Shown: one piece after another, positions 1 to 55,821 of the stretch
How positions within the stretch are numbered: the stretch's first letter is position 1
How the letters are laid out: the number at the start of each line of letters is the position of its first letter
Assembly (NCBI GenBank): GCA_021797825.1
Contig: JAJZZA010000015.1
Location: 1 to 55,821 of the forward strand
Length of the DNA: 55,821 nt
Direction of reading: 5' to 3'
Origin: Bacillota bacterium
GTDB taxonomy: Bacteria > Bacillota > Sulfobacillia > Sulfobacillales > Sulfobacillaceae
The notes under the pieces: generated by a model
Seen by the model: only the letters and a program-made list of their open reading frames with translations
The model's database searches: none
What the model was told of the DNA's origin: nothing
Translations under genes and position numbers: made by a program

Positions 1-24
1 GGTGCCGTCTGGCACCCCCTTTTT
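1..24 (+). terminator. Possible rho-independent terminator
   Basis: Perfect 6-bp stem GGTGCC/GGCACC (1-6, 11-16) with the loop GTCT, then CCC and five T (20-24). It would end a gene lying to the left of the window. The short stem and the missing upstream gene keep the confidence modest. Confidence 0.4.
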
Positions 25-335
25 GGGTTCACAGATTGTGACCTACGGGATCATTAGGACATGCGGACCGGCAGTTTGGGGACAGACGACACCGTCAACT
101 TTTGGACTAATTTACCCGGTTTCTACAAATATAAAAAGCCGAACACCCAAAATGCCTAGCGCGGCGATTTTCGCGGACGGCCGCAGCGGGGTTAGAACAA
201 AACGGGTATCCGGATTGTTTGATTGATCTGCGGCTCATCCCTGTCCGGCAATGGGGAAACGTTTTGTGTTGGTCGAGTCATTGCCGGACTAGGATGATCG
301 CCGCATATGGTAGCAATCGATAATCGTCGGCCGGT

Positions 336-557
336 TCAACTGGCGATCGACACCATGGCTAGCGAGACATGTTTGCAGTCGGTAAACGAGCCCATGGAAC
401 ACGGAGTGACACCACGACCAGTCCAAGCACCACCGTGGCGGCTCCCCCCCATTGCAATCGTCGCCCCGGCACCGACAGCGCTGACAACAAGCCCTCCAAT
501 GAGTTGTCCCACCGGAAGTCCCGAGCTTGTCACCGACTGCATCGTGCCACAGACCAC
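336..557 (-). pseudogene. Decayed MFS transporter fragment (tentative)
   Basis: The minus-strand translation contains a glycine/alanine-rich hydrophobic stretch reading GQLIGGLVVSAVGAGATIA after a QSVTSSGLP segment. This resembles a late transmembrane pair of a major facilitator superfamily permease, where a PLGQLIGG-like motif followed by a small-residue helix is common. No start signal and no remaining helices are visible. It lies on the same strand as two other relics (728-1380), so it may be the tail of one decayed cluster. The assignment rests on a single helix and is weak. Confidence 0.27.
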
Positions 558-727
558 CGCGCATATGATCGGGAATCACAGGCTAGTGCAATTGTGACAA
601 ACTGTAAGGCCAACTGAACAAGGCTCGACCCGCCCCAATAAATGACAAAGACGCGATTGGCGATAAGCCCCCTATACGAATTCACGCTGTCTGCTCCTCG
701 GTCTGGACTGCTTAATAAGCTCGAAAC

Positions 728-1012
728 TCAATCTGATTCCACGACGCATCGGAATCCAACGTCTAGCGAGCGATGCAACAGAAAGCGCCGCCCGGTGAAT
801 CGAGGATGCAGGAGTTCACCCACACTCGTCCATGCCCCACCTTTAATGGCGATCCACGCCGTCCAGTCACCTACAATAATATTGGAATCTAAATGACGAT
901 ACATTGGTGCGACATCTTCGCCATCAAGAAACCGACTCGGTGTCATCTCCCACACGTTGTCTATGAGGCCTCGGACGCCTTCTTTGGCGACCGGGTTTAC
1001 CGGACGCATGGT
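728..1012 (-). pseudogene. Formylglycine-generating-enzyme-like C-terminal relic
   Basis: The frame reads GLIDNVWEMT, then an IKGGAWTSVGE segment, and ends DVGFRCV. This is the order of the conserved C-terminal landmarks of the FGE/SUMF1/EgtB-type fold (GL-DM-GNVWEWT, RGGSW, DIGFRC). There is no start of its own. It abuts the phytanoyl-CoA-dioxygenase-like relic in a different frame at about 1000-1015, so either two neighbouring genes decayed or one fused gene was frameshifted. The family assignment is fairly secure; function is lost. Confidence 0.5.
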
Positions 1013-1382
1013 ATAGGGTATCCGCGTGGCAGATAACGTCGCCCGGCTTGACTTCAACGGGAACCCACGCAGCATCGGCTCGTCGAGCGGGCATCACGTG
1101 GCTACCCGGCACCAAAATAAGACATTCGTTTTCCACAGTGGGCTTATCTAGATAGGCACCCCCAGTAGTCACCGTGGCCAAAACCGTCGGAAAGTCAATG
1201 GGCCATTTGATTCGGGCGTAACGGCTTCCGGGGGTCGCCACGTTGGTCTGCAAAAAACTCCCGTGCATAGTATCGTCCAGTAACCAGGTCGAGTCGCCCA
1301 AGAGTCCTCTGCGAATGGCACCAAGCCGCTTCTCCTCAACGGTTGGGCGAGTCCTTCCACAGTACTTCGTGAAATAGGTTAG
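1000..1382 (-). pseudogene. Phytanoyl-CoA dioxygenase (PhyH)-like relic
   Basis: The translation includes ILVPGSH, then VEVKPGDVICHADTLYHASG. These match the C-terminal double-stranded beta-helix of PhyH-family Fe(II)/2-oxoglutarate oxygenases (PGSH, then GD---H---HAS, with the distal iron-binding His). The N-terminal part with the HxD ligands is absent: the frame runs straight into the transposase relic starting near 1383. Insertion of that element probably truncated the gene, since the homology stops at the element boundary. Confidence 0.5.
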
Positions 1383-2489
1383 CCGATGCCCAAGTGGCTT
1401 GCCGTTCACGGCAAGAGACGGACTTTCGCCAAACGGCAGGGACGGCGCGGTTCGCGTACAATTGGGCGTTAGCCGAATGGCAACCACAATACGCGGCCGG
1501 GGAAGCGGACCCCGCCAGGCCAAACCCCTCCGGTGCCGCCTTGCGCAAGCAACTCAATCCGAACAAGCCGACCCGTGTCGGTGGAGGTTGGAGGTCCCCA
1601 AGAACGCGCCCGCAATGGCCGTCATCCCCTTGGGCAAATCGTTTGCGAATTGGTTCGCGGGTCAGGCGGAGTATCCGACGTTTAAGAAAACGGGCCGCCA
1701 CGCCCAGTTGTCGTTTACGAAGGATCGATTTACCAAAGGCCGCAAGGCGCAGATTGCGCAGGTGGGCTGGGTTCGGATGCACGAGGCACTACTTTGCGTG
1801 GGAAAAGTGCTGGGCGGCACGATCTCCCGGACCGCCGACTAGTCGGGGTGGATTTAGGCGTGTCGGCGCGCGCCGCCCGGTCGACCGGCGAGACAATCGG
1901 GGGACCGAAAACCGATGCCGCCGCACAGAACAAGCTTCGCCGGTTATCGCAACCGTTCGGCCGCCAGATGGCAGCCGCCGAAGTCCGCACCGGGATTAAG
2001 CCCGTCCAGCCGATTCCCCCGATGCGGGTGCCGTGGGCCACGAACATGCCAAAACCGCAACCACGGATGGCCAAGCTCCACGTCCGGATTGTCAATATGC
2101 GGGGGGATGCCTGGCACCAACTTACGGCCGTTCGCGTCGAACGCTTCGATGGCATCGCCATCACGGAGTTGAACGTAGCCGGGATGCTCAAAAATCATCA
2201 TCTAGCCTGCGTCATCGCGGAGATAGGCTCGGGCGAATTCCGCCGTCAATTGGAATACAAGGCGGCTCCGCACGGCACGCCGGTCGTCATCGGGAACGGT
2301 TGGTATCCCCGCAGCAAAACCGGTTCCGCTTGTGGCTATAAAATGCCCAACCTGCCGCTCGCGGTGCGGGCGTGGACGTGTCCACCGTGTCAGACTCATC
2401 CTGATCGCGACATCAACGCGGCCATCCATTGCCGACAGGTCGGTTGGAGGCTTCCGACCCGTTCCGGCGTAAGCCGGACTGCTCGGTGA
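1383..2489 (+). pseudogene. tnpB: tnpB pseudogene (IS607/IS605 family), frameshifted
   Basis: This is a relic of a TnpB RNA-guided nuclease closely matching the copy at 46489-47662. The homology runs through three frames: FRQTAGTARFAYNWAL from about 1428, then KNAPAMAVIPLGKSF and GKVLGGTISRT (about 1600-1840), then VDLGVSARA onward to the stop at 2489. It retains RuvC-like segments (VDLGV; IAITELNVAGMLKNHH; HPDRDINAAI) and part of the zinc ribbon (GSACGYK, WTCPPCQ). At least two frameshifts and a missing N-terminus make it inactive. It carries a 14-nt segment in the linker (about 1966-1979) that the 47-kb copy lacks, so it helps reconstruct the parental gene. Confidence 0.8.
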
Positions 2490-2615
2490 CAGCCTGGGGA
2501 GCGCCCTCCGGTGGCCGACCGGTTCTTGAGACCGTAAGAAGCCGCGACGCGATGAACCAGGAAGATGGCGACAAGGGTCATTCATGATCAGCGTTAGATA
2601 AGTCCATCAGAACGG
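2490..2615 (+). mobile_element. Right end of tnpB element (probable omega-RNA 3' part)
   Basis: This segment after the tnpB stop is repeated after the tnpB at 46489-47662. Shared blocks include GGAGxGCCCTCC, TAAGAAGC-GC, ATGAACCAGGAAGATGGCGACA (ATGAAGCAG in the other copy) and the terminal ATAAGTCCATCAGAACGG. Similarity stops at about 2615 here and 47836 there, which marks the right boundary. In TnpB systems the guide-RNA scaffold overlaps the tnpB 3' end and extends to this boundary; that role is inferred from family knowledge. Confidence 0.6.
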
Positions 2616-2908
2616 CTAGACCACGGTTGCATCGGCGACTGACCGGAATCTCGGCCGTAGCGGACCGAGAAATGGAGGGGTGCGGCCTGTCTGGCCCACG
2701 GTGTGTCGCCACCCGCCATGGGTCCGGCTGTCGGCGCTTTTTGCCAGTGCACGGCAGCGCCGTTGCTGCGGGAGGGGCGGGGGCCGGCGGAGAGGGGTTT
2801 GCCGGAAAAAACGCGGCAGATTTGCGCGACAGGAGGGAATTGTCGTGCGCATCGCGAAGTACCACTTAGACAGAGTGTTGGTGAAACTTTGGGGAGCGAG
2901 GCGATAGC
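2616..2908 (+). other. Intergenic region upstream of acyl-CoA synthetase
   Basis: GC-rich spacer of about 290 bases between the mobile-element end and the next gene. I see no supported gene. An AGGAGGGAATTGTCGTG segment near 2828 looks like a ribosome site with a GTG, but the frame behind it is short and unrecognisable. Confidence 0.3.
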
Positions 2909-4489
2909 ATGGTAGTCCCGATGAACGTGAACCGGTTCCTTAACCGGACGGCCAAGGTCTACAAGGATAAAGTGGCGGTAATCGACGGCGACGCGCGCTA
3001 TACGTACGGCCAATTGTTTGAGCGGGTGCAGCGTCTGTCCAATGCCCTCCGCCAGCTTGGGGTGGCTCCCGGAGACCGGGTGGCCTGGCTGGGGTACAAC
3101 AACCACCCTTTGTTGGAAGCCTATTTCGGAGCCGTGCAATATGGCGCCATTTTAGTGCCCTTGAATATTCGGTTGTCGGCTGAGGACCTGGCGGTGATTC
3201 TGCAAAATGCGGAGCCGGCGGTATTGGTCTTCGACTCGGACTTTGAACCCTTGGCGCGGGCTTTGGGGCAAAACCACGTGTGGCAGCCGGTGGAAATACA
3301 AATCGAGGCGAAGCACGCCGGCTACTTGGGCTATGAGGATTGGTTGGCAGCCGCCTCCGCGGACTACGCCGGAGACGACAGCCTGGACGAAAACAGCACG
3401 GCCGAGTTGTTTTACACCTCGGGCACCACCGGACGCCCCAAAGGCGTCGAACTGACTCATCGCAACTTATACATGAATGCCATGCAAGCGGGAATGAGTC
3501 TCGGAATGGTTGGAATGTCAGACGCGTCCGTGTTGTTGCACACGATCCCCTTGTTTCACGTCAACGGATGGGGTACCCCGCACTATGTGACCGCCCTGGG
3601 CGCCACGCACGTCATGCTCCGCCGGTTTGATCCGCAAGCCGTGTTGGAACTTGTCCAGCGCCACCGGGTGACGCATGCCAATCTGGTGCCGACCATGGTC
3701 AACATGCTGAACAACTATCCCCAGGTCAAACGTTTCGATCTGTCGAGTCTGAGACAGATCATCGTCGGGGGGGCTGCCAGCCCATCGAGCTTCGTCGGGC
3801 AAACCATGTCCATTTTGGGAGGGGATTACAACGGCGGCTACGGCCTCTCCGAAACGAGTCCGATTGTCTCGCTGGGGGTCATCAAGTCGACATTGGCGGA
3901 CGCGGCGGACGAAGTCAAGAACCGCGCGCGGGGGTCGGCGGGGATTCCCTTGGCTGGGGTGGAGGTGGCGCTGATGGGAGCCGACGGCCAGCAGTTGCCG
4001 TGGGACGGGCAATCCCTGGGCGAGTTGGTGGTGCGTGGCGACATGGTGATGAAGCAGTACTGGCGCGCCCCGGAGGAAACCGCGGAGGTTCTGTATGACG
4101 GCTGGTTTCATACCGGTGATTTGGCCGTGATCGATGCGGAGGGGTACATTCGCATTGCGGACCGCAAGAAAGATATTATCATTTCCGGCGGCGAAAACAT
4201 TAGCAGCACGGAACTGGAAGACGTGCTCTATCAACATCCGGCGGTTCTCGAGTGTTGCGTCATCGGGCGTCCCGACCCGGTCTGGGGGGAGATTCCTCAC
4301 GGCTTGGTGGTGGTAAAACCCGGGGAGCAGGTGACGGCAGAGGAATTGGTGGAGTTTGCCGGGCAACGGCTGGCACGATTTAAAGCGATCAAATCGGTTC
4401 AATTCGTGCCGCCGCTTCCGAAAACCGGCACCGGCAAAGTGCAAAAAATGGTCGTCCGTCGCATGTATGGGGCAGGCTGGGCGCAATAA
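2909..4489 (+). CDS. Acyl-CoA synthetase (AMP-forming, fatty-acid-CoA ligase type)
   Basis: Adenylate-forming enzyme of 526 residues that activates a carboxylic acid to acyl-AMP and then acyl-CoA. Visible motifs are the P-loop YTSGTTGRPKGVELTH (about 168-183), the A5-like GYGLSETSP (about 311-319), GWFHTGDLAVID (about 400) and RKKDIIISGGENIS (about 417-430). The C-terminal lysine lies in PKTGTGKVQK (about 510). The length suits medium/long-chain acyl-CoA ligases. The ATG follows GGGGAGCGAGG; an ATG four codons later is an alternative start. It is first of an operon with an SDR 15 bases downstream. The substrate chain cannot be read from sequence. Confidence 0.9.
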   Translation: MVVPMNVNRFLNRTAKVYKDKVAVIDGDARYTYGQLFERVQRLSNALRQLGVAPGDRVAWLGYNNHPLLEAYFGAVQYGAILVPLNIRLSAEDLAVILQNAEPAVLVFDSDFEPLARALGQNHVWQPVEIQIEAKHAGYLGYEDWLAAASADYAGDDSLDENSTAELFYTSGTTGRPKGVELTHRNLYMNAMQAGMSLGMVGMSDASVLLHTIPLFHVNGWGTPHYVTALGATHVMLRRFDPQAVLELVQRHRVTHANLVPTMVNMLNNYPQVKRFDLSSLRQIIVGGAASPSSFVGQTMSILGGDYNGGYGLSETSPIVSLGVIKSTLADAADEVKNRARGSAGIPLAGVEVALMGADGQQLPWDGQSLGELVVRGDMVMKQYWRAPEETAEVLYDGWFHTGDLAVIDAEGYIRIADRKKDIIISGGENISSTELEDVLYQHPAVLECCVIGRPDPVWGEIPHGLVVVKPGEQVTAEELVEFAGQRLARFKAIKSVQFVPPLPKTGTGKVQKMVVRRMYGAGWAQ

Positions 4490-4503
4490 TCGGAGGGAGA
4501 GCA

Positions 4504-5283
4504 ATGCGCACCATCCAATCGTTGTGGGATTTGACCGGGCGTACCGCTTTGGTCACCGGTGGAGGCCGGGGTTTGGGCGAAGCCATGGCCTGGGCCTTGG
4601 CCGAGGCCGGGGCGCAGGTCGCGGTGGTTTCGCGCAACGACAGCGCGTGCCAACTGGTGGCAGATGCCATCCGTCGCGGGACCGGGCGCCCCACCTTCGC
4701 GTGCCCCCTGGACCTCAGTCGGGCAGACGGTATCCCCGGTGCGGTAAAGCAGGTGCAAGACGCGTTGGGACCGATTGATATCGTGGTCAACAATGCGGGC
4801 ATCTCATGGGGCGCTTCGTTTGAGAGCATGCCGCGAGAACAATGGGATCGGGTGATGACGGTCAATGTCACCGGCGCCTTTCTGGTCACGCAAGCCGTAA
4901 TTGGCGGAATGCGCGACCGCGGCTGGGGCCGGGTGATTAATGTGGCTTCCATCGCCGGAATGCGCGGGATTGATCCCCTCAGCATGGAGGCGACCGGGTA
5001 TCATGCCAGCAAAGGCGCCTTGATTGCCATGACCCGCGACTTGGCCGTGAAATATGGTCCGTACCAGATTACGGTTAATGCGGTGGCGCCGGGGTTTATC
5101 CCGACCAAAATGACGCGGGGCCTCCTCGCGAAGTCTGTGGACAGAATCCTGGCACGGGTTCCACTCGGACGCCTGGGCGACCCGAGTGACCTGAAGGGAG
5201 TCACTGTGCTGCTCGCCTCTGACGCGGGCGCCTACATTAATGGCCAAGTGATTGCGGTCGATGGGGGAACTACGGCCCAATGA
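4504..5283 (+). CDS. Short-chain dehydrogenase/reductase (SDR), FabG-like
   Basis: Classical SDR of 259 residues. It has the cofactor loop TGGGRGLG (about 19-26), the NNAG motif (about 98), a catalytic serine in NVASIAG, and YHASK (Tyr/Lys). The end GQVIAVDGGTT is typical of FabG-like 3-oxoacyl reductases and of gluconate/sorbitol-type dehydrogenases. The ribosome site CGGAGGGAG stands just before the ATG. It follows an acyl-CoA ligase and its stop overlaps the ABC ATPase start (ATGA). A beta-hydroxyacyl-CoA or ketoacyl substrate is therefore plausible but inferred. Confidence 0.88.
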   Translation: MRTIQSLWDLTGRTALVTGGGRGLGEAMAWALAEAGAQVAVVSRNDSACQLVADAIRRGTGRPTFACPLDLSRADGIPGAVKQVQDALGPIDIVVNNAGISWGASFESMPREQWDRVMTVNVTGAFLVTQAVIGGMRDRGWGRVINVASIAGMRGIDPLSMEATGYHASKGALIAMTRDLAVKYGPYQITVNAVAPGFIPTKMTRGLLAKSVDRILARVPLGRLGDPSDLKGVTVLLASDAGAYINGQVIAVDGGTTAQ

Positions 5284-6134
5284 GTCCATGGGTGGATACC
5301 CTTGACGAGGGGAAAACGGATACTGTGGTCAAGTTTCAGGATGTCTCGGTGCGGCGGGACCGCATGTGGCTTGTTCAGAACATTTGCTGGACTGTCCGGA
5401 AAGGGGAAAATTGGGCCATTGTGGGACCCAACGGGGCCGGCAAATCCACACTGCTAAACGTGTTGCAGGGTTACGAATGGCCGACCCGGGGCGGGGTGCA
5501 GGTGCTGGGCAAGGTGATGGGACGAGCCGATTGGCGTGAAGTGCGAGCCCGCCTGGGGTGGGTGGGTCAGGGCCTGGGAGACTGGATGAGCCGCTACCAT
5601 GCGGGCGATCCCGCAGGGTTGGTGGTTGCAACCGGAGCCATGGGCCAAATCGGGTCTCGGACGCGCGCCATCCCCGTCGCCATAGAGACCAAGGCTCAGG
5701 CCACGCTGGCAGGACTCGGCTTAGACTATCTGCACAACCGGCCGTTTGGCCGTCTGTCGCAGGGCGAACGGCAACGGGTGCTGGTGGCTCGGGCCTGGAT
5801 GGCGGATCCCGGCGTGATTGTGTTTGACGAAGTAACGGCGGGACTCGACTTGGCCGGACGGCAGCAGGTATTCGAAAGTTTGGCCGCGTTGACCAAAAAC
5901 CGCCGCAATGCGCCGAGCTTGCTGTATATCACGCATCACGTGGAGGAAATCGGTCCCTGGTTTTCCCATGTGCTGGTGCTGCGGGAGGGGGGCGTAGTTG
6001 CCCAAGGAACCCGCGAACAGACCCTAAGCGACGCGGTTCTAAGCGCCGCTTTTGGCGTACACGTGCAACTCACCTGGCAGGACGGCCGCCCTTGGGCTAG
6101 GGTTTCATCGGCTGGCGGCCAGTCCATGCCGTAA
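5280..6134 (+). CDS. ABC transporter ATP-binding protein
   Basis: Single ABC ATPase domain of 284 residues with Walker A GPNGAGKST (about 49-57), signature LSQGERQR (about 159), and Walker B VIVFDEVTAGLD. In the Walker B the usual Pro after DE is Val. The switch histidine is in LLYITHHVEEI. The domain is ModF/YlmA-like: a lone cytoplasmic ATPase with no membrane subunit beside it. The ATG overlaps the stop of the preceding SDR, so it is cotranscribed with acyl-CoA genes. Its partner permease must be elsewhere, or it acts without one. The cargo is unknown. Confidence 0.87.
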   Translation: MSPWVDTLDEGKTDTVVKFQDVSVRRDRMWLVQNICWTVRKGENWAIVGPNGAGKSTLLNVLQGYEWPTRGGVQVLGKVMGRADWREVRARLGWVGQGLGDWMSRYHAGDPAGLVVATGAMGQIGSRTRAIPVAIETKAQATLAGLGLDYLHNRPFGRLSQGERQRVLVARAWMADPGVIVFDEVTAGLDLAGRQQVFESLAALTKNRRNAPSLLYITHHVEEIGPWFSHVLVLREGGVVAQGTREQTLSDAVLSAAFGVHVQLTWQDGRPWARVSSAGGQSMP

Positions 6135-6149
6135 GATGCCGGGGGGGGT

Positions 6150-6338
6150 TTAGCGGTTGTGCAAGAATTCCTTGCGGCCCCCGTCAATAGCGCGCCATGA
6201 CACATGGGTGGTGTGGAAGCACTGGGGGCACACTTTGGCTTGACCGGTGGCAATAATGTCGCGCGAAGTCAGGGCTTCGTCGCAATGTTGGCAATACCCT
6301 ACGACATCCGAAGCTAGTGCGTGGCGCATGGGACACAC
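6150..6338 (-). CDS. Small zinc-ribbon protein
   Basis: Protein of 62 residues with two CxxC knuckles, YCQHCDE and VCPQCFH, spaced as in a rubredoxin-like or treble-clef zinc ribbon, plus a basic C-terminus. The start is supported by AAGGGGTG eight bases upstream and by a well-formed sigma-A promoter (6370-6398). No specific family is recognised. It could be a nucleic-acid-binding or regulatory peptide. It is convergent with the ABC ATPase gene; only 15 bases separate the two stops. Confidence 0.7.
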   Translation of the reverse strand: MCPMRHALASDVVGYCQHCDEALTSRDIIATGQAKVCPQCFHTTHVSWRAIDGGRKEFLHNR

Positions 6339-6369
6339 CCCTTATCAGGAATTTAGGATCTTTAGTGCT

Positions 6370-6398
6370 ATTATAGCGCAAGCATTTGAGAATGTGAA
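6370..6398 (-). promoter_or_regulatory. Sigma-A type promoter of the zinc-ribbon gene
   Basis: On the minus strand: -35 TTCACA (6398-6393), a 17-bp spacer, and a perfect -10 TATAAT (6375-6370). It lies 32 bases upstream of the start codon, in an AT-rich island within GC-rich DNA. Confidence 0.7.
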
Positions 6399-6408
6399 CA
6401 CTATCACA
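6393..6408. promoter_or_regulatory. CRP/FNR-type operator TGTGA-N6-TCACA
   Basis: Perfect 5+5 palindrome TGTGA ACACTA TCACA that contains the -35 hexamer of the zinc-ribbon gene. The sequence matches the consensus bound by CRP/FNR-family regulators, including Bacillus Fnr. Its position over the -35 suggests repression or class-II style control; that part is inference. Confidence 0.5.
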
Positions 6409-7002
6409 AGTATTTTAGAAAAAATCTTGTGTCAATTCCGCCGATGCTGCGGGGGACGCAGCATGCCAGAATCGCCTGTATTTTCGCGCAGTCCCCTTGC
6501 CGGAAGAGCGACTTTTGGGTACCGTGGGGACGAACCAGTGCGGGGGATGGGTCGGGACTGGCGATGGGGCGCAAGTGGAAAGCACGGGTGCCGGGCGGGG
6601 GCGATGGAGGAGAAAGGCGGCGGCCCGGCCGCCAGGGAGGGCATTGTAAAGGCCTGTCGATGCCCGATCAACCGGCGGCATTGTTACGCGCCGCAATCGG
6701 CAGCGCGGTCTGCAGAACCAAAGCGTCGCGTTTGAGCCCAGACTGCCGGCAGAGGGGAATTCTCCCCAGGAAGACGTCGAGAGCGGCATTCGTGATCACC
6801 ACCAGGGTTTCACTTGCGTGTTTGAGGATATTGAACACGTCCAAGTCCTTCGGCTGATGGTCGCCCATGGCGGCCCGGGTCGTGCGTCTTGCCTGGAAAG
6901 GGCGCCAGCGGGGGCTGCACCCGGGGAAGTTGAAATCATCTGGGCGAATCGCGCGACAGCGAACAAAAAAACGTATCGCTAAGATAGGAAGGCAGAGACG
7001 GG
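6409..7002 (+). other. Intergenic region upstream of the 2-oxoacid dehydrogenase operon
   Basis: About 590 bases with no supported gene. The left third is AT-rich and then becomes GC-rich. The ribosome site for the next gene (AGGAAGG) is at its right end. I did not find a convincing -35/-10 pair or a sigma-54 site for the operon. Confidence 0.35.
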
Positions 7003-8100
7003 ATGAGCCTATCACTCGAAGAAGACTTTCCTTTGCACCGAGTATTGGCGGAGGATGGCTCGGTGGTTGGAACTCCGCCGAACGTGGCGGAGGACCATCT
7101 GGTTGATTGGTTCCGCTGGATGATCACCATGCGGACCTTTGATCAACGCGCCTGGAACCTGCAGCGGCAAGGCAAAATAGGAACATACGCTCCCTTTAGC
7201 GGTCAGGAAGCCGCGCAGATAGGGTGTATGTCCGCGTTGCGGGCGGATGATTGGATAGCCAGTTCGTATCGCGAGTGGGCGGGTCTGGCCTACTTTGGGG
7301 TGCCCTTGGTGCAGCCGCTGTTGAGTAGCGCTGGGCACCCCGATGGCGGGTGCATGCCCGAATCGCTCAACGTGCTGCCGATTCAGGTGGTGATTGGCGC
7401 ACAACTGCTACACGGCGTAGGTCTGGCCTGGGCGAGCAAACTGCAGCAGCAAGGGCGCGTGGCGATGACGGTGTTTGGGGATGGGGCAACCTCGCAAGGC
7501 GACTTTCATGAGGCCCTTAATCTGGCTTCAGTGATGAAGCTCCCCGCTATTTTCGTCTGTCAAAACAACCGATGGGCGATTAGTCTTCCGGTTGAGCGGC
7601 AAATGAATGTCCGCTCCGTAGCCCAGCGGGCTCTGGCCTACGACATTGACGGCTTTCGCGTCGACGGGAACGACGTGTTGGCAACCGCGCAAGTCATGCG
7701 GAGTGTGGTGGACCGCGTCCGCCAAGAGCAGGTGCCGGTGTTGGTGGAATTGGTGACATACCGTCTGGGAGCGCATACTACCGCCGATGACCCGACGCGG
7801 TACCGCGATGCGGGCGAGCAGGCCGCAGGCGCGGCCGCCGATCCGCTTGTGCGGTATGCCGCCTATTTAACGGCGCAGGGGTTGCTGGATGCCGCTGCCC
7901 GGGCGCGCATGCAACAGGAGGCGCAATCGGCCGTGGATCACGCGGTGGCGGAACTCGAGCGCCGAGGTCGGGTGGATGCCTGGACGGTATTCGACCAGGT
8001 GTATGCGACGCGCCCCGCACAATTGGAGGAACAACGCCATGAACTGCAACAACGCGTGCTTGCGCATCGAGCGGACGGAGCCGGGGGTGGGGCGCGATGA
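7003..8100 (+). CDS. pdhA: Pyruvate (2-oxoacid) dehydrogenase E1 alpha subunit
   Basis: Thiamine-diphosphate-binding alpha subunit of 365 residues. It has the TPP motif GDGATSQGDFHEALN followed by the NN in CQNNRWAIS, and the phosphorylation-loop-like segment YRLGAHTTADDPTRYR. That loop resembles Firmicutes PdhA more than branched-chain BkdA1. It catalyses decarboxylation of the 2-oxoacid together with the beta subunit and transfers the acyl group to E2 lipoate. The start has AGGAAGG upstream. Its stop overlaps the E1 beta start. Pyruvate is the likely substrate, but a branched-chain oxoacid is not excluded. Confidence 0.9.
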   Translation: MSLSLEEDFPLHRVLAEDGSVVGTPPNVAEDHLVDWFRWMITMRTFDQRAWNLQRQGKIGTYAPFSGQEAAQIGCMSALRADDWIASSYREWAGLAYFGVPLVQPLLSSAGHPDGGCMPESLNVLPIQVVIGAQLLHGVGLAWASKLQQQGRVAMTVFGDGATSQGDFHEALNLASVMKLPAIFVCQNNRWAISLPVERQMNVRSVAQRALAYDIDGFRVDGNDVLATAQVMRSVVDRVRQEQVPVLVELVTYRLGAHTTADDPTRYRDAGEQAAGAAADPLVRYAAYLTAQGLLDAAARARMQQEAQSAVDHAVAELERRGRVDAWTVFDQVYATRPAQLEEQRHELQQRVLAHRADGAGGGAR

Positions 8101-9065
8101 GCCAGATGACGATGGTGCAAGCCATCAATCACGCCCTTCGCCTGGAACTGGGACGGAACGAACGGGTGCTGGTATTGGGCGAGGATGTGGGCCGCAATGG
8201 CGGCGTCTTTCGCGCCACCGATGGATTGATGGCCGCATTTGGGCCGGACCGAGTGGTGGATATGCCGTTGGCGGAGTCGGCCATAGTGGGCGCAGCCGTT
8301 GGTTTGGCAATGGGCGGGATGTGTCCGGTCGCAGAGATTCAATTTTTGGGTTTTATCTATGAGGCCATGGATCAAATGGCGTCGCAGGCCGCCCGTGTGA
8401 GATTCCGGTCCAATGGGCGTTTTAGCGCACCCCTGGTAGTTCGCGCGCCGTTCGGCGGTGGAGTGAGAACGCCAGAGGTGCACTCAGATAGTCTGGAAGC
8501 TCTGTTTGTCCACACCCCGGGTCTCTACGTGGTGATGCCCAGCACTCCCTACGACGCCAAGGGCCTCTTGCTAACCGCGATCCGTACCCCTGACCCCGTG
8601 CTGTTTTTAGAACCCATGGCCCTTTACCGGTCGTTTCGACAGGAGGTCCCCGAGGGGGACTACGAAATTCCCCTGGGCGCCGCGCGTGTGGTTCGCGCCG
8701 GAACGCAGCTAACCCTGGTTGGTTGGGGACCGGTAGTGCCGGTGATGGAGGAGGCCGCCGAGCGCTCGGCGGTGTCGTGCGATATCATCGACCTGCGCTG
8801 GCTGTCGCCTATCGACTGGCCGTGCGTGCTGGCCTCCGTCGAGAAGACCGGTCGCGCGGTTGTCGTCCATGAGGCGGTGCGCACCGGCGGGCTGGGAGCG
8901 GAAGTGGCGGCCACTATTCAGGAAAGGGCGTTCTTGTCGCTGGAGGCTCCGGTGATGCGGGTAACGGGATACGATACCCCCTATCCGGTGCCGCTTTTGG
9001 AAGACGACTGGTTGCCAAACTTAGAGCGTATCCGGCACGCCATCAAGCGAACCATGGAATTTTAG
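8097..9065 (+). CDS. pdhB: Pyruvate (2-oxoacid) dehydrogenase E1 beta subunit
   Basis: Transketolase-type beta subunit of 322 residues. Visible motifs are VLVLGEDVGRNGGVFRAT, the MPLAESAIVGAAVGLAMGG core, EIQFLGFIYEAMDQ, and C-terminal HEAVRTGGLGAEVAA. The length is normal for the family. It forms the E1 heterotetramer with the overlapping upstream alpha subunit (ATGA overlap). Confidence 0.92.
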   Translation: MSQMTMVQAINHALRLELGRNERVLVLGEDVGRNGGVFRATDGLMAAFGPDRVVDMPLAESAIVGAAVGLAMGGMCPVAEIQFLGFIYEAMDQMASQAARVRFRSNGRFSAPLVVRAPFGGGVRTPEVHSDSLEALFVHTPGLYVVMPSTPYDAKGLLLTAIRTPDPVLFLEPMALYRSFRQEVPEGDYEIPLGAARVVRAGTQLTLVGWGPVVPVMEEAAERSAVSCDIIDLRWLSPIDWPCVLASVEKTGRAVVVHEAVRTGGLGAEVAATIQERAFLSLEAPVMRVTGYDTPYPVPLLEDDWLPNLERIRHAIKRTMEF

Positions 9066-9136
9066 AGCGGGCTCCCGGTTTGAAGGCGAGCGGCCCGGGG
9101 GAGCGCCGGAGGCAGCGTAGAAAGGCAGGGCGCAGC

Positions 9137-10438
9137 ATGTTAGAGGGGGAGCAAAAGGATCCCGCGCAAGCGGACCGCGGAGCCGTCGGGCCCATCCGGT
9201 CGTATCAATGGATCCTGCCCGATGTCGGGGAGGGGATTCACGAAGCGGAGATTGTGCGATGGTTGGTTGGTCCGGGAGATTGGGTCGGGCTCGACCAGCC
9301 GATTGCCGACATCCAAACGGACAAATCGGTGATGGAAATTCCCTCGCCGGTGGCGGGACAGGTGGCGCGGCTGTTTGCGCAGGAGGGGCAGCTGGTGCGG
9401 ATTGGCACCGTGCTGGTGGAGTTTGCGGTGGCGGCTCCCAATCCGGCGGGAGACGCGCCCAACGGTTTGCCACCCGGCCAGTCCCCGCACCAGGCCAACC
9501 TGGCGCCTAGTTCCGAGCGGCGGGTCCTGGCAACCCCGGCGGTGAGACGGCTGGCTCGAGAATTGGGGGTGAATCTGCAACAGGTGACCCCCGGCGGCGA
9601 GGGCGGGCGCGTGCGGGCGGAGGATGTGCGGCGCCACGCCAACGCGCCGCAGCCGACAGATGATCATCCAGTGGAACCCGTGGAACCCGTGGAACTAGTG
9701 GAGCCGACGGCGCCGTTGGCGTCCAGCCCGGGCCGGATGGACCGGGTGCCGTTTCGCGGGACCCGGCGCGCCATCGCCGATCATATGGTGAAAGCCAAAT
9801 TTACGGCGCCGCACGTCACCACGATGGATGAAGTGGACGTGGCCCGTCTGGTCGCGCTGCGGGAAAGCCTGCGGCCCGAAGCGGAACGGCGCGGGGTGCG
9901 TTTGACCTATCTGCCCTTTGTGCTCAAAGCAGCCGTGACGGCGTTGCGGGAATACCCGTATCTCAACGCCAGCCTCGATGATGAACGCGCGGAAATCGTC
10001 TTAAAACGCGAATACCATATCGGCATTGCGGTCGACGATCCGACCGGACTGGTGGTCCCCGTGCTTCGCGATGTGGACCAAAAGTCCATCCTGCAATTGT
10101 CGGTTGAGTTGGCCGCGCTGACCGAAAAGGCCCACGCCCGAACGCTGTCCGTCCCGGAATCGCACGGGTCTACATTTACCGTCACCAATTTCGGATCACT
10201 CGGCGGACGATTTGCCACACCGATCATCAATTATCCCGAGGTCGCGATTTTAGGGACTGGGCGGATTGAGCAGCGTCCGATCGTCCTTGCGGACGGCAGT
10301 CTGGCGGCACGTCCCGTGATGGGGGTGGTGCTGACATTTGACCATCGGGTGATTGACGGCGGTCTAGCGGCACGGTTCTTGAATCGCGTGATGGGATTGC
10401 TCGGCTACCCGGAACGTCTGCTGCTGGAGATGCTCTAA
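9137..10438 (+). CDS. pdhC: Dihydrolipoamide acyltransferase E2
   Basis: E2 of about 433 residues from the ATG at 9137, preceded by GAAAGGCAGGG; an upstream TTG at 9080 would add 19 unlikely residues. The order is an N-terminal lipoyl domain with the lipoylated Lys in QTDKSVMEI, then a peripheral-subunit-binding domain (ATPAVRRLARELGV through GGRVRAEDV). An acidic proline linker made of VEP repeats follows, then the catalytic domain ending FDHRVIDGG with the catalytic His/Asp. It transfers the acyl group to CoA and forms the complex core. Only one lipoyl domain is present. Confidence 0.92.
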   Translation: MLEGEQKDPAQADRGAVGPIRSYQWILPDVGEGIHEAEIVRWLVGPGDWVGLDQPIADIQTDKSVMEIPSPVAGQVARLFAQEGQLVRIGTVLVEFAVAAPNPAGDAPNGLPPGQSPHQANLAPSSERRVLATPAVRRLARELGVNLQQVTPGGEGGRVRAEDVRRHANAPQPTDDHPVEPVEPVELVEPTAPLASSPGRMDRVPFRGTRRAIADHMVKAKFTAPHVTTMDEVDVARLVALRESLRPEAERRGVRLTYLPFVLKAAVTALREYPYLNASLDDERAEIVLKREYHIGIAVDDPTGLVVPVLRDVDQKSILQLSVELAALTEKAHARTLSVPESHGSTFTVTNFGSLGGRFATPIINYPEVAILGTGRIEQRPIVLADGSLAARPVMGVVLTFDHRVIDGGLAARFLNRVMGLLGYPERLLLEML

Positions 10439-10439
10439 C

Positions 10440-11849
10440 ATGGTGGTTGGCGAATTCACGGAAAATGCCGACGTCGTCATCATCGGAGGCGGCGCGGGAG
10501 GCATTGCGGCCGCCATCCGGGCGGCGCAACTGGGACGGTCCGTTACCGTGGTTGAAGCAGCTGATATCGGCGAGGTGTCGTTAAACAGCGGATCGACGGC
10601 GTCCCAAGCACTAATCTCTCAAGCCGCGCGGCTATGGGAATTGACAGCCGGCGATGGGTCTGGCATCCGGCTGGGATTGGCCACGCTCGATTGGCCCTTT
10701 CTGCAGAATTGGAAAAACGAGCGGGTTTGGCGCGCTGGACGGGAGTTGGCCAAACGGCTGGCGGCCTACCGTGTGCGGATCGAAAAGGGTTACGCACGCT
10801 TCATCGGGGATGGGCTCCTCCGCGTGGTCGGAGAACACGAAAGCAAACGTCTTCGGTTTGCGGCCTGCGTTATCGCAACCGGTTCGCGTCCGCGGACCCT
10901 AAAGGCCTTGGCCAGCGATGGCCGCGTGGTGATTGACGCGACCCAGGCGTTGTCGCTGCCGGAGATTCCGCATCGGCTACTTGTCGTCGGGGCCGGATGC
11001 ACCGGTTTGGAACTCGGGATGGCGTATTGCAAGTTTGGCAGCCAAGTGACGATGGTGGACACGGCCCGCCAACTCTTGCCCGGAACTGAGCCGGAGATCG
11101 TGCGGGTCCTGCAGCGGCGGTTGCGGGAGCTGAAGGTCGCACTTCATCTCGAGAGTGAGGCGGTGCAGCTGGTATCCCGACCCGATGGCGGCACCGTGCT
11201 TTTGAGCACGCCGGCCGGTTTGCAATCGATCGACACCGACCGGACCCTGGTAACGGTTGGGCGAATACCCAACACCGATGATTTAGGGCTCGAGCAGACC
11301 GGGATTGGGGTCGATTCCGCCGGGTTTTTGCTGGTGAATGATCGCATGCAAACCCAAAATCCTTTAATATATGCTATCGGTGACGTCGTTGGCGTGCCAA
11401 TGTCGGCGCATAAGGCTGGCTACGAAGGCAAAGTCGCGGCGGAAGCGATTGCCGGGATGCCGAGCGGCCGCGATGCGTTGGCGGTGGCCGCAGTGATTTT
11501 CACCGACCCGGAAATCGCGGTGGTCGGCATGACCGCGACCCAGGCCGCGCGTGATGGCTATGGGGTCACGACCGCCTCATTGCCGTATGCGGGCAAGGGG
11601 CGCGCGATTGTGGTCGCGGAACGAGAAACGGACCGGGTGCTGGGCGTGCACATTGCGGGACCGGAGGCTTCCACCGTGATTAGCGAAGCCGCCTTGGCGA
11701 TAGAAATGGGCGCAACCCTGACGGATTTGGCTTTGACGGTGCACCCGCACCCAACCAGGGCCGAGATTCTGACTGAGCTTGCGGAGGTTGCGTTGCGACA
11801 AATCGACGGCCGTCAAAACTTATCCGGCCAGGATTGGGAGGATTCATGA
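10440..11849 (+). CDS. Dihydrolipoyl dehydrogenase (E3)-like flavoprotein lacking both redox cysteines
   Basis: Flavin disulfide-reductase fold of 469 residues. It has the FAD motif IIGGGAGGIAAA (14-25), an NAD motif VVGAGCTGLELG, YAIGDV before the second FAD contact, and C-terminal HPHPTRAE with the catalytic His-Glu pair. The active-site segment that reads GGTCLNVGCIPSK in E3 here reads GEVSLNSGSTASQ: both redox cysteines are serines (S47 and S52, both TCG) at the right spacing. It sits in the E3 position directly after E2. Thiol exchange with lipoamide is therefore not expected. It may be a transhydrogenase-like or scaffolding protein, with true E3 encoded elsewhere. See findings. Confidence 0.88.
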   Translation: MVVGEFTENADVVIIGGGAGGIAAAIRAAQLGRSVTVVEAADIGEVSLNSGSTASQALISQAARLWELTAGDGSGIRLGLATLDWPFLQNWKNERVWRAGRELAKRLAAYRVRIEKGYARFIGDGLLRVVGEHESKRLRFAACVIATGSRPRTLKALASDGRVVIDATQALSLPEIPHRLLVVGAGCTGLELGMAYCKFGSQVTMVDTARQLLPGTEPEIVRVLQRRLRELKVALHLESEAVQLVSRPDGGTVLLSTPAGLQSIDTDRTLVTVGRIPNTDDLGLEQTGIGVDSAGFLLVNDRMQTQNPLIYAIGDVVGVPMSAHKAGYEGKVAAEAIAGMPSGRDALAVAAVIFTDPEIAVVGMTATQAARDGYGVTTASLPYAGKGRAIVVAERETDRVLGVHIAGPEASTVISEAALAIEMGATLTDLALTVHPHPTRAEILTELAEVALRQIDGRQNLSGQDWEDS

Positions 11850-12514
11850 TTCGTGCAGTGATTTTCGATTTCGATGGGACCGTTGCGGACACGCTCCCGT
11901 TATTGTACGGGGCGTTCCGGCAGGTGTTTTGGGAGTTCGGCGAAGAAACTCTGACAGATCAAGAAATCGCCGCCCGGTTTGGTCCGCCCGAAGAAAAGAT
12001 GCTGGCTCAGTATTTGCCTGCGGATCGCTTTCCAGCGGCGGTTGCCCGGTTTTTTGAGTTGTACGAAGAGGGACACGAAAGGCTGGCCATGGTGCGTCCC
12101 TCGGTCGTGCACTTGTTGACCGAGTTATCGAGCCGAGGGCTGCTGAGCGCTCTGGTCAGTAACAAGGGCCGCCGCAGCATGATCATCAGCTTGGCCCGCA
12201 CCGGCCTCGGACGGTGGTTTCCGGTGGTGGTGACGGGTGACGAGGTGTCGCGCACCAAGCCGGATCCCGAGGGGATTCACCTCGCGCTCAGCGCCCTGGC
12301 GGTGCGCCCGGACCAAGCCATCTATGTGGGTGACAGCGGGACCGACATCCAGGCCGCCCGCCGAGCAGGACTGGCCGCGGCAGTCCATGCCGACTGGATG
12401 ACGTGGCATGGCGCGATCGACAACAACCCCGCGGACTTGCACGCGAAGAAGCCCGACGACCTACTGGCCTGGCTAGACGGATACACCCATCTCGCCGGGC
12501 AGGCCGATGCCTGA
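11846..12514 (+). CDS. HAD-family phosphatase (phosphoglycolate phosphatase-like)
   Basis: Haloacid dehalogenase hydrolase of 222 residues. Motif I is FDFDGTVADT at the N-terminus with nucleophile Asp, motif II is LVSNKG, motif III is the Lys in SRTKPDPEGI, and motif IV is YVGDSGTDIQAA. A helical cap lies between motifs I and II. The ATG at 11846 is preceded by GGGAGGA and overlaps the preceding stop (ATGA). Phosphoglycolate phosphatase and PpaX-like pyrophosphatase share this layout. Specificity is not readable. Confidence 0.87.
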   Translation: MIRAVIFDFDGTVADTLPLLYGAFRQVFWEFGEETLTDQEIAARFGPPEEKMLAQYLPADRFPAAVARFFELYEEGHERLAMVRPSVVHLLTELSSRGLLSALVSNKGRRSMIISLARTGLGRWFPVVVTGDEVSRTKPDPEGIHLALSALAVRPDQAIYVGDSGTDIQAARRAGLAAAVHADWMTWHGAIDNNPADLHAKKPDDLLAWLDGYTHLAGQADA

Positions 12515-13320
12515 TGTCCTACATGCATGTGCTCACGGACGTGATGCCCGCCGTTCGCCGGGCGCGCCAGGCCGTGTTGGAGATTTATCGAGAAGAACGG
12601 CCGGATGTGCAGTATAAATCTGACCAGTCGCCGGTGACTGCGGCGGATCGGGCGGCGCACCGGATCCTGGTGGACGCCCTGCGAGCTCTGACTCCCGACT
12701 GGCCCGTCGTTTCAGAAGAAGGGTTATGCCCCGCGGAACGATTAGAGGCCCATCGCATCTGGTTGGTCGACCCGTTGGACGGGACCCGTGATTTTCTCGG
12801 CAAGACCGGGGATTTTTCGATAAATGTGGCCTTGGTGGAGGACGGCCGGGCCGTGGCCGGGTTGGTCGATGTTCCGGTCTCGGGAGCAACCTATTTGGCC
12901 GAATTGGGCCGACCGGTGACCAAGCTGGTCTCCGGGCAGGAGCCTCTACTGCTGAGCCGGCCTCGGGTCCGCTGGAGCGACCCGATGGTCCTGGCGGTCA
13001 GCCGCAACCATCGCCAAAGTGAGACCGAGTGGGCGGCACAGCGGGGAATCACGGTGTCCAAGTGGATCCCGGCGGGTGCCGCTTTGAAGTTTTGCTATTT
13101 GGCCGAAGGCCGAGTTGACCTGTACGTCCGATTGGGGCCGACCATGGAATGGGATACCGCTGCGGGCCAAGTCCTGGTCGAAGCGATGGGGGGAACCCTG
13201 CGCGGGGTGGATGGTGCGCCCATGCGGTATAACAAAGTGGATTTGCTCAACCCGGCTTTCTATGCGGTAGGGCCGCTAGCGGGCGAGGCGCCGGATTGGG
13301 CGCGAGAGACGGCGAGGTGA
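12514..13320 (+). CDS. cysQ: 3'(2'),5'-bisphosphate nucleotidase / inositol monophosphatase family (CysQ-like)
   Basis: Lithium-sensitive phosphatase family protein of 268 residues. Metal-binding motifs are VSEEG (about 67), VDPLDGTRDF (about 85-94) and C-terminal EWDTAAGQVLVEAMGG. The DGTRDF variant is typical of CysQ rather than inositol monophosphatase (DGTxNF). It would hydrolyse PAP to AMP in sulfate assimilation. The ATG overlaps the HAD stop (TGATG); a second ATG three codons in is an alternative start. It is the last gene of the operon that begins with E1 alpha. Confidence 0.85.
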   Translation: MSYMHVLTDVMPAVRRARQAVLEIYREERPDVQYKSDQSPVTAADRAAHRILVDALRALTPDWPVVSEEGLCPAERLEAHRIWLVDPLDGTRDFLGKTGDFSINVALVEDGRAVAGLVDVPVSGATYLAELGRPVTKLVSGQEPLLLSRPRVRWSDPMVLAVSRNHRQSETEWAAQRGITVSKWIPAGAALKFCYLAEGRVDLYVRLGPTMEWDTAAGQVLVEAMGGTLRGVDGAPMRYNKVDLLNPAFYAVGPLAGEAPDWARETAR

Positions 13321-13379
13321 AGCAAGGTCGAGCGGGGGGGGGCGAAGACGCGGTGGAGAAAGATGGGTCGACTTCGTTC

Positions 13380-13850
13380 TGAGCCATCCGTGCGGGCGGC
13401 AACCGCAGATCTCGTCCAGATTGCTCGCCAGCCCCATCGGCACGTAATCGTCCCGTGTCGGCAATAGCCCTTCGGCGCGGGCTAAGGGGAGTTGCCCCGT
13501 CGCGGCGAAGGTCTCGGGGTGACCGTGGGTCCACCGGACCGGATTGCTTGCGGTAGCCGCCGGGCATAAACGCGGGTGCCGGCGAATAGCCCGCTCATGC
13601 GGCCGGGCTTATACCAAAAGGTGGTCCCCTGGCTGACTGGCGCTCGGCGGCGGCTGCCGTGACGATGGGTCCGGCATCGCCATCGCTCGGCGGGGTTTTG
13701 CCTTGGCCGCAAAGCCCAAGGCGTTCCATTAACGGGCGCAGTCGGGGGTTCTGCAGCGGAACGAAAATGGCAATCGGAGAAAACGGTTTTGCCGAGGAGA
13801 ACACCAGCCCACGCATGATAACCATGGATGAACTTGGTGATGAAGCCGCC
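13380..13850 (-). pseudogene. Decayed minus-strand coding remnant, unknown family
   Basis: Consecutive minus-strand frames read like protein but need frame changes: FVPLQNPRLRPLMERLGL (about 13770-13710), FWYKPGRMSGLFAGTRVYA (about 13615-13560), and LPTRDDYVPMGLASNLDEI (about 13470-13410). No start or ribosome site is evident. I do not recognise the family. Together with the HTH relic next to it this looks like an eroded mobile or accessory gene. Confidence 0.3.
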
Positions 13851-13869
13851 AAAAACTTATGGGTAAAGA

Positions 13870-14052
13870 TTAGGTGGTATGGGGTGGGTCTTCACGTATC
13901 AGGGCGCGCAAGTCCTCCACGCGGTGCGGCGTTGATTGGTCAAGGTGCAGCGGGATCAAAATCCCGGCTGATGCCCACTTGCGCAGGCCTTCGATGCTCA
14001 TGCCGATCGTCTTGGTGGGCGCTTTGCCGATGCTGACCAATTGATCATCCAT
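13870..14052 (-). pseudogene. Relic of MerR-like DNA-binding domain (IS607-type TnpA N-terminus)
   Basis: The 60-residue frame begins with an HTH reading VSIGKAPTKTIGMSIEGLRKW followed by AGILIPLHLDQ and RVEDLRALI. IS607 serine transposases start with such a MerR-like domain (SIGKAAKLLGVS-x-TLRRW...RYR--DL). The catalytic serine-recombinase domain is absent and the RRY turn looks damaged. It could alternatively be a free-standing small MerR-type protein. I favour a transposon relic because decayed sequence surrounds it. Confidence 0.45.
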
Positions 14053-14186
14053 CCTTTAATTACGTCGTCATGATGAGGCTTTACTAGTAATTGCTAAAGC
14101 AGATCCAACCTCTTGAGACACCGTGCAGGGCAGTCATCGTGTTTATGCTCTCTGAGTTTGGCACGAACCGAATTTTCGGGTCCACC

Positions 14187-14312
14187 TTACTGTCGTACGG
14201 CAGGCGACAACCGCTGCAGAATCGTCTGCACGACGACCGCACTCTCCTCTTGAACCCACTCGGTGATCGTACGCTTTGCCTTGCCTTCGCGTTGACTGTC
14301 CGCTATTATCAT
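14187..14312 (-). CDS. Small hypothetical protein, 41 residues
   Basis: Short frame with ATG, preceded by GAGGAGGAG at a workable spacing (the strongest ribosome site in this decayed region), and stop TAA. The product is charged and helical-looking: TEWVQEESAVVVQTILQRL in its middle. No family is recognised. It could be a real small protein or the surviving N-terminus of a truncated mobile-element gene; homology cannot be tested here. Confidence 0.35.
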   Translation of the reverse strand: MIIADSQREGKAKRTITEWVQEESAVVVQTILQRLSPAVRQ

Positions 14313-14650
14313 CTCTACAACTCCTCCTCACCGGTCGGCCAGACCTGATGTGATGAGGAGTTACTTCGTCATGCATCGACCAAAATCCATTGAGTACCAC
14401 GTGGTACCATTTACGCCATTAACTTACTCACAAAAATAAGGTACACCCGGATGATCCGCACACTATGCCAACACCATGCTCGGCGAACGACCCTGGGTCG
14501 CTCGTGCTACTCGCTGGCGAAATCCGAACACCGTGCGATCGGCCAAAAAAACTCCGCATATCAGCTGGGGGCGGTGCCGTTTTCCCGATCGAGCCCCGGA
14601 AGCAGCTGACACAACACTTCAGAAGTTAGCACAAACCTACCATGAGCCGC

Positions 14651-14680
14651 TTGACAATATCGTGGGAACTCACATATCAT
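14651..14680 (+). promoter_or_regulatory. Sigma-A type promoter for the small membrane protein and HisA-like pair
   Basis: Perfect -35 TTGACA (14651-14656), an 18-bp spacer, and -10 TATCAT (14675-14680, one mismatch). It lies 72 bases upstream of the next start codon. Confidence 0.55.
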
Positions 14681-14751
14681 ACAGGTATATTACATCATGG
14701 TCATCCGCATCCCGACCGTCGGCATGGACGCAAGACAAAGGAGGAGAAACC

Positions 14752-14985
14752 ATGGCTTATCGCATCGTGATGATACTTCTCGGAATTACCAGCGCTATTC
14801 AGGGGGGGTGGCTGGAGGCCCATCGGTTCCTTGGTTTTGGCAGTCTGCTGGCGGTGACGGGCATCGTGTTGGTGGTGGCGGGCACGCAGCTGCTGTCGGC
14901 TCCCGAACAGAATTGGCGGCAGGGTCCGCCAGGCGGTGAGTTTTCCAGAACGCGTGGAACCGGTTCTCCGTGCGGGGAGGTTTAG
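14752..14985 (+). CDS. Small two-helix membrane protein
   Basis: Protein of 77 residues with strong ribosome site AAAGGAGGAG. The first hydrophobic helix lies at about 4-18 (IVMILLGITSAIQGG) and the second at about 28-46 (GSLLAVTGIVLVVAGTQLL). A short polar tail follows. The family is unknown. It ends one base before the ATG of the HisA-like gene, so the pair is cotranscribed from the promoter at 14651. Confidence 0.6.
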   Translation: MAYRIVMILLGITSAIQGGWLEAHRFLGFGSLLAVTGIVLVVAGTQLLSAPEQNWRQGPPGGEFSRTRGTGSPCGEV

Positions 14986-15675
14986 ATGCCGTTTACCGTG
15001 ATCCCGTCGGTGCCGGTTGCCGGGGGGCGGTTGGCGATTGCCGGTGCCATGGGAGTGCCATCCGGCGGTTCGTCCCGCAATCCCTTGGCGGCCGCAAGAT
15101 ATTGGCTTGCCCAAGGAGCGCGGCGCCTCCATTTTGAAGCGGTCGGGGAGATTAATCTCGAGCCGGCGATTCCCGCGCTGGTCTTAGCCTGCAGACGGAG
15201 CGGGGCGGTCATTCAAGTGGGCGGCGGGGTGCGCAACGCCCTAGTGGCGCGCACCCTGTGCGGAATTGGCGCCGACCATCTGGTGGTGCGGGCTGCCGCC
15301 AGCGATCCGGAACGGTTCGCGGATCTTATCGGGGCAATTGGCCCGGAACATATTATCCCATCCTGGGCGGTACCTCTTACGGTCGAAAAAGTCCGTCATT
15401 TTTGGGAGATGGTAGCACAATCGCACAGTTTGGGCGTGAATCGGTGTACCTTGTCGTCCAGTCGGGCCGCGCCGATTGCGGCCATGGTCCCGGTGGTGAA
15501 TGCGATGGTTCGGCAGGGTTGGGAAGTGTGGGTGGCGGGGCGTATTCGTACGCGTGCGGAATTGAAAGGGTTTGAAGAAGCGGGGGCGGCGGGAGCAATT
15601 CTGGGCACCGCCTTATATCGTGGGGAACTGGACTGGCGCATGCTGAGTGCGGAACCGACCCAGGTGGTGCCGTAA
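14986..15675 (+). CDS. HisA-like (beta/alpha)8-barrel protein without the HisA catalytic aspartates
   Basis: Barrel protein of 229 residues related to phosphoribosylformimino-isomerase HisA. The phosphate-binding strand reads VIQVGGGVRN (about 75-84) and the C-terminal strand reads VAGRIRTRAELKGF...GAILGTALYRGELDW, as in HisA. The first strand, PAIDL in HisA, is PSVPV here, so the general acid Asp is Pro. The mid-barrel SLD segment is PSW. Histidine-biosynthetic activity is therefore unlikely, and no other his gene is nearby. A different sugar-phosphate or binding role is possible. Fold confidence is good; function is unknown. Confidence 0.7.
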   Translation: MPFTVIPSVPVAGGRLAIAGAMGVPSGGSSRNPLAAARYWLAQGARRLHFEAVGEINLEPAIPALVLACRRSGAVIQVGGGVRNALVARTLCGIGADHLVVRAAASDPERFADLIGAIGPEHIIPSWAVPLTVEKVRHFWEMVAQSHSLGVNRCTLSSSRAAPIAAMVPVVNAMVRQGWEVWVAGRIRTRAELKGFEEAGAAGAILGTALYRGELDWRMLSAEPTQVVP

Positions 15676-15724
15676 GCGGGAGGCGACAGGCAGAGATGGG
15701 GAGTCCGAATGCGGCTTGCCGGGA

Positions 15725-16821
15725 TCAGGGGTGGGGCCGCGGATGCTGCTGACAGCGCTGCGCAAATCGCACCAGACGGCTCAACCCTTCCTCCAGGGCG
15801 GAAGACGATGAGGCCAGCGACACCCGCACCGCGCCAGTAGCCCCGCGTCCGAACGCACTGCCCGGGGCGACGGCCACGGACTCCTCCGCCAGCAAGGCGA
15901 GCGCGAAGGGCCGCGCAGCAAGACCGGAGGCCGCGATGTCGACCAGCAGATAAAAGGTTCCCTAGAATCACGCATCGTCTGCACGATGGATTGCGGACCG
16001 GTCAAGGCCGCCAGCCCGGCATATTGCAGTGGTTCCGAGCCCGACGACCAGGTTCCCATGGCGGCGCGGGTCAAGGAGGCGATAGCTGGATGCGGTCCTG
16101 CCAGATAGCCGAGGCGCCATCCGGTTAGGGCAAACGTTTTGGAGAAACTGCAGATGCAGAGGGTTTGGTCCGGAGCCAAGCCGGCGGGCGAGAGCGCCGG
16201 TCCCTGGTAGACAATCTGATCATAGACTTCGTCCGAAATGATCCATAGGTCCTGCGATTCGGCCAGAGCCACCAAGTGCTCCAATTCCTCGGGCGAGGGG
16301 ACCGCACCCGTGGGATTTCCGGGAAAATTGAACACCACGGCGCGAGTGTGCGGCGTGACCAAGCGGACCAACTCGCCCAGGTCGGGAATGTAGTGCGGGG
16401 GGGGGGGAAGAGGATAGGGAATGGCCTTAATCCCCAGACTCACCAAACCTCCCAAATAGTCGGGCCAACCGGGATCCGGCACCAGGCTTTCGTCGCCGGA
16501 AGCAGCCGTACCGAGAAAAGCCAAATAGAGCGCGGGCAGTCCCCCGGGGGTCACCAAAATCTCCTCCGGTAATCGTGACACCTGGTTGACCCGAGCGATT
16601 TTATCCGCCAAGGCCTGCCGCAGGACGGGGATGCCCTCGGTGGGCGTGTAGCGGTTATGACCGGTCCGAGAGGCAGCCACAAATCCTTCGAGGATGTGCG
16701 GAGCCGGGGGGAAGTCCGGTTCGCCGGTCTCAAGCCGAATGGCTCGGGGTGTTTGCAAAGCCAGGTCTAAAATTTCGCGGATTCCCGATCTCGGCAGGTC
16801 GCTGGGCAATGCCCAATACAT
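15725..16821 (-). pseudogene. Class I/II aminotransferase pseudogene (frameshift plus internal deletion)
   Basis: PLP-dependent fold-type I aminotransferase. The start is ATG at 16821 after GAGGGGG. It keeps GEPDFPP, GHNRYTP, the NFPGNPTG motif, ISDEVYDQIVY, and the PLP lysine in CSFSKTFALTGWRLGY. After TMRDSR (near 15975) the frame shifts. The true C-terminus FYLLVDIA...VAVAPGSAFG...VRVSLASS continues in another frame to a stop at 15725. About 30-35 residues expected between these points are missing. A C11 tract (minus strand) encodes prolines within the gene. It would have resembled an aspartate or LL-DAP type aminotransferase. Confidence 0.8.
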
Positions 16822-17287
16822 GGGGTTTCCCCCTCTACTAGTCATGATGGGTTGGCTGACACGCCGCGCGGAACCATGACCGTGGCCGCCCTTGCGGACG
16901 AGCCGAGTCTTGGCGCGCGGCGGGGTTTCGCAGAAACCTGCCTCAGCGACGTGCAAGCCGAAGGCGGCGGACCCGTGGTGGGGCACGACGGCGGCGGAGC
17001 TGCGCGGCATCGTGGCCTCTCGCCATCGCGCGGAATCCTTTGCTCCGAGCACCTGGCCTATCTATCGGTCGCGGGTGGTCATGATATCTCCCATGATGGC
17101 ATCATACCCTACGATGCGGAGAAAACCCCGTGCCGCCCGCTATGCTTCGCGGGGGCATCCTTGGCCGACGATATTGCGGATCATCCGTTAACATTCGGAA
17201 AATACCGGTTTGCGTGCCGACAATGCCGCGTGGGTACAGGAAAATCGGGACACGACATCGAATATCGAAGGGAGGGGGAGTGAAGAT
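16822..17287 (+). other. Intergenic region between divergent genes
   Basis: About 465 bases with no supported gene between the aminotransferase relic (left) and the acyl-CoA synthetase (right). It contains ATGAT-GGC-ATCAT (17093-17105), a small perfect inverted repeat next to a second ATGATATC copy, which could be an operator. No clear promoter was found. Confidence 0.3.
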
Positions 17288-19243
17288 ATGGAGCAGTCAG
17301 AAATGTTAGCCATGATCCGGGACAGCCGGCTGGAAGAGCCGCCCCGGTCGGGATCGGGACGGTTGTCCCTGACGCCTACGCAGTATCCGCAAGCCTATGC
17401 CGATTCGGTGGCGAACTTGGGGAAATATTGGGCAGGTGTGGCGAGAGAACTCCAATGGACAGTTCCGTGGCAACAGGATTTGGTAGGCCAGCTACCGGAC
17501 TTCCGTTTTTTTCAAGGGGGTTACAGCAACGTTTCGGTGAACTGCATCGACCGCCACCTCGAGCGGCGAGCGGATCGCCCCGCGCTGATCGGAATCCGGG
17601 AGGATGGGGGTGAAACCGTATGGTCGTGGCAAGAACTGCATCGGCAGACCGCGACTTTTGCCCGCGCACTCTCCGATTTGGGAGTTAAAGAGGGCGATGT
17701 GGTGGCGATATTTTTGCCCAATTTGCTTGAAACGTTCGCCGCCGTTCACGCCTGTTATCGGATAGGAGCTATCTACAACATCATCTTTTCGGGGTTTTCG
17801 CGCAGCGCCTTGCTTGATCGCCTGGCCGATACCCAAGCTAAAGTGGTGATTACGGCCGACGAGGCCGTTCGGCGCGGCCGGCGCTTCGCCCTGAAAGCCA
17901 CTCTCGACCAGGCCTTGGCCGACGTGCCGAGTGTGCAGCACGTAGTCGTCATCCGCCGTACGGGTGCTCCGGTGCCCATGCAAAAACCCCGTGATCACTA
18001 TTGGGATGAGCTGATGGACCATACGGCATCCGGGCAAGAACCAGTTCCCATCGAGGCGAACGCCCCTGGGTTCATCATTTATACGTCCGGGACCACCTCC
18101 AAACCTAAAGGGCTGGTTCACTCCGGCCTGGGGTTTTTGGTCGGATCGTATCACAACGTTAAGTACGCGCTGGACCTCGGTCCCGACGACGTGTATTGGT
18201 GTACGGCAGACGTGGGGTGGCTGACCTTTCCCATTTTCGAGCTGGTCGGAGGATTAGCGCATGGTGCGACATACCTGGTTTACGAGGGAGCGTTGGACTA
18301 TCCGGAGCCGGGCCGTTTGTACGACATCATTGCGCGCCATCGCGTCAACAAAGTGTTTACCGCCCCGACCGTGTTGCGGATGCTTGCGCGTCAAGGGACA
18401 GCGCTGGCGGACAGCTATAATCTTGAGTCACTGGAGCTGATTTCGCTGGTGGGCGAGCCGCTCGATGCCAGCACCTGGTACTGGGTGGCACGCGAATTGG
18501 GCAAGGGGCGCATTGAAATCAACAATACCTATGGTCAAAGCGAAACCGGCAGCGCATGGACATCGTCACTGGTTGGGGTAACGGCCGCCAAACCGGGCTC
18601 TTGCGGCCTGCCCTTGCCCGGCCATGCCTACGCAATTGTCGACGATGGCGGACATCCGGTGCCCGCCGGGAAGGTCGGGGAACTGGTTTTGACGGCCCCC
18701 TTTCCCACTTTGGCGCGGACAATCTGGGGGGATGATGCCCGCTATCGGTCGCAATATTTTGCGCGTCCCGAATTTTATGCAACCCGGGACGCGGCAGTGG
18801 AGGATCACGACCATCACATTTGGGTCTTGGGCCGGGTTGACGATGTGATCAATGTCGCCGCCCATCGACTGTCTACGATGGAAATGGAAAGCGCCGTGCT
18901 AACCTTGCCAGAAGTCGCCGAAGCCGCCGTGATTGGGGTGCCCGACGATATTAAAGGACAGGTGCCGGTGGCGTTTGTCACGTTGCGCCAAGGCATTGAG
19001 GAACCGTCGGATTTGGCGCAACGTGTAAAGTCCCAGGTCACCGATACCATCGGGGCGATTGCCCGCCCAGCGGAAGTGTACCGAGTCGATGCCATGCCCA
19101 AAACCCGGAGCGGCAAAATTGTCCGTCGTTTGTTAAAAGAGATTGTGACAACGGGCGGATCGGCGGGCGACATCACCGGACTCGAAGATCCCGAGGTGCT
19201 TGAGCGGCTGCTTGCCCAATTAGGCCGCCCGCCGCAAGCCTGA
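17288..19243 (+). CDS. Acetyl/propionyl-CoA synthetase family (AMP-forming acyl-CoA synthetase)
   Basis: Protein of 651 residues of the ACS/PrpE branch. It has the N-terminal ACS-type cap (SVANLGKYWAGVARE, then NVSVNCIDRHL) and the P-loop YTSGTTSKPKGLVHS. Further motifs are ADVGWLTFP, NTYGQSETG, the hinge GRVDDVINVAAHRLSTMEMESA and C-terminal PKTRSGKIVRR with the catalytic Lys. The ATG at 17288 follows GGGAGGGGGAG; longer starts are possible but lack this. It makes acyl-CoA from a short acid (acetate, propionate or a branched relative). Upstream and downstream genes are acyl-CoA or lipid related. Confidence 0.9.
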   Translation: MEQSEMLAMIRDSRLEEPPRSGSGRLSLTPTQYPQAYADSVANLGKYWAGVARELQWTVPWQQDLVGQLPDFRFFQGGYSNVSVNCIDRHLERRADRPALIGIREDGGETVWSWQELHRQTATFARALSDLGVKEGDVVAIFLPNLLETFAAVHACYRIGAIYNIIFSGFSRSALLDRLADTQAKVVITADEAVRRGRRFALKATLDQALADVPSVQHVVVIRRTGAPVPMQKPRDHYWDELMDHTASGQEPVPIEANAPGFIIYTSGTTSKPKGLVHSGLGFLVGSYHNVKYALDLGPDDVYWCTADVGWLTFPIFELVGGLAHGATYLVYEGALDYPEPGRLYDIIARHRVNKVFTAPTVLRMLARQGTALADSYNLESLELISLVGEPLDASTWYWVARELGKGRIEINNTYGQSETGSAWTSSLVGVTAAKPGSCGLPLPGHAYAIVDDGGHPVPAGKVGELVLTAPFPTLARTIWGDDARYRSQYFARPEFYATRDAAVEDHDHHIWVLGRVDDVINVAAHRLSTMEMESAVLTLPEVAEAAVIGVPDDIKGQVPVAFVTLRQGIEEPSDLAQRVKSQVTDTIGAIARPAEVYRVDAMPKTRSGKIVRRLLKEIVTTGGSAGDITGLEDPEVLERLLAQLGRPPQA

Positions 19244-19372
19244 TCGGGAACCGGGTCATGCCCCTGGGACCGGGTGGCGGTCCCGCCGGGAACGGCTGCG
19301 GATCGAGTTGCCAGTTGTGCCTAGCCCTCTCTCCCTGGTAGCCTAGACCAGGAGTCGACAGGAGGAATGAGA

Positions 19373-19840
19373 GTGGCAGAAGACAGTCAAGACGTCGGCA
19401 GCCGGCAGCCGTCCGCGCCATTGCCTCCCAGCGAAGCGAATGGCTATCCGTTTTTTGCCTGGGCGGGGCTGCGGGTGGTTCATGCTGGCGGTGGGCAGTC
19501 GCGGGTTGAACTCGATGTGGCGCACCATCATCGCGGAGGGGGAGGCACCGAGGCGATCAATGGTGGAATTGTCGCGTACATGTTTGACGCCACCCAGGGC
19601 GTGGCCGTCCGCTCGGTGTGGGATGACGAGGTGGTGGGACAGGTCACGGTCTCTTTGAATATTCAATATCGCAGGATGCTGACCGTGGATAAGAGGGTGG
19701 TGGCTAAAGCGCGCGTAACCAGCATGGGCCGCACCACCGTATTCACCGCGGGTGAGGTCTACGACGAGGCGGGTCAGGTCGCGGCATCGTGTACCGGAAT
19801 ATTCCGGTTGTTTCGCAACGCGGCATTAAAACGTGAGTAA
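19373..19840 (+). CDS. PaaI/hotdog-fold thioesterase
   Basis: Hotdog-fold protein of about 155 residues. HHRGGGGTEAINGGIVAYMFD carries the HGG-like catalytic loop (here NGG with Asp following), and there is a VSLNIQYRR strand. A GTG start at 19373 fits best: ACAGGAGGA sits 7 bases ahead of it, whereas the ATG at 19367 touches that site. It likely hydrolyses an acyl-CoA made by the adjacent synthetase. The last codons overlap the following PAP2 gene. Confidence 0.75.
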   Translation: MAEDSQDVGSRQPSAPLPPSEANGYPFFAWAGLRVVHAGGGQSRVELDVAHHHRGGGGTEAINGGIVAYMFDATQGVAVRSVWDDEVVGQVTVSLNIQYRRMLTVDKRVVAKARVTSMGRTTVFTAGEVYDEAGQVAASCTGIFRLFRNAALKRE

Positions 19841-20465
19841 CACTTGGCGGCGGGGACTGTGGACCGTGGTCTTTCTGGTGGCCGCCGCGCTGGCGTCCAC
19901 CAGATTCGTCCGGGTGATCAATCTTGCCTTCTCCCACTTTTTGGTTCCCCTGGGCAGGACCTGGCCGTGGCTGAACGGGGTTTGGGTGGCGGGTGGGGTT
20001 CCGCTCAGCTTGCTGGCCGTGCTGTGGGCTTCGCGAGCCCGCTCCCGTGGGCAGCGCCTGCGCCTGTTGGGGCTTTTTGTCGCCGGTGGCATCATCGAGC
20101 TCTTGGCCAAGCATTGGATCGCCACGCCCTGGCCGGTGCCGGTGGCGGCCCCCGCGCCCTATGCGGTGATTGCACGCTATACGAACATTGAGCCTTCGGC
20201 GGTTATGGCCGTCGTTGGCCCGTGGTTGGGAGCGCGCCGGCCCACGGCCAGCGCCTCCTTTTTGCGGGGAAGTTTTCCCAGCGGACACGTTTTGCGCCTG
20301 ACCTTTGCCATAGGGGTGTGGCTCGGGCCCGGACGATGGGGCTGGACCACGGCGTTGGCGGCGGTGGCCGCCGTGGCGGTGGTGGCCACCGGGGGGCATT
20401 GGTTTTGGGACACGCTGGGCGGGTGGTCGCTAGCGCAGGCATTGTTGGTGTTGGGTCACGGTTAA
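19833..20465 (+). CDS. PAP2-superfamily membrane phosphatase
   Basis: Integral membrane protein of 210 residues with about five hydrophobic helices. PAP2 motif 2 is SFPSGHVLRLTF and motif 3 is the HWFWDTLGG region with His and Asp. Motif 1 (K-x6-RP) is not clear, though GARRPTAS precedes motif 2. It would dephosphorylate a lipid phosphate such as phosphatidate or undecaprenyl-PP. The GTG start overlaps the thioesterase gene. The 3' end overlaps by 4 bases the convergent sulfurtransferase gene. Confidence 0.75.
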   Translation: MSNTWRRGLWTVVFLVAAALASTRFVRVINLAFSHFLVPLGRTWPWLNGVWVAGGVPLSLLAVLWASRARSRGQRLRLLGLFVAGGIIELLAKHWIATPWPVPVAAPAPYAVIARYTNIEPSAVMAVVGPWLGARRPTASASFLRGSFPSGHVLRLTFAIGVWLGPGRWGWTTALAAVAAVAVVATGGHWFWDTLGGWSLAQALLVLGHG

Positions 20466-21304
20466 AAGGGTCCGACGGCGACGGGGAGATGGGGATAGCT
20501 GCTCCAGTCACTCCAACTTCCCGGATACAGGCGTGCCGAGCGCCCCACGCGGTGCATGGCCAAGATGTTTACGCACGCGCTGACGCCCGATCCGCAATAG
20601 ACGACAACCTCACCGGTGTCGCCGATGGGCGACCAGGTCTGGCGGAGATCGGTGGCGTCTCGATAGCGGGCGGGTCCGTCGAGCATGTCGGCCCAACTGA
20701 TGTTAATGGCCTGTGGGATGTGGCCCGCCCGGGCATCGATGGGCTCGGTCTCACCACGGTACCGATCGGCGCTCCTGGCGTCGACGAGGGTTCGGGGGGC
20801 GGCAGGCGCGGTGAGCAAATCGTGCAGCGATATCGTCAAGGAAGGGTCGGGATGCGCCACAAAACGGCCGGATTGGGGGAGCGCCGGGGTGCTGGTGAGC
20901 GGGTGTCCCGCTTGCGTCCAGGCGTTGAGCCCCCCGTTTAGCACATAGGTGCGCTCATGCCCGAAATAGTTCATCAGCCACCACAGGCGGGCGGCGCCTA
21001 CCCCATCGGCGTCATAGGCCACCACCCGGGTGTCGGGGCGGACGCCGATCCGGTTCATGATGTGAGACCAGGCCTGCGGTTCGGGCAGGGGATGCCGACC
21101 CCCATGATCGTGCTTGGGTCCGGAAAGATCGTCTTCCATGTCCAGATAGTAAGCGTCAGGGATGTGCGCCGCTTGATATTGGGCACGGGCCAGAGCGGGG
21201 TTGGCGAGATTCCATCGGCAATCGACAATGACCAGGTCCGAATCACCGAGGCGTTGGGCCAGCCAGTCCGGGGCAACGACGGGGTCGTGAGGCGCGAAAG
21301 GCAT
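20462..21304 (-). CDS. Thiosulfate/3-mercaptopyruvate sulfurtransferase (tandem rhodanese)
   Basis: Two rhodanese domains, 280 residues. The N-terminal inactive domain contains IVDCRWNLANP and AHIPDAYYLDMEDDLSG. The C-terminal domain carries the active cysteine in YCGSGVSA. CGSGVTA-type loops are typical of 3-mercaptopyruvate sulfurtransferase; rhodaneses have CRKGVT. The start at 21304 follows CAGGAGGAG; an upstream ATG is less likely. It is convergent with the PAP2 gene. It plays a part in sulfur transfer or cyanide/thiosulfate handling. Confidence 0.87.
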   Translation of the reverse strand: MPFAPHDPVVAPDWLAQRLGDSDLVIVDCRWNLANPALARAQYQAAHIPDAYYLDMEDDLSGPKHDHGGRHPLPEPQAWSHIMNRIGVRPDTRVVAYDADGVGAARLWWLMNYFGHERTYVLNGGLNAWTQAGHPLTSTPALPQSGRFVAHPDPSLTISLHDLLTAPAAPRTLVDARSADRYRGETEPIDARAGHIPQAINISWADMLDGPARYRDATDLRQTWSPIGDTGEVVVYCGSGVSACVNILAMHRVGRSARLYPGSWSDWSSYPHLPVAVGPF

Positions 21305-21423
21305 GAGCAGTCTCCTCCTGATGCCGGCCAGGGCCAGGTGCCCCAAAAAGCCCGGCTTTTAGTGGGTAGTGTACAGGATTTTGTTGTCGCGCAGCACGCC
21401 GATTTTGCTGGGGAGGGACACGC

Positions 21424-22251
21424 ATGGAGCAAGTGGTTCCGGGTCTTTGGAAGGTCTCGTGTCCGGGGCGCACCTTGCCACCGTATGCGGGCACGGAATG
21501 TTACTGGTTGGTGTCGGCGGGGGAGGCGATTTTGGTTGATGCCGGAGATGGGCAGGACGCCGCCAATGCCGCGCTGGAAGAGTCCTGGGAGGCGCTGGGC
21601 AAGCCCAGGGTGCAAGGCATTTACCTGACTCACCACCATTTCGACCATTCCGGCGGGGCCAAGTGGGCTTCAACGGTCTTTCACGCGCCAGCTTGGATTC
21701 ATCCTGTGGAGCGAAGTCGCCTCGTCGACGAGATTGCCTCTGCAACCGAGCCGCTGACGGCGACCGCGGTGCGTGTGGGTGACCGGCACGCCGACATTTT
21801 GGTCGCGCCGGGCCACGCGGCGGGGCAAATCAACTTGTGGGTGAAAGACGCCGCGGTTCTGCTGGCGGGCGACAATGTATTGGGGGCAACCACCGTCGTG
21901 GTTGCGCCGCCGGATGGCAATCTGCGGTCATACCAACTCACGCTGGCCCGACTGCGTGCGCTATCGCCCCGGATCATCGGTCCGGGCCACGGCCCGCTGA
22001 TTGTCGACGGCGTCGCCTATCTAGAGGGGTATATCCAACATCGACGCGAGCGCGAAGCGGAAATCCTTTCGCTTTTGGCGCAAGGTCCCGCGGCGCCGTT
22101 GGAGATTGCTCAACAAATCTACCGGAACCGGTTGACGCCCGATAAGATGTTCGTGGGGGAATGGATGATTCGGGGACATCTGGCGGCGCTGCAAGAGGAG
22201 GGAGCCGTTGACGGCTCCCCTGATCACCAGCGCTATTGGTTGCGGCGGTGA
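21424..22251 (+). CDS. Metallo-beta-lactamase-fold hydrolase (LACTB2-like)
   Basis: Protein of 275 residues with the zinc motif THHHFDHSGG (about 64-73), the third His in APGHAAGQ, Asp in LAGDNVLG, and the final His in GPGHGP. A winged-helix-like C-terminal tail follows (EREAEILSLLAQGPAAPLEI...). This arrangement matches LACTB2/ribonuclease-Z-related or thioester hydrolases. The ATG is preceded by GGGGAGGGA. The substrate is not readable; RNA or a thioester are both possible. Confidence 0.83.
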   Translation: MEQVVPGLWKVSCPGRTLPPYAGTECYWLVSAGEAILVDAGDGQDAANAALEESWEALGKPRVQGIYLTHHHFDHSGGAKWASTVFHAPAWIHPVERSRLVDEIASATEPLTATAVRVGDRHADILVAPGHAAGQINLWVKDAAVLLAGDNVLGATTVVVAPPDGNLRSYQLTLARLRALSPRIIGPGHGPLIVDGVAYLEGYIQHRREREAEILSLLAQGPAAPLEIAQQIYRNRLTPDKMFVGEWMIRGHLAALQEEGAVDGSPDHQRYWLRR

Positions 22252-22268
22252 GGCTAACGTCAGGCCTC

Positions 22269-23030
22269 CTACTTGGGAGCCATTCGGATGGCTCCGTCCA
22301 ACCGGATGACCTCGCCGTTCAGCATCACATTTTGGACGATGTGTTTGACTAACTGCGCATATTCCTGGGGCTGCCCCAGTCGCTGGGGAAACGGGACTTG
22401 CTGTCCTAGCGACTGGCGCGCCGGCTCCGGCAATTCCGCCAGCATGGGGGTGTCAAAAATGCCGGGAGCAATCGTCACTACCCGGATGCCAAACCGGGCC
22501 AGTTCGCGGGCAATCGGCAGGGTCATGCCGACCACGCCCCCCTTGGAGGCGGAATAGGCGGCCTGGCCGATTTGTCCGTCAAAGGCGGCAACCGAGGCGG
22601 TGTTGACGATGACCCCGCGCTCCCCGTCCGGCCCCGGAGCGTTTTCCTTCATGGCGGCGGCCGTCAGCCGAATCGCGTTGAAACTACCTACCAAATTGAC
22701 CATAAGGACTTGCGTGAACGCCGCCAGCGGGTGAGGGCCGGTTTTTCCCAAGACTCGGCTGGCAATGGCTATGCCCGCGCAATTGACCAATCCGTTGAGG
22801 GTTCCAAAGGTATCAACGCCGGCGGCAACCGCCGCGCGCATTTGCTCATCGTCGGTGACATCAGTCTCGACAAACAGTCCGCCTACTGCTGAAGCCAGAG
22901 CTTGGCCGGTGTCTCGGCGCCGGTCGGCAATGACCACTTTGGCTCCGGATTCCACACACATCCGCGCCACCGCAGCCCCCAGGCCCGATCCGCCGCCCGT
23001 GATCAGAAATACCTTGTCCGCAAGTTCCAT
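22269..23030 (-). CDS. SDR, type II 3-hydroxyacyl-CoA dehydrogenase-like
   Basis: SDR of 253 residues. TGGGSGLG (12-19) is the NAD-binding loop, followed by [41 protein letters not shown] with the catalytic Ser/Tyr/Lys, and a C-terminus [21 protein letters not shown]. The insert and the DG-AIRM end are typical of HSD17B10/type II 3-hydroxyacyl-CoA dehydrogenases of beta-oxidation. The start at 23030 has AAAGGAGA. It is convergent with the MBL gene. Confidence 0.88.
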
Positions 23031-23501
23031 GGTAACGTTGTCTCCTTTTTCGGCTTGCCTGCGTCCGCGCCGTTTACACGCCGGCCACGCCGTGGCTCGG
23101 CCCCCGCGATGGCCAGGGCCGGCGCTGAAACCTCCATTAACGCAGCGGGATCGAACCCGAGGCGTCCTTAAGCAGTCGATGTGGCGGGCGGCATCAACTG
23201 GCACGGCTGGGCAGACTCAGCCACCGGCCCAAGACTGCTCCCGGCTATAAGCTTGTTCTGATTATAACAGGCAGGAGGCAGGCTCGACCACGAGTCGAGG
23301 TTTTTCCCGGCGAACGGCGCGCTGCGAGAAGGTCCTGCGAATCTCGCCAAAGCCACGCCGCCCCCTCCGGAAAGGCGGCGCCATGGATTGTTCCCAAGCT
23401 GGAGCCGTGCCTGGGGGTGCTGGTGTGCGCGATCAGCGATATAACGGACATGCGGCAAGGGGGCACAGCAGCCTATTCCTTAAGACCCGCTTACGCACCG
23501 G
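23031..23501. other. Intergenic region, no gene recognised
   Basis: About 470 bases between the SDR and the 3' end of the diguanylate cyclase. The right part is directly behind the cyclase stop and may be its eroded or shifted C-terminal coding sequence. An AT-rich TTGTTCTGATTATAAC segment at about 23252-23268 could be a promoter for the SDR on neither strand convincingly. Confidence 0.25.
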
Positions 23502-24404
23502 TCAATCGGCGCACCGCGTCCTCGCCCGCCATCGCCCACCGCCCGCGGCGGCATAAAGCGTTTCGAGATTTTGGCCGTCGTGCGGATACCAGGCCAATCC
23601 CGCCGAAAAGCCGAGGCCGGTGTCGCGGCCAAACTCCCGAGCAAAGTCGCGCAACTGTCGGTGAATTTGCTGAGGCGAGGCCGCTTGGGGCAGCCAGACA
23701 GCAAATTCATCGCCGCCCATGCGAGCCAAGCCATCGGTCGCTCGGGCATAGGTGCGGGCGTGGCCGGCCAATTGTTGCAAGATGAAGTCGCCCCGCGGAT
23801 GTCCATGGCGGTCGTTGCCGCCTTTGAAATGGTCCCGATCCAACAAAATGAATGTGGCATGAGTGACGCCAGTGGCTAAATCGCGGGCGATCCGCGCGGA
23901 CAATCCCGGGCGATTCAGCAAACCCGTCAAGGGATCGGTCAGGGCCAGATCGTTTAATTCTTTAATGCGTGCATCCATCACCACGGTGTACGTATCTAAT
24001 ACGGTCATGAGATCCGCCAGCCAGCGTCGGCGAAGAAGTCGCAACGGGGGCAGCCGGTCATCATTTTCCTGGGCGTGGTAGGCCGCAAACAGCAGGTTGT
24101 ACAGGCTGACGTAGGCGGATGGTGGCACGTGCGCTCGGATATGCGCGAAACCGACCCGGCGGCTGGCATCGCGAATCTCGGGATCGGTCGGCGGACCCAA
24201 AAACGTGGATGCGTGTCCTAAGAGATGGTTGCGAAACCAGGCCTCGTCCGCCTCGGGCGGGAGATATGCGGCTATCGTCGGCTCGCGCAAAACGGTGTTT
24301 GCGCCCATATCGACCCACACCTGGTAAAGGTATGCGAGGGCCAAACGGCTCTCGGTCCACTGCTCGGTATCTTCGGGACCCCAATCCCATAGCACATTGT
24401 CCAC
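23502..24404 (-). CDS. Globin-coupled diguanylate cyclase (protoglobin sensor plus GGDEF)
   Basis: Protein of 300 residues. The N-terminal half (about 25-130) looks like a globin sensor: RRVGFAHIRAHVPPSAYVSLYNLLF has the proximal-His segment and following helix of protoglobin/globin-coupled sensors. The C-terminal half is a GGDEF domain: DPLTGLLNR, DRDHFKGGNDRHGH (metal and guanine ligands) and an intact MGGDEF. It would bind heme/O2 and make cyclic di-GMP. The last 15 residues (AAAGGGRWRART...) depart from the family ending, which suggests a late frameshift. The ATG follows CCGGGAGTGG. Confidence 0.8.
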   Translation of the reverse strand: MDNVLWDWGPEDTEQWTESRLALAYLYQVWVDMGANTVLREPTIAAYLPPEADEAWFRNHLLGHASTFLGPPTDPEIRDASRRVGFAHIRAHVPPSAYVSLYNLLFAAYHAQENDDRLPPLRLLRRRWLADLMTVLDTYTVVMDARIKELNDLALTDPLTGLLNRPGLSARIARDLATGVTHATFILLDRDHFKGGNDRHGHPRGDFILQQLAGHARTYARATDGLARMGGDEFAVWLPQAASPQQIHRQLRDFAREFGRDTGLGFSAGLAWYPHDGQNLETLYAAAGGGRWRARTRCAD

Positions 24405-24847
24405 TCCCGGTTTCCTGATTATCTCAATTATGTCAAAGCCTTTTCTTTCGACGAACCCAGATAATCTCCTGCCCGAGCGAGCAAGATTTTACGCGAATCC
24501 CCGCAGGTTGCCCGGTCCGCACCGCCGAAACAATGGCGCCTGGGTCTGGTCCATTCCTGCTGAATGCTGGCGGCGAGCCGATATTGGTGACCAGGATTAG
24601 CGATTCCGGAGGTGACCGGCTCCCCCGCGAGCTGCCGCATGCCGACGGTGCCCGCGGCCTCTTCCGACGGGCGAGGGGTAGCTCGGTTCCGCGCTCTGGC
24701 TTGCCGGCTTCGGCACGACGGTCAGCAAATCGGTCAGCAAATGATAGCACAGATTTTTGCCGGGGGACTTCGGCTATAACGCGTCAGCCCAATATGTACT
24801 AAAATTCCAGGGGTGGGATGACATCAAGCTGGATGGGGGGATGGAGA
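24405..24847. other. Intergenic region between divergent genes
   Basis: About 440 bases with no supported gene between the divergent cyclase (left) and dienoyl-CoA reductase (right). A TTGACATAATT segment reading leftwards (about 24434-24424) could serve the cyclase but lacks a good -10. The right portion is AT-richer (GCCCAATATGTACTAAAATT), fitting a promoter region for the reductase. Confidence 0.3.
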
Positions 24848-25714
24848 ATGTTCGCGGACAAGATGTTGCGCAACAAATTAGTGCTGGTTACAGGGGGCGG
24901 CACGGGGCTGGGCAAGGCGATGGCTCAACGGTTTTCCGAGCTCGGCGCCGATATCGCTCTGATTGGGCGAAGGGAAGAGGTGCTGGCTACGGCTGCCGGG
25001 GAAATTTCCCGGGAGGGAGGCCGCGTCTTTTACCGGATATGTGATATCCGCGATCCCGAACGGGTGGCCACGGTTATGCGGGAACTCGAGGCAGAAGCGG
25101 GGCCGTTGGACGTGTTGGTCAACAATGCGGCTGGAAATTTCATCAGTCCGAGCGAACGCTTGTCGCATCGCGCAGTGGATGCGGTGATTGATATTGTCTT
25201 GCACGGTACCCTGTACTGCACTCTGGAAGCGGGAAAACGGTGGATAGAACACGGACGCCCCGGCACCGTGTTAAATATCGTAGCCGCTTACGCGTGGACC
25301 GGTTCGGGCTATGTCATGCCATCGGCGGTGGCCAAAGCGGGGGTGCTGGCGGCCACCCGGTCACTTGCGGTGGAATGGGCACCGCATGGCATCCGCCATG
25401 TCGCCATCGCCCCGGGACCGTTTCCCACTGAAGGTGCCTGGCAGCGTCTGGCCCCTACCGAGCGGCTGGCTAGCATGATGCAATCCCGGGTGCCGCTGGG
25501 GCGGGTCGGCCAACCCGTAGAACTGGCCAATCTGGCGGCCTATCTGATCTCCGATTACGCCGGGTTCATAAATGGGGAGGTGGTGACGATAGATGGCGGG
25601 GAGTGGCTGAGCGGCACCGGATTTAATTCCCTGAGGAGCCTTGATGCCGAGGAGTGGGACCTTATTCGGAGCTTGGCCAAACCCGGCCGAAAGGACCAGG
25701 TGCCTCCCGGCTAG
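24848..25714 (+). CDS. 2,4-dienoyl-CoA reductase-type SDR
   Basis: SDR of about 288 residues. It has TGGGTGLGKAMA (cofactor loop), NNAAGNFISPSERLS, and APGPFPTEGAWQRL. The NAAGNF-x-P and GP--TEG signatures belong to the DECR/peroxisomal 2,4-dienoyl-CoA reductase subgroup. As in that group, the usual Tyr-x3-Lys is replaced by Ser-x3-Lys (PSAVAK). It acts in beta-oxidation of unsaturated acyl-CoAs. The start at 24848 follows GGGGGATGGAG; an ATG ten codons earlier is possible. Confidence 0.85.
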   Translation: MFADKMLRNKLVLVTGGGTGLGKAMAQRFSELGADIALIGRREEVLATAAGEISREGGRVFYRICDIRDPERVATVMRELEAEAGPLDVLVNNAAGNFISPSERLSHRAVDAVIDIVLHGTLYCTLEAGKRWIEHGRPGTVLNIVAAYAWTGSGYVMPSAVAKAGVLAATRSLAVEWAPHGIRHVAIAPGPFPTEGAWQRLAPTERLASMMQSRVPLGRVGQPVELANLAAYLISDYAGFINGEVVTIDGGEWLSGTGFNSLRSLDAEEWDLIRSLAKPGRKDQVPPG

Positions 25715-26299
25715 CGGCTCCGGGGCGCGGAGTTTGCTAAGCGTTACAGCATCCTGGGACGCGTCTGGCGCGCGCACCCAGCGCAGAAGTTGGGGCACGG
25801 CCGACTCAACTAGGTTTTTCGGGGTGCGGGCGGCACCTTTCCCATCCTGATCCGGCTTGACGGGATTTCTTACTCGTGTCGTGGGTGTTGGGGCCTATGG
25901 CGGGTGTAGCCCGAAGCTTCGCGGTGTCTTCCCCCAGCGGGCGATGAAAAACCTCCACAAATGTCTGCTTAGCGTCAAAGCGGCCTGGTGGCCCGCTGAG
26001 ACCTGTCGACCCCTCCCTGCGCGGCCATCTGCAGCAAACCCTGCGCGGTTTTGATGGGAATTGTGCCAACCCCAGCTGCGCCAGCACTGGTCCCGAAGTG
26101 CTCGGGCGGGTTGTTGTCAAATGATGCGGTGATACCGGAATTGGGGCCGTACTTGAAACACTGGACGATCGCCAACTCCGGTTTTGGGCTCGTCTCCGCG
26201 CTTCAACGGCGCATCCCGCGCCATGCGTGCCGGGAACCGCTTCGCCCGCAATCCTCATGGCGTGGCCGGTCCCGCCTGCCCACGGTTCTTATTGACTAC
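25715..26299. other. Decayed intergenic region
   Basis: About 585 bases without a supported gene. A minus-strand stretch near 25990-25900 reads LWRFFIARWGKTPRSFGL and could be the tail of an eroded transposase, but flanking frames are full of stops. It is left unnamed. Confidence 0.25.
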
Positions 26300-26640
26300 T
26301 TGACATCCTCCCCATGGATCAATCCGGGGGATTCCCGAACCTCACGGCATCGGGTTCCTGCTGCATGGCGCCACCGCTTCCTTGGGGCTTGCGCCGTCCG
26401 TCCCACAACGCGGGATGGATGAGTGTCCAGTGGTGTCCGGTCCACGGGAGGGTGCTCCCCAGGCTCACCGGGCGTGTCCGGCCCGGTCTGATGCTTTGGA
26501 ACCTACCGATAGCGGCGCAGGACTGGGTTTTCATCCCCCACTGATAATCCGGCAGCTCATTTTAGCATATTTGGCCCTAACCACGAGCTGATAGACCCTT
26601 TCGGGTACGAACGATGCCCAGACGTAAACGCCGGGGTTTT
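26300..26640 (-). mobile_element. IS605-type element ends without tnpB (omega-RNA/right-end remnant)
   Basis: On the minus strand this carries the same right-end blocks as the TnpB relic at 35.4 kb. The blocks are a GAGCACCCTCCCGTGG segment, AAGGAAGCGGTGG, GCAGCAGGAACCCGATGCC, a hairpin around GGGAATCCCCC, and terminal AGGATGTCAAG (26309-26299). No tnpB coding is found. Instead the sequence left of it on that strand (26640-26540) looks like a leader with GCTAAAAT and then GGGGGATGAAAACC. It is probably a deletion derivative with left and right ends joined. Confidence 0.5.
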
Positions 26641-26712
26641 ACGCTCGATTGGGTAACGTTCACAACGTGCGCGATATCTGCTCCGCATTGTCATCAACGG
26701 TCGTTAAGGATT

Positions 26713-26742
26713 CCGGGAATTTGTCCGCGAACAAATTCCCGG
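26713..26742. other. Perfect 12-bp inverted repeat
   Basis: CCGGGAATTTGT (26713-26724) and ACAAATTCCCGG (26731-26742) flank a 6-base loop. No T-run follows on either strand, so it is not a standard terminator. It lies 125 bases before the DeoR operon promoter and may be an operator or RNA hairpin. Confidence 0.5.
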
Positions 26743-26865
26743 CCAAGGGAGCGCGTCCCCGAAACACAGCGAACCTGATGCCTGCAGGTCTTGCGCGGAT
26801 GGGCGTTGGAGATTGTCCAGGACTCGGCCCGCCATTTGTGAATGGGAACAAATATCTAGCAATTA

Positions 26866-26894
26866 TTGAAATATGACTGAAGGTGGATTATAGT
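26866..26894 (+). promoter_or_regulatory. Sigma-A promoter of the deoR-sgcQ-permease-kinase operon
   Basis: -35 TTGAAA (26866-26871), a 17-bp spacer, -10 TATAGT (26889-26894); each box has one mismatch to consensus. It lies 42 bases before the ATG at 26937. The GTGAY repeats start immediately after the -10. Confidence 0.6.
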
Positions 26895-26930
26895 GTGACT
26901 TGTACGTGACGCAACGTGATTGGAAGTGAC
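26895..26930 (+). promoter_or_regulatory. Four helically phased GTGAY repeats (probable operator)
   Basis: GTGAC, GTGAC, GTGAT, GTGAC begin at 26895, 26906, 26916 and 26926, spaced 11, 10 and 10 bases, so all face one side of the helix. They cover the expected transcription start and leader. DeoR-family repressors usually bind short direct repeats at their own promoter, so autoregulation by the next gene is inferred. Confidence 0.55.
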
Positions 26931-26936
26931 CGATAC

Positions 26937-27722
26937 ATGCTCACTAAACGGCGTAAAGAGTTATTGGAATTGCTGCAATCGGAACCGGAAATGTCTATCA
27001 ACGACTTGGTGGACCGTCTCGGCGTGTCTGCCGCAACCGTTCGGCGAGACCTGAATAATCTGTCCTCGCAAGGTCTTATTCAACGATTGCGGGGCGGCGC
27101 TACCATAAGCCACAACCCTTTGGGCATTGAACCGTCCTGGCTCGAGCGTCATCGCGAAAATATTGATAAGAAACGGGCCATTGTCCGATTGGCCCTGGAT
27201 GCCGTGGAAGATGGCCAAGTGGTGGCGTTAGACGTCGGTACCACCACATTGGAACTCGCCAGGTTGTTGCAAATGAGGTCTGACCTGATGGTGTTTACGG
27301 CATCAGTGCCCATTTCGGAGATGCTGGCCAGGGGACGCCCCACCGTCTATTTGGTGGGTGGACGAGTGCGGCCTCGAGAAATGGGGGTTGTCGGGCCCTT
27401 AGCCCGGGACATCATTGGACGGTTTCATTATGATGTGTTTTTTCTGGCGGCGGCCGGCTGGTCTTTGGAACAAGGGTTGATGGATTTTTCGATAGAAGAT
27501 GTGGAGATTAAGCAAGCATTTATGAACTGCTCCAACCAAGTGATTGCGCTCGTGGATTCTACCAAATATGGCAAAACCTCTCTCATGTCGATCGCCCCAT
27601 TAAAAGAAGTCGACATGGTGATTACGGATGACCAGCTGCCTACGGCGGTGCGGGATCAGGTAAGCGAGGTCACCACGCTGCGGTGGGCTGAGGTAGAAAA
27701 CGGCGAAAGGGGATTAGGATGA
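26937..27722 (+). CDS. DeoR-family transcriptional regulator
   Basis: Protein of 261 residues with an N-terminal winged HTH: RRKELLELLQSEPEMSINDLVDRLGVSAATVRRDLNNLSSQGLIQRLRGGA, here cited only as landmarks SINDL, VSAATVRRDL and RLRGGA. The DeoRC sensor domain holds DVGTTTLELA, LVGGRVRP, and C-terminal DSTKYGKTS. It likely represses the operon until a phosphorylated sugar binds. ATG at 26937 gives the family-typical N-terminus; GTG at 26916 lies inside the repeat array and is less likely. The stop overlaps the next gene (ATGA). Confidence 0.9.
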   Translation: MLTKRRKELLELLQSEPEMSINDLVDRLGVSAATVRRDLNNLSSQGLIQRLRGGATISHNPLGIEPSWLERHRENIDKKRAIVRLALDAVEDGQVVALDVGTTTLELARLLQMRSDLMVFTASVPISEMLARGRPTVYLVGGRVRPREMGVVGPLARDIIGRFHYDVFFLAAAGWSLEQGLMDFSIEDVEIKQAFMNCSNQVIALVDSTKYGKTSLMSIAPLKEVDMVITDDQLPTAVRDQVSEVTTLRWAEVENGERGLG

Positions 27723-28546
27723 AGACCGCGTGGATTGCTCAAGTGTTTGATACCGTGAAACCCGTTATCGCGATGGCTCATATCCCGGCTTTGCCGGGCG
27801 CTCCGTTGTATGAAATCAAAGGGGGTATGGAGCCCATAGTCGAACACGTCAAGCGCGATTTAGACGCTTTGCAAGGAGCTGGAGTCGATGGGGTGATGTT
27901 TTGCAACGAAAATGACCGTCCCTACCAGTTTACCGCGCAAGCCAGCACAATTGCCGCCATGGCGTATGTCATCGGTCGTGTTAAGTCGGGGATCTCCGTC
28001 CCCTTTGGGGTCGACATTTTATGGGATCCGGTGTCCGCGGTGGCACTCGCCCATTCCGTGGGTGCGCGTTTTGTGCGCGAAGTGTTTACGGGCGTTTACG
28101 AAAGCGACATGGGCTTATGGCATAGTCGCGCGGCGGAAGCCGTCCGGCTCCGTGCGCAATTGGGCGCGGCTGAAGACATTCGCTTGCTGTTCAACGTATC
28201 GGCTGAGTTTGCTTCGCCGTTTGGCCGCCGCTCGATTGCGGAAATCGCGCAGTCTGTGGCGTTTTCGAGTCTGCCGGACGGTATTTGCGTATCAGGGCCG
28301 ATGACCGGCAGCCCCGTGGCTGCCAGTGAGTTAGAACGTGTGACCAGCCTGCTTGAGGACACGCCGGTATTCGTCAACACCGGCGTTCGCCGGGACAACG
28401 TGGAGAAATATTTGGCGGTGGCGGATGGCGCCATTGTCGGCACCGCGTTGAAGTACGAAGGCAAGACCTTTAATGCGGTCGATGCGGATCGCGCAAAACA
28501 ATTAATGGTTCAGGTCAAAAATCTTCGACTTCAGTTAGCGACTTAA
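27719..28546 (+). CDS. BtpA/SgcQ family (beta/alpha)8 protein
   Basis: Protein of 275 residues starting KPVIAMAHIPALPGAPLY, the hallmark of the BtpA family (GM-HL-PLPGSP). It also has CNENDRPYQF, PFGVDILWDPVSAVALA, GARFVREVFTGVYESDMG and GTALKYEG. In enterobacteria the homologue SgcQ sits in a sugar-catabolism cluster; in cyanobacteria BtpA affects photosystem I assembly. The enzymatic reaction is not established as far as I know. Here it is second in a catabolic operon, which favours a sugar-phosphate or related substrate. Confidence 0.87.
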   Translation: MKTAWIAQVFDTVKPVIAMAHIPALPGAPLYEIKGGMEPIVEHVKRDLDALQGAGVDGVMFCNENDRPYQFTAQASTIAAMAYVIGRVKSGISVPFGVDILWDPVSAVALAHSVGARFVREVFTGVYESDMGLWHSRAAEAVRLRAQLGAAEDIRLLFNVSAEFASPFGRRSIAEIAQSVAFSSLPDGICVSGPMTGSPVAASELERVTSLLEDTPVFVNTGVRRDNVEKYLAVADGAIVGTALKYEGKTFNAVDADRAKQLMVQVKNLRLQLAT

Positions 28547-28577
28547 TTTCCCTGATTAGAAAGGAGAGTCGTAGCAT

Positions 28578-30158
28578 ATGGCGCAGTCCAAAGAGTTGTT
28601 CGTCCGAAATGCCACGGGTCTGGTACGCGAATTGTCACCTTTTGATGCGTTTAATTTGGTGTTTTCGGCGGTTTTAATCCCGGTTGGGATTTCGGAAGCG
28701 CTGGGGTTTTCGCCGGCTGTTTTTGCTGGAGCTAACGTAGCGGTCTCCTTTATTATCGCCGCCGTATTAATGGTGGCATTCGGCGCCGTTTACCTATACT
28801 TTACCAACCTGATGCCACGTTCTGGCGGGGACTACGTGTGGGTGAGCCGCACGCTGAGCCCGGGCATCGGGTTTGTGACCAATGCCGCGCTAACCTTCGT
28901 ATTCCTGACTTGGGTTTCGTTTAACTTTACCACGATGATTAGTTATTTCGGGCCTGCGGTATTTTACCTGTGGGGTCTGCCAAGCAGCATCATTACCACG
29001 ATGTCTCGCCCGGGTTGGGAATTCGGCATTGCTACCGTCCTGACCGCGCTGTTCACGCTGCTGATGATTACCGGGGTCAGGCGCGTGGCTCGCTACATGC
29101 GGTGGATGTTTTGGTTCGTGTGGATCGGCATGGGAGTGTGGTTGGTAGGGATGGCGATAACCCCGGCGTCGGTTTTTCAAACCCGTTTGGCGACAGCAAC
29201 CGGCCACAGTGCCGCGAGCATCATTGCCATCGCGCACCATATGGGGTCCACCCCAGGCAGTGGCATCAATTGGATGATGACGCTTTTTGCCATGGTCTAT
29301 GCCTTCCAAGTGTATACGGGATTTCAATGGACCGGGTATTTTGCCGGAGAGGTGAAGAATGTGCGCAAGACCGCGGTGACCTCGATTATGGGAGGCCTGC
29401 TGGTTTCGGCCATTTTGTACACCGTCGGGACCTTGCTGGTGTTTCATTCCACGGGCTACAACCTGTACAACGCGCTGGCTTACATCGGATTCAACGATGC
29501 GGCCAAACTGCCCGCTAACGTGCCCTATGTTTTACCAGCCCTGGTGCGATTTTTTTCGTTACCCGCTTTCCTGCGTGACTATATTGGACTTAGTTTCATT
29601 CTGGCGATATTCTGGTGGACCCCAACCGGGTTCCTGCTGGGCACCAGAAATCTCTTCGCCTGGGCTTTTGACCGGTTGCTGCCGGAATCATTGGCCGAGG
29701 TTTCCGAACGCTTTCACACCCCGGTTAAAGCGACCATCGTGATTGGCCTCGTGGTCGAACTGATCAACGTGGCCAACGTCTATATGGGCCTGTCGGAATT
29801 CCTGATTAACATCATTGCGGTTATGGCGGCAGCCTTTATTGTGGTGAGCATTAGCGCCATCGTATTCCCTTACCGGCGCCGCGACCTGTTTGATGAGGCT
29901 TCGCAGATGGTGCAGCGCAAGGTGTTGGGGATACCACTTTTGACCTTGTCGGGCGTCATTGGCCTGCTGATTTGGGTGGCGGTGTTGCTGATTGCTTTGA
30001 CCACGCCATATTTTGGACTCAGCACCAAGCCGATTCCCATGGTCGAAGCCTTTATTGTGCCTATTGTCGCCATGGTTTACTACCTCATGATGTCGGCCTA
30101 TCGGAAGCGGGAAGGGTTTGACTTGTCCGTGTCATTTAAGGCGATTCCGCCAGAATAG
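28578..30158 (+). CDS. APC-superfamily permease (amino acid/polyamine type)
   Basis: Membrane protein of 526 residues with about 12 hydrophobic helices. It opens with an N-terminal RELSPFDAFNLVFSAVL segment and the small-residue helix AANVAVSFIIAAVLM-like stretch, followed by MPRSGGDYVWVSRTL. The PRSGGDYVW-type motif after helix 2 is typical of the APC family. A ribosome site AAAGGAGAG precedes the ATG. It is probably the importer for the operon substrate. An APC permease beside an FGGY sugar kinase is unusual, so the substrate may be amino- or nucleoside-like. Confidence 0.87.
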   Translation: MAQSKELFVRNATGLVRELSPFDAFNLVFSAVLIPVGISEALGFSPAVFAGANVAVSFIIAAVLMVAFGAVYLYFTNLMPRSGGDYVWVSRTLSPGIGFVTNAALTFVFLTWVSFNFTTMISYFGPAVFYLWGLPSSIITTMSRPGWEFGIATVLTALFTLLMITGVRRVARYMRWMFWFVWIGMGVWLVGMAITPASVFQTRLATATGHSAASIIAIAHHMGSTPGSGINWMMTLFAMVYAFQVYTGFQWTGYFAGEVKNVRKTAVTSIMGGLLVSAILYTVGTLLVFHSTGYNLYNALAYIGFNDAAKLPANVPYVLPALVRFFSLPAFLRDYIGLSFILAIFWWTPTGFLLGTRNLFAWAFDRLLPESLAEVSERFHTPVKATIVIGLVVELINVANVYMGLSEFLINIIAVMAAAFIVVSISAIVFPYRRRDLFDEASQMVQRKVLGIPLLTLSGVIGLLIWVAVLLIALTTPYFGLSTKPIPMVEAFIVPIVAMVYYLMMSAYRKREGFDLSVSFKAIPPE

Positions 30159-30184
30159 GCATTTCGGCAGAGGGGAGACGGGCT

Positions 30185-30922
30185 ATGGAGTTAGTCGAAC
30201 GGGCCAAACGGATTGTCGCCGATGCCGAAGGGAAAGGCATTCACGCCAGGTTGCTGGGAGGGCTGGCTCTCTATTTGCTCGCTCCGTCAGCCCAAAGCCA
30301 TGTCGCCTTACGGCGTGCCTACAAGGATGTTGACCTTGTGGTGCCTCGCCAGGATGGGGGAAAGCTCACCCCCATCCTGGCCGATGCGGGGTTTGCGCCC
30401 GACCGCCGCTTTAATGCATTGCATGGAGAGACCCGACTGTTATACGCGGATCGGGATGACCCGGGACTGCAAGTGGACGTCTTTGTAGGCGTATTTGAAC
30501 AATGTCACAAACTTGATTTGCTGGTGGGCGCGGAACGCATGGCCTATACCATTACCCCGAGCCAACTGCTCTTGACCAAACTGCAGATTGTGCAACTGAA
30601 CGAAAAAGACCTCAAAGATCTCGTCACGATGTTTCTGGACTGGTCGCTTGGCGAGGACGACAAGGGATTGAATCGGACAACGTTATCGCGGGTGTTCGGC
30701 CATGATTGGGGGCTTTTTACCACAGCCTCCGATAACTTGGACCAGGTTGATAAACACGCGGGGGATTATCTGTCCGATGCAGAATTGACGACAGTATCCG
30801 AACACAGCCAAGCCATGCGGACTTTGATGGCTTCGGTGCCGAAATCGCTGCGCTTTCGAATGCGGGAGAAAATTGGACGCAAGTTACCGTGGTATGAGAC
30901 TCCGGAGGAGGTTCGACGATGA
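30185..30922 (+). CDS. Nucleotidyltransferase-fold protein (tentative)
   Basis: Protein of 245 residues. LLGGLALYL (about 20-28) followed by YKDVDLVVP (about 44-52) resembles the helix-turn and Asp-x-Asp metal motif of minimal nucleotidyltransferases (AbiEii/MNT type, G-G-x-A...D-D-L). FVGVFEQCHKLDL could hold a third acid. The C-terminal half is helical. The ribosome site GAGGGGAGA is close. The stop overlaps the metallophosphoesterase start, tying the two together. The fold is suggested by motif only; activity is unproven. Confidence 0.6.
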   Translation: MELVERAKRIVADAEGKGIHARLLGGLALYLLAPSAQSHVALRRAYKDVDLVVPRQDGGKLTPILADAGFAPDRRFNALHGETRLLYADRDDPGLQVDVFVGVFEQCHKLDLLVGAERMAYTITPSQLLLTKLQIVQLNEKDLKDLVTMFLDWSLGEDDKGLNRTTLSRVFGHDWGLFTTASDNLDQVDKHAGDYLSDAELTTVSEHSQAMRTLMASVPKSLRFRMREKIGRKLPWYETPEEVRR

Positions 30923-31899
30923 AATGGTTTCAAAAGCGTCCAGCTGGCAAAAGCCTGAAAATTTTCTTCGCCACCGATATTCACGGGTCCGATCGCTGTT
31001 TTAGAAAATTCATCAACGCCGCCGAGTTTTACGGAGCCAATGTCTTGATCTTGGGCGGCGACATTACCGGCAAAGTGGTGGTGCCTATCACCAAGACGTC
31101 TGGGGGCCTCTACCGCGCCACGGTGCATCATCAGCTGCAAGAGGTATCCGAGCGCGAACTGCCCCAACTCTTTAAGGAAATCCGCAGCAATGGCTTTTAT
31201 TACTACGTGACGACCCGGGATGAAATGGAATTTCTCAGTCAACATCCTGCGGCGCGGGAAGAGATGTTTCACCGGGTGATCAAAGACAGCCTGGCCGCGT
31301 GGTTTGAATTGGCCGAGGAACGCCTAAAGGGGACCGGCGTGCAAGTCTTTGTGTCACCCGGCAATGACGATGACGATTCTGTCGTGTCGGCGATCAATGC
31401 GGGGCCCTTTGTGGTTAATCCCGATGAAACGGTAAGAGAAATTGCAGAGGGTGTCTGGATGCTGTCGTTTGGCTGGAGCAATCGCACTCCCTGGGACTCT
31501 CCCCGCGAATTGGATGACAACGCAATCGGCCAGAGATTGGAGCATTTGGTGCGGCAAATGCCGGGTTTTGAGCACGCCATCTTTAACATCCATGTGCCGC
31601 CGTATAACACCCCGCTGGACAAAGCGCCGCAATTGACGGCCGATTTAAAGCCGGTGGTGGAGGCCGGCGAGGTGCAAATGACTAGTGTGGGCAGTGTTGC
31701 GGTCAGGGATTTCATCTTAAAATATCAGCCGCTGTTGGGATTGCATGGCCACATTCATGAATCGGCGGGCATTACCAAATTGGGCCGCACCACGTGCATC
31801 AACCCGGGATCGGAATATTCCGACGGAACCTTAAAAGGCGCCTTGGTGACCATCGATATGGCCAAGGGAAGCGTGATGCGCCAACTGATTGCGGGATAG
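30919..31899 (+). CDS. Calcineurin-type metallophosphoesterase
   Basis: Protein of 326 residues with the five metallophosphoesterase motifs: ATDIHGS (D-x-H, about 18), LGGDITG (GD, about 46), SPGNDDDD (GN-D, about 150), NIHVPPY (His, about 222) and GLHGHIHES (GH-x-H, about 275). It has a helical insert between motifs II and III. It would hydrolyse a phosphomonoester or diester. It starts in an ATGA overlap with the preceding NTase-like gene and is followed by an FGGY kinase. The substrate is unknown. Confidence 0.87.
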   Translation: MKWFQKRPAGKSLKIFFATDIHGSDRCFRKFINAAEFYGANVLILGGDITGKVVVPITKTSGGLYRATVHHQLQEVSERELPQLFKEIRSNGFYYYVTTRDEMEFLSQHPAAREEMFHRVIKDSLAAWFELAEERLKGTGVQVFVSPGNDDDDSVVSAINAGPFVVNPDETVREIAEGVWMLSFGWSNRTPWDSPRELDDNAIGQRLEHLVRQMPGFEHAIFNIHVPPYNTPLDKAPQLTADLKPVVEAGEVQMTSVGSVAVRDFILKYQPLLGLHGHIHESAGITKLGRTTCINPGSEYSDGTLKGALVTIDMAKGSVMRQLIAG

Positions 31900-31903
31900 G
31901 ACG

Positions 31904-33385
31904 ATGTCGATGAACTGGGTGATGGGAATCGACATTGGCACTACCGCAGTCAAAGCCTTAATCCTGGATGTGGCGTCCGGACGATATATGGCGTCTAGCA
32001 GCGAAGAATATCCGTTGTTCAGCGAGCATGCCGGATGGGCCGAGGCGGATCCGGACGCTTGGGTTCAGCACATGAACCAGGCGGTCGGGAGATTGCAGTC
32101 CTCTTTTCCGCAAGAGGTTAAAGAGGTCCGCGCCCTGGCCGTGTGCGGGATGGTGCCGGCCGTCGTGCTGTTAGATGAGAACAATCGGCCCGTGCGGCGA
32201 TCAATTCAACAAAGCGACGGCCGGACTGGCCAAGAATTAGCCGAAGTTCGCCGGGTGATGGACGTGGATGCTTTGTACCGCCAGACAGGCAGCATGTTAA
32301 ACCAACAACATGTGCTGCCGAAACTGCTTTGGCTTAAAACACATGAACCGGAGATCTGGCCGCGAATTAAGCAGGTTGTGGGCAGTTATGACTACATTCG
32401 CGGTCTGTTAACCGGAAATTTTGGCGTGGAATCCAATTGGGCCGTGGAAAGCGGGTGTTTTGACTTCAGCCGGCAGAGCTGGATGGACGGCTATCTCCAA
32501 CTGTTCGGAATACCTGCGAATTGGTTTGGCGCGGTCGGAGAGGCGCAAGATGTGGCGGGCTATTTGGAAGCTCGGACCGCAGAACGGTGGGGTATGCGGG
32601 CCAAGATTCCGGTGATGTACGGGAGCGCGGACCATGTCGCCTCGGCACTGGCCGCCGGGGTGCAAGAGTCGGGAGATTTGCTGATAAAATTTGGTGGGGC
32701 GGGGGACATCTTGTATTGCACCTCGGAGCCGGTGTTTCATCCGCAGCTATATTTCGACAAGCACGACGTGCCCGGAAAATATTTGCTAAATGGATGCATG
32801 GCCGCTAGCGGTTCGTTAGTCCGGTGGTTTTTAGATCGGATAAAAGCCCCCGATTCGCTGTTGCCTCAACTAGATCGCCAGGCAGCTGAAATCCCCCCGG
32901 GTAGTGATGGCCTGGTGATTCTTCCCTACTTTCTGGGCGAGAAAACGCCGATCTTGAATCCGTCGGCGCGGGGCATGGTATTTGGACTAATGCTCCATCA
33001 TACCGACGCCCATTTGTTCCGGGCCGTGCTGGAAAGTGTCATCTACGGTTTTCGTCATCATGTCGACGTAATCGCCGAGGCGGGATATTCTATCAACCGG
33101 GTGTTTGCCACCAACGGTGGGGCCAAGTCCGCACTGTGGCGGCAAATTGCGGCCGATGCGCTGCAAGTCCCCCTACTCGCCTTTCCCCAACATCCGGGCA
33201 GCGCCATGGGTGCGGCCATTGTGGCCGCGATGGGTGCCGGACAGTTTCCCCATCGCCCGGTATTGGAGGTCTTAGAGACCCAACGCGTGTGGCATGAACC
33301 CAATCCTGCCGCCAAAGCCAGGTATGACCGAGGATATTTCAAGTATCGCGCGTTGTATGAAAAAACCAAAGATCTGCTGGATTGA
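31904..33385 (+). CDS. FGGY-family carbohydrate kinase
   Basis: Kinase of about 493 residues. The N-terminal phosphate loop is MGIDIGTTAVKALILD, then QQSDGRTGQE, a GSADHVASALAAGV substrate-domain segment, an adenosine region FATNGGAKSALWRQIAADALQVP, and AMGAAIVAA near the end. The layout matches xylulokinase/LsrK-type FGGY kinases. It phosphorylates a sugar or polyol-like compound. ATG at 31904 follows GGGATAGGA; an ATG two codons later is equally possible. It sits between the phosphoesterase and a polyol-type SDR. Confidence 0.9.
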   Translation: MSMNWVMGIDIGTTAVKALILDVASGRYMASSSEEYPLFSEHAGWAEADPDAWVQHMNQAVGRLQSSFPQEVKEVRALAVCGMVPAVVLLDENNRPVRRSIQQSDGRTGQELAEVRRVMDVDALYRQTGSMLNQQHVLPKLLWLKTHEPEIWPRIKQVVGSYDYIRGLLTGNFGVESNWAVESGCFDFSRQSWMDGYLQLFGIPANWFGAVGEAQDVAGYLEARTAERWGMRAKIPVMYGSADHVASALAAGVQESGDLLIKFGGAGDILYCTSEPVFHPQLYFDKHDVPGKYLLNGCMAASGSLVRWFLDRIKAPDSLLPQLDRQAAEIPPGSDGLVILPYFLGEKTPILNPSARGMVFGLMLHHTDAHLFRAVLESVIYGFRHHVDVIAEAGYSINRVFATNGGAKSALWRQIAADALQVPLLAFPQHPGSAMGAAIVAAMGAGQFPHRPVLEVLETQRVWHEPNPAAKARYDRGYFKYRALYEKTKDLLD

Positions 33386-33414
33386 CGCAAGTTTGACACG
33401 GGAGGGCATAGGGA

Positions 33415-34170
33415 ATGATGAAGGGTCGAGGCGTTGCCATCATCACGGGAGGCTCACAAGGCATCGGCGAAGCAATTGCCCGTCGATTGCATGGCGACGG
33501 CTATACGGTTGCCGTGATGGACCTTTCGATGCCGCAGCAACTGATGCGTGAGGACGTGGTCAAGCATTTCCGGCAGACCGATGTGACATCGGCCGACAGC
33601 GTGGAAACGGCAGTGCAGGAAATCCTCTCCACGTATGGGGCGATTGATGTGTTGTGCAATAACGCGGGGGTTTCCAGCATGCAGAGAGTGGTGGACATGA
33701 CGGAGGCGGAATGGGATTTCAATTTTGATGTGAACGCCAAAGGGGTTTTCTTGATGACCCGCGCCGTGCTGCCCACCATGATCCGGCAAAGGCGGGGGAT
33801 TATCGTCAATACCGCCTCGATGGCGGGAGTCAAAGGAGTTCCGCTCCTGGCGCATTACGCGGCTTCCAAATGGGCGGTGATTGGGTTTACCAAGAGCGTG
33901 GCCTTGGAGGTGGCGCAGTATGACATTCGCGTCAACGCCGTCTGCCCGGGATTCGTGAAGACCTCGATGCAAGCACGGGAATTGCAATGGGAAGGGCAAC
34001 TAAGGGGCATGAAGCCGTCAGAGGTTTTTGACGAGTACATCCGCTTGACCCCGCTAAAACGCATCCAGGTTCCGGAAGATGTGGCCAAAGTGGTAGGGTT
34101 TTTGGTGGGAGACGATGCCGCCTTTATCACCGGGGAAGCCATCAATGTCACGGGTGGAGCCAATCTCTAA
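33415..34170 (+). CDS. SDR, polyol/sorbitol dehydrogenase-like
   Basis: SDR of 251 residues. TGGSQGIGEAIA (about 10-21), CNNAGVSS, the catalytic triad in NTASMAGV...HYAASK, and the end GEAINVTGGANL. The subgroup resembles diacetyl reductase and sorbitol/glucitol dehydrogenases (GIGxAIA, Y-AASKWAVIGFTK). It is last in the operon, 30 bases after the kinase, with GGGAGGGCATAGGG upstream of the ATG. It probably oxidises or reduces the operon sugar. Confidence 0.88.
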   Translation: MMKGRGVAIITGGSQGIGEAIARRLHGDGYTVAVMDLSMPQQLMREDVVKHFRQTDVTSADSVETAVQEILSTYGAIDVLCNNAGVSSMQRVVDMTEAEWDFNFDVNAKGVFLMTRAVLPTMIRQRRGIIVNTASMAGVKGVPLLAHYAASKWAVIGFTKSVALEVAQYDIRVNAVCPGFVKTSMQARELQWEGQLRGMKPSEVFDEYIRLTPLKRIQVPEDVAKVVGFLVGDDAAFITGEAINVTGGANL

Positions 34171-34551
34171 CGGGCAACGGCGACGTGCCGCGGTATCGCG
34201 TCATGGGTGGTGCGGGCTCCGCTCGGCGGCACCAAAACGGAAGAAGCGCTGCGCGCGCGCCACGGCGGTTGACCCGGGCGGGCAAACGGACGTCGGGATA
34301 ACCCCCTGTTGAGCGGACGAGGGTCCGCCTGTTGGGCCCCTCCCGGGCGGGTCGGGTGCGCAACCATGAAACGACCCTCATCCGCCTGGCGCGCGCCTGG
34401 TTTGCGGCGGATGGTTCAAGGTGGCCTTGCAGCCATTTCATGACGGCAAGTTTCCGGGTTTTTTCGTGGGTTTGCAACTCCGCCCAGGTTGCGGTTTTTC
34501 TGAGACGGCCCATTTTATCCTGCGGCGCCGCACCCGATTTGCCAGAGCGGC
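34171..34551. other. Convergent intergenic region
   Basis: About 380 GC-rich bases between the SDR and the class II aldolase gene, which face each other. A minus-strand frame from ATG 34512 (MGRLRKTATWAELQTHEKTR...) is open for about 120 codons but has a weak AGGATA ribosome site and no recognised family. I treat it as unproven. Confidence 0.25.
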
Positions 34552-35319
34552 TTAATCCAAGCAGTCCGGTTGCTCCCGCACGATGCGTTCCCAAAGCGGT
34601 TGGAAACTGAACCACCCGGCCAACGGAGTACCCACTTGGCGATGTGTCAGCAGGGCGTATTGATGATCAATGAGGACGGGTGACCCCGCTGACTCCGCGA
34701 GCAGTTGGGTCTGGCAGGAGCGTTCCATCGTGATATACCACCAGGCGGCTTCATCGACGCTCCGGCCGACCGTGATGAGGCCATGATTACGCAAGATGAT
34801 GGCCTTGCGCGGCCCGAGCGCGGCGACGATACGCTGGCCCTGCGCCTCATCTAGCACCACCCCGGTGTAATCGTTTAACAAGGCGTGGTCCTCGTAGAAC
34901 GCACAGGCATCCTGAGTCAAGGGGTCCAGAAGGCGACCCAAAGTCGACCAGGTCTTCCCGTATACCGAGTGGGCATGGGCGGCCGCGATGACGTCGGGGC
35001 GGGCGGCATGGATGGCGGCGTGAATGGCGAAGGCGGCGGCATTAATCATGCCCTCGCCGCTAACCACCTGTCCCCGATGGTTGACGAGGAGAAAATCCGA
35101 CGCACGCAAGGTCCCGAAATACCGCCCAAACGGGTTGACCCAGAAGTGGTCGGCATGTTCGGGGTCCCGGACGGTAATGTGCCCCGCAACCCCTTCGTCA
35201 AACCCGAAGCGGGCGAAGAGACGGAAGGCGGCCGCCAGGCGCTGCTTGCGATGGCGCCGTTCATCCTCCAACGAGGCGAATTGCGGCGGGGCAAGAGAAA
35301 TGGTGGGCTCGTGGACCAT
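34552..35319 (-). CDS. Class II aldolase/adducin-domain protein
   Basis: Protein of 255 residues with the zinc-histidine pairs AAHAHS (about 114-118) and ILRNHGLITVG (about 175). GHITVRDPEH and the MINAAAF region match the substrate pocket of the family. Fuculose-1-phosphate or rhamnulose-1-phosphate aldolases and decarboxylases of this fold share these; the general-acid residue that would separate them is not clear. A strong ribosome site AAAGGAGGGG supports the start. It is a single gene, convergent to the upstream SDR and possibly linked to sugar catabolism. Confidence 0.83.
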   Translation of the reverse strand: MVHEPTISLAPPQFASLEDERRHRKQRLAAAFRLFARFGFDEGVAGHITVRDPEHADHFWVNPFGRYFGTLRASDFLLVNHRGQVVSGEGMINAAAFAIHAAIHAARPDVIAAAHAHSVYGKTWSTLGRLLDPLTQDACAFYEDHALLNDYTGVVLDEAQGQRIVAALGPRKAIILRNHGLITVGRSVDEAAWWYITMERSCQTQLLAESAGSPVLIDHQYALLTHRQVGTPLAGWFSFQPLWERIVREQPDCLD

Positions 35320-35377
35320 GAGAAATCCCCTCCTTTGAATAGGCGTGACATGCTGCGACGTCTAGTCAGAATATACC

Positions 35378-35880
35378 TTGACATCCTTCTCACGGCTAAT
35401 CCCGTTCCGGGAATGAACGGAGCCGGGGGATTCCCGATCCTCACGAATCGGGCTTCCTGCTTCATCGTACCATTGCTTCTTAGGGTGCTTGCCGTTCGTC
35501 CACAAGAGGGTGTCCCCCGGGCCCACCGAGCGATTCCCGCCCTGTCTGGTGCGTCGCCAAGGCGAAGCGTTTGGTATTGTTCGCCGCCAACAGATCCCGA
35601 ACATGGGGCGTCCGCAGTCCGGGCACGTCCCGGTGCGATCGACTACAGTGAGGTGGTGGTGGTAGTAGTAGTAGTAGCCACACCCACACATCCGCGACGC
35701 GGGAGCCAAGCGGCCAATCACCCGGACATGCTTGCCGGACCACGTGACTTTGTACTCCAGTTGGCGGCGGCATTCGGCCCACCCAGACGGGGCGATGCGC
35801 CGGGCTAAGGCCTGATGCCGCACCAGTCCTGCCACATTGAGATTCCCAAGGCAGATAGTATCTAACCGACCCACGAGGTC
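35378..35880 (-). pseudogene. tnpB: TnpB relic with omega-RNA/right end (IS605 family)
   Basis: The minus-strand frame reads LNVAGLVRHQALARRI, then AECRRQLEYK, then a zinc-ribbon remnant CGCGYYYYY and GTCPDCG. These are the C-terminal RuvC glutamate helix and ribbon of TnpB. The ribbon loop is replaced by a GGT/AGT trinucleotide repeat. Downstream the sequence runs through CCTAAGAAGC, GAAGCAGGAAGCCCG and a hairpin to the terminal AGGATGTCAAG (about 35388-35377), closely like the remnant at 26.3 kb. The N-terminal two thirds of tnpB is missing. Confidence 0.65.
35652..35677. repeat. GGT/AGT trinucleotide microsatellite
   Basis: Four GGT units followed by four AGT units in tandem. It lies inside the TnpB relic and, on the minus strand, encodes runs of tyrosine and histidine in place of the zinc-ribbon loop. 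Confidence 0.8.
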
Positions 35881-36076
35881 TGCACTCAGTTTGTGAAGGA
35901 AATCCTGGCGCCGGGGGCTTTATGGCGCATTTTGGTAAGGGTATGGGTGTGCGCCGGCACCCCGCGCATCGGAACCGTTGTTGCGCCGGCAGCAGGAATT
36001 TCCCGGGTGGGAGGAGAAGAATACCGTGCGCGCCACGCCTGGCGCTTATGGCTTGTTATGTGGAAGGAGGCTGGGG

Positions 36077-37495
36077 ATGGCCCCGCGGACATTGTTCGAA
36101 AAAATTTGGGACGACCACGTTGTGGTGCAGCCAGCGGATTCGCCGGCCCTGCTTTATATCGACCTGCAATTGGTGCACGAGGTGACCTCGCCGCAGGCGT
36201 TTGAGGGATTGCGCTTGAATGGTCGGAGCGTACGCCGCCCCGATCGCACGTTTGCGGTTATGGACCACAACGTCCCGACCAGCAATCGGCAGCAGCCGGT
36301 TCGCGATGCGATATCGCGTCGCCAAATGGAATTGCTGGAGGCCAATTGCGATGCGTTCGATATCCGCCTGTTTGATTTGCATCACCCGATGCAGGGAATT
36401 GTCCATATCATAGGGCCCGAACAGGGTCTGACCCAACCCGGCATGACCATCGTGTGCGGCGACAGCCACACCTCGACCCATGGCGCGTTTGGTGCTTTGG
36501 CTTTCGGCATCGGCACCAGCGAGGTGGAGCACGTGTTAGCCACCCAATGCCTGGTCCAGGCGAGGCCGCGCACCTTGGAGGTGCGGTTCACCGGCCGCCG
36601 TCCGTTCGGGGTGACTCCGAAGGACATGATATTGGCGCTTATCGGTCAAATCGGCACGGCGGGGGCGACGGGCTACGTTATCGAATACACCGGTGAAGCC
36701 GTGCGGGAATTGAGCATGGAAGAGCGGATGACGCTCTGCAACATGAGCATTGAAGCCGGTGCCCGGGCGGGCATGATTTCACCGGACGCGACGACCGTGC
36801 AATATTTGCGGGGAAGGCCAGCCGTTCCCGCGGGGATCGCGTTTGAAGAGAAGAGCCGGGAGTGGCTGGCATTGGCAACCGACGCCGGTGCGAGGTTTGA
36901 TCGGATGGTGGAAGTTGAGCTTAACGGACTGGCGCCCATGGTCACGTGGGGCACCTCGCCCGGCATGGTGACGCGTGTTGACGCTCGGGTGCCGAGCCCG
37001 GCAACCGCCCAGGACCCGGCCGAAGCGGAATCCATGCGGCTGGCGCTCCAATACATGGGGCTGGAACCCGGGACCGCGATGACCGATGTGGCGATCGATC
37101 GCGTCTTTATTGGTTCGTGTACCAATGGGCGGCTGGAAGACTTGGAAAGGGCGGCGCGTGTCGTGGCTGGCCGCCGCGTCGCTCCCAGCGTACGCGCCAT
37201 GGTCGTCCCGGGGTCTGGCCTAGTCAAGCGGCAAGCCGAAGCGATGGGCCTCGACCGGATATTCCGCGAGGCGGGCTTCGAATGGCGCGAGCCGGGTTGC
37301 TCCATGTGTCTGGGAATGAACGAAGATACCCTCAATCCCGGGGAGCGTTGCGCCTCGACATCCAACCGCAATTTCGAGGGACGGCAGGGACGGGGCGGGC
37401 GCACCCACCTGGTGAGCCCGGAAATGGCGGCATCGGCCGCCATTTTCGGCCATTTCGTGGATGTGCGGGACGTGCTCCAGGAGGTGGCCCGCTGA
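36077..37495 (+). CDS. leuC: 3-isopropylmalate dehydratase large subunit (LeuC/aconitase family)
   Basis: Protein of 472 residues. It has KIWDDHVV at the N-terminus, [14 protein letters not shown], the first Fe-S cysteine in IGSCTNGR (about 350), and the other two in CSMCLGMN (about 410). The end reads [19 protein letters not shown], as in LeuC. It isomerises 2- to 3-isopropylmalate with LeuD in leucine biosynthesis. ATG at 36077 follows GGAAGGAGG; longer forms are unlikely. The stop overlaps the leuD start (TGATG). No other leu gene is in the window. Confidence 0.92.
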
Positions 37496-38082
37496 TGGAG
37501 CCGTTGACGCGTCATCACGGTTTGGCCGTTCCGCTGGGACGGGCCAATATTGATACCGACCAGATTATTCCGAAGCAATTTCTCAAACGAATCGAACGCA
37601 CGGGGTTTGGCCAATTTCTTTTTTATGATTGGCGTTATTTGCCCGATGGCTCCCCAAATGGGGAGTTCATCCTGAATCAACCGGCCTACCAGGGCAGCAG
37701 CATTTTGTTGGCGGGGCCGAATTTCGGGTGCGGCTCTTCCCGCGAACATGCCCCCTGGGCATTGCTGGATTATGGTTTTCGCGTGATTATCGCGTCATCG
37801 TTCGCCGATATCTTTTACCACAACTGCTTTAAGAACGGGATGTTGCCCTTGGTTCTGGCGGAGCCGTTGGTCGAAACCTGGCGGGCGGCGGCTTATGAGC
37901 GGGCCTTGTGGCTGACGGTCGATTTAGAGCGCCAGACGGTCACGGACGATGTCGGCGTTCAGCATGCATTTACGATAGATCCGTTTTTACGGACCACTCT
38001 CTTGCAGGGTCTCGACGATATCGAACGGACGCTAAAGTGGGCCGCTGCGATTGACCAGTACGAGGTGCAGCGACGCAAGTAG
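37495..38082 (+). CDS. leuD: 3-isopropylmalate dehydratase small subunit
   Basis: Swivel-domain subunit of 195 residues. It has [17 protein letters not shown], the FLFYDWRY segment and [17 protein letters not shown], the classical LeuD signature. The end is [14 protein letters not shown] normal length for LeuD. The ATG overlaps the leuC stop and is preceded by CCAGGAGGTGG. It forms the heterodimer with LeuC. Confidence 0.93.
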
Positions 38083-38591
38083 CCGAGCCGGCGACTGGGT
38101 CCAGGGGCCGGACCCCGGCCCGGCTGCGGCAGAGTGCGGACAGCTCCCGCGGGGGCTTAACCCGCGCCAAGGGGTTGTCGCCACCCGGCGATTGTCGGCT
38201 CTGTGCCACCGCGACCAGAGCGTCCCGGGGCCAACGGATGGGGCGCGCATCTGAAGTCTGGCATGTGGGCTGGACAGAGAACGGCGCCCGTTCGCAAAGT
38301 GCAACAAATGTCCGCCAGCGGAGGCACCTAAACCCGCGAAGGGCGCCTAGCGGGCTCAGGTCCCGCAAATATGACCAATGAAAGCGAGGTGTTCCCCTGT
38401 TGCGCGGGCGGACGCAACCTCGTCAACGGCGGGCGGAGAGGTCCCGCCGGGCCAGGCGCGCATACACGCGTCGCCGCCGGGTTGACGCTACGACCGACCC
38501 GGCGCGGCTGGCCCGGGGGGGGTGACGGCGCCCACTCAGACTGCGAATTCGGCAGATGGGGAGCGGGTTGGCGAGGTTGTCAGCAGCAGGC
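38083..38591. other. Intergenic region after leuD
   Basis: About 500 GC-rich bases. No gene is recognised. A G8 run stands at 38515-38522. No clean terminator T-run is seen behind leuD. Confidence 0.3.
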
Positions 38592-39044
38592 ATGCGGATG
38601 TTTTCGGTAGATCGGTCACAAATTGGACGGCGCAGTGCGCCGTGCGAGACGGAAATCGAGAAGGGGGCGCTGCGGCGTTTTGCGGAAGCGCTGGGGGTGG
38701 ACAACCCCCTCTATTACGACCTGCGGGCGGCGCAAGCGGCCGGATTTCGCAATATTCCGGCGCCGCCCACATTTGGCGTGACGCTTCCCCAAAACCCGGT
38801 GCCCGGGCTGGTGCTGCCGGAGGCGGGACTGATTCACGGGGAGCAGGAGTTTTGCTACGGAGAACCGATGGTGGCAGGCGATACGATTGGCGTAAGCGCC
38901 TGGCTGGAAGAGGCCAAAAGTCGGCGCGGCGCCCGGGGCAACATGACGATTCTTACCATTATGCGGGAGGCCACCAATCAGTATGGCCAAATCGCCTTTA
39001 CTGCCCGCTCCGTGCTGGTGGTAATGGAGGAGTTGACGCCGTGA
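38592..39044 (+). CDS. MaoC-like/FAS1-type dehydratase subunit (HtdA/X-like)
   Basis: Hotdog-fold protein of about 150 residues. SQIGRRSAPCETEIEKGALRRF then ALGVDNPLYYD and IPAPPTFGVTL match the FAS1-like dehydratase domain (PF13452 type). In it, the catalytic D-x4-H is changed to D-x4-Y (DNPLYY), as in the non-catalytic partner of heterodimeric 3-hydroxyacyl dehydratases. A start at 38592 or two codons later are both possible; a longer start is unlikely. Its stop overlaps the next gene (GTGA). Confidence 0.75.
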   Translation: MRMFSVDRSQIGRRSAPCETEIEKGALRRFAEALGVDNPLYYDLRAAQAAGFRNIPAPPTFGVTLPQNPVPGLVLPEAGLIHGEQEFCYGEPMVAGDTIGVSAWLEEAKSRRGARGNMTILTIMREATNQYGQIAFTARSVLVVMEELTP

Positions 39045-39493
39045 CCGGGGAACTGCGAATGTGGAAGCAGGGTGACACGCTCGGACCCTGGACGGAGGTT
39101 GTGACGCGTCGCCACTTGGTGCAGTATGCTGGCGCGTCAGGTGATTTTAATCCGATTCACTATGATGAGGAGGCGGCCAAGAGTTTTGGACTGCCGGGCG
39201 TGATCACGCACGGCATGTTTAACATGGGACTGCTGGCCCGATACTTGGAGGCTGCGGCCCCCCCTGGGGGTCGTCTCGTAAGCTTTCGGGCTCGGTTTCG
39301 GTCGATGGTGCAGCCTGGGCAGACGCTGGAGATTACCGCCCGCGTCATCGCGGTGAGCAGGGACGCCGAGCAGGAGCGGGCCGTGGTCGATGTCAGCCTG
39401 ACCGTCAAAGGGCAACCCAAAGCCGCCGTGGCCGGACAGGCGGTTATGATGTGGAGGGACAGCTGGGGTGACCCCGGCGGCCCCTCCTCATGA
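39041..39493 (+). CDS. MaoC-family 3-hydroxyacyl-CoA dehydratase subunit
   Basis: Hotdog-fold enzyme of 150 residues with the hydratase-2 motif SGDFNPIHYDEEAA (catalytic D-x4-H) and VITHGMFNMGLLARYL. It hydrates or dehydrates (R)-3-hydroxyacyl thioesters. The GTG start at 39041 follows GGAGG; an ATG six codons in is an alternative. Overlap with the non-catalytic partner upstream suggests a heterodimer as in HtdAB/HtdXY systems. Confidence 0.83.
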   Translation: MTGELRMWKQGDTLGPWTEVVTRRHLVQYAGASGDFNPIHYDEEAAKSFGLPGVITHGMFNMGLLARYLEAAAPPGGRLVSFRARFRSMVQPGQTLEITARVIAVSRDAEQERAVVDVSLTVKGQPKAAVAGQAVMMWRDSWGDPGGPSS

Positions 39494-39818
39494 GTTTCGC
39501 CACCGAAACCGGCCGGACGGGTTTGATGGCTGCCGTCCTGAAGGTCGTGCCCGCCGTCTCCCCGCCGGCCTATGCGGCGTCGACCTGCCCGACGTCGGCG
39601 CTACCGGGGATTGGCCGTTCGTTGCGGGTGGTTCGCCGACGAGTTTCGATGAATGGCGCGAATTGGTCGGGTCAGGTTTCCGGGAATGGTGTATGGTAAA
39701 GGGTGACGGGGATGGATTCCGTAACACCGGGGGCGCATGTTCCGCAGGTCTTGGGGGCGGTCGTGTCCGCCCGAAACGGTCGGCCCAACCGGTGAACGGC
39801 AGTTAAGGAGGATGGGGT
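39494..39818. other. Intergenic region before malate synthase
   Basis: About 325 bases. A frame starting with MSFATETGRTGLM is open for about 70 codons directly after the MaoC gene but has no recognised family. It ends with AAGGAGG, the ribosome site of malate synthase. Confidence 0.3.
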
Positions 39819-41414
39819 TTGCCACACGTTGAACAGGTAACCATTCAAGGACCCATGAATGCGCAGTATGATGGCGTCCTGACCACGGAGGCCGTGGAGT
39901 TTCTCGCCGCGCTCCATCGTCAGTTTGATACGGCGCGGCGGGGATTGTTGGCGCGTCGGCAGGAAGTGCAGGTGCGGATAGACGCCGGATGGCTGCCATC
40001 CTTTCCCGAAGAGACGCGAACCGTGCGTGAAGCGCAATGGCATGTGGCTGCACCCCCCCGCGATTTGCAAGATCGCCGAGTCGAAATAACGGGACCGGTG
40101 GACCGCAAGATGGTGATAAACGCGCTGAATTCAGGCGCGAAAGTATTCATGGCGGATTTTGAAGATGCCAACGCCCCGACTTGGGACAACGTCATGCAAG
40201 GCCAAATCAATGTCAGCGAGGCGATTGAACGCCGGCTGGCGTTTGTCGGGCCGAACGGCAAAACGTACCGGCTGAATCGCGAGGTGGCCACTCTCATCGT
40301 CCGGCCCCGCGGCTGGCATTTGGACGAAAAACACATTCTGGTCGACGGCCTTCCCCTGTCTGCCAGCCTGATGGACTTTGGCCTGTTTTTGTTTCGCAAC
40401 GCGCGATCATTAATCGGCCGGGGCAGCGGCCCGTATTTTTATCTTCCCAAACTCGAAGGGTATCTCGAGGCCCGTTTGTGGGCCGACGTGTTCGCTTTCT
40501 CGGAACAGGTCTTGGGCCTGGCCCACGGGACAATTAAGGCCACGGTCTTGATTGAGACGATTTTGGCTTCCCTGGAGATGGATGAAATTTTGTACGAGTT
40601 GCGTGACTATGCGGTCGGGCTAAATGCCGGCCGTTGGGATTATATTTTTAGCGCCATCAAAAAATTTCGCAATCACCCCGAGATGACCTTACCCGACCGC
40701 AGCCAAATCACCATGACTGTGCCCTTCATGCGGGCGTACACCGAACTCTTGGTAAAGACGTGTCATCGGCGAGGCGCCCATGCCATGGGCGGCATGGCGG
40801 CATTCATCCCCAGCCGTCATGATCCGGAGGTGAATTCGGTGGCGCTGGCACGTGTGCAAGAAGACAAGGAACGGGAAGCGGCGGACGGGTGCGACGGCAC
40901 CTGGGTGGCCCACCCGGACCTGGTGCCGGTGGCGATGGCGGTCTTTGATGCCCACCTGGGCTCCCGGCCTAACCAGTTGGACAAGAAGCGGGTGGAGGTT
41001 GAGGTCCGTGCCGACGAGTTGCTGAACCTGGCCGTGCCCAACGGCACCATCACGGCCGCGGGGCTGCGCAACAACGTCCGTGTGGCTATTCAGTACCTTG
41101 AATCCTGGTTGCGGGGGAATGGCGCGGTAGCCATTTTCAATTTGATGGAGGATGCCGCTACCGCCGAAATTGCACGCGCGCAGATCTGGCAGTGGGTGCA
41201 CAACCGGGCGCGGCTGGACAACGGGGAGCCAGTGACCCAGGACTTGGTGCGACGGATTGAACGCGAGGAACTGCTGGCGATCCGACAGGAAGTGGGGGAT
41301 TCGCCTTTTGAGTCGGGGCGTTACCGGGAAGCCGCCGAGCTGTTTGAAGCCGTATCGTTGGCCGATGAGTTCCCGGAGTTTCTCACTTTGCCGGCCTACC
41401 AAATGCTACCCTAG
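39819..41414 (+). CDS. aceB: Malate synthase A
   Basis: Protein of 531 residues, the normal length for malate synthase [16 protein letters not shown] and [11 protein letters not shown] carry catalytic acid and Arg. Other landmarks are [47 protein letters not shown], and [11 protein letters not shown]. It condenses glyoxylate and acetyl-CoA to malate. The start is TTG at 39819: AAGGAGG is 7 bases ahead, while the nearby ATG at 39812 runs into a stop after six codons. Isocitrate lyase is not in the window, so glyoxylate may come from another route. Confidence 0.93.
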
Positions 41415-41495
41415 CTGGGCACCGGCGGGAGTGGCGGACGGCTGCCGGCGGATGATGCGGCCCGCCACAATTCAACCTGGAGGGGGCGTTGCGGC

Positions 41496-41765
41496 ATGCT
41501 TTACATCGCGTGGCTGACCATAGTGGATGCCGCGTTAAATCAACAGAGTCGACCACAGCATCTGCAATATTTGGACGGGTTGTTCCGGGCCGGTCAGGTG
41601 GCGATGGCCGGACCATTTCCCGATGGTACGGGCGGCCTGGTGATTTACCAAAATGTTGACGAAGCAGGGGCCAGGAACCTGGCCGAAAACGATCCGGCGG
41701 TCACTTCCGGGGCGCGCACGGTGACCGTGCGTGCCTGGAATCCGTTGCAGTTCCCCCTCTCGTAG
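41496..41765 (+). CDS. YciI-family protein
   Basis: Protein of 89 residues with YIAWLTIVDAALNQQSRPQHLQYLDGL, AGPFPDG-TGGLVIYQ, and NDPAVTSGARTVTVRAWNPL. The HL-YL-L, GPF-D-GG and NDP signatures are those of the YCII domain (ferredoxin-like fold, small possible hydrolase/dehalogenase-related proteins). Ribosome site CTGGAGGGGG. The role is unknown; the neighbours are glyoxylate/glycerate enzymes. Confidence 0.75.
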   Translation: MLYIAWLTIVDAALNQQSRPQHLQYLDGLFRAGQVAMAGPFPDGTGGLVIYQNVDEAGARNLAENDPAVTSGARTVTVRAWNPLQFPLS

Positions 41766-42375
41766 CGGGATCCGGTGTCCCGCCGGGATGCCGGGCGTTC
41801 TCGGCGCGGAGAGACAGACCGATTGCGGGGATGGGAGAGAGCCGGTGGGGCAAACGGCCTCGCGTGTTTGGGTAAGGTGGGCGGTCGGGCAGTCGGAAGC
41901 ATCCGCTCGCCCAGGCTTGCCGAACCGCCACCGGCCCAGGCGCGGTGTCAATGGAGCGTGATGGCGGGAAGGTGATGGATGTGGGCGAGTCATTCCGGCT
42001 CGTGGGGTCAACGAACCGGTGCGGATTCCTGCGGATCACGGGTGTTTTGCCGCAGCGCGCGGCGAGGATGCTGCAGGAGGCTTGGAGAGGCGACTCATGG
42101 CCGCACCTCCCTGCCGAACCTCGCTGGCTGGCGGGCCACACGGAGGTCTGGGGTGTCAGCCAAGGGATGTTTCGGCGCCCCGCCTGCGTGATGGCCGCCG
42201 CGATCTGCCAGCTTGCGCAGACCGTACCGCTGGCCGATCCGGACGGGCGGGGGCGCCGCCTGGTTTCCGCTTTGCCGCCTGATTGCGGGATAACGCGCGA
42301 ACAGCCCGGGCGCCCGGTCGGGCAGTCCGCGCGGCCTGGCGCGGGTGTGTCTGGCAGGCGCTTCCCGAGGCGATC
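41766..42375. other. Intergenic region before glycerate kinase
   Basis: About 610 GC-rich bases. A plus-strand frame from ATG 41975 (GGGAAGGTG upstream) is open into the glycerate kinase gene and reads VTGVLPQRAARMLQEAW-like sequence. No family is recognised and it ends out of frame inside the next gene, so I do not call it. Confidence 0.25.
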
Positions 42376-43563
42376 ATGCGCGTAACCATTGCACCCGATT
42401 CCTTTAAGGGGTCGCTTTCGGCCACGGACGTCGCGGAGGCGATGGCGGCGGGCATGCAAGGTGTCTGGCCACAATGCGAATTTATGTTGTGCCCGATGGC
42501 TGATGGCGGCGAGGGTACAGCGGAGGTTCTGCTGACGCGGGGCGGAACTCGTGTCGTGACGGCATCAGTCGATATATTTGGACGGCCATCCCCAGCCTTT
42601 TGGGTCCGTTATGGGCGCACGGCTTTGGTGGAAGCGGCGGTCGGATCCGGGTACCAACCGGTTGAGCGGCGGATTGCCGATGGCGTGGCCACTACCAGTC
42701 TCGGCACCGGTCTACTGATTGCCGCCGCCCTGCGCGATCCGGATGTGGACGAGGTCTTTGTGGCCCTTGGTGGTACCGGCTCGACCGACGGGGGGATGGG
42801 TCTCTTGAGTGCGTTGGGCGCCGAGTTTTGGGATGCCCAAGGAACCCCGTTGCCGCCCTATGGCACATCTTTGCCGCTGGTGCGGTCGGTGCAGATTCAA
42901 CCGGCAGGAAAACCGTTGGTCGGTCTCTACGATGTGGACTCAAAGCTGGTCGGGCGCAATGGGGCAGTGCGCATGTTTGGGCCCCAGAAGGGGGTTCCAG
43001 CCACGATGCTGAGTCCGCTTGACGCCGCCATGCGGCGGTTTGCTGAATGCGTAAGGCACCATGGACGTGAGAATTGGGCCGCGCGCGCGGGCGCCGGGGC
43101 GGCGGGCGGCATGGGGTTTGGGATTCTGGCCGCCGGTGGCCGATTGCGACCGGGAGCGCCGCAGGTGGCGGAGTGGGTGGGGTTGGACCGAGCGATTGGC
43201 CAAAGTGATTGGGTGATTACCGGGGAGGGAAAAATTGATGCCCAAACCGCGCGCGGCAAAGTGGTCGGTCTGGTTGCCGAACGCGCTGCCGCCCGGAACG
43301 TGCCGGTGGCCGCCTTGGTTGGTGGTCGGGGTGCCGGCGCCGACCTTCTCTATAAGGCGGGATTAAGCGTGATTTATCCCATCCTGCCCGGACCGGTGAC
43401 GCTGACCGAGGCGTTACGCGAGGCGCGCCAATACATTACGGACGGGGCCATGCACTTGGCGTGGGCGATTGAGCGGTGTTGGCGTCCGCGGACGGGTCCG
43501 CTGTTCCCGGAAGATGAAGAAGATACCGAGCGCACGGGCCTGACGGGCTTACACGACAATTAG
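42376..43563 (+). CDS. Glycerate kinase (GarK/GlxK type I)
   Basis: Protein of 395 residues. It starts IAPDSFKGSLSATDVAEAMA, the GarK/GlxK signature, followed by PMADGGEGTAE, VEAAVGSGY, GGTGSTDGGMG and GEGKIDAQTARGKVV. It phosphorylates D-glycerate to 2- or 3-phosphoglycerate. ATG at 42376 is the family start (the upstream frame is not conserved). With the hydroxypyruvate reductase-like gene at 44.5 kb it forms the end of a glycerate pathway. The C-terminal 25 residues are acidic and extra. Confidence 0.9.
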   Translation: MRVTIAPDSFKGSLSATDVAEAMAAGMQGVWPQCEFMLCPMADGGEGTAEVLLTRGGTRVVTASVDIFGRPSPAFWVRYGRTALVEAAVGSGYQPVERRIADGVATTSLGTGLLIAAALRDPDVDEVFVALGGTGSTDGGMGLLSALGAEFWDAQGTPLPPYGTSLPLVRSVQIQPAGKPLVGLYDVDSKLVGRNGAVRMFGPQKGVPATMLSPLDAAMRRFAECVRHHGRENWAARAGAGAAGGMGFGILAAGGRLRPGAPQVAEWVGLDRAIGQSDWVITGEGKIDAQTARGKVVGLVAERAAARNVPVAALVGGRGAGADLLYKAGLSVIYPILPGPVTLTEALREARQYITDGAMHLAWAIERCWRPRTGPLFPEDEEDTERTGLTGLHDN

Positions 43564-43580
43564 AAAGGGTGGGTTAATTC

Positions 43581-44459
43581 ATGCAACTGGCATCGGTCAA
43601 GAGCGCACTCGGCGAGGAGTTGGCGATGGTTCTAAAGGACGGGGTGGTGCCGGTTTCACGCATTAGGCGCCGCAAGCAGGAGTCCGGGGATCCGCTGACG
43701 ATGGACGGGCTTTTTTCGGATTCATCGGCGGTGCTGTCATCCTTGCGTGCGCTTCATGCCTGGGCGGACGCTCAAACCTGGGCTGCGGAAAGGGTAGCCA
43801 CCGCCGATTTGCTGGCCCCGGTCAGCCACCCTGGCAAAATCCTCTGCGTCGGGCTCAATTATCGAACGCACATCGAAGAGAGCGGGATGACCCTACCGTC
43901 GTTTCCGGTGCTGTTCAGCAAATTTGGCAATAGCGTGCGGGGACCCGGAGAGCCGGTTGCAATACCGGCGGTGGCGCAGCAGGTTGACTATGAAGCGGAG
44001 CTGGTCATGGTCATGGGCAAGGTCTGCGCGAATGTTGCGGAGGCGGATGCGCTCGATTACGTGTTGGGATACACCTGCGGAAATGACCTGTCGGCGCGCG
44101 ATTTGCAATTTCGCACCGGCCAGTGGCTGCTAGGCAAATCGTTGGAGGGCTTTGCCCCGATGGGCCCGTATCTGACCTTGGCGGAGGACATGAGTCCGGA
44201 CAATGCGGGCATCCAGTGCTGGGTCAATGGGGAGTTGCGTCAACATGACACCACCGCGAACCTGATATTTTCCTGCGCAACCTTGGTGAGTTACATCTCC
44301 CGGTATATGACGCTGGTGCCCGGCGACGTCATTTTCACCGGAACACCGCACGGCACCATGATGGGTTGGCCCGCAGACCGGCAGGCTTGGTTGCGGCCGG
44401 GTGACGAGGTGGTCGTAGAGATTGAGGGGATTGGACGGCTGGTCACGCCGTTGATTTAA
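43581..44459 (+). CDS. Fumarylacetoacetate hydrolase (FAH)-family enzyme
   Basis: Protein of 292 residues. CVGLNYRTHIEESG starts the catalytic domain; metal ligands are in DYEAELVMVMG (E-x-E) and GNDLSARDLQ (Asp); then KSLEGFAPMGPYL and IFTGTPHGTMMGW. This is the layout of acylpyruvases, 2-keto-3-deoxyrhamnonate-type hydrolases and 2-hydroxyhepta-2,4-diene-1,7-dioate isomerases. Substrate unclear. It is 17 bases after glycerate kinase, with GAAAGGGTGGG upstream. Confidence 0.87.
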   Translation: MQLASVKSALGEELAMVLKDGVVPVSRIRRRKQESGDPLTMDGLFSDSSAVLSSLRALHAWADAQTWAAERVATADLLAPVSHPGKILCVGLNYRTHIEESGMTLPSFPVLFSKFGNSVRGPGEPVAIPAVAQQVDYEAELVMVMGKVCANVAEADALDYVLGYTCGNDLSARDLQFRTGQWLLGKSLEGFAPMGPYLTLAEDMSPDNAGIQCWVNGELRQHDTTANLIFSCATLVSYISRYMTLVPGDVIFTGTPHGTMMGWPADRQAWLRPGDEVVVEIEGIGRLVTPLI

Positions 44460-44495
44460 GGGCGAAGACGCCAGTCCGACACAGACGTAGCGACG

Positions 44496-45419
44496 CTAGA
44501 TCACTCGGTTGGCGGGGGCCCCGGTGAGGCCATAGACTAAGTTGCCTACTGCGGTTTGGGTCATGCGCAACCGCGTCTCCCAAGTGGAGGTACCGCGATG
44601 GGGCGACAAAACCACCTGCGGCATCGCCCGCAAGCCCGGGTGGATAGCCGGTTCGTGTTCATACACATCGAGTCCGGCTCCGGCCAGATGGCCGGAGTGC
44701 AAGTGGCGCACCAGAGCGTCCTCATTGACCACGGGACCGCGCCCCACATTGACCAGGTAACTGCCGCGGGGCATAAGGCTTAGGATATGGTCGTCCACCA
44801 GATGATGAGTATGTTCGGTTAGCGGCAGGGCGACGATTAAGACGCGGGATGCGGCCGCCAGTTCGGGAAGCGAACGGCAAGCACCGGGATGGCCAAGCCA
44901 GGGTTCGCTGCGCCGATGATAACGCAGGGTGGTGCGGAAAGGCCGCAACAATTCGGCGATGCGCTGGCCTACTCGCCCGTATCCCAAAATTCCCACCGCC
45001 AGCCCATGCAATTGCCCGGACAAGGCGTCATCGACCCGGTACGGGGGGAATCCCCCCTCCCGGGTGACGCGGTCCCATCGCACCAGTTCCCGCACGGCGG
45101 CCAGCGTCAACAGCAGGGCCATTTCGGCCGTGGCGTCGGTCACATCGTCGGGGGTGTTGCAGACCACAATGTGGCGTTCGTGGGCGGCGTGCAGGTCAAT
45201 GTGGTCGGTTCCCACCCCGTAGGTGCTGATTACGCGCAAGACCGGGAATCTATCCATAGCCGCGCCGTCCCAGCGTCCGTCCCAGGCGGAGATGATGGCC
45301 CCTTCCACATGAGGTGCCGACTCGTCGTCGATTGGCCCCTGATGCCATCGCCAGCGGGAGTCATAACGAGACGGATTCCACCCGGGCAGGAATTGCGGAC
45401 TCCAGCAAAGGGGTTGCAT
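44496..45419 (-). CDS. D-2-hydroxyacid dehydrogenase (glyoxylate/hydroxypyruvate reductase-like)
   Basis: Protein of 307 residues. NAD-binding GILGYGRVGQRIAEL, catalytic Arg in NVGRGPVV, Glu in DVYEHEP, and His in SPHRGTST. The N-terminal part has ISTYGVGTDHID. It reduces a 2-oxoacid such as glyoxylate or hydroxypyruvate to the D-hydroxyacid, which would feed the neighbouring glycerate kinase. The genes are convergent. The start has GGAGGAGGCCGCC ahead. Confidence 0.87.
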   Translation of the reverse strand: MQPLCWSPQFLPGWNPSRYDSRWRWHQGPIDDESAPHVEGAIISAWDGRWDGAAMDRFPVLRVISTYGVGTDHIDLHAAHERHIVVCNTPDDVTDATAEMALLLTLAAVRELVRWDRVTREGGFPPYRVDDALSGQLHGLAVGILGYGRVGQRIAELLRPFRTTLRYHRRSEPWLGHPGACRSLPELAAASRVLIVALPLTEHTHHLVDDHILSLMPRGSYLVNVGRGPVVNEDALVRHLHSGHLAGAGLDVYEHEPAIHPGLRAMPQVVLSPHRGTSTWETRLRMTQTAVGNLVYGLTGAPANRVI

Positions 45420-45846
45420 GTGGCGGCCTCCTCCAGATTCGGATGTGCATGGTTGCTTCTTAGCGTACCGGAATGGTGCGGATTCTGCGAGAGGGTAGTT
45501 GCGGGAATCCGGTACCGGCGGCGTCCGTTAAAGGGTCCGCGCCCGTCCCGGATGCGGCGCCGGCCCCCGCCGTCCGCGCGGTAACACGTGCGCCTGCGGA
45601 TACGGTTCACAACGCGGTAAGGTGGGGGCAGCATCGAAGGCGACCTCGTCAGCGAGGTCGCCACCGTCTGCCACCGGTTCCTCAGGAAGGCGGTCAAACG
45701 CCGTATTGCGGAGCCGGGGTTCCTCTGCATGATTTGGCTACGCTCAAGGCGGGCCTGGTTGACCGCGGGCGGTTTCGGGATACCCGTGATGGCGTACCTC
45801 AAGGGTTCGAACAGTTTCCTTAAATGTTGTTTACACTTATTCGATA
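45420..45846. other. Intergenic region with hairpin before the IS607 element
   Basis: About 425 bases with no supported gene. It contains a perfect hairpin at 45640-45661, described separately. Confidence 0.35.
45640..45661. other. Perfect 9-bp inverted repeat hairpin
   Basis: GCGACCTCG (45640-45648) and CGAGGTCGC (45653-45661) flank a TCAG loop. No T-run follows. It could be a structural element close to the insertion site of the IS607 element or a leftover of one. Confidence 0.5.
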
Positions 45847-46492
45847 ATGGATAATCGGGATCTGGAACGAAAATTGGTGCGTATTCACGAAGCGGCGCAA
45901 TTTTTGGGGGTCACCCCGACGACCTGGCGTCGCTGGAAACGAGAGGGGCGGCTCGTACCGGATGCCCGGACTCGCGGCGGCGATCGGCGCTATGATCTGA
46001 ATCGCGTGGGATCCGCACCGCACAGTTCGGACCATCCCGATCGCAAACCCATCGCCTACGCCCGTGTATCGAGCCACGACCAGAACGCCGATCTGGAGCG
46101 GCAAAAGCAAGTGCGGGAGCGCTATTGTGCCCGTCAAGGGGGGGACCTTTGAGAGCGTGGCCGACCTCGGGTCGGGCATGAACTACCACAAGAAGGGCCT
46201 GAAACGGCTCCTTAATGACATCCTTGCCGACTGGGTCGGTCGGCTGGTGGTTACCCATAAAGACCGTCTGCTACGTTTTGGGGCGGACCTGGGGTTCGCC
46301 ATTTGCGAGGCCAAACAGGTGGAAGTGGTGATTCTCAATCACAGCGCGGACACCACGTTTGAAGAGGGATTAGGCCAAGACGTGTTGGAAATCATCACGG
46401 TCTTTTCGGCCCGACTCTACGGGCGTCGATCCCGAAAAACCCAACAATTGCTGGAGGGCGTAAAACACGCGGTCGAGGAGGCGTCGGCATGA
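45847..46492 (+). pseudogene. tnpA: IS607 TnpA serine transposase, frameshifted at a G7 run
   Basis: The N-terminal MerR-like HTH reads RIHEAAQFLGVTPTTWRRWKREGRLVPDA...RRYDLN. The serine-recombinase domain follows with the nucleophile in IAYARVSSHDQ. At 46137-46144 the frame meets seven G after CAA and reads RQGGDL-stop. With six G it would read QGGTFESVADLGSGMN and continue to LLEGVKHAVEEASA, ending at 46492. One G insertion, or slippage on the run, explains this. The TGA overlaps the tnpB ATG (ATGA). Confidence 0.75.
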
Positions 46493-47662
46493 TCGTCGCC
46501 CACAAGATTGCCCTGGACCCGAACAACATCCAGGAGACGTCCTTTCGCCAAGCGGCGGGAGTGGCGCGCTTGGCCTACAAGTGGGCCTTGGACCAATGGC
46601 AGCAGCAGTATACCGCGTGGAAAGACGACCCGACGTTGCCGAAGCCGTCCGCGGCGGCCCTGCGACGCCAACTCAATTCCCTCAAGCGCGACGCCTTTCC
46701 CTGGATGCTGGAGGTCACCAAAAACGCCCCCCAGATGGCGATCATCCCCTTGGGCCGAGCGTTTCAGAATGTCTTCGGGGGCACCGGGAAATATCCCACC
46801 TTTAAGCAGAAGGGCCGCCACGACAGCTTTTCGCTCACGACTGATCAATTTACCGTCAAAGGCCGCAAGGGGCAGATTCCGAAGTTGGGCTGGGGGCGGA
46901 TGCACGAACCGCGGCGGTTTGCCGGAAAAGTGCTGGGCGGCACGATCTCCCGGACCGCCAACCGCTGGTTCCTCAGTGTCACCGTCGAGATTCCGGATCC
47001 GCCTGTCGTCCGCCGCGAAAACCAAACGGTGGGCGGGGGGGATCTGGGGCTCTCGGCGTTGGCGACGCTCTCCGCTGGCGAGAAGATGGGGGGACCGAAA
47101 GCCTATGCCGCCGCCCAAAAACAACTGCGTCGATTGCCGCAACACTTCAGCCGCCAAAGTCCGCGCCGGATTCGTCCCCGGCCAGCCCATCCCGCCAGGG
47201 ATGCGCAGGCCCTGGTCGCAGAATATGCAGAAAACGCAGCGGCGCTTGGTCCGGCTGCATGCCCGGATTGCGCATATCCGGGCGGATGCGCTGCACCACC
47301 TGACCACCGATCTTGTGCAGCGCTTCGATGTCATCGCCATTGAGGAGCTGACCGTGGCGGGGATGCTCAACAATCATCATTTAGCCCGGGCCATCGCGGA
47401 CATGGGATTTGGGGAGTTTCGCCGTCAACTCAAATACAAGGCGGCCCTGCGGAACAAGACCGTCATCGTGGTGAACCGCTGGTATCCCAGCAGCAAAACG
47501 TGTGCGTCGTGTGGATACAAAGTGTCGAAAATGCCGCTCGCTGTGCGCGAGTGGACGTGTCCCGCATGTGGGACGCAGCATGACCGCGATGTGAACGCGG
47601 CGATCAATTTGCGACACGTGGCCGAGAGTTGGGTTGGAGGCTTCCAACCCGTTCCGGCGTAA
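46489..47662 (+). pseudogene. tnpB: TnpB RNA-guided nuclease, frameshifted by a 14-nt deletion
   Basis: The N-terminal part is intact through GKVLGGTISRTANRWFLS and the first RuvC Asp (GGGDLGLSALATLS, about 185). After HFSRQ (about 47155) the frame moves. The rest, VRAGFVPG...IAIEELTVAGMLNNHHLARAI (catalytic Glu), the zinc ribbon CASCGYK...WTCPACGTQ, and HDRDVNAAINL (last Asp), is read in another frame to 47662. Compared with the 1.4-kb copy it lacks AGATGGCAGCCGCC between two GCCGCC direct repeats. All catalytic residues survive apart from the frame break. Confidence 0.8.
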
Positions 47663-47836
47663 GCGGGACGGCTCGGTGACAGTCTGTGGAGTGCCCTCCC
47701 GTGGACCAGACACCAGTCTGTCCCGCCTTGTGGGACGACCGGCCAAGGGCCCTAAGAAGCGGCGGCATGATGAAGCAGGAAGATGGCGACAGATGTGGTC
47801 AGAAGTGGTCAGATTTGGATAAGTCCATCAGAACGG
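47663..47836 (+). mobile_element. IS607 right end with probable omega-RNA scaffold
   Basis: This 3' flank of tnpB is conserved with 2490-2615 (see there), with a GGACCAGACACCAGTCTGTCC stem-forming segment present only here. In TnpB systems this region gives the guide-RNA scaffold and the bases right after the end act as guide. Those bases are GGAGACC here and CTAGACC at the 2.6-kb copy. Function is inferred. Confidence 0.55.
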
Positions 47837-48584
47837 GGAGACCGAACGCGTTACATTGTGATCGACGCGCGGACACCGATTGCGGGACCGGGCCGGTCAA
47901 ATAGTGCGAGACCTCACCACAGAGCGAATGCGGCACCACCGAGCCGAATCTTCTGAAAAAGCATGACGGTTAGCCTCCAGCCGGTTGACTCCCCTACGCA
48001 TCAATCGTCGAAACAAACCCGTATCACCATCACCGAATCGACCCCGGTGCAATGTCGATACCGCCCCGATTCCGATGCGAGCAGGTTGCCGCGTGCTCTA
48101 ACGGTGCCATCCAACCCTTCCGGCGATGCCATCCCGGTTGTCGCCACTAGCTCCCTGAAGCGATCCCGGCAATCGTGGCAACGCACGGAAAAATGTGGGG
48201 CCATCGGTGGGGTTGATGGCTCGCCGGCCGCCCGACCGCCGAGCGCGGCCCGCGAAAACTCGGTGGAGATTTCGCAGTGCGTTTGGCTATGCGCTACACT
48301 GTTCTTGCCCGACAAGCACGCCCAAAAGGTTCCGTCTGGGCAAGCATTCCGAATGCCCCGGTCAGTATCGGCGGCGATTGCGAGCACGCGGGGCCGGGAC
48401 CTGTGCCGCAGATTCGCTGGCGGTGGCAAGATGCGGGCCACCATGGCGTTGGCGGGTCCTCGTCGTCGGGGGATTCACCGTCCCGGCGCAAGTCCGGTCG
48501 CGAGCGGATGGGCGCAGTCAGGCGGTTGGGGGCCCCCGGCGGCAGACGGCGGGGTGATGGTTTTCGTAAAGGCAGGGGGACACA
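47837..48584. other. Gene-poor region before the UxaA-like operon
   Basis: About 750 bases. Open frames on both strands are long only because of GC content. A minus-strand frame (48001-48444) contains CHDC and a cysteine-rich middle but no recognised family. Purine-rich GGCAGGGGGACAC (about 48570) precedes the next start. No promoter could be assigned. Confidence 0.3.
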
Positions 48585-49766
48585 ATGCGCGGAGGGCTTC
48601 GCGAATTCATGGGATTTCCCCGGGCGGACGGCCGGGTGGGTGTCCGCAACCACGTTTTGATTCTTCCTGTGAGCCCCGCTGCCAACCGTGCGGCGCTTAT
48701 CGCCCAGCAGGCGGTTCCCGCCGCCGCTGTCGTGCAGGTGGCGCAGGAAATCGGCCCCGACGTCGCGGGATGGGAGTTGGCGGTGCGTGTCATAGCGGGG
48801 TGGGTCGATCACCCCAATGTGTACGCGGCGGTGCTGGTGGCGGTAGAGCGCGACGACCCGGTGGTGAGGAGGGTGATGGCCGATATGCGCGGCGAGGTGC
48901 GCTGCCAAACCGTCACCTTGGCGGAAGCCGGGGGTACCCGAGCCGCCGCGGAAATGATTCAAGTGGCCGTCGCGCGATGGCAACGGGCTGCGGCGCAGGA
49001 AACGCGGCTGCCGGTTCCGCTGTCGCAACTGCTGTTGGGGACCGAATGCGGCGGCTCGGATGCGTGTTCCGGGTTGTCGGCCAATCCCAGTTTGGGTTGG
49101 GCCAGCGACCATTTGATAGCGGCCGGCGGCACCTCCATTCTGGCGGAGACCACCGAGCTCATCGGTGCGGAAATGTTGTTGGCAACTCGCGCCCGGTCAC
49201 AGGCGGTAGCGGATCGCTTGCTGGACACCGTGCGCAGCGCGGAGCACGCGGCGATGCGGATGGGGGCGGACTTTCGCGGGGCACAGCCGGCGCCGGGCAA
49301 CATGGCCGGGGGGCTTAGCACCATCGAGGAGAAATCCTTGGGCTGCATTCACAAAGGCGGCCGGAGTTCTTTAAGCGCGGTTGTGGAGTACGCCCAGCGG
49401 CCGCCGGCGTCGGGATTGGTGGTGATGGATACGCCGGGTCACGACGTGATGCAGTTGGTGGGAATGGTTGCGGGCGGTGCCCAGGTGGTGGTCTTTACCA
49501 CCGGCCGCGGTACGCCCACCGGGTCGGCCATTGCTCCGGTTATCAAGGTATCGACGAGAACCGAATTATTTCGCAGCCTGGGCCGCCATATTGACTTGGA
49601 TGCCGGTCCAGTGATTGACGGATATCTTACGGTGGACCAGGTTGGTGAGCAGTTGTTGCGAAAAATCGTCGCGGTCGCGAACGGGGAACGGGTGGCGGCC
49701 GAACGTCTGGGTCACCGCGAATTTGGCATTTTCCAAGGGTGGACGGACGCGGGGGGTGTTGACTGA
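48585..49766 (+). CDS. Altronate/galactarate dehydratase-type large subunit (UxaA/GarD family)
   Basis: Protein of 393 residues. It opens FMGFPRADGRVGVRN, typical of UxaA/GarD/SuyB large subunits. The conserved cysteines are in LGTECGGSDACSGLSANP (about 146-163) and EKSLGCIHKGG (about 247-257). Further motifs are GGTSILAETTE and VFTTGRGTPTGSAIAPVIKVSTRTE, then DAGPVIDG. It would dehydrate a sugar acid at an iron site, or eliminate sulfite if SuyB-like. The small SAF domain it needs is in the next gene. The stop overlaps the next ATG. Confidence 0.87.
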   Translation: MRGGLREFMGFPRADGRVGVRNHVLILPVSPAANRAALIAQQAVPAAAVVQVAQEIGPDVAGWELAVRVIAGWVDHPNVYAAVLVAVERDDPVVRRVMADMRGEVRCQTVTLAEAGGTRAAAEMIQVAVARWQRAAAQETRLPVPLSQLLLGTECGGSDACSGLSANPSLGWASDHLIAAGGTSILAETTELIGAEMLLATRARSQAVADRLLDTVRSAEHAAMRMGADFRGAQPAPGNMAGGLSTIEEKSLGCIHKGGRSSLSAVVEYAQRPPASGLVVMDTPGHDVMQLVGMVAGGAQVVVFTTGRGTPTGSAIAPVIKVSTRTELFRSLGRHIDLDAGPVIDGYLTVDQVGEQLLRKIVAVANGERVAAERLGHREFGIFQGWTDAGGVD

Positions 49767-50959
49767 TGGACCCGATTGCCATCTTGCGTTGGGTCGAGCG
49801 GGGACGTAGCCGCTTAGGGCTTAGGGATTCTCGGGGGGCCGTGCTGCCCGTCGATGCGGTGTTGGCGGACGTCGCGAGCGTGCCCGCGTTGGCTGAGCAT
49901 TGTCAGCGTCTTGACGTCGCACTGAGCGCTTGGTGCCAACGCGCGGTGAACGCATGCCCGGTCCGGATTGATGCCCCCGAGACCGTAATGCCGCCGGTGG
50001 ATCTGTGCGAGTTGTGGACGCTAGAAGGCTCGCGCTCTCCGGTAACGGAAAACCGGGAAGCGGATGGGGACCGCGCGGGAGGACCACGCCCCGCTCGGAA
50101 CGACGACAGCCCGGTTCTTGGCTTTAAGGCGCCGGGCGGGCGGATTGCCGGGCCGGGCGACGCTGTCGGCCTGCGTCAGGACGCCATATGGCATGTACCC
50201 GCCGCCACGCTCACGATAGTGCTGGACCAACGCGGGCAAGCGGTCGGGTTTACGCTCGGGGATGACGTGACGGCTTGGGATCTGATGGAGCGAAACCCGC
50301 TGCATCAGGCACAAGCCAAACTCTTTCACCACAGCGCGGCGATCGGCCCGTCTCTGCTGCTCGCCGATACCGTCGATCCGTATTCCTCGCGGATCGCGCT
50401 GACTATCGAGCGGCGCGGTGACCTGGTATTTCAGGGAACGGGTTCAACCGCCCGGTTTCTCCCCGGGATAAGTCGCCTGGTCGATGGGTTGCGGGCAGCT
50501 TGGCCGTTGTCGCCTTGGACCGGAGTCATGGTTCCCGCGGATATTCCTCTCCCCGCCTGGGTTGCGCTGGAGGATGGCGACGTGGTGACGGTGGCGATGC
50601 CGGAGATCGGGTTCCTGCGCAATCCTGTGCGGCGCATCGGAGCGGACTGGGTTGACGTGCCGCCATCGGGGATGCGGGTTTTGCGCATTGACCCCACGGA
50701 CACGGTAGCGGTAGCCCTCGGCGCCCTACACCCCGGACAGACGGTATCGGCCGGGGATCGAGATCTGGCTATTCAGGACACGGTGCCTTTTGGGCATAAA
50801 GTGGCGTTAGTTCCCATGCGGGAGGGCGAGTGGGTCATAAAATACGGGCAGCGAATTGGGCGGACAACCTGCAGCATTCGACCGGGACAGCATGTGCATG
50901 TCCATAATCTTGAGAGTTGTCGCGGGCGAGGAGACTGGGATAAGGCGGATGGCCCATAA
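49766..50959 (+). CDS. Fusion: FAH-family (AraD1/2-keto-3-deoxy acid type) domain + UxaA SAF domain
   Basis: Protein of 397 residues with two parts. Residues about 110-300 form an FAH-like domain: GFKAPGGRIAGPGDAVGLRQD, a VGFTLGDDVTAWDLMERNPLHQAQAKLFHHSAAIGP-type core with its Asp, and VALEDGDVVTVAMPEIGFLRNPV. These match the AraD1 branch acting on 2-keto-3-deoxy sugar acids. Residues about 315-395 form the SAF domain of altronate dehydratase small subunits: VAVALGALHPGQTV, PFGHKVALVPMREGEWVIKYGQRIG, HVHVHNLES. Both ends overlap neighbouring genes (TGATG and TAATGG). I know of no such fusion. Confidence 0.83.
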   Translation: MDPIAILRWVERGRSRLGLRDSRGAVLPVDAVLADVASVPALAEHCQRLDVALSAWCQRAVNACPVRIDAPETVMPPVDLCELWTLEGSRSPVTENREADGDRAGGPRPARNDDSPVLGFKAPGGRIAGPGDAVGLRQDAIWHVPAATLTIVLDQRGQAVGFTLGDDVTAWDLMERNPLHQAQAKLFHHSAAIGPSLLLADTVDPYSSRIALTIERRGDLVFQGTGSTARFLPGISRLVDGLRAAWPLSPWTGVMVPADIPLPAWVALEDGDVVTVAMPEIGFLRNPVRRIGADWVDVPPSGMRVLRIDPTDTVAVALGALHPGQTVSAGDRDLAIQDTVPFGHKVALVPMREGEWVIKYGQRIGRTTCSIRPGQHVHVHNLESCRGRGDWDKADGP

Positions 50960-51855
50960 TGGAGACGCTCTTTAGGGGATTTCGCCGAGCAAACGGGTTG
51001 GTTGGCAGCCGGGATTACCGATTGGCGCTGCCCTCGGTGGTGTGCGCCAACTGGGCGGCCGTGAAGGCTGCCGAATTGAGTCCGGGGGCGATTGCCGTGG
51101 AACATCCTCTGGGTTGTGCGCAGATTGGCAGTGATTACGAGCAGACGTTACGGGTACTCTGCGGGATTGCCGTCCATCCCAATGTCAACACGGCGGTGGT
51201 CATCGGTCTGGGCTGCGAGGGAGTGCCGGCCCGCCGCATCCAGCAGGCGGCCGCCGAACGCGGAAGAATCGTGGCCTGTCAGCTGATTCAGGAGCAGGGG
51301 GGAGCCGAACCGGCCGCCAGTTTGGCGGCGACGGCTTTAAACGCGGCCTGCAAGAGCACGCGCGAGCCGTTTGGGTTGGCCGACCTTGTGCTGGGAGTTG
51401 GCGACATTGCGCGCCTGGGCCCCATGGGCCGCGCCGTGCTAGTCGAGTTTTCCGCGCGGGGGGGACGGGTGCTGCAGGCTGGCGAGGACCCGGGCGGAAG
51501 CGCCCGCATGCCGTATGGCGAGCCCTTGCCCTCATGGCGGACGCGCGGATGGATGCGGGCCGGAGCCGGCGATAGCGAGACCGTCAACGGATTGGTGGCC
51601 TCGGGAGCGCAAATTGTTTTAGCCCAGGCCGACGCGCGGCACTTGGGCGGCCATCCCATTTGCCCCGTGGTTCGCATTGGCTATGATGAGCGTCTCCGGG
51701 CGGCGCTGTCCGACGACTGCGACGGCTACCTGGCCGAGCGGACCGTGGCGGGATGGGTGGATTATGTCGTCGCGGCGGCCAGCGGCAGCCCGGTGGTTTC
51801 GGAAGTCACGGGTTCTGCTCTCTTTGCCATCGCACGGACCGGTCCAACCCTATAG
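50959..51855 (+). CDS. Second UxaA-like large subunit, degenerate paralogue
   Basis: Protein of 298 residues, about 95 shorter than its paralogue at 48.6 kb. It keeps FRGFRRANGLVGSRDY and VVIGLGCEGVPARRI in the N-terminal half, and the domain around ARHLGGHPICPVVRIGYDE near the C-terminus. The TECGGSDACSG motif is replaced by VLGVGDIARLG, with no cysteine, and the KSLGCIHKGG segment is missing. It is probably non-catalytic and structural, pairing with the active subunit. The start overlaps the fusion gene stop. A normal stop TAG at 51853-51855 argues for a real gene rather than decay. Confidence 0.75.
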   Translation: METLFRGFRRANGLVGSRDYRLALPSVVCANWAAVKAAELSPGAIAVEHPLGCAQIGSDYEQTLRVLCGIAVHPNVNTAVVIGLGCEGVPARRIQQAAAERGRIVACQLIQEQGGAEPAASLAATALNAACKSTREPFGLADLVLGVGDIARLGPMGRAVLVEFSARGGRVLQAGEDPGGSARMPYGEPLPSWRTRGWMRAGAGDSETVNGLVASGAQIVLAQADARHLGGHPICPVVRIGYDERLRAALSDDCDGYLAERTVAGWVDYVVAAASGSPVVSEVTGSALFAIARTGPTL

Positions 51856-51878
51856 TATCGGGGCGCAACATCCTGGAT

Positions 51879-52451
51879 TTATCCGCACAGGGATGCCGTT
51901 ACCACATGAACTTCTCCCGCCGCCTGGCCTCCACGAGGCCGAGGCGGGGGGTTCTGGATTCGTTGGCAAAACTTCCTGGTTCGTTGACCGCTGCGTGAGA
52001 AGCCGCGGGCCTCCCACGTCTTGTGCGATCTCCCCGGGCGTAACTGCGGACCGTTCCGGCCCTTCCGAAAAATCCGCGTGGTTTTGTGAGATGTCGTGAG
52101 CGGATCGCCGGAAAGAAGCTTTGTGATTCCTCGTTTCGCGATAACGACCGCGGCATTATGGTCCGCATTGTCCGTGTGTCCGCAGCGTTGACAGACAAAC
52201 TCGGCTTGACTGAGCCGGTTGTCCGGGGAAGTGACTGTGCAGACGGCGCATTCCTGCGAACTATAGGAGAACGGGACCGAGAGCACCAGTTTTCCTCGGC
52301 GGAGCGCTTTATAGGTGGTAAACGAGACGACTGATCCCCAAGCCGACGATAAGATAGCCCGGTTCAGCCCGGCTTTGGCTGGCGCTTGGTTGGGAAGAAA
52401 CCGCCCGTTGGCGTCCTGCGTGGCCTTCGCGTGTTGCCATGTTTGTAAGCG
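51879..52451 (-). pseudogene. tnpB: TnpB C-terminal relic (IS605/IS1341 type) with right-end sequence
   Basis: On the minus strand, from 52451 the frame reads LQTWQHAKATQDANGRF, LNRAILSSAWG, YKALRRGKLVL, then the ribbon YSSQECAVC...FVCQRCGHTDNADHNAAVVIAKRGI. This is the last third of a TnpB of a subfamily different from the 1.4- and 47-kb copies (EC-x2-C ribbon, D-HNAA Asp). A stop at 52454-52452 and loss of homology mark its broken 5' side. Beyond the ribbon the frame drifts into right-end sequence with GAACCAGGAAG. Confidence 0.7.
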
Positions 52452-52457
52452 TCAAAT

Positions 52458-52482
52458 AGTCCCCACCGGCGAGGTGGGGACT
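52458..52482. other. 10-bp stem, 5-base loop inverted repeat
   Basis: AGTCCCCACC (52458-52467) and GGTGGGGACT (52473-52482) flank GGCGA. It sits between the TnpB relic and the IS66 relic. It may be an IS end hairpin or terminator-like structure; no T-run follows on either strand. Confidence 0.5.
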
Positions 52483-52499
52483 ACGGAGGAACGGTCGGT

Positions 52500-52734
52500 C
52501 TAAGCTGGTCGGGCCCGTCGCGGCGTGCGCACATGGGCGGGCAACGTCGTGGCCCACGGCAACAGGTCGGCCCATGTTGTGGGATCCTTCAGATCGCGGT
52601 GGGGCAACTGCTCCAACAGATATTGAAGGTAGGCGCGGGGATTGAGCCCATTTTCTTTGGCCGTTTCCACAATGCTGTAGATGACGGCACTCGCACGGGC
52701 CCCCTTCGCTGTGTTAGCGAACAGCCAATTTTTT
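52500..52734 (-). pseudogene. tnpC: IS66 transposase (TnpC) C-terminal relic
   Basis: The minus-strand frame ends at TAG 52502-52500. It reads NWLFANTAKGARASAVIYSIVETAKENGLNP, RAYLQYLLEQLP and a terminal TWADLLPWATTLP. This order (NWLF-DTPRGARASA-IYSLVETAKANGL-P, YL-YLLE-LP, LLPW) is the C-terminal signature of IS66 transposases. Its 5' side stops at about 52734, exactly where the inverted repeat of the recombinase trio begins, so the RIT element interrupted it. Confidence 0.75.
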
Positions 52735-52763
52735 CGTTTATGCTCTTAAGGACATAAACGAAA
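52732..52763. repeat. 11-bp inverted repeat at probable RIT element left end
   Basis: TTTCGTTTATG (52732-52742) and CATAAACGAAA (52753-52763) flank a 10-base spacer. The repeat begins where the IS66 coding homology stops and is AT-rich compared with flanking DNA. Recombinase binding sites at element ends commonly look like this. Confidence 0.5.
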
Positions 52764-52909
52764 TTATGCGCCGTACTCTGTTATGTGCTGAGCTTTAAAG
52801 TTCCTGCCCCCAAACCAACATAAATAGCCGCTAATCCACCGTCGCGCTTCATGCGTTCACCACATAATCATGTCACCCGGTTGGTCCGGGAATTTCGGAA
52901 CGAGGTGAC
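52764..52909. other. Leader of the recombinase trio
   Basis: Short noncoding stretch between the inverted repeat and the first recombinase start. It has several partial CATAA/TTATG motifs and ends with the CGAGGTGAC ribosome-site region. Confidence 0.3.
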
Positions 52910-54124
52910 ATGGACATGGATAGGGCGTTGGGCCACTTTGGTCAGTATCTTCAGGAACACGAGTATCGGTCGGCCTCCATCAGTCAGTACATGCGGATTG
53001 CCGACCTGTTCCAGAGTTGGGTAGCAGGGCAAAGAGGAGAAGTGGCCAAATCGCTGCCCGAATTAGTCGCCGCCTATCTTGATTCCTCAGCGGCCATTGA
53101 TGGCCGCCCGAGAAGCTTTCACATGGTGCGTGCGGCACTCCATCGTTACATGGAATGGATGGCTCTAAAGCCGCCGGATGTTGCACCGCCCTCAGCCCCG
53201 GATGCTATCGCGCTGGAAGTGCAGGGGTATCTGCAGTACCTGCGCGATGTGGCCGGGCTCGCACTCGCCACGTGCCTGAGGCACCGGACCGTGGTCGAAC
53301 AGTTTCTTCGTACGGTGGCGACACCCCAGATTATCCCGCACAGCGAGTGGTTGACGGTATCCAAGGTCGAGCAATTTATTATCACTCAGTGGGCCCACCT
53401 TCAGCCCATTTCGAAAAAGGGGTCGATCGGCGTGATTCGCGGGTATGCCCGCTACCTCCGCTTTCGTGGTGTCGCCTTCGATCTCGGCATTCTCCGGCTG
53501 CCCTTGGCGGCGCCCGTCTGGAAACTCGCGTCCGTCCCCCAGACGTTGACGCAGGCGGACATCGACCGGTTATTGGAGTCTTACCTTACAGACACCGCGA
53601 CCGGGTGCCGGGATTGGGCCATCGCGGTATGCTTTGTCGACTTGGGTCTGCGGGCTTCCGAAGTCGCCAATCTGGCCCTCGACGACTTTGAATGGCGAGC
53701 CGGTCGCATCCGAATCCGCGCTTCCAAAACCCGGCAAGAGCGCGTGCTGCCCCTCCCGCAGCGGGTTGGCGACGCCGTGGCGCGCTATCTCACCGGGGCG
53801 CGGCCGTCCACCCCGGAACGCACCCTCTTCGTGCGATTTGCCCACCAGGCTGGGCAGCCCATGGGACGTGAACAAATCCGGGGGACCATTCGCCGCGCGT
53901 ACGCGCGGGCGGGATTTTCCTCGCACCTAACGGGCACCCATGTCTTGCGCCATACCAAGGCGGCAGCCCTGTACCACCAAGGATCCGACTTAAAAGTCAT
54001 CGCCGACATTCTGGGCCACACGTCCATTGACACGACGGTGATCTATACCAAGGTTGCCGGACCGGCCCTGGCACCGGTCCAAAGCCCCTGGCCTGGGGCG
54101 CGACCCGAGGGGGGTGCCCAATGA
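52910..54124 (+). CDS. Tyrosine recombinase 1 of a RIT element
   Basis: Protein of 404 residues. An N-terminal SAM-like core-binding domain is followed by the catalytic domain: Arg in GLRASEVANL (about 246), Lys in SKTRQERVLP, His-x-x-Arg in HVLRHTKAA, His in LGHTSIDTT and nucleophile Tyr in VIYTKVAG. Two ATGs (52910, 52916) are possible. Three different recombinases overlap head to tail, the arrangement of recombinase-in-trio elements. Its stop overlaps the second gene (ATGA). Confidence 0.87.
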   Translation: MDMDRALGHFGQYLQEHEYRSASISQYMRIADLFQSWVAGQRGEVAKSLPELVAAYLDSSAAIDGRPRSFHMVRAALHRYMEWMALKPPDVAPPSAPDAIALEVQGYLQYLRDVAGLALATCLRHRTVVEQFLRTVATPQIIPHSEWLTVSKVEQFIITQWAHLQPISKKGSIGVIRGYARYLRFRGVAFDLGILRLPLAAPVWKLASVPQTLTQADIDRLLESYLTDTATGCRDWAIAVCFVDLGLRASEVANLALDDFEWRAGRIRIRASKTRQERVLPLPQRVGDAVARYLTGARPSTPERTLFVRFAHQAGQPMGREQIRGTIRRAYARAGFSSHLTGTHVLRHTKAAALYHQGSDLKVIADILGHTSIDTTVIYTKVAGPALAPVQSPWPGARPEGGAQ

Positions 54125-55101
54125 CGCCCGACACTGAGAGTAGCCACCGCATCACCCGCCAAGTGGAAGCCTACATCGCGTTCAAGCGCGGCTTAGGCTT
54201 TCAATTGGCCGTCGAGGCCGATGAACTCCGGCGATTCGCGGCCTTTGCGCGACGCCAACATCATGAGGGCCCTCTGACGGCGGCTTTGGCCTTAGCGTGG
54301 GCTCAGGAACGCCCGCACTATACTCGCTGGTACCAAGCGAGACGGCTTGAAGTAGCTCATCGCTTTGCCGTCTACGCTCAAATCCAAGATGTTGAGACCG
54401 AAGTACCACCCCGTGGCACCTTTGGATCTTGCCACGGGCGGACCACCCCCTACCTCTTTACCTTGGCCGAAGTCCAGCAGGTCATGCAAGCGGCACAGGC
54501 ACTGCCATCACCGGATGGCCTGCGTGCGCAGGCCTTGTCCACCGCCATCGGCCTCCTCTGGGCGACGGGTCTCCGGCCCAGTGAACTCTGTAGCTTAATG
54601 CGCGAGGATGTTAACAAAATGCCGGGTATTCTTCATGTCCGTAAAACCAAGTTCACGAAAGAACGGGCATTGCCCCTGGACGCCACGGTCGTCGCGGCCC
54701 TGCAACAGTACGCGGCATTTCGGGATGTGCAGTGCCGGAACCCCAAGACCCGGCACTTTTTTCTCTCCACGGGTGGCATACCGCTGACCCTTCGCCATCT
54801 CGAATATGGCTTTACGGTCATCCGTAGGATCTTACTACCGCCAGGGGAATCGACCTGGCCAGGTCGGGCTCCCCGCCTGTACGACCTCCGCCATTCCTTT
54901 GCCTGTGCCACGATTCAGCGGTGGTATACCGAGGGGATTGACGTCAATCATCATTTGCTCTTGCTCTCAACCTATTTGGGACATGTCAAGCCGAGTGACA
55001 CCTATTGGTACCTCACCGGCACCCCAGAACTGTTGGCCCTGGCGACCGAACGATTCCAACAGTGGGCTGCGAATGCGGCCCGAAAAGGAGGCGACCACTA
55101 A
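54121..55101 (+). CDS. Tyrosine recombinase 2 of a RIT element
   Basis: Protein of 326 residues. Catalytic residues: Arg in TGLRPSELCSL, Lys in KTKFTKERALP, Arg in YDLRHSFAC (the usual leading His of HxxR is Tyr), His in YLGHVKPSDTYWYL, and Tyr in the same segment. This matches the RitB-like partner, which often has such an altered box. Its stop and the third start share TAATG. The N-terminal domain reads VEAYIAFKRGLGFQL. Confidence 0.85.
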   Translation: MTPDTESSHRITRQVEAYIAFKRGLGFQLAVEADELRRFAAFARRQHHEGPLTAALALAWAQERPHYTRWYQARRLEVAHRFAVYAQIQDVETEVPPRGTFGSCHGRTTPYLFTLAEVQQVMQAAQALPSPDGLRAQALSTAIGLLWATGLRPSELCSLMREDVNKMPGILHVRKTKFTKERALPLDATVVAALQQYAAFRDVQCRNPKTRHFFLSTGGIPLTLRHLEYGFTVIRRILLPPGESTWPGRAPRLYDLRHSFACATIQRWYTEGIDVNHHLLLLSTYLGHVKPSDTYWYLTGTPELLALATERFQQWAANAARKGGDH

Positions 55102-55821
55102 TGTCCACCAACCGGTTTCCCGCATTGCTTCAGGGATTCTTCCTGAATCGCCTCATGACCCAGCGCAATGCGTCTCCCGCGACGGTCCGGGCGTATCGGG
55201 ATACCTTTCGCCTCCTGCTTCGATACCTCGAGCAGACCCACCATGGCATGAGGGCGTCCGACGTCACTGTTGACATGCTGACTGCCGACACGATTTTGGC
55301 ATTTCTCACGGACTTGGAAGTCACTCGACACAACAGTATCAAGACGCGCAACCATCGGCTCGCGGCCATTCACTCGTTTATGGACTACGTCGGATTTGAG
55401 GCGCCAGAGTATTTGGCCATCATTCAGCGGGTCAAGCAGATTCCCTTTAAGAAAGCCCAGAGCCGCGTGGTGTCTTATCTCCTCCCTGAAGAAATGGAGG
55501 CGCTGCTGGCCGTCTGTGCCGTCGAGACATGGCTCGGCCGCCGCGATCGGCTCATGCTGGCTCTCCTCTACAATACCGGCATTCGGGTCTCGGAACTCGT
55601 ATCGCTCGCCTATGACTCGGTCCTGCAGACGCCGTCCGGCGTCCAGACCTTACGTATTTGGGGAAAGGGCCGCAAGGAGCGCGTTCTCCCACTTTGGCGC
55701 AACACCCAAGAATACGTGGCCGACTGGATGCGGGAGCGGGGAGGGGCCGGCCAGGACGAGTTGTTCAGCAACTGTCGTGGGGAGGGCTTAACGAGGTCGG
55801 GCGTCACCGCCCGACTGAAAC
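55101..55821 (+). CDS. Tyrosine recombinase 3 of a RIT element (runs off the window)
   Basis: Partial, 240 codons visible with no stop. N-terminal SAM-like domain (FPALLQGFFLNRLMTQRNASPATVRAYRDTF, cited as landmarks FLNRLM and SPATVRAYRD), then the catalytic Arg in TGIRVSELVSL and Lys in GKGRKERVLP. The HxxR, His and Tyr lie beyond 55821. The ATG overlaps the second gene's stop. GGAGGCGACC precedes it. It is open through the window end and is the third member of the trio. Confidence 0.83.
   Translation, partial: MSTNRFPALLQGFFLNRLMTQRNASPATVRAYRDTFRLLLRYLEQTHHGMRASDVTVDMLTADTILAFLTDLEVTRHNSIKTRNHRLAAIHSFMDYVGFEAPEYLAIIQRVKQIPFKKAQSRVVSYLLPEEMEALLAVCAVETWLGRRDRLMLALLYNTGIRVSELVSLAYDSVLQTPSGVQTLRIWGKGRKERVLPLWRNTQEYVADWMRERGGAGQDELFSNCRGEGLTRSGVTARLK

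Follow-up and report, generated by a model that had tools for sequence, protein, structure and literature searches.

The window, i.e. the whole 55,821-nucleotide stretch of contig JAJZZA010000015.1 from a Bacillota bacterium, contains a gene in which a FAH-family domain is joined to a SAF domain, with a UxaA-type large-subunit gene on either side (L1 upstream and L2 downstream). A UxaA-type D-arabinonate dehydratase and a FAH-type D-KDP dehydratase are consecutive enzymes (PMC6336799), and the preliminary description proposed that a single complex dehydrates a sugar acid and hands the keto-deoxy product directly to the FAH active site. Genes of these same two consecutive families lie next to each other in Paraburkholderia mimosarum, where they are separate, with no fusion described in PMC6336799. 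The locus raises the question of what the three proteins build together, and whether the FAH part of the fusion still takes the second step.

The FAH-SAF fusion and its distribution

The fusion gene (49766..50959, + strand) is a single uninterrupted reading frame of 397 amino acids, and it is set between its two neighbours by overlapping codons as originally described, with a 1-base overlap on each side (TGATG at 49766 and TAATG at 50959). Pfam detected FAA_hydrolase at residues 160-289 (2e-8), i.e. the domain search did find FAH similarity in the N-terminal part, and SAF at residues 312-383 (4.1e-9). The predicted structure (mean pLDDT 88.9, with very low confidence at residues ~91-105) agreed with this: residues 4-293 matched KdaD (Z about 30), and residues 302-383 matched 3k3s, an altronate-hydrolase SAF fragment (Z 14.3). 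The protein is divided here into a KdaD-type FAH domain (residues 1-293; 49766..50644, + strand) and a SAF domain (residues 302-385; 50669..50920, + strand). The earlier assignment of the first domain as AraD1-like was correct as to FAH, but AraD1 was rejected: the fold is KdaD-like, and the score against the NCBIfam GguC model was 15.6 bits, compared with a cut-off of 340.

Among the 154 genomes of the class that were searched, 17 besides the window genome, all from the same family or order, contain full-length fusion homologues (about 31-48% identity), which rules out an oddity of one genome. The order L1-fusion-L2 was nearly always kept, although some copies are located at the ends of contigs. 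The fusion is a genuine one that related bacteria have conserved. No fusion was found outside this family or order in 398 sampled genomes of the phylum or in other collections. A pattern-limited contig scan with P0001 gave no relative among the matches listed, the FAH, SAF and large-subunit genes were all separate at the 80 loci listed by a scan with the fusion alignment, and no plasmid record covered 80% of the fusion query. We found no description of a FAH-SAF fusion or of a split UxaA large subunit in the open-access literature.

All of the fusions lie on one side of a supported branch of the FAH tree, with one standalone copy (SA_L080) nested among them that has probably lost its SAF domain secondarily. 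One genome (G498) carries two complete L1-fusion-L2 operons (L065 and L068). In another (G514) a frameshift or an assembly error splits L1 into two frames that overlap (L066:7167-8337). A 407-residue frame ending in SAF in a third (G519, L092:14736-15959) had no alignable FAH part and was set aside; it adjoins a complete large subunit, and its N-terminal part may reflect a wrong start.

Reciprocal losses in the two large subunits

L1 (48585..49766, + strand) has an intact C-terminal catalytic domain (GD_AH_C, 1.7e-94) and a degenerate second domain from which cysteines have been lost (GD_AH_second, 3.2e-15). L2 (50959..51855, + strand) has an intact second domain (GD_AH_second, 4.1e-24) and has kept the C-terminal tail, with the catalytic block of the C domain missing and the Pfam match to GD_AH_C weak and partial; its model matched GarD (6u7l) with a Z of 24.9 over 268 residues. 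All three Pfam domains, i.e. GD_AH_second, GD_AH_C and SAF, are thus present across L1, L2 and the fusion.

Four cysteines are conserved in the UxaA/GarD superfamily and have been proposed as iron ligands (PMC6336799); we mapped them to C132, C166, C199 and C264 of E. coli UxaA by spacing and motif rather than by that paper's own sequence. The first three correspond to Cys29 (51043..51045), Cys53 (51115..51117) and Cys86 (51214..51216) of L2, and the fourth to Cys155 of L1, within the motif CGGSD (49047..49049), which is the sole iron-ligand cysteine left in L1 (all + strand). This division, three on L2 and one on L1 with no chain carrying all four, was found without exception among 34 L2 and 33 L1 sequences (one of the latter being cut at its start). 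The same pattern extended beyond the cysteines. Taking as a reference the 83 positions that are invariant in seven complete large subunits, 43 of the 57 in the C domain survive in L1 only and 0 in L2 only, while 13 of the 25 in the second domain survive in L2 only and 2 in L1 only; a single invariant tail glycine survives in L2 only, 15 positions are kept by both chains and 9 by neither.

Reciprocal loss of this kind is what would be expected if two chains build one active site. The preliminary description of two UxaA-type large subunits holds as to type, but the residue pattern indicates that they are neither equivalent nor complete: L1 and L2 appear to be complementary pseudo-halves. We consider it reasonably probable that L1, L2 and the fusion form one heteromeric UxaA/GarD-type, iron-dependent sugar-acid dehydratase with an active site shared by L1 and L2 and with the FAH domain serving as a scaffold for SAF. 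The second domain, and with it three iron-ligand cysteines, would come from L2; the C-terminal catalytic domain, including the remaining cysteine and the rest of the conserved residues, would come from L1; and the SAF domain that accompanies UxaA enzymes would be borne on the end of the KdaD-type FAH domain. In such a complex the four cysteines would be expected to meet in one site. The substrate, judging from the relatives, would most likely be a pentonate such as D-arabinonate.

The known members of the superfamily (COG2721, including E. coli UxaA, GarD (6u7l) and the D-arabinonate dehydratase C785_RS13685) share their domain types, motifs and SAF with the window proteins, and the L2 model shares the GarD fold; however, they have a single complete large chain with all four cysteines, whereas here the cysteines are divided over two chains and SAF sits on a third protein. 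In SuyAB the SAF part and the large part are separate proteins, so that SuyAB and the heteromeric L-fuconate dehydratase resemble the window in having SAF apart from the large protein; we are not aware that either has a FAH fusion or another large subunit complementing the first.

Both of these enzymes are described as heteromeric, and activity without the four cysteines has been reported for enzymes of the SuyAB type (PMC6336799). This counts against a shared iron site and bears on the alternative that survives best, although it is still an improbable one: that L1 and SAF are a complete enzyme, cysteine-independent like SuyAB, with L2 as a separate regulatory or assembly subunit. The report of a sulfolactate sulfo-lyase without the cysteines and the retention of the whole C-domain motif set in L1 would both agree with this. 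However, L1, which lacks three of the cysteines, has kept the fourth in every sequence, and L2 has the three. In addition, the second-domain residues lost by L1 are exactly those that L2 keeps, in two bacterial groups, and L2 co-occurs with L1. The genomes with a full-length L2 are approximately the same set as those with the fusion, which favors the shared-site reading.

One genome (G509) counts against the reading of L1, L2 and the fusion as a single complex, as the only fusion found in it (L063:7877-9079) is on a different contig from L1 and L2 (L200:5784-8112). In this genome the neighboring L1 and L2 genes are ~245 bases apart, with no fusion in the gap. The window genome itself contains a second pair of SAF and large-subunit genes (L081:5112-6555; G000:C101), whose large subunit lacks the equivalents of C132, C166 and C199, keeps that of C264, and may be of a sulfo-lyase-like or other cysteine-poor type.

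If the complementary reading is right, stages in the origin of this arrangement would still be visible. In several Bacillales, FAH, SAF and a single large subunit are encoded by separate genes next to each other, the large subunits being complete where aligned. A full-length L2 is present in 15 Alicyclobacillales genomes, one of them that of Alicyclobacillus macrosporangiidus, in the unfused arrangement L1-SAF-L2, followed in six of the 15 by KGSA dehydrogenase-like and KdaD-like genes; the L1 of this order has lost its cysteines, yet shows fewer other losses than that of the window's family, in which the deeper losses and the fusion are found together. The split of the large subunit is therefore independent of the fusion, and probably predates it.

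Catalytic residues of the FAH domain

The Mg2+ of Sulfolobus KdaD is bound by E143, E145 and residue 164, while E114 acts as base and K182 as acid (PMC9795676); residue 164 is printed as Glu in that review, but is Asp in the sequence. Alignment of the window FAH domain to KdaD showed that the general base is replaced by V117 (50114..50116, + strand) and two of the three metal ligands by A146 and T148 (50201..50209, + strand), i.e. E114V, E143A and E145T, leaving only D167 and K185 of the catalytic set. The domain is thus of KdaD type by fold, which it shares with 2q18 and 3bqb, but not by its catalytic residues, and it differs from those proteins also in being joined to SAF. On this alignment the window FAH domain is unlikely to carry out metal-dependent dehydration. 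The Mg ligands and the E114/K182 dyad of KdaD are intact in 12 of the 19 fusions, and the catalytic residues are kept in all of the standalone FAH relatives aligned; both E143 and E145 are also gone in six other fusions.

dN/dS was 0.10 and 0.23 in two pairs of relatives whose FAH domains have decayed, and the decayed domain is therefore still selected for something. We infer a structural role, in which the window FAH domain, having lost catalysis, would probably be retained as a scaffold that positions SAF. The same purifying selection, together with the retention of K185 and D167, could indicate instead that the domain has shifted to another, metal-independent activity or has become a product-binding sensor. 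We regard this as quite improbable, as the replacement residues differ from one decayed copy to another, unlike what a single shared new site would give.

A further alternative, that the window fusion is itself bifunctional, with an active FAH site that receives the dehydratase product within one complex, is slightly less probable again. The joint conservation of FAH and SAF, the KdaD fold with D167 and K185, and the intact site in 12 relatives favor it, but the window copy lacks the general base and two of the three metal ligands, and with these residues lost two-step channelling is unlikely in this organism. The proposal of dehydration followed by handover is thus unsupported for the window copy. 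It is sensible for the 12 intact fusions, several of which lie near KGSA dehydrogenase-like genes; sequence makes channelling plausible in these relatives, and in many relatives the fusion is probably bifunctional. In many relatives, and probably in the ancestor, the FAH domain would be the next enzyme, converting 2-keto-3-deoxypentonate to alpha-ketoglutaric semialdehyde, and a complex with an intact FAH domain could carry out two consecutive steps.

The FAH tree grouped all of the decayed copies together, but these are among its longest branches. The L1 tree rejected a single clade of decayed fusions (p-AU 0.001), which counts against a single origin; FAH decay therefore arose at least twice. 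Separate origins for the window copy and the L074-L078 group could not be distinguished (p-AU 0.22). Inspection of the homologue table gave no clear pattern relating FAH decay to whether a genome also has a separate KdaD gene. Finally, it is very improbable that the window operon is just a relic in decay next to mobile elements: there are transposase- and recombinase-like frames on both sides and the FAH residues are lost, but the L1, fusion and L2 frames are all open, the window L1 is 59-68% identical to its relatives, L1, L2 and SAF retain their conserved residues, and FAH losses of like kind occur in six relatives.

Pathway context and significance

KGSA dehydrogenase-like genes (best model NF042993, below cut-off) lie near the operons at L064, L065, L066 and L073, and fit a pentonate route to alpha-ketoglutarate. 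No other KdaD was found in the window genome, which is 97.5% complete, and its aldehyde dehydrogenases reach at most 42-45% identity to the KGSA dehydrogenase-like genes of the relatives, which are 65-71% identical to one another; both observations would fit the loss of a step. The window genome also gave no close match to the SDR found in the operons of the relatives, and this counts against the shared-site dehydratase outlined above.

If the window FAH domain is inactive, the keto-deoxy product must go elsewhere. Near the operon are a separate FAH-family hydrolase (43581..44459, + strand; Pfam 2.8e-68) that has kept the metal-ligand motif EAEL, a glycerate kinase, a malate synthase and a 2-hydroxyacid dehydrogenase. 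The best NCBIfam model for the hydrolase is 2,4-didehydro-3-deoxy-L-rhamnonate hydrolase, below cut-off, and it could possibly take a later step of the pathway. Route III is cleavage to pyruvate and glycolate (PMC6336799), and these neighbors would suit it. Aconitase-family, MaoC-like, malate synthase, glycerate kinase and FAH-hydrolase genes follow one another on one strand at 35978-44459, which suggests glyoxylate or glycerate metabolism. Judged from their translations, transposase-like frames and an integrase-like pair of frames flank the operon (45847-47662, 51879-52286 and 52910-55101).

The complementary large subunits are a stronger result than the fusion itself. Routine annotation would label L1, L2 and the fusion as three ordinary enzymes, although their conserved residues suggest that L1 and L2 each depend on the other. 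We give about even chances to the full account, in which a metal center and active site are built from two complementary paralogues, each probably inactive alone, and SAF sits on a FAH protein that at first joined it as the enzyme for the following pathway step and has since become a structural pseudoenzyme at least twice. The window FAH domain would be a case of a catalytic domain retained after its chemistry was lost. If the complementary reading is true, L1 and L2 would be a natural obligate heteromer produced by complementary loss in two duplicates, and their split makes the construction of the UxaA/GarD iron site testable.
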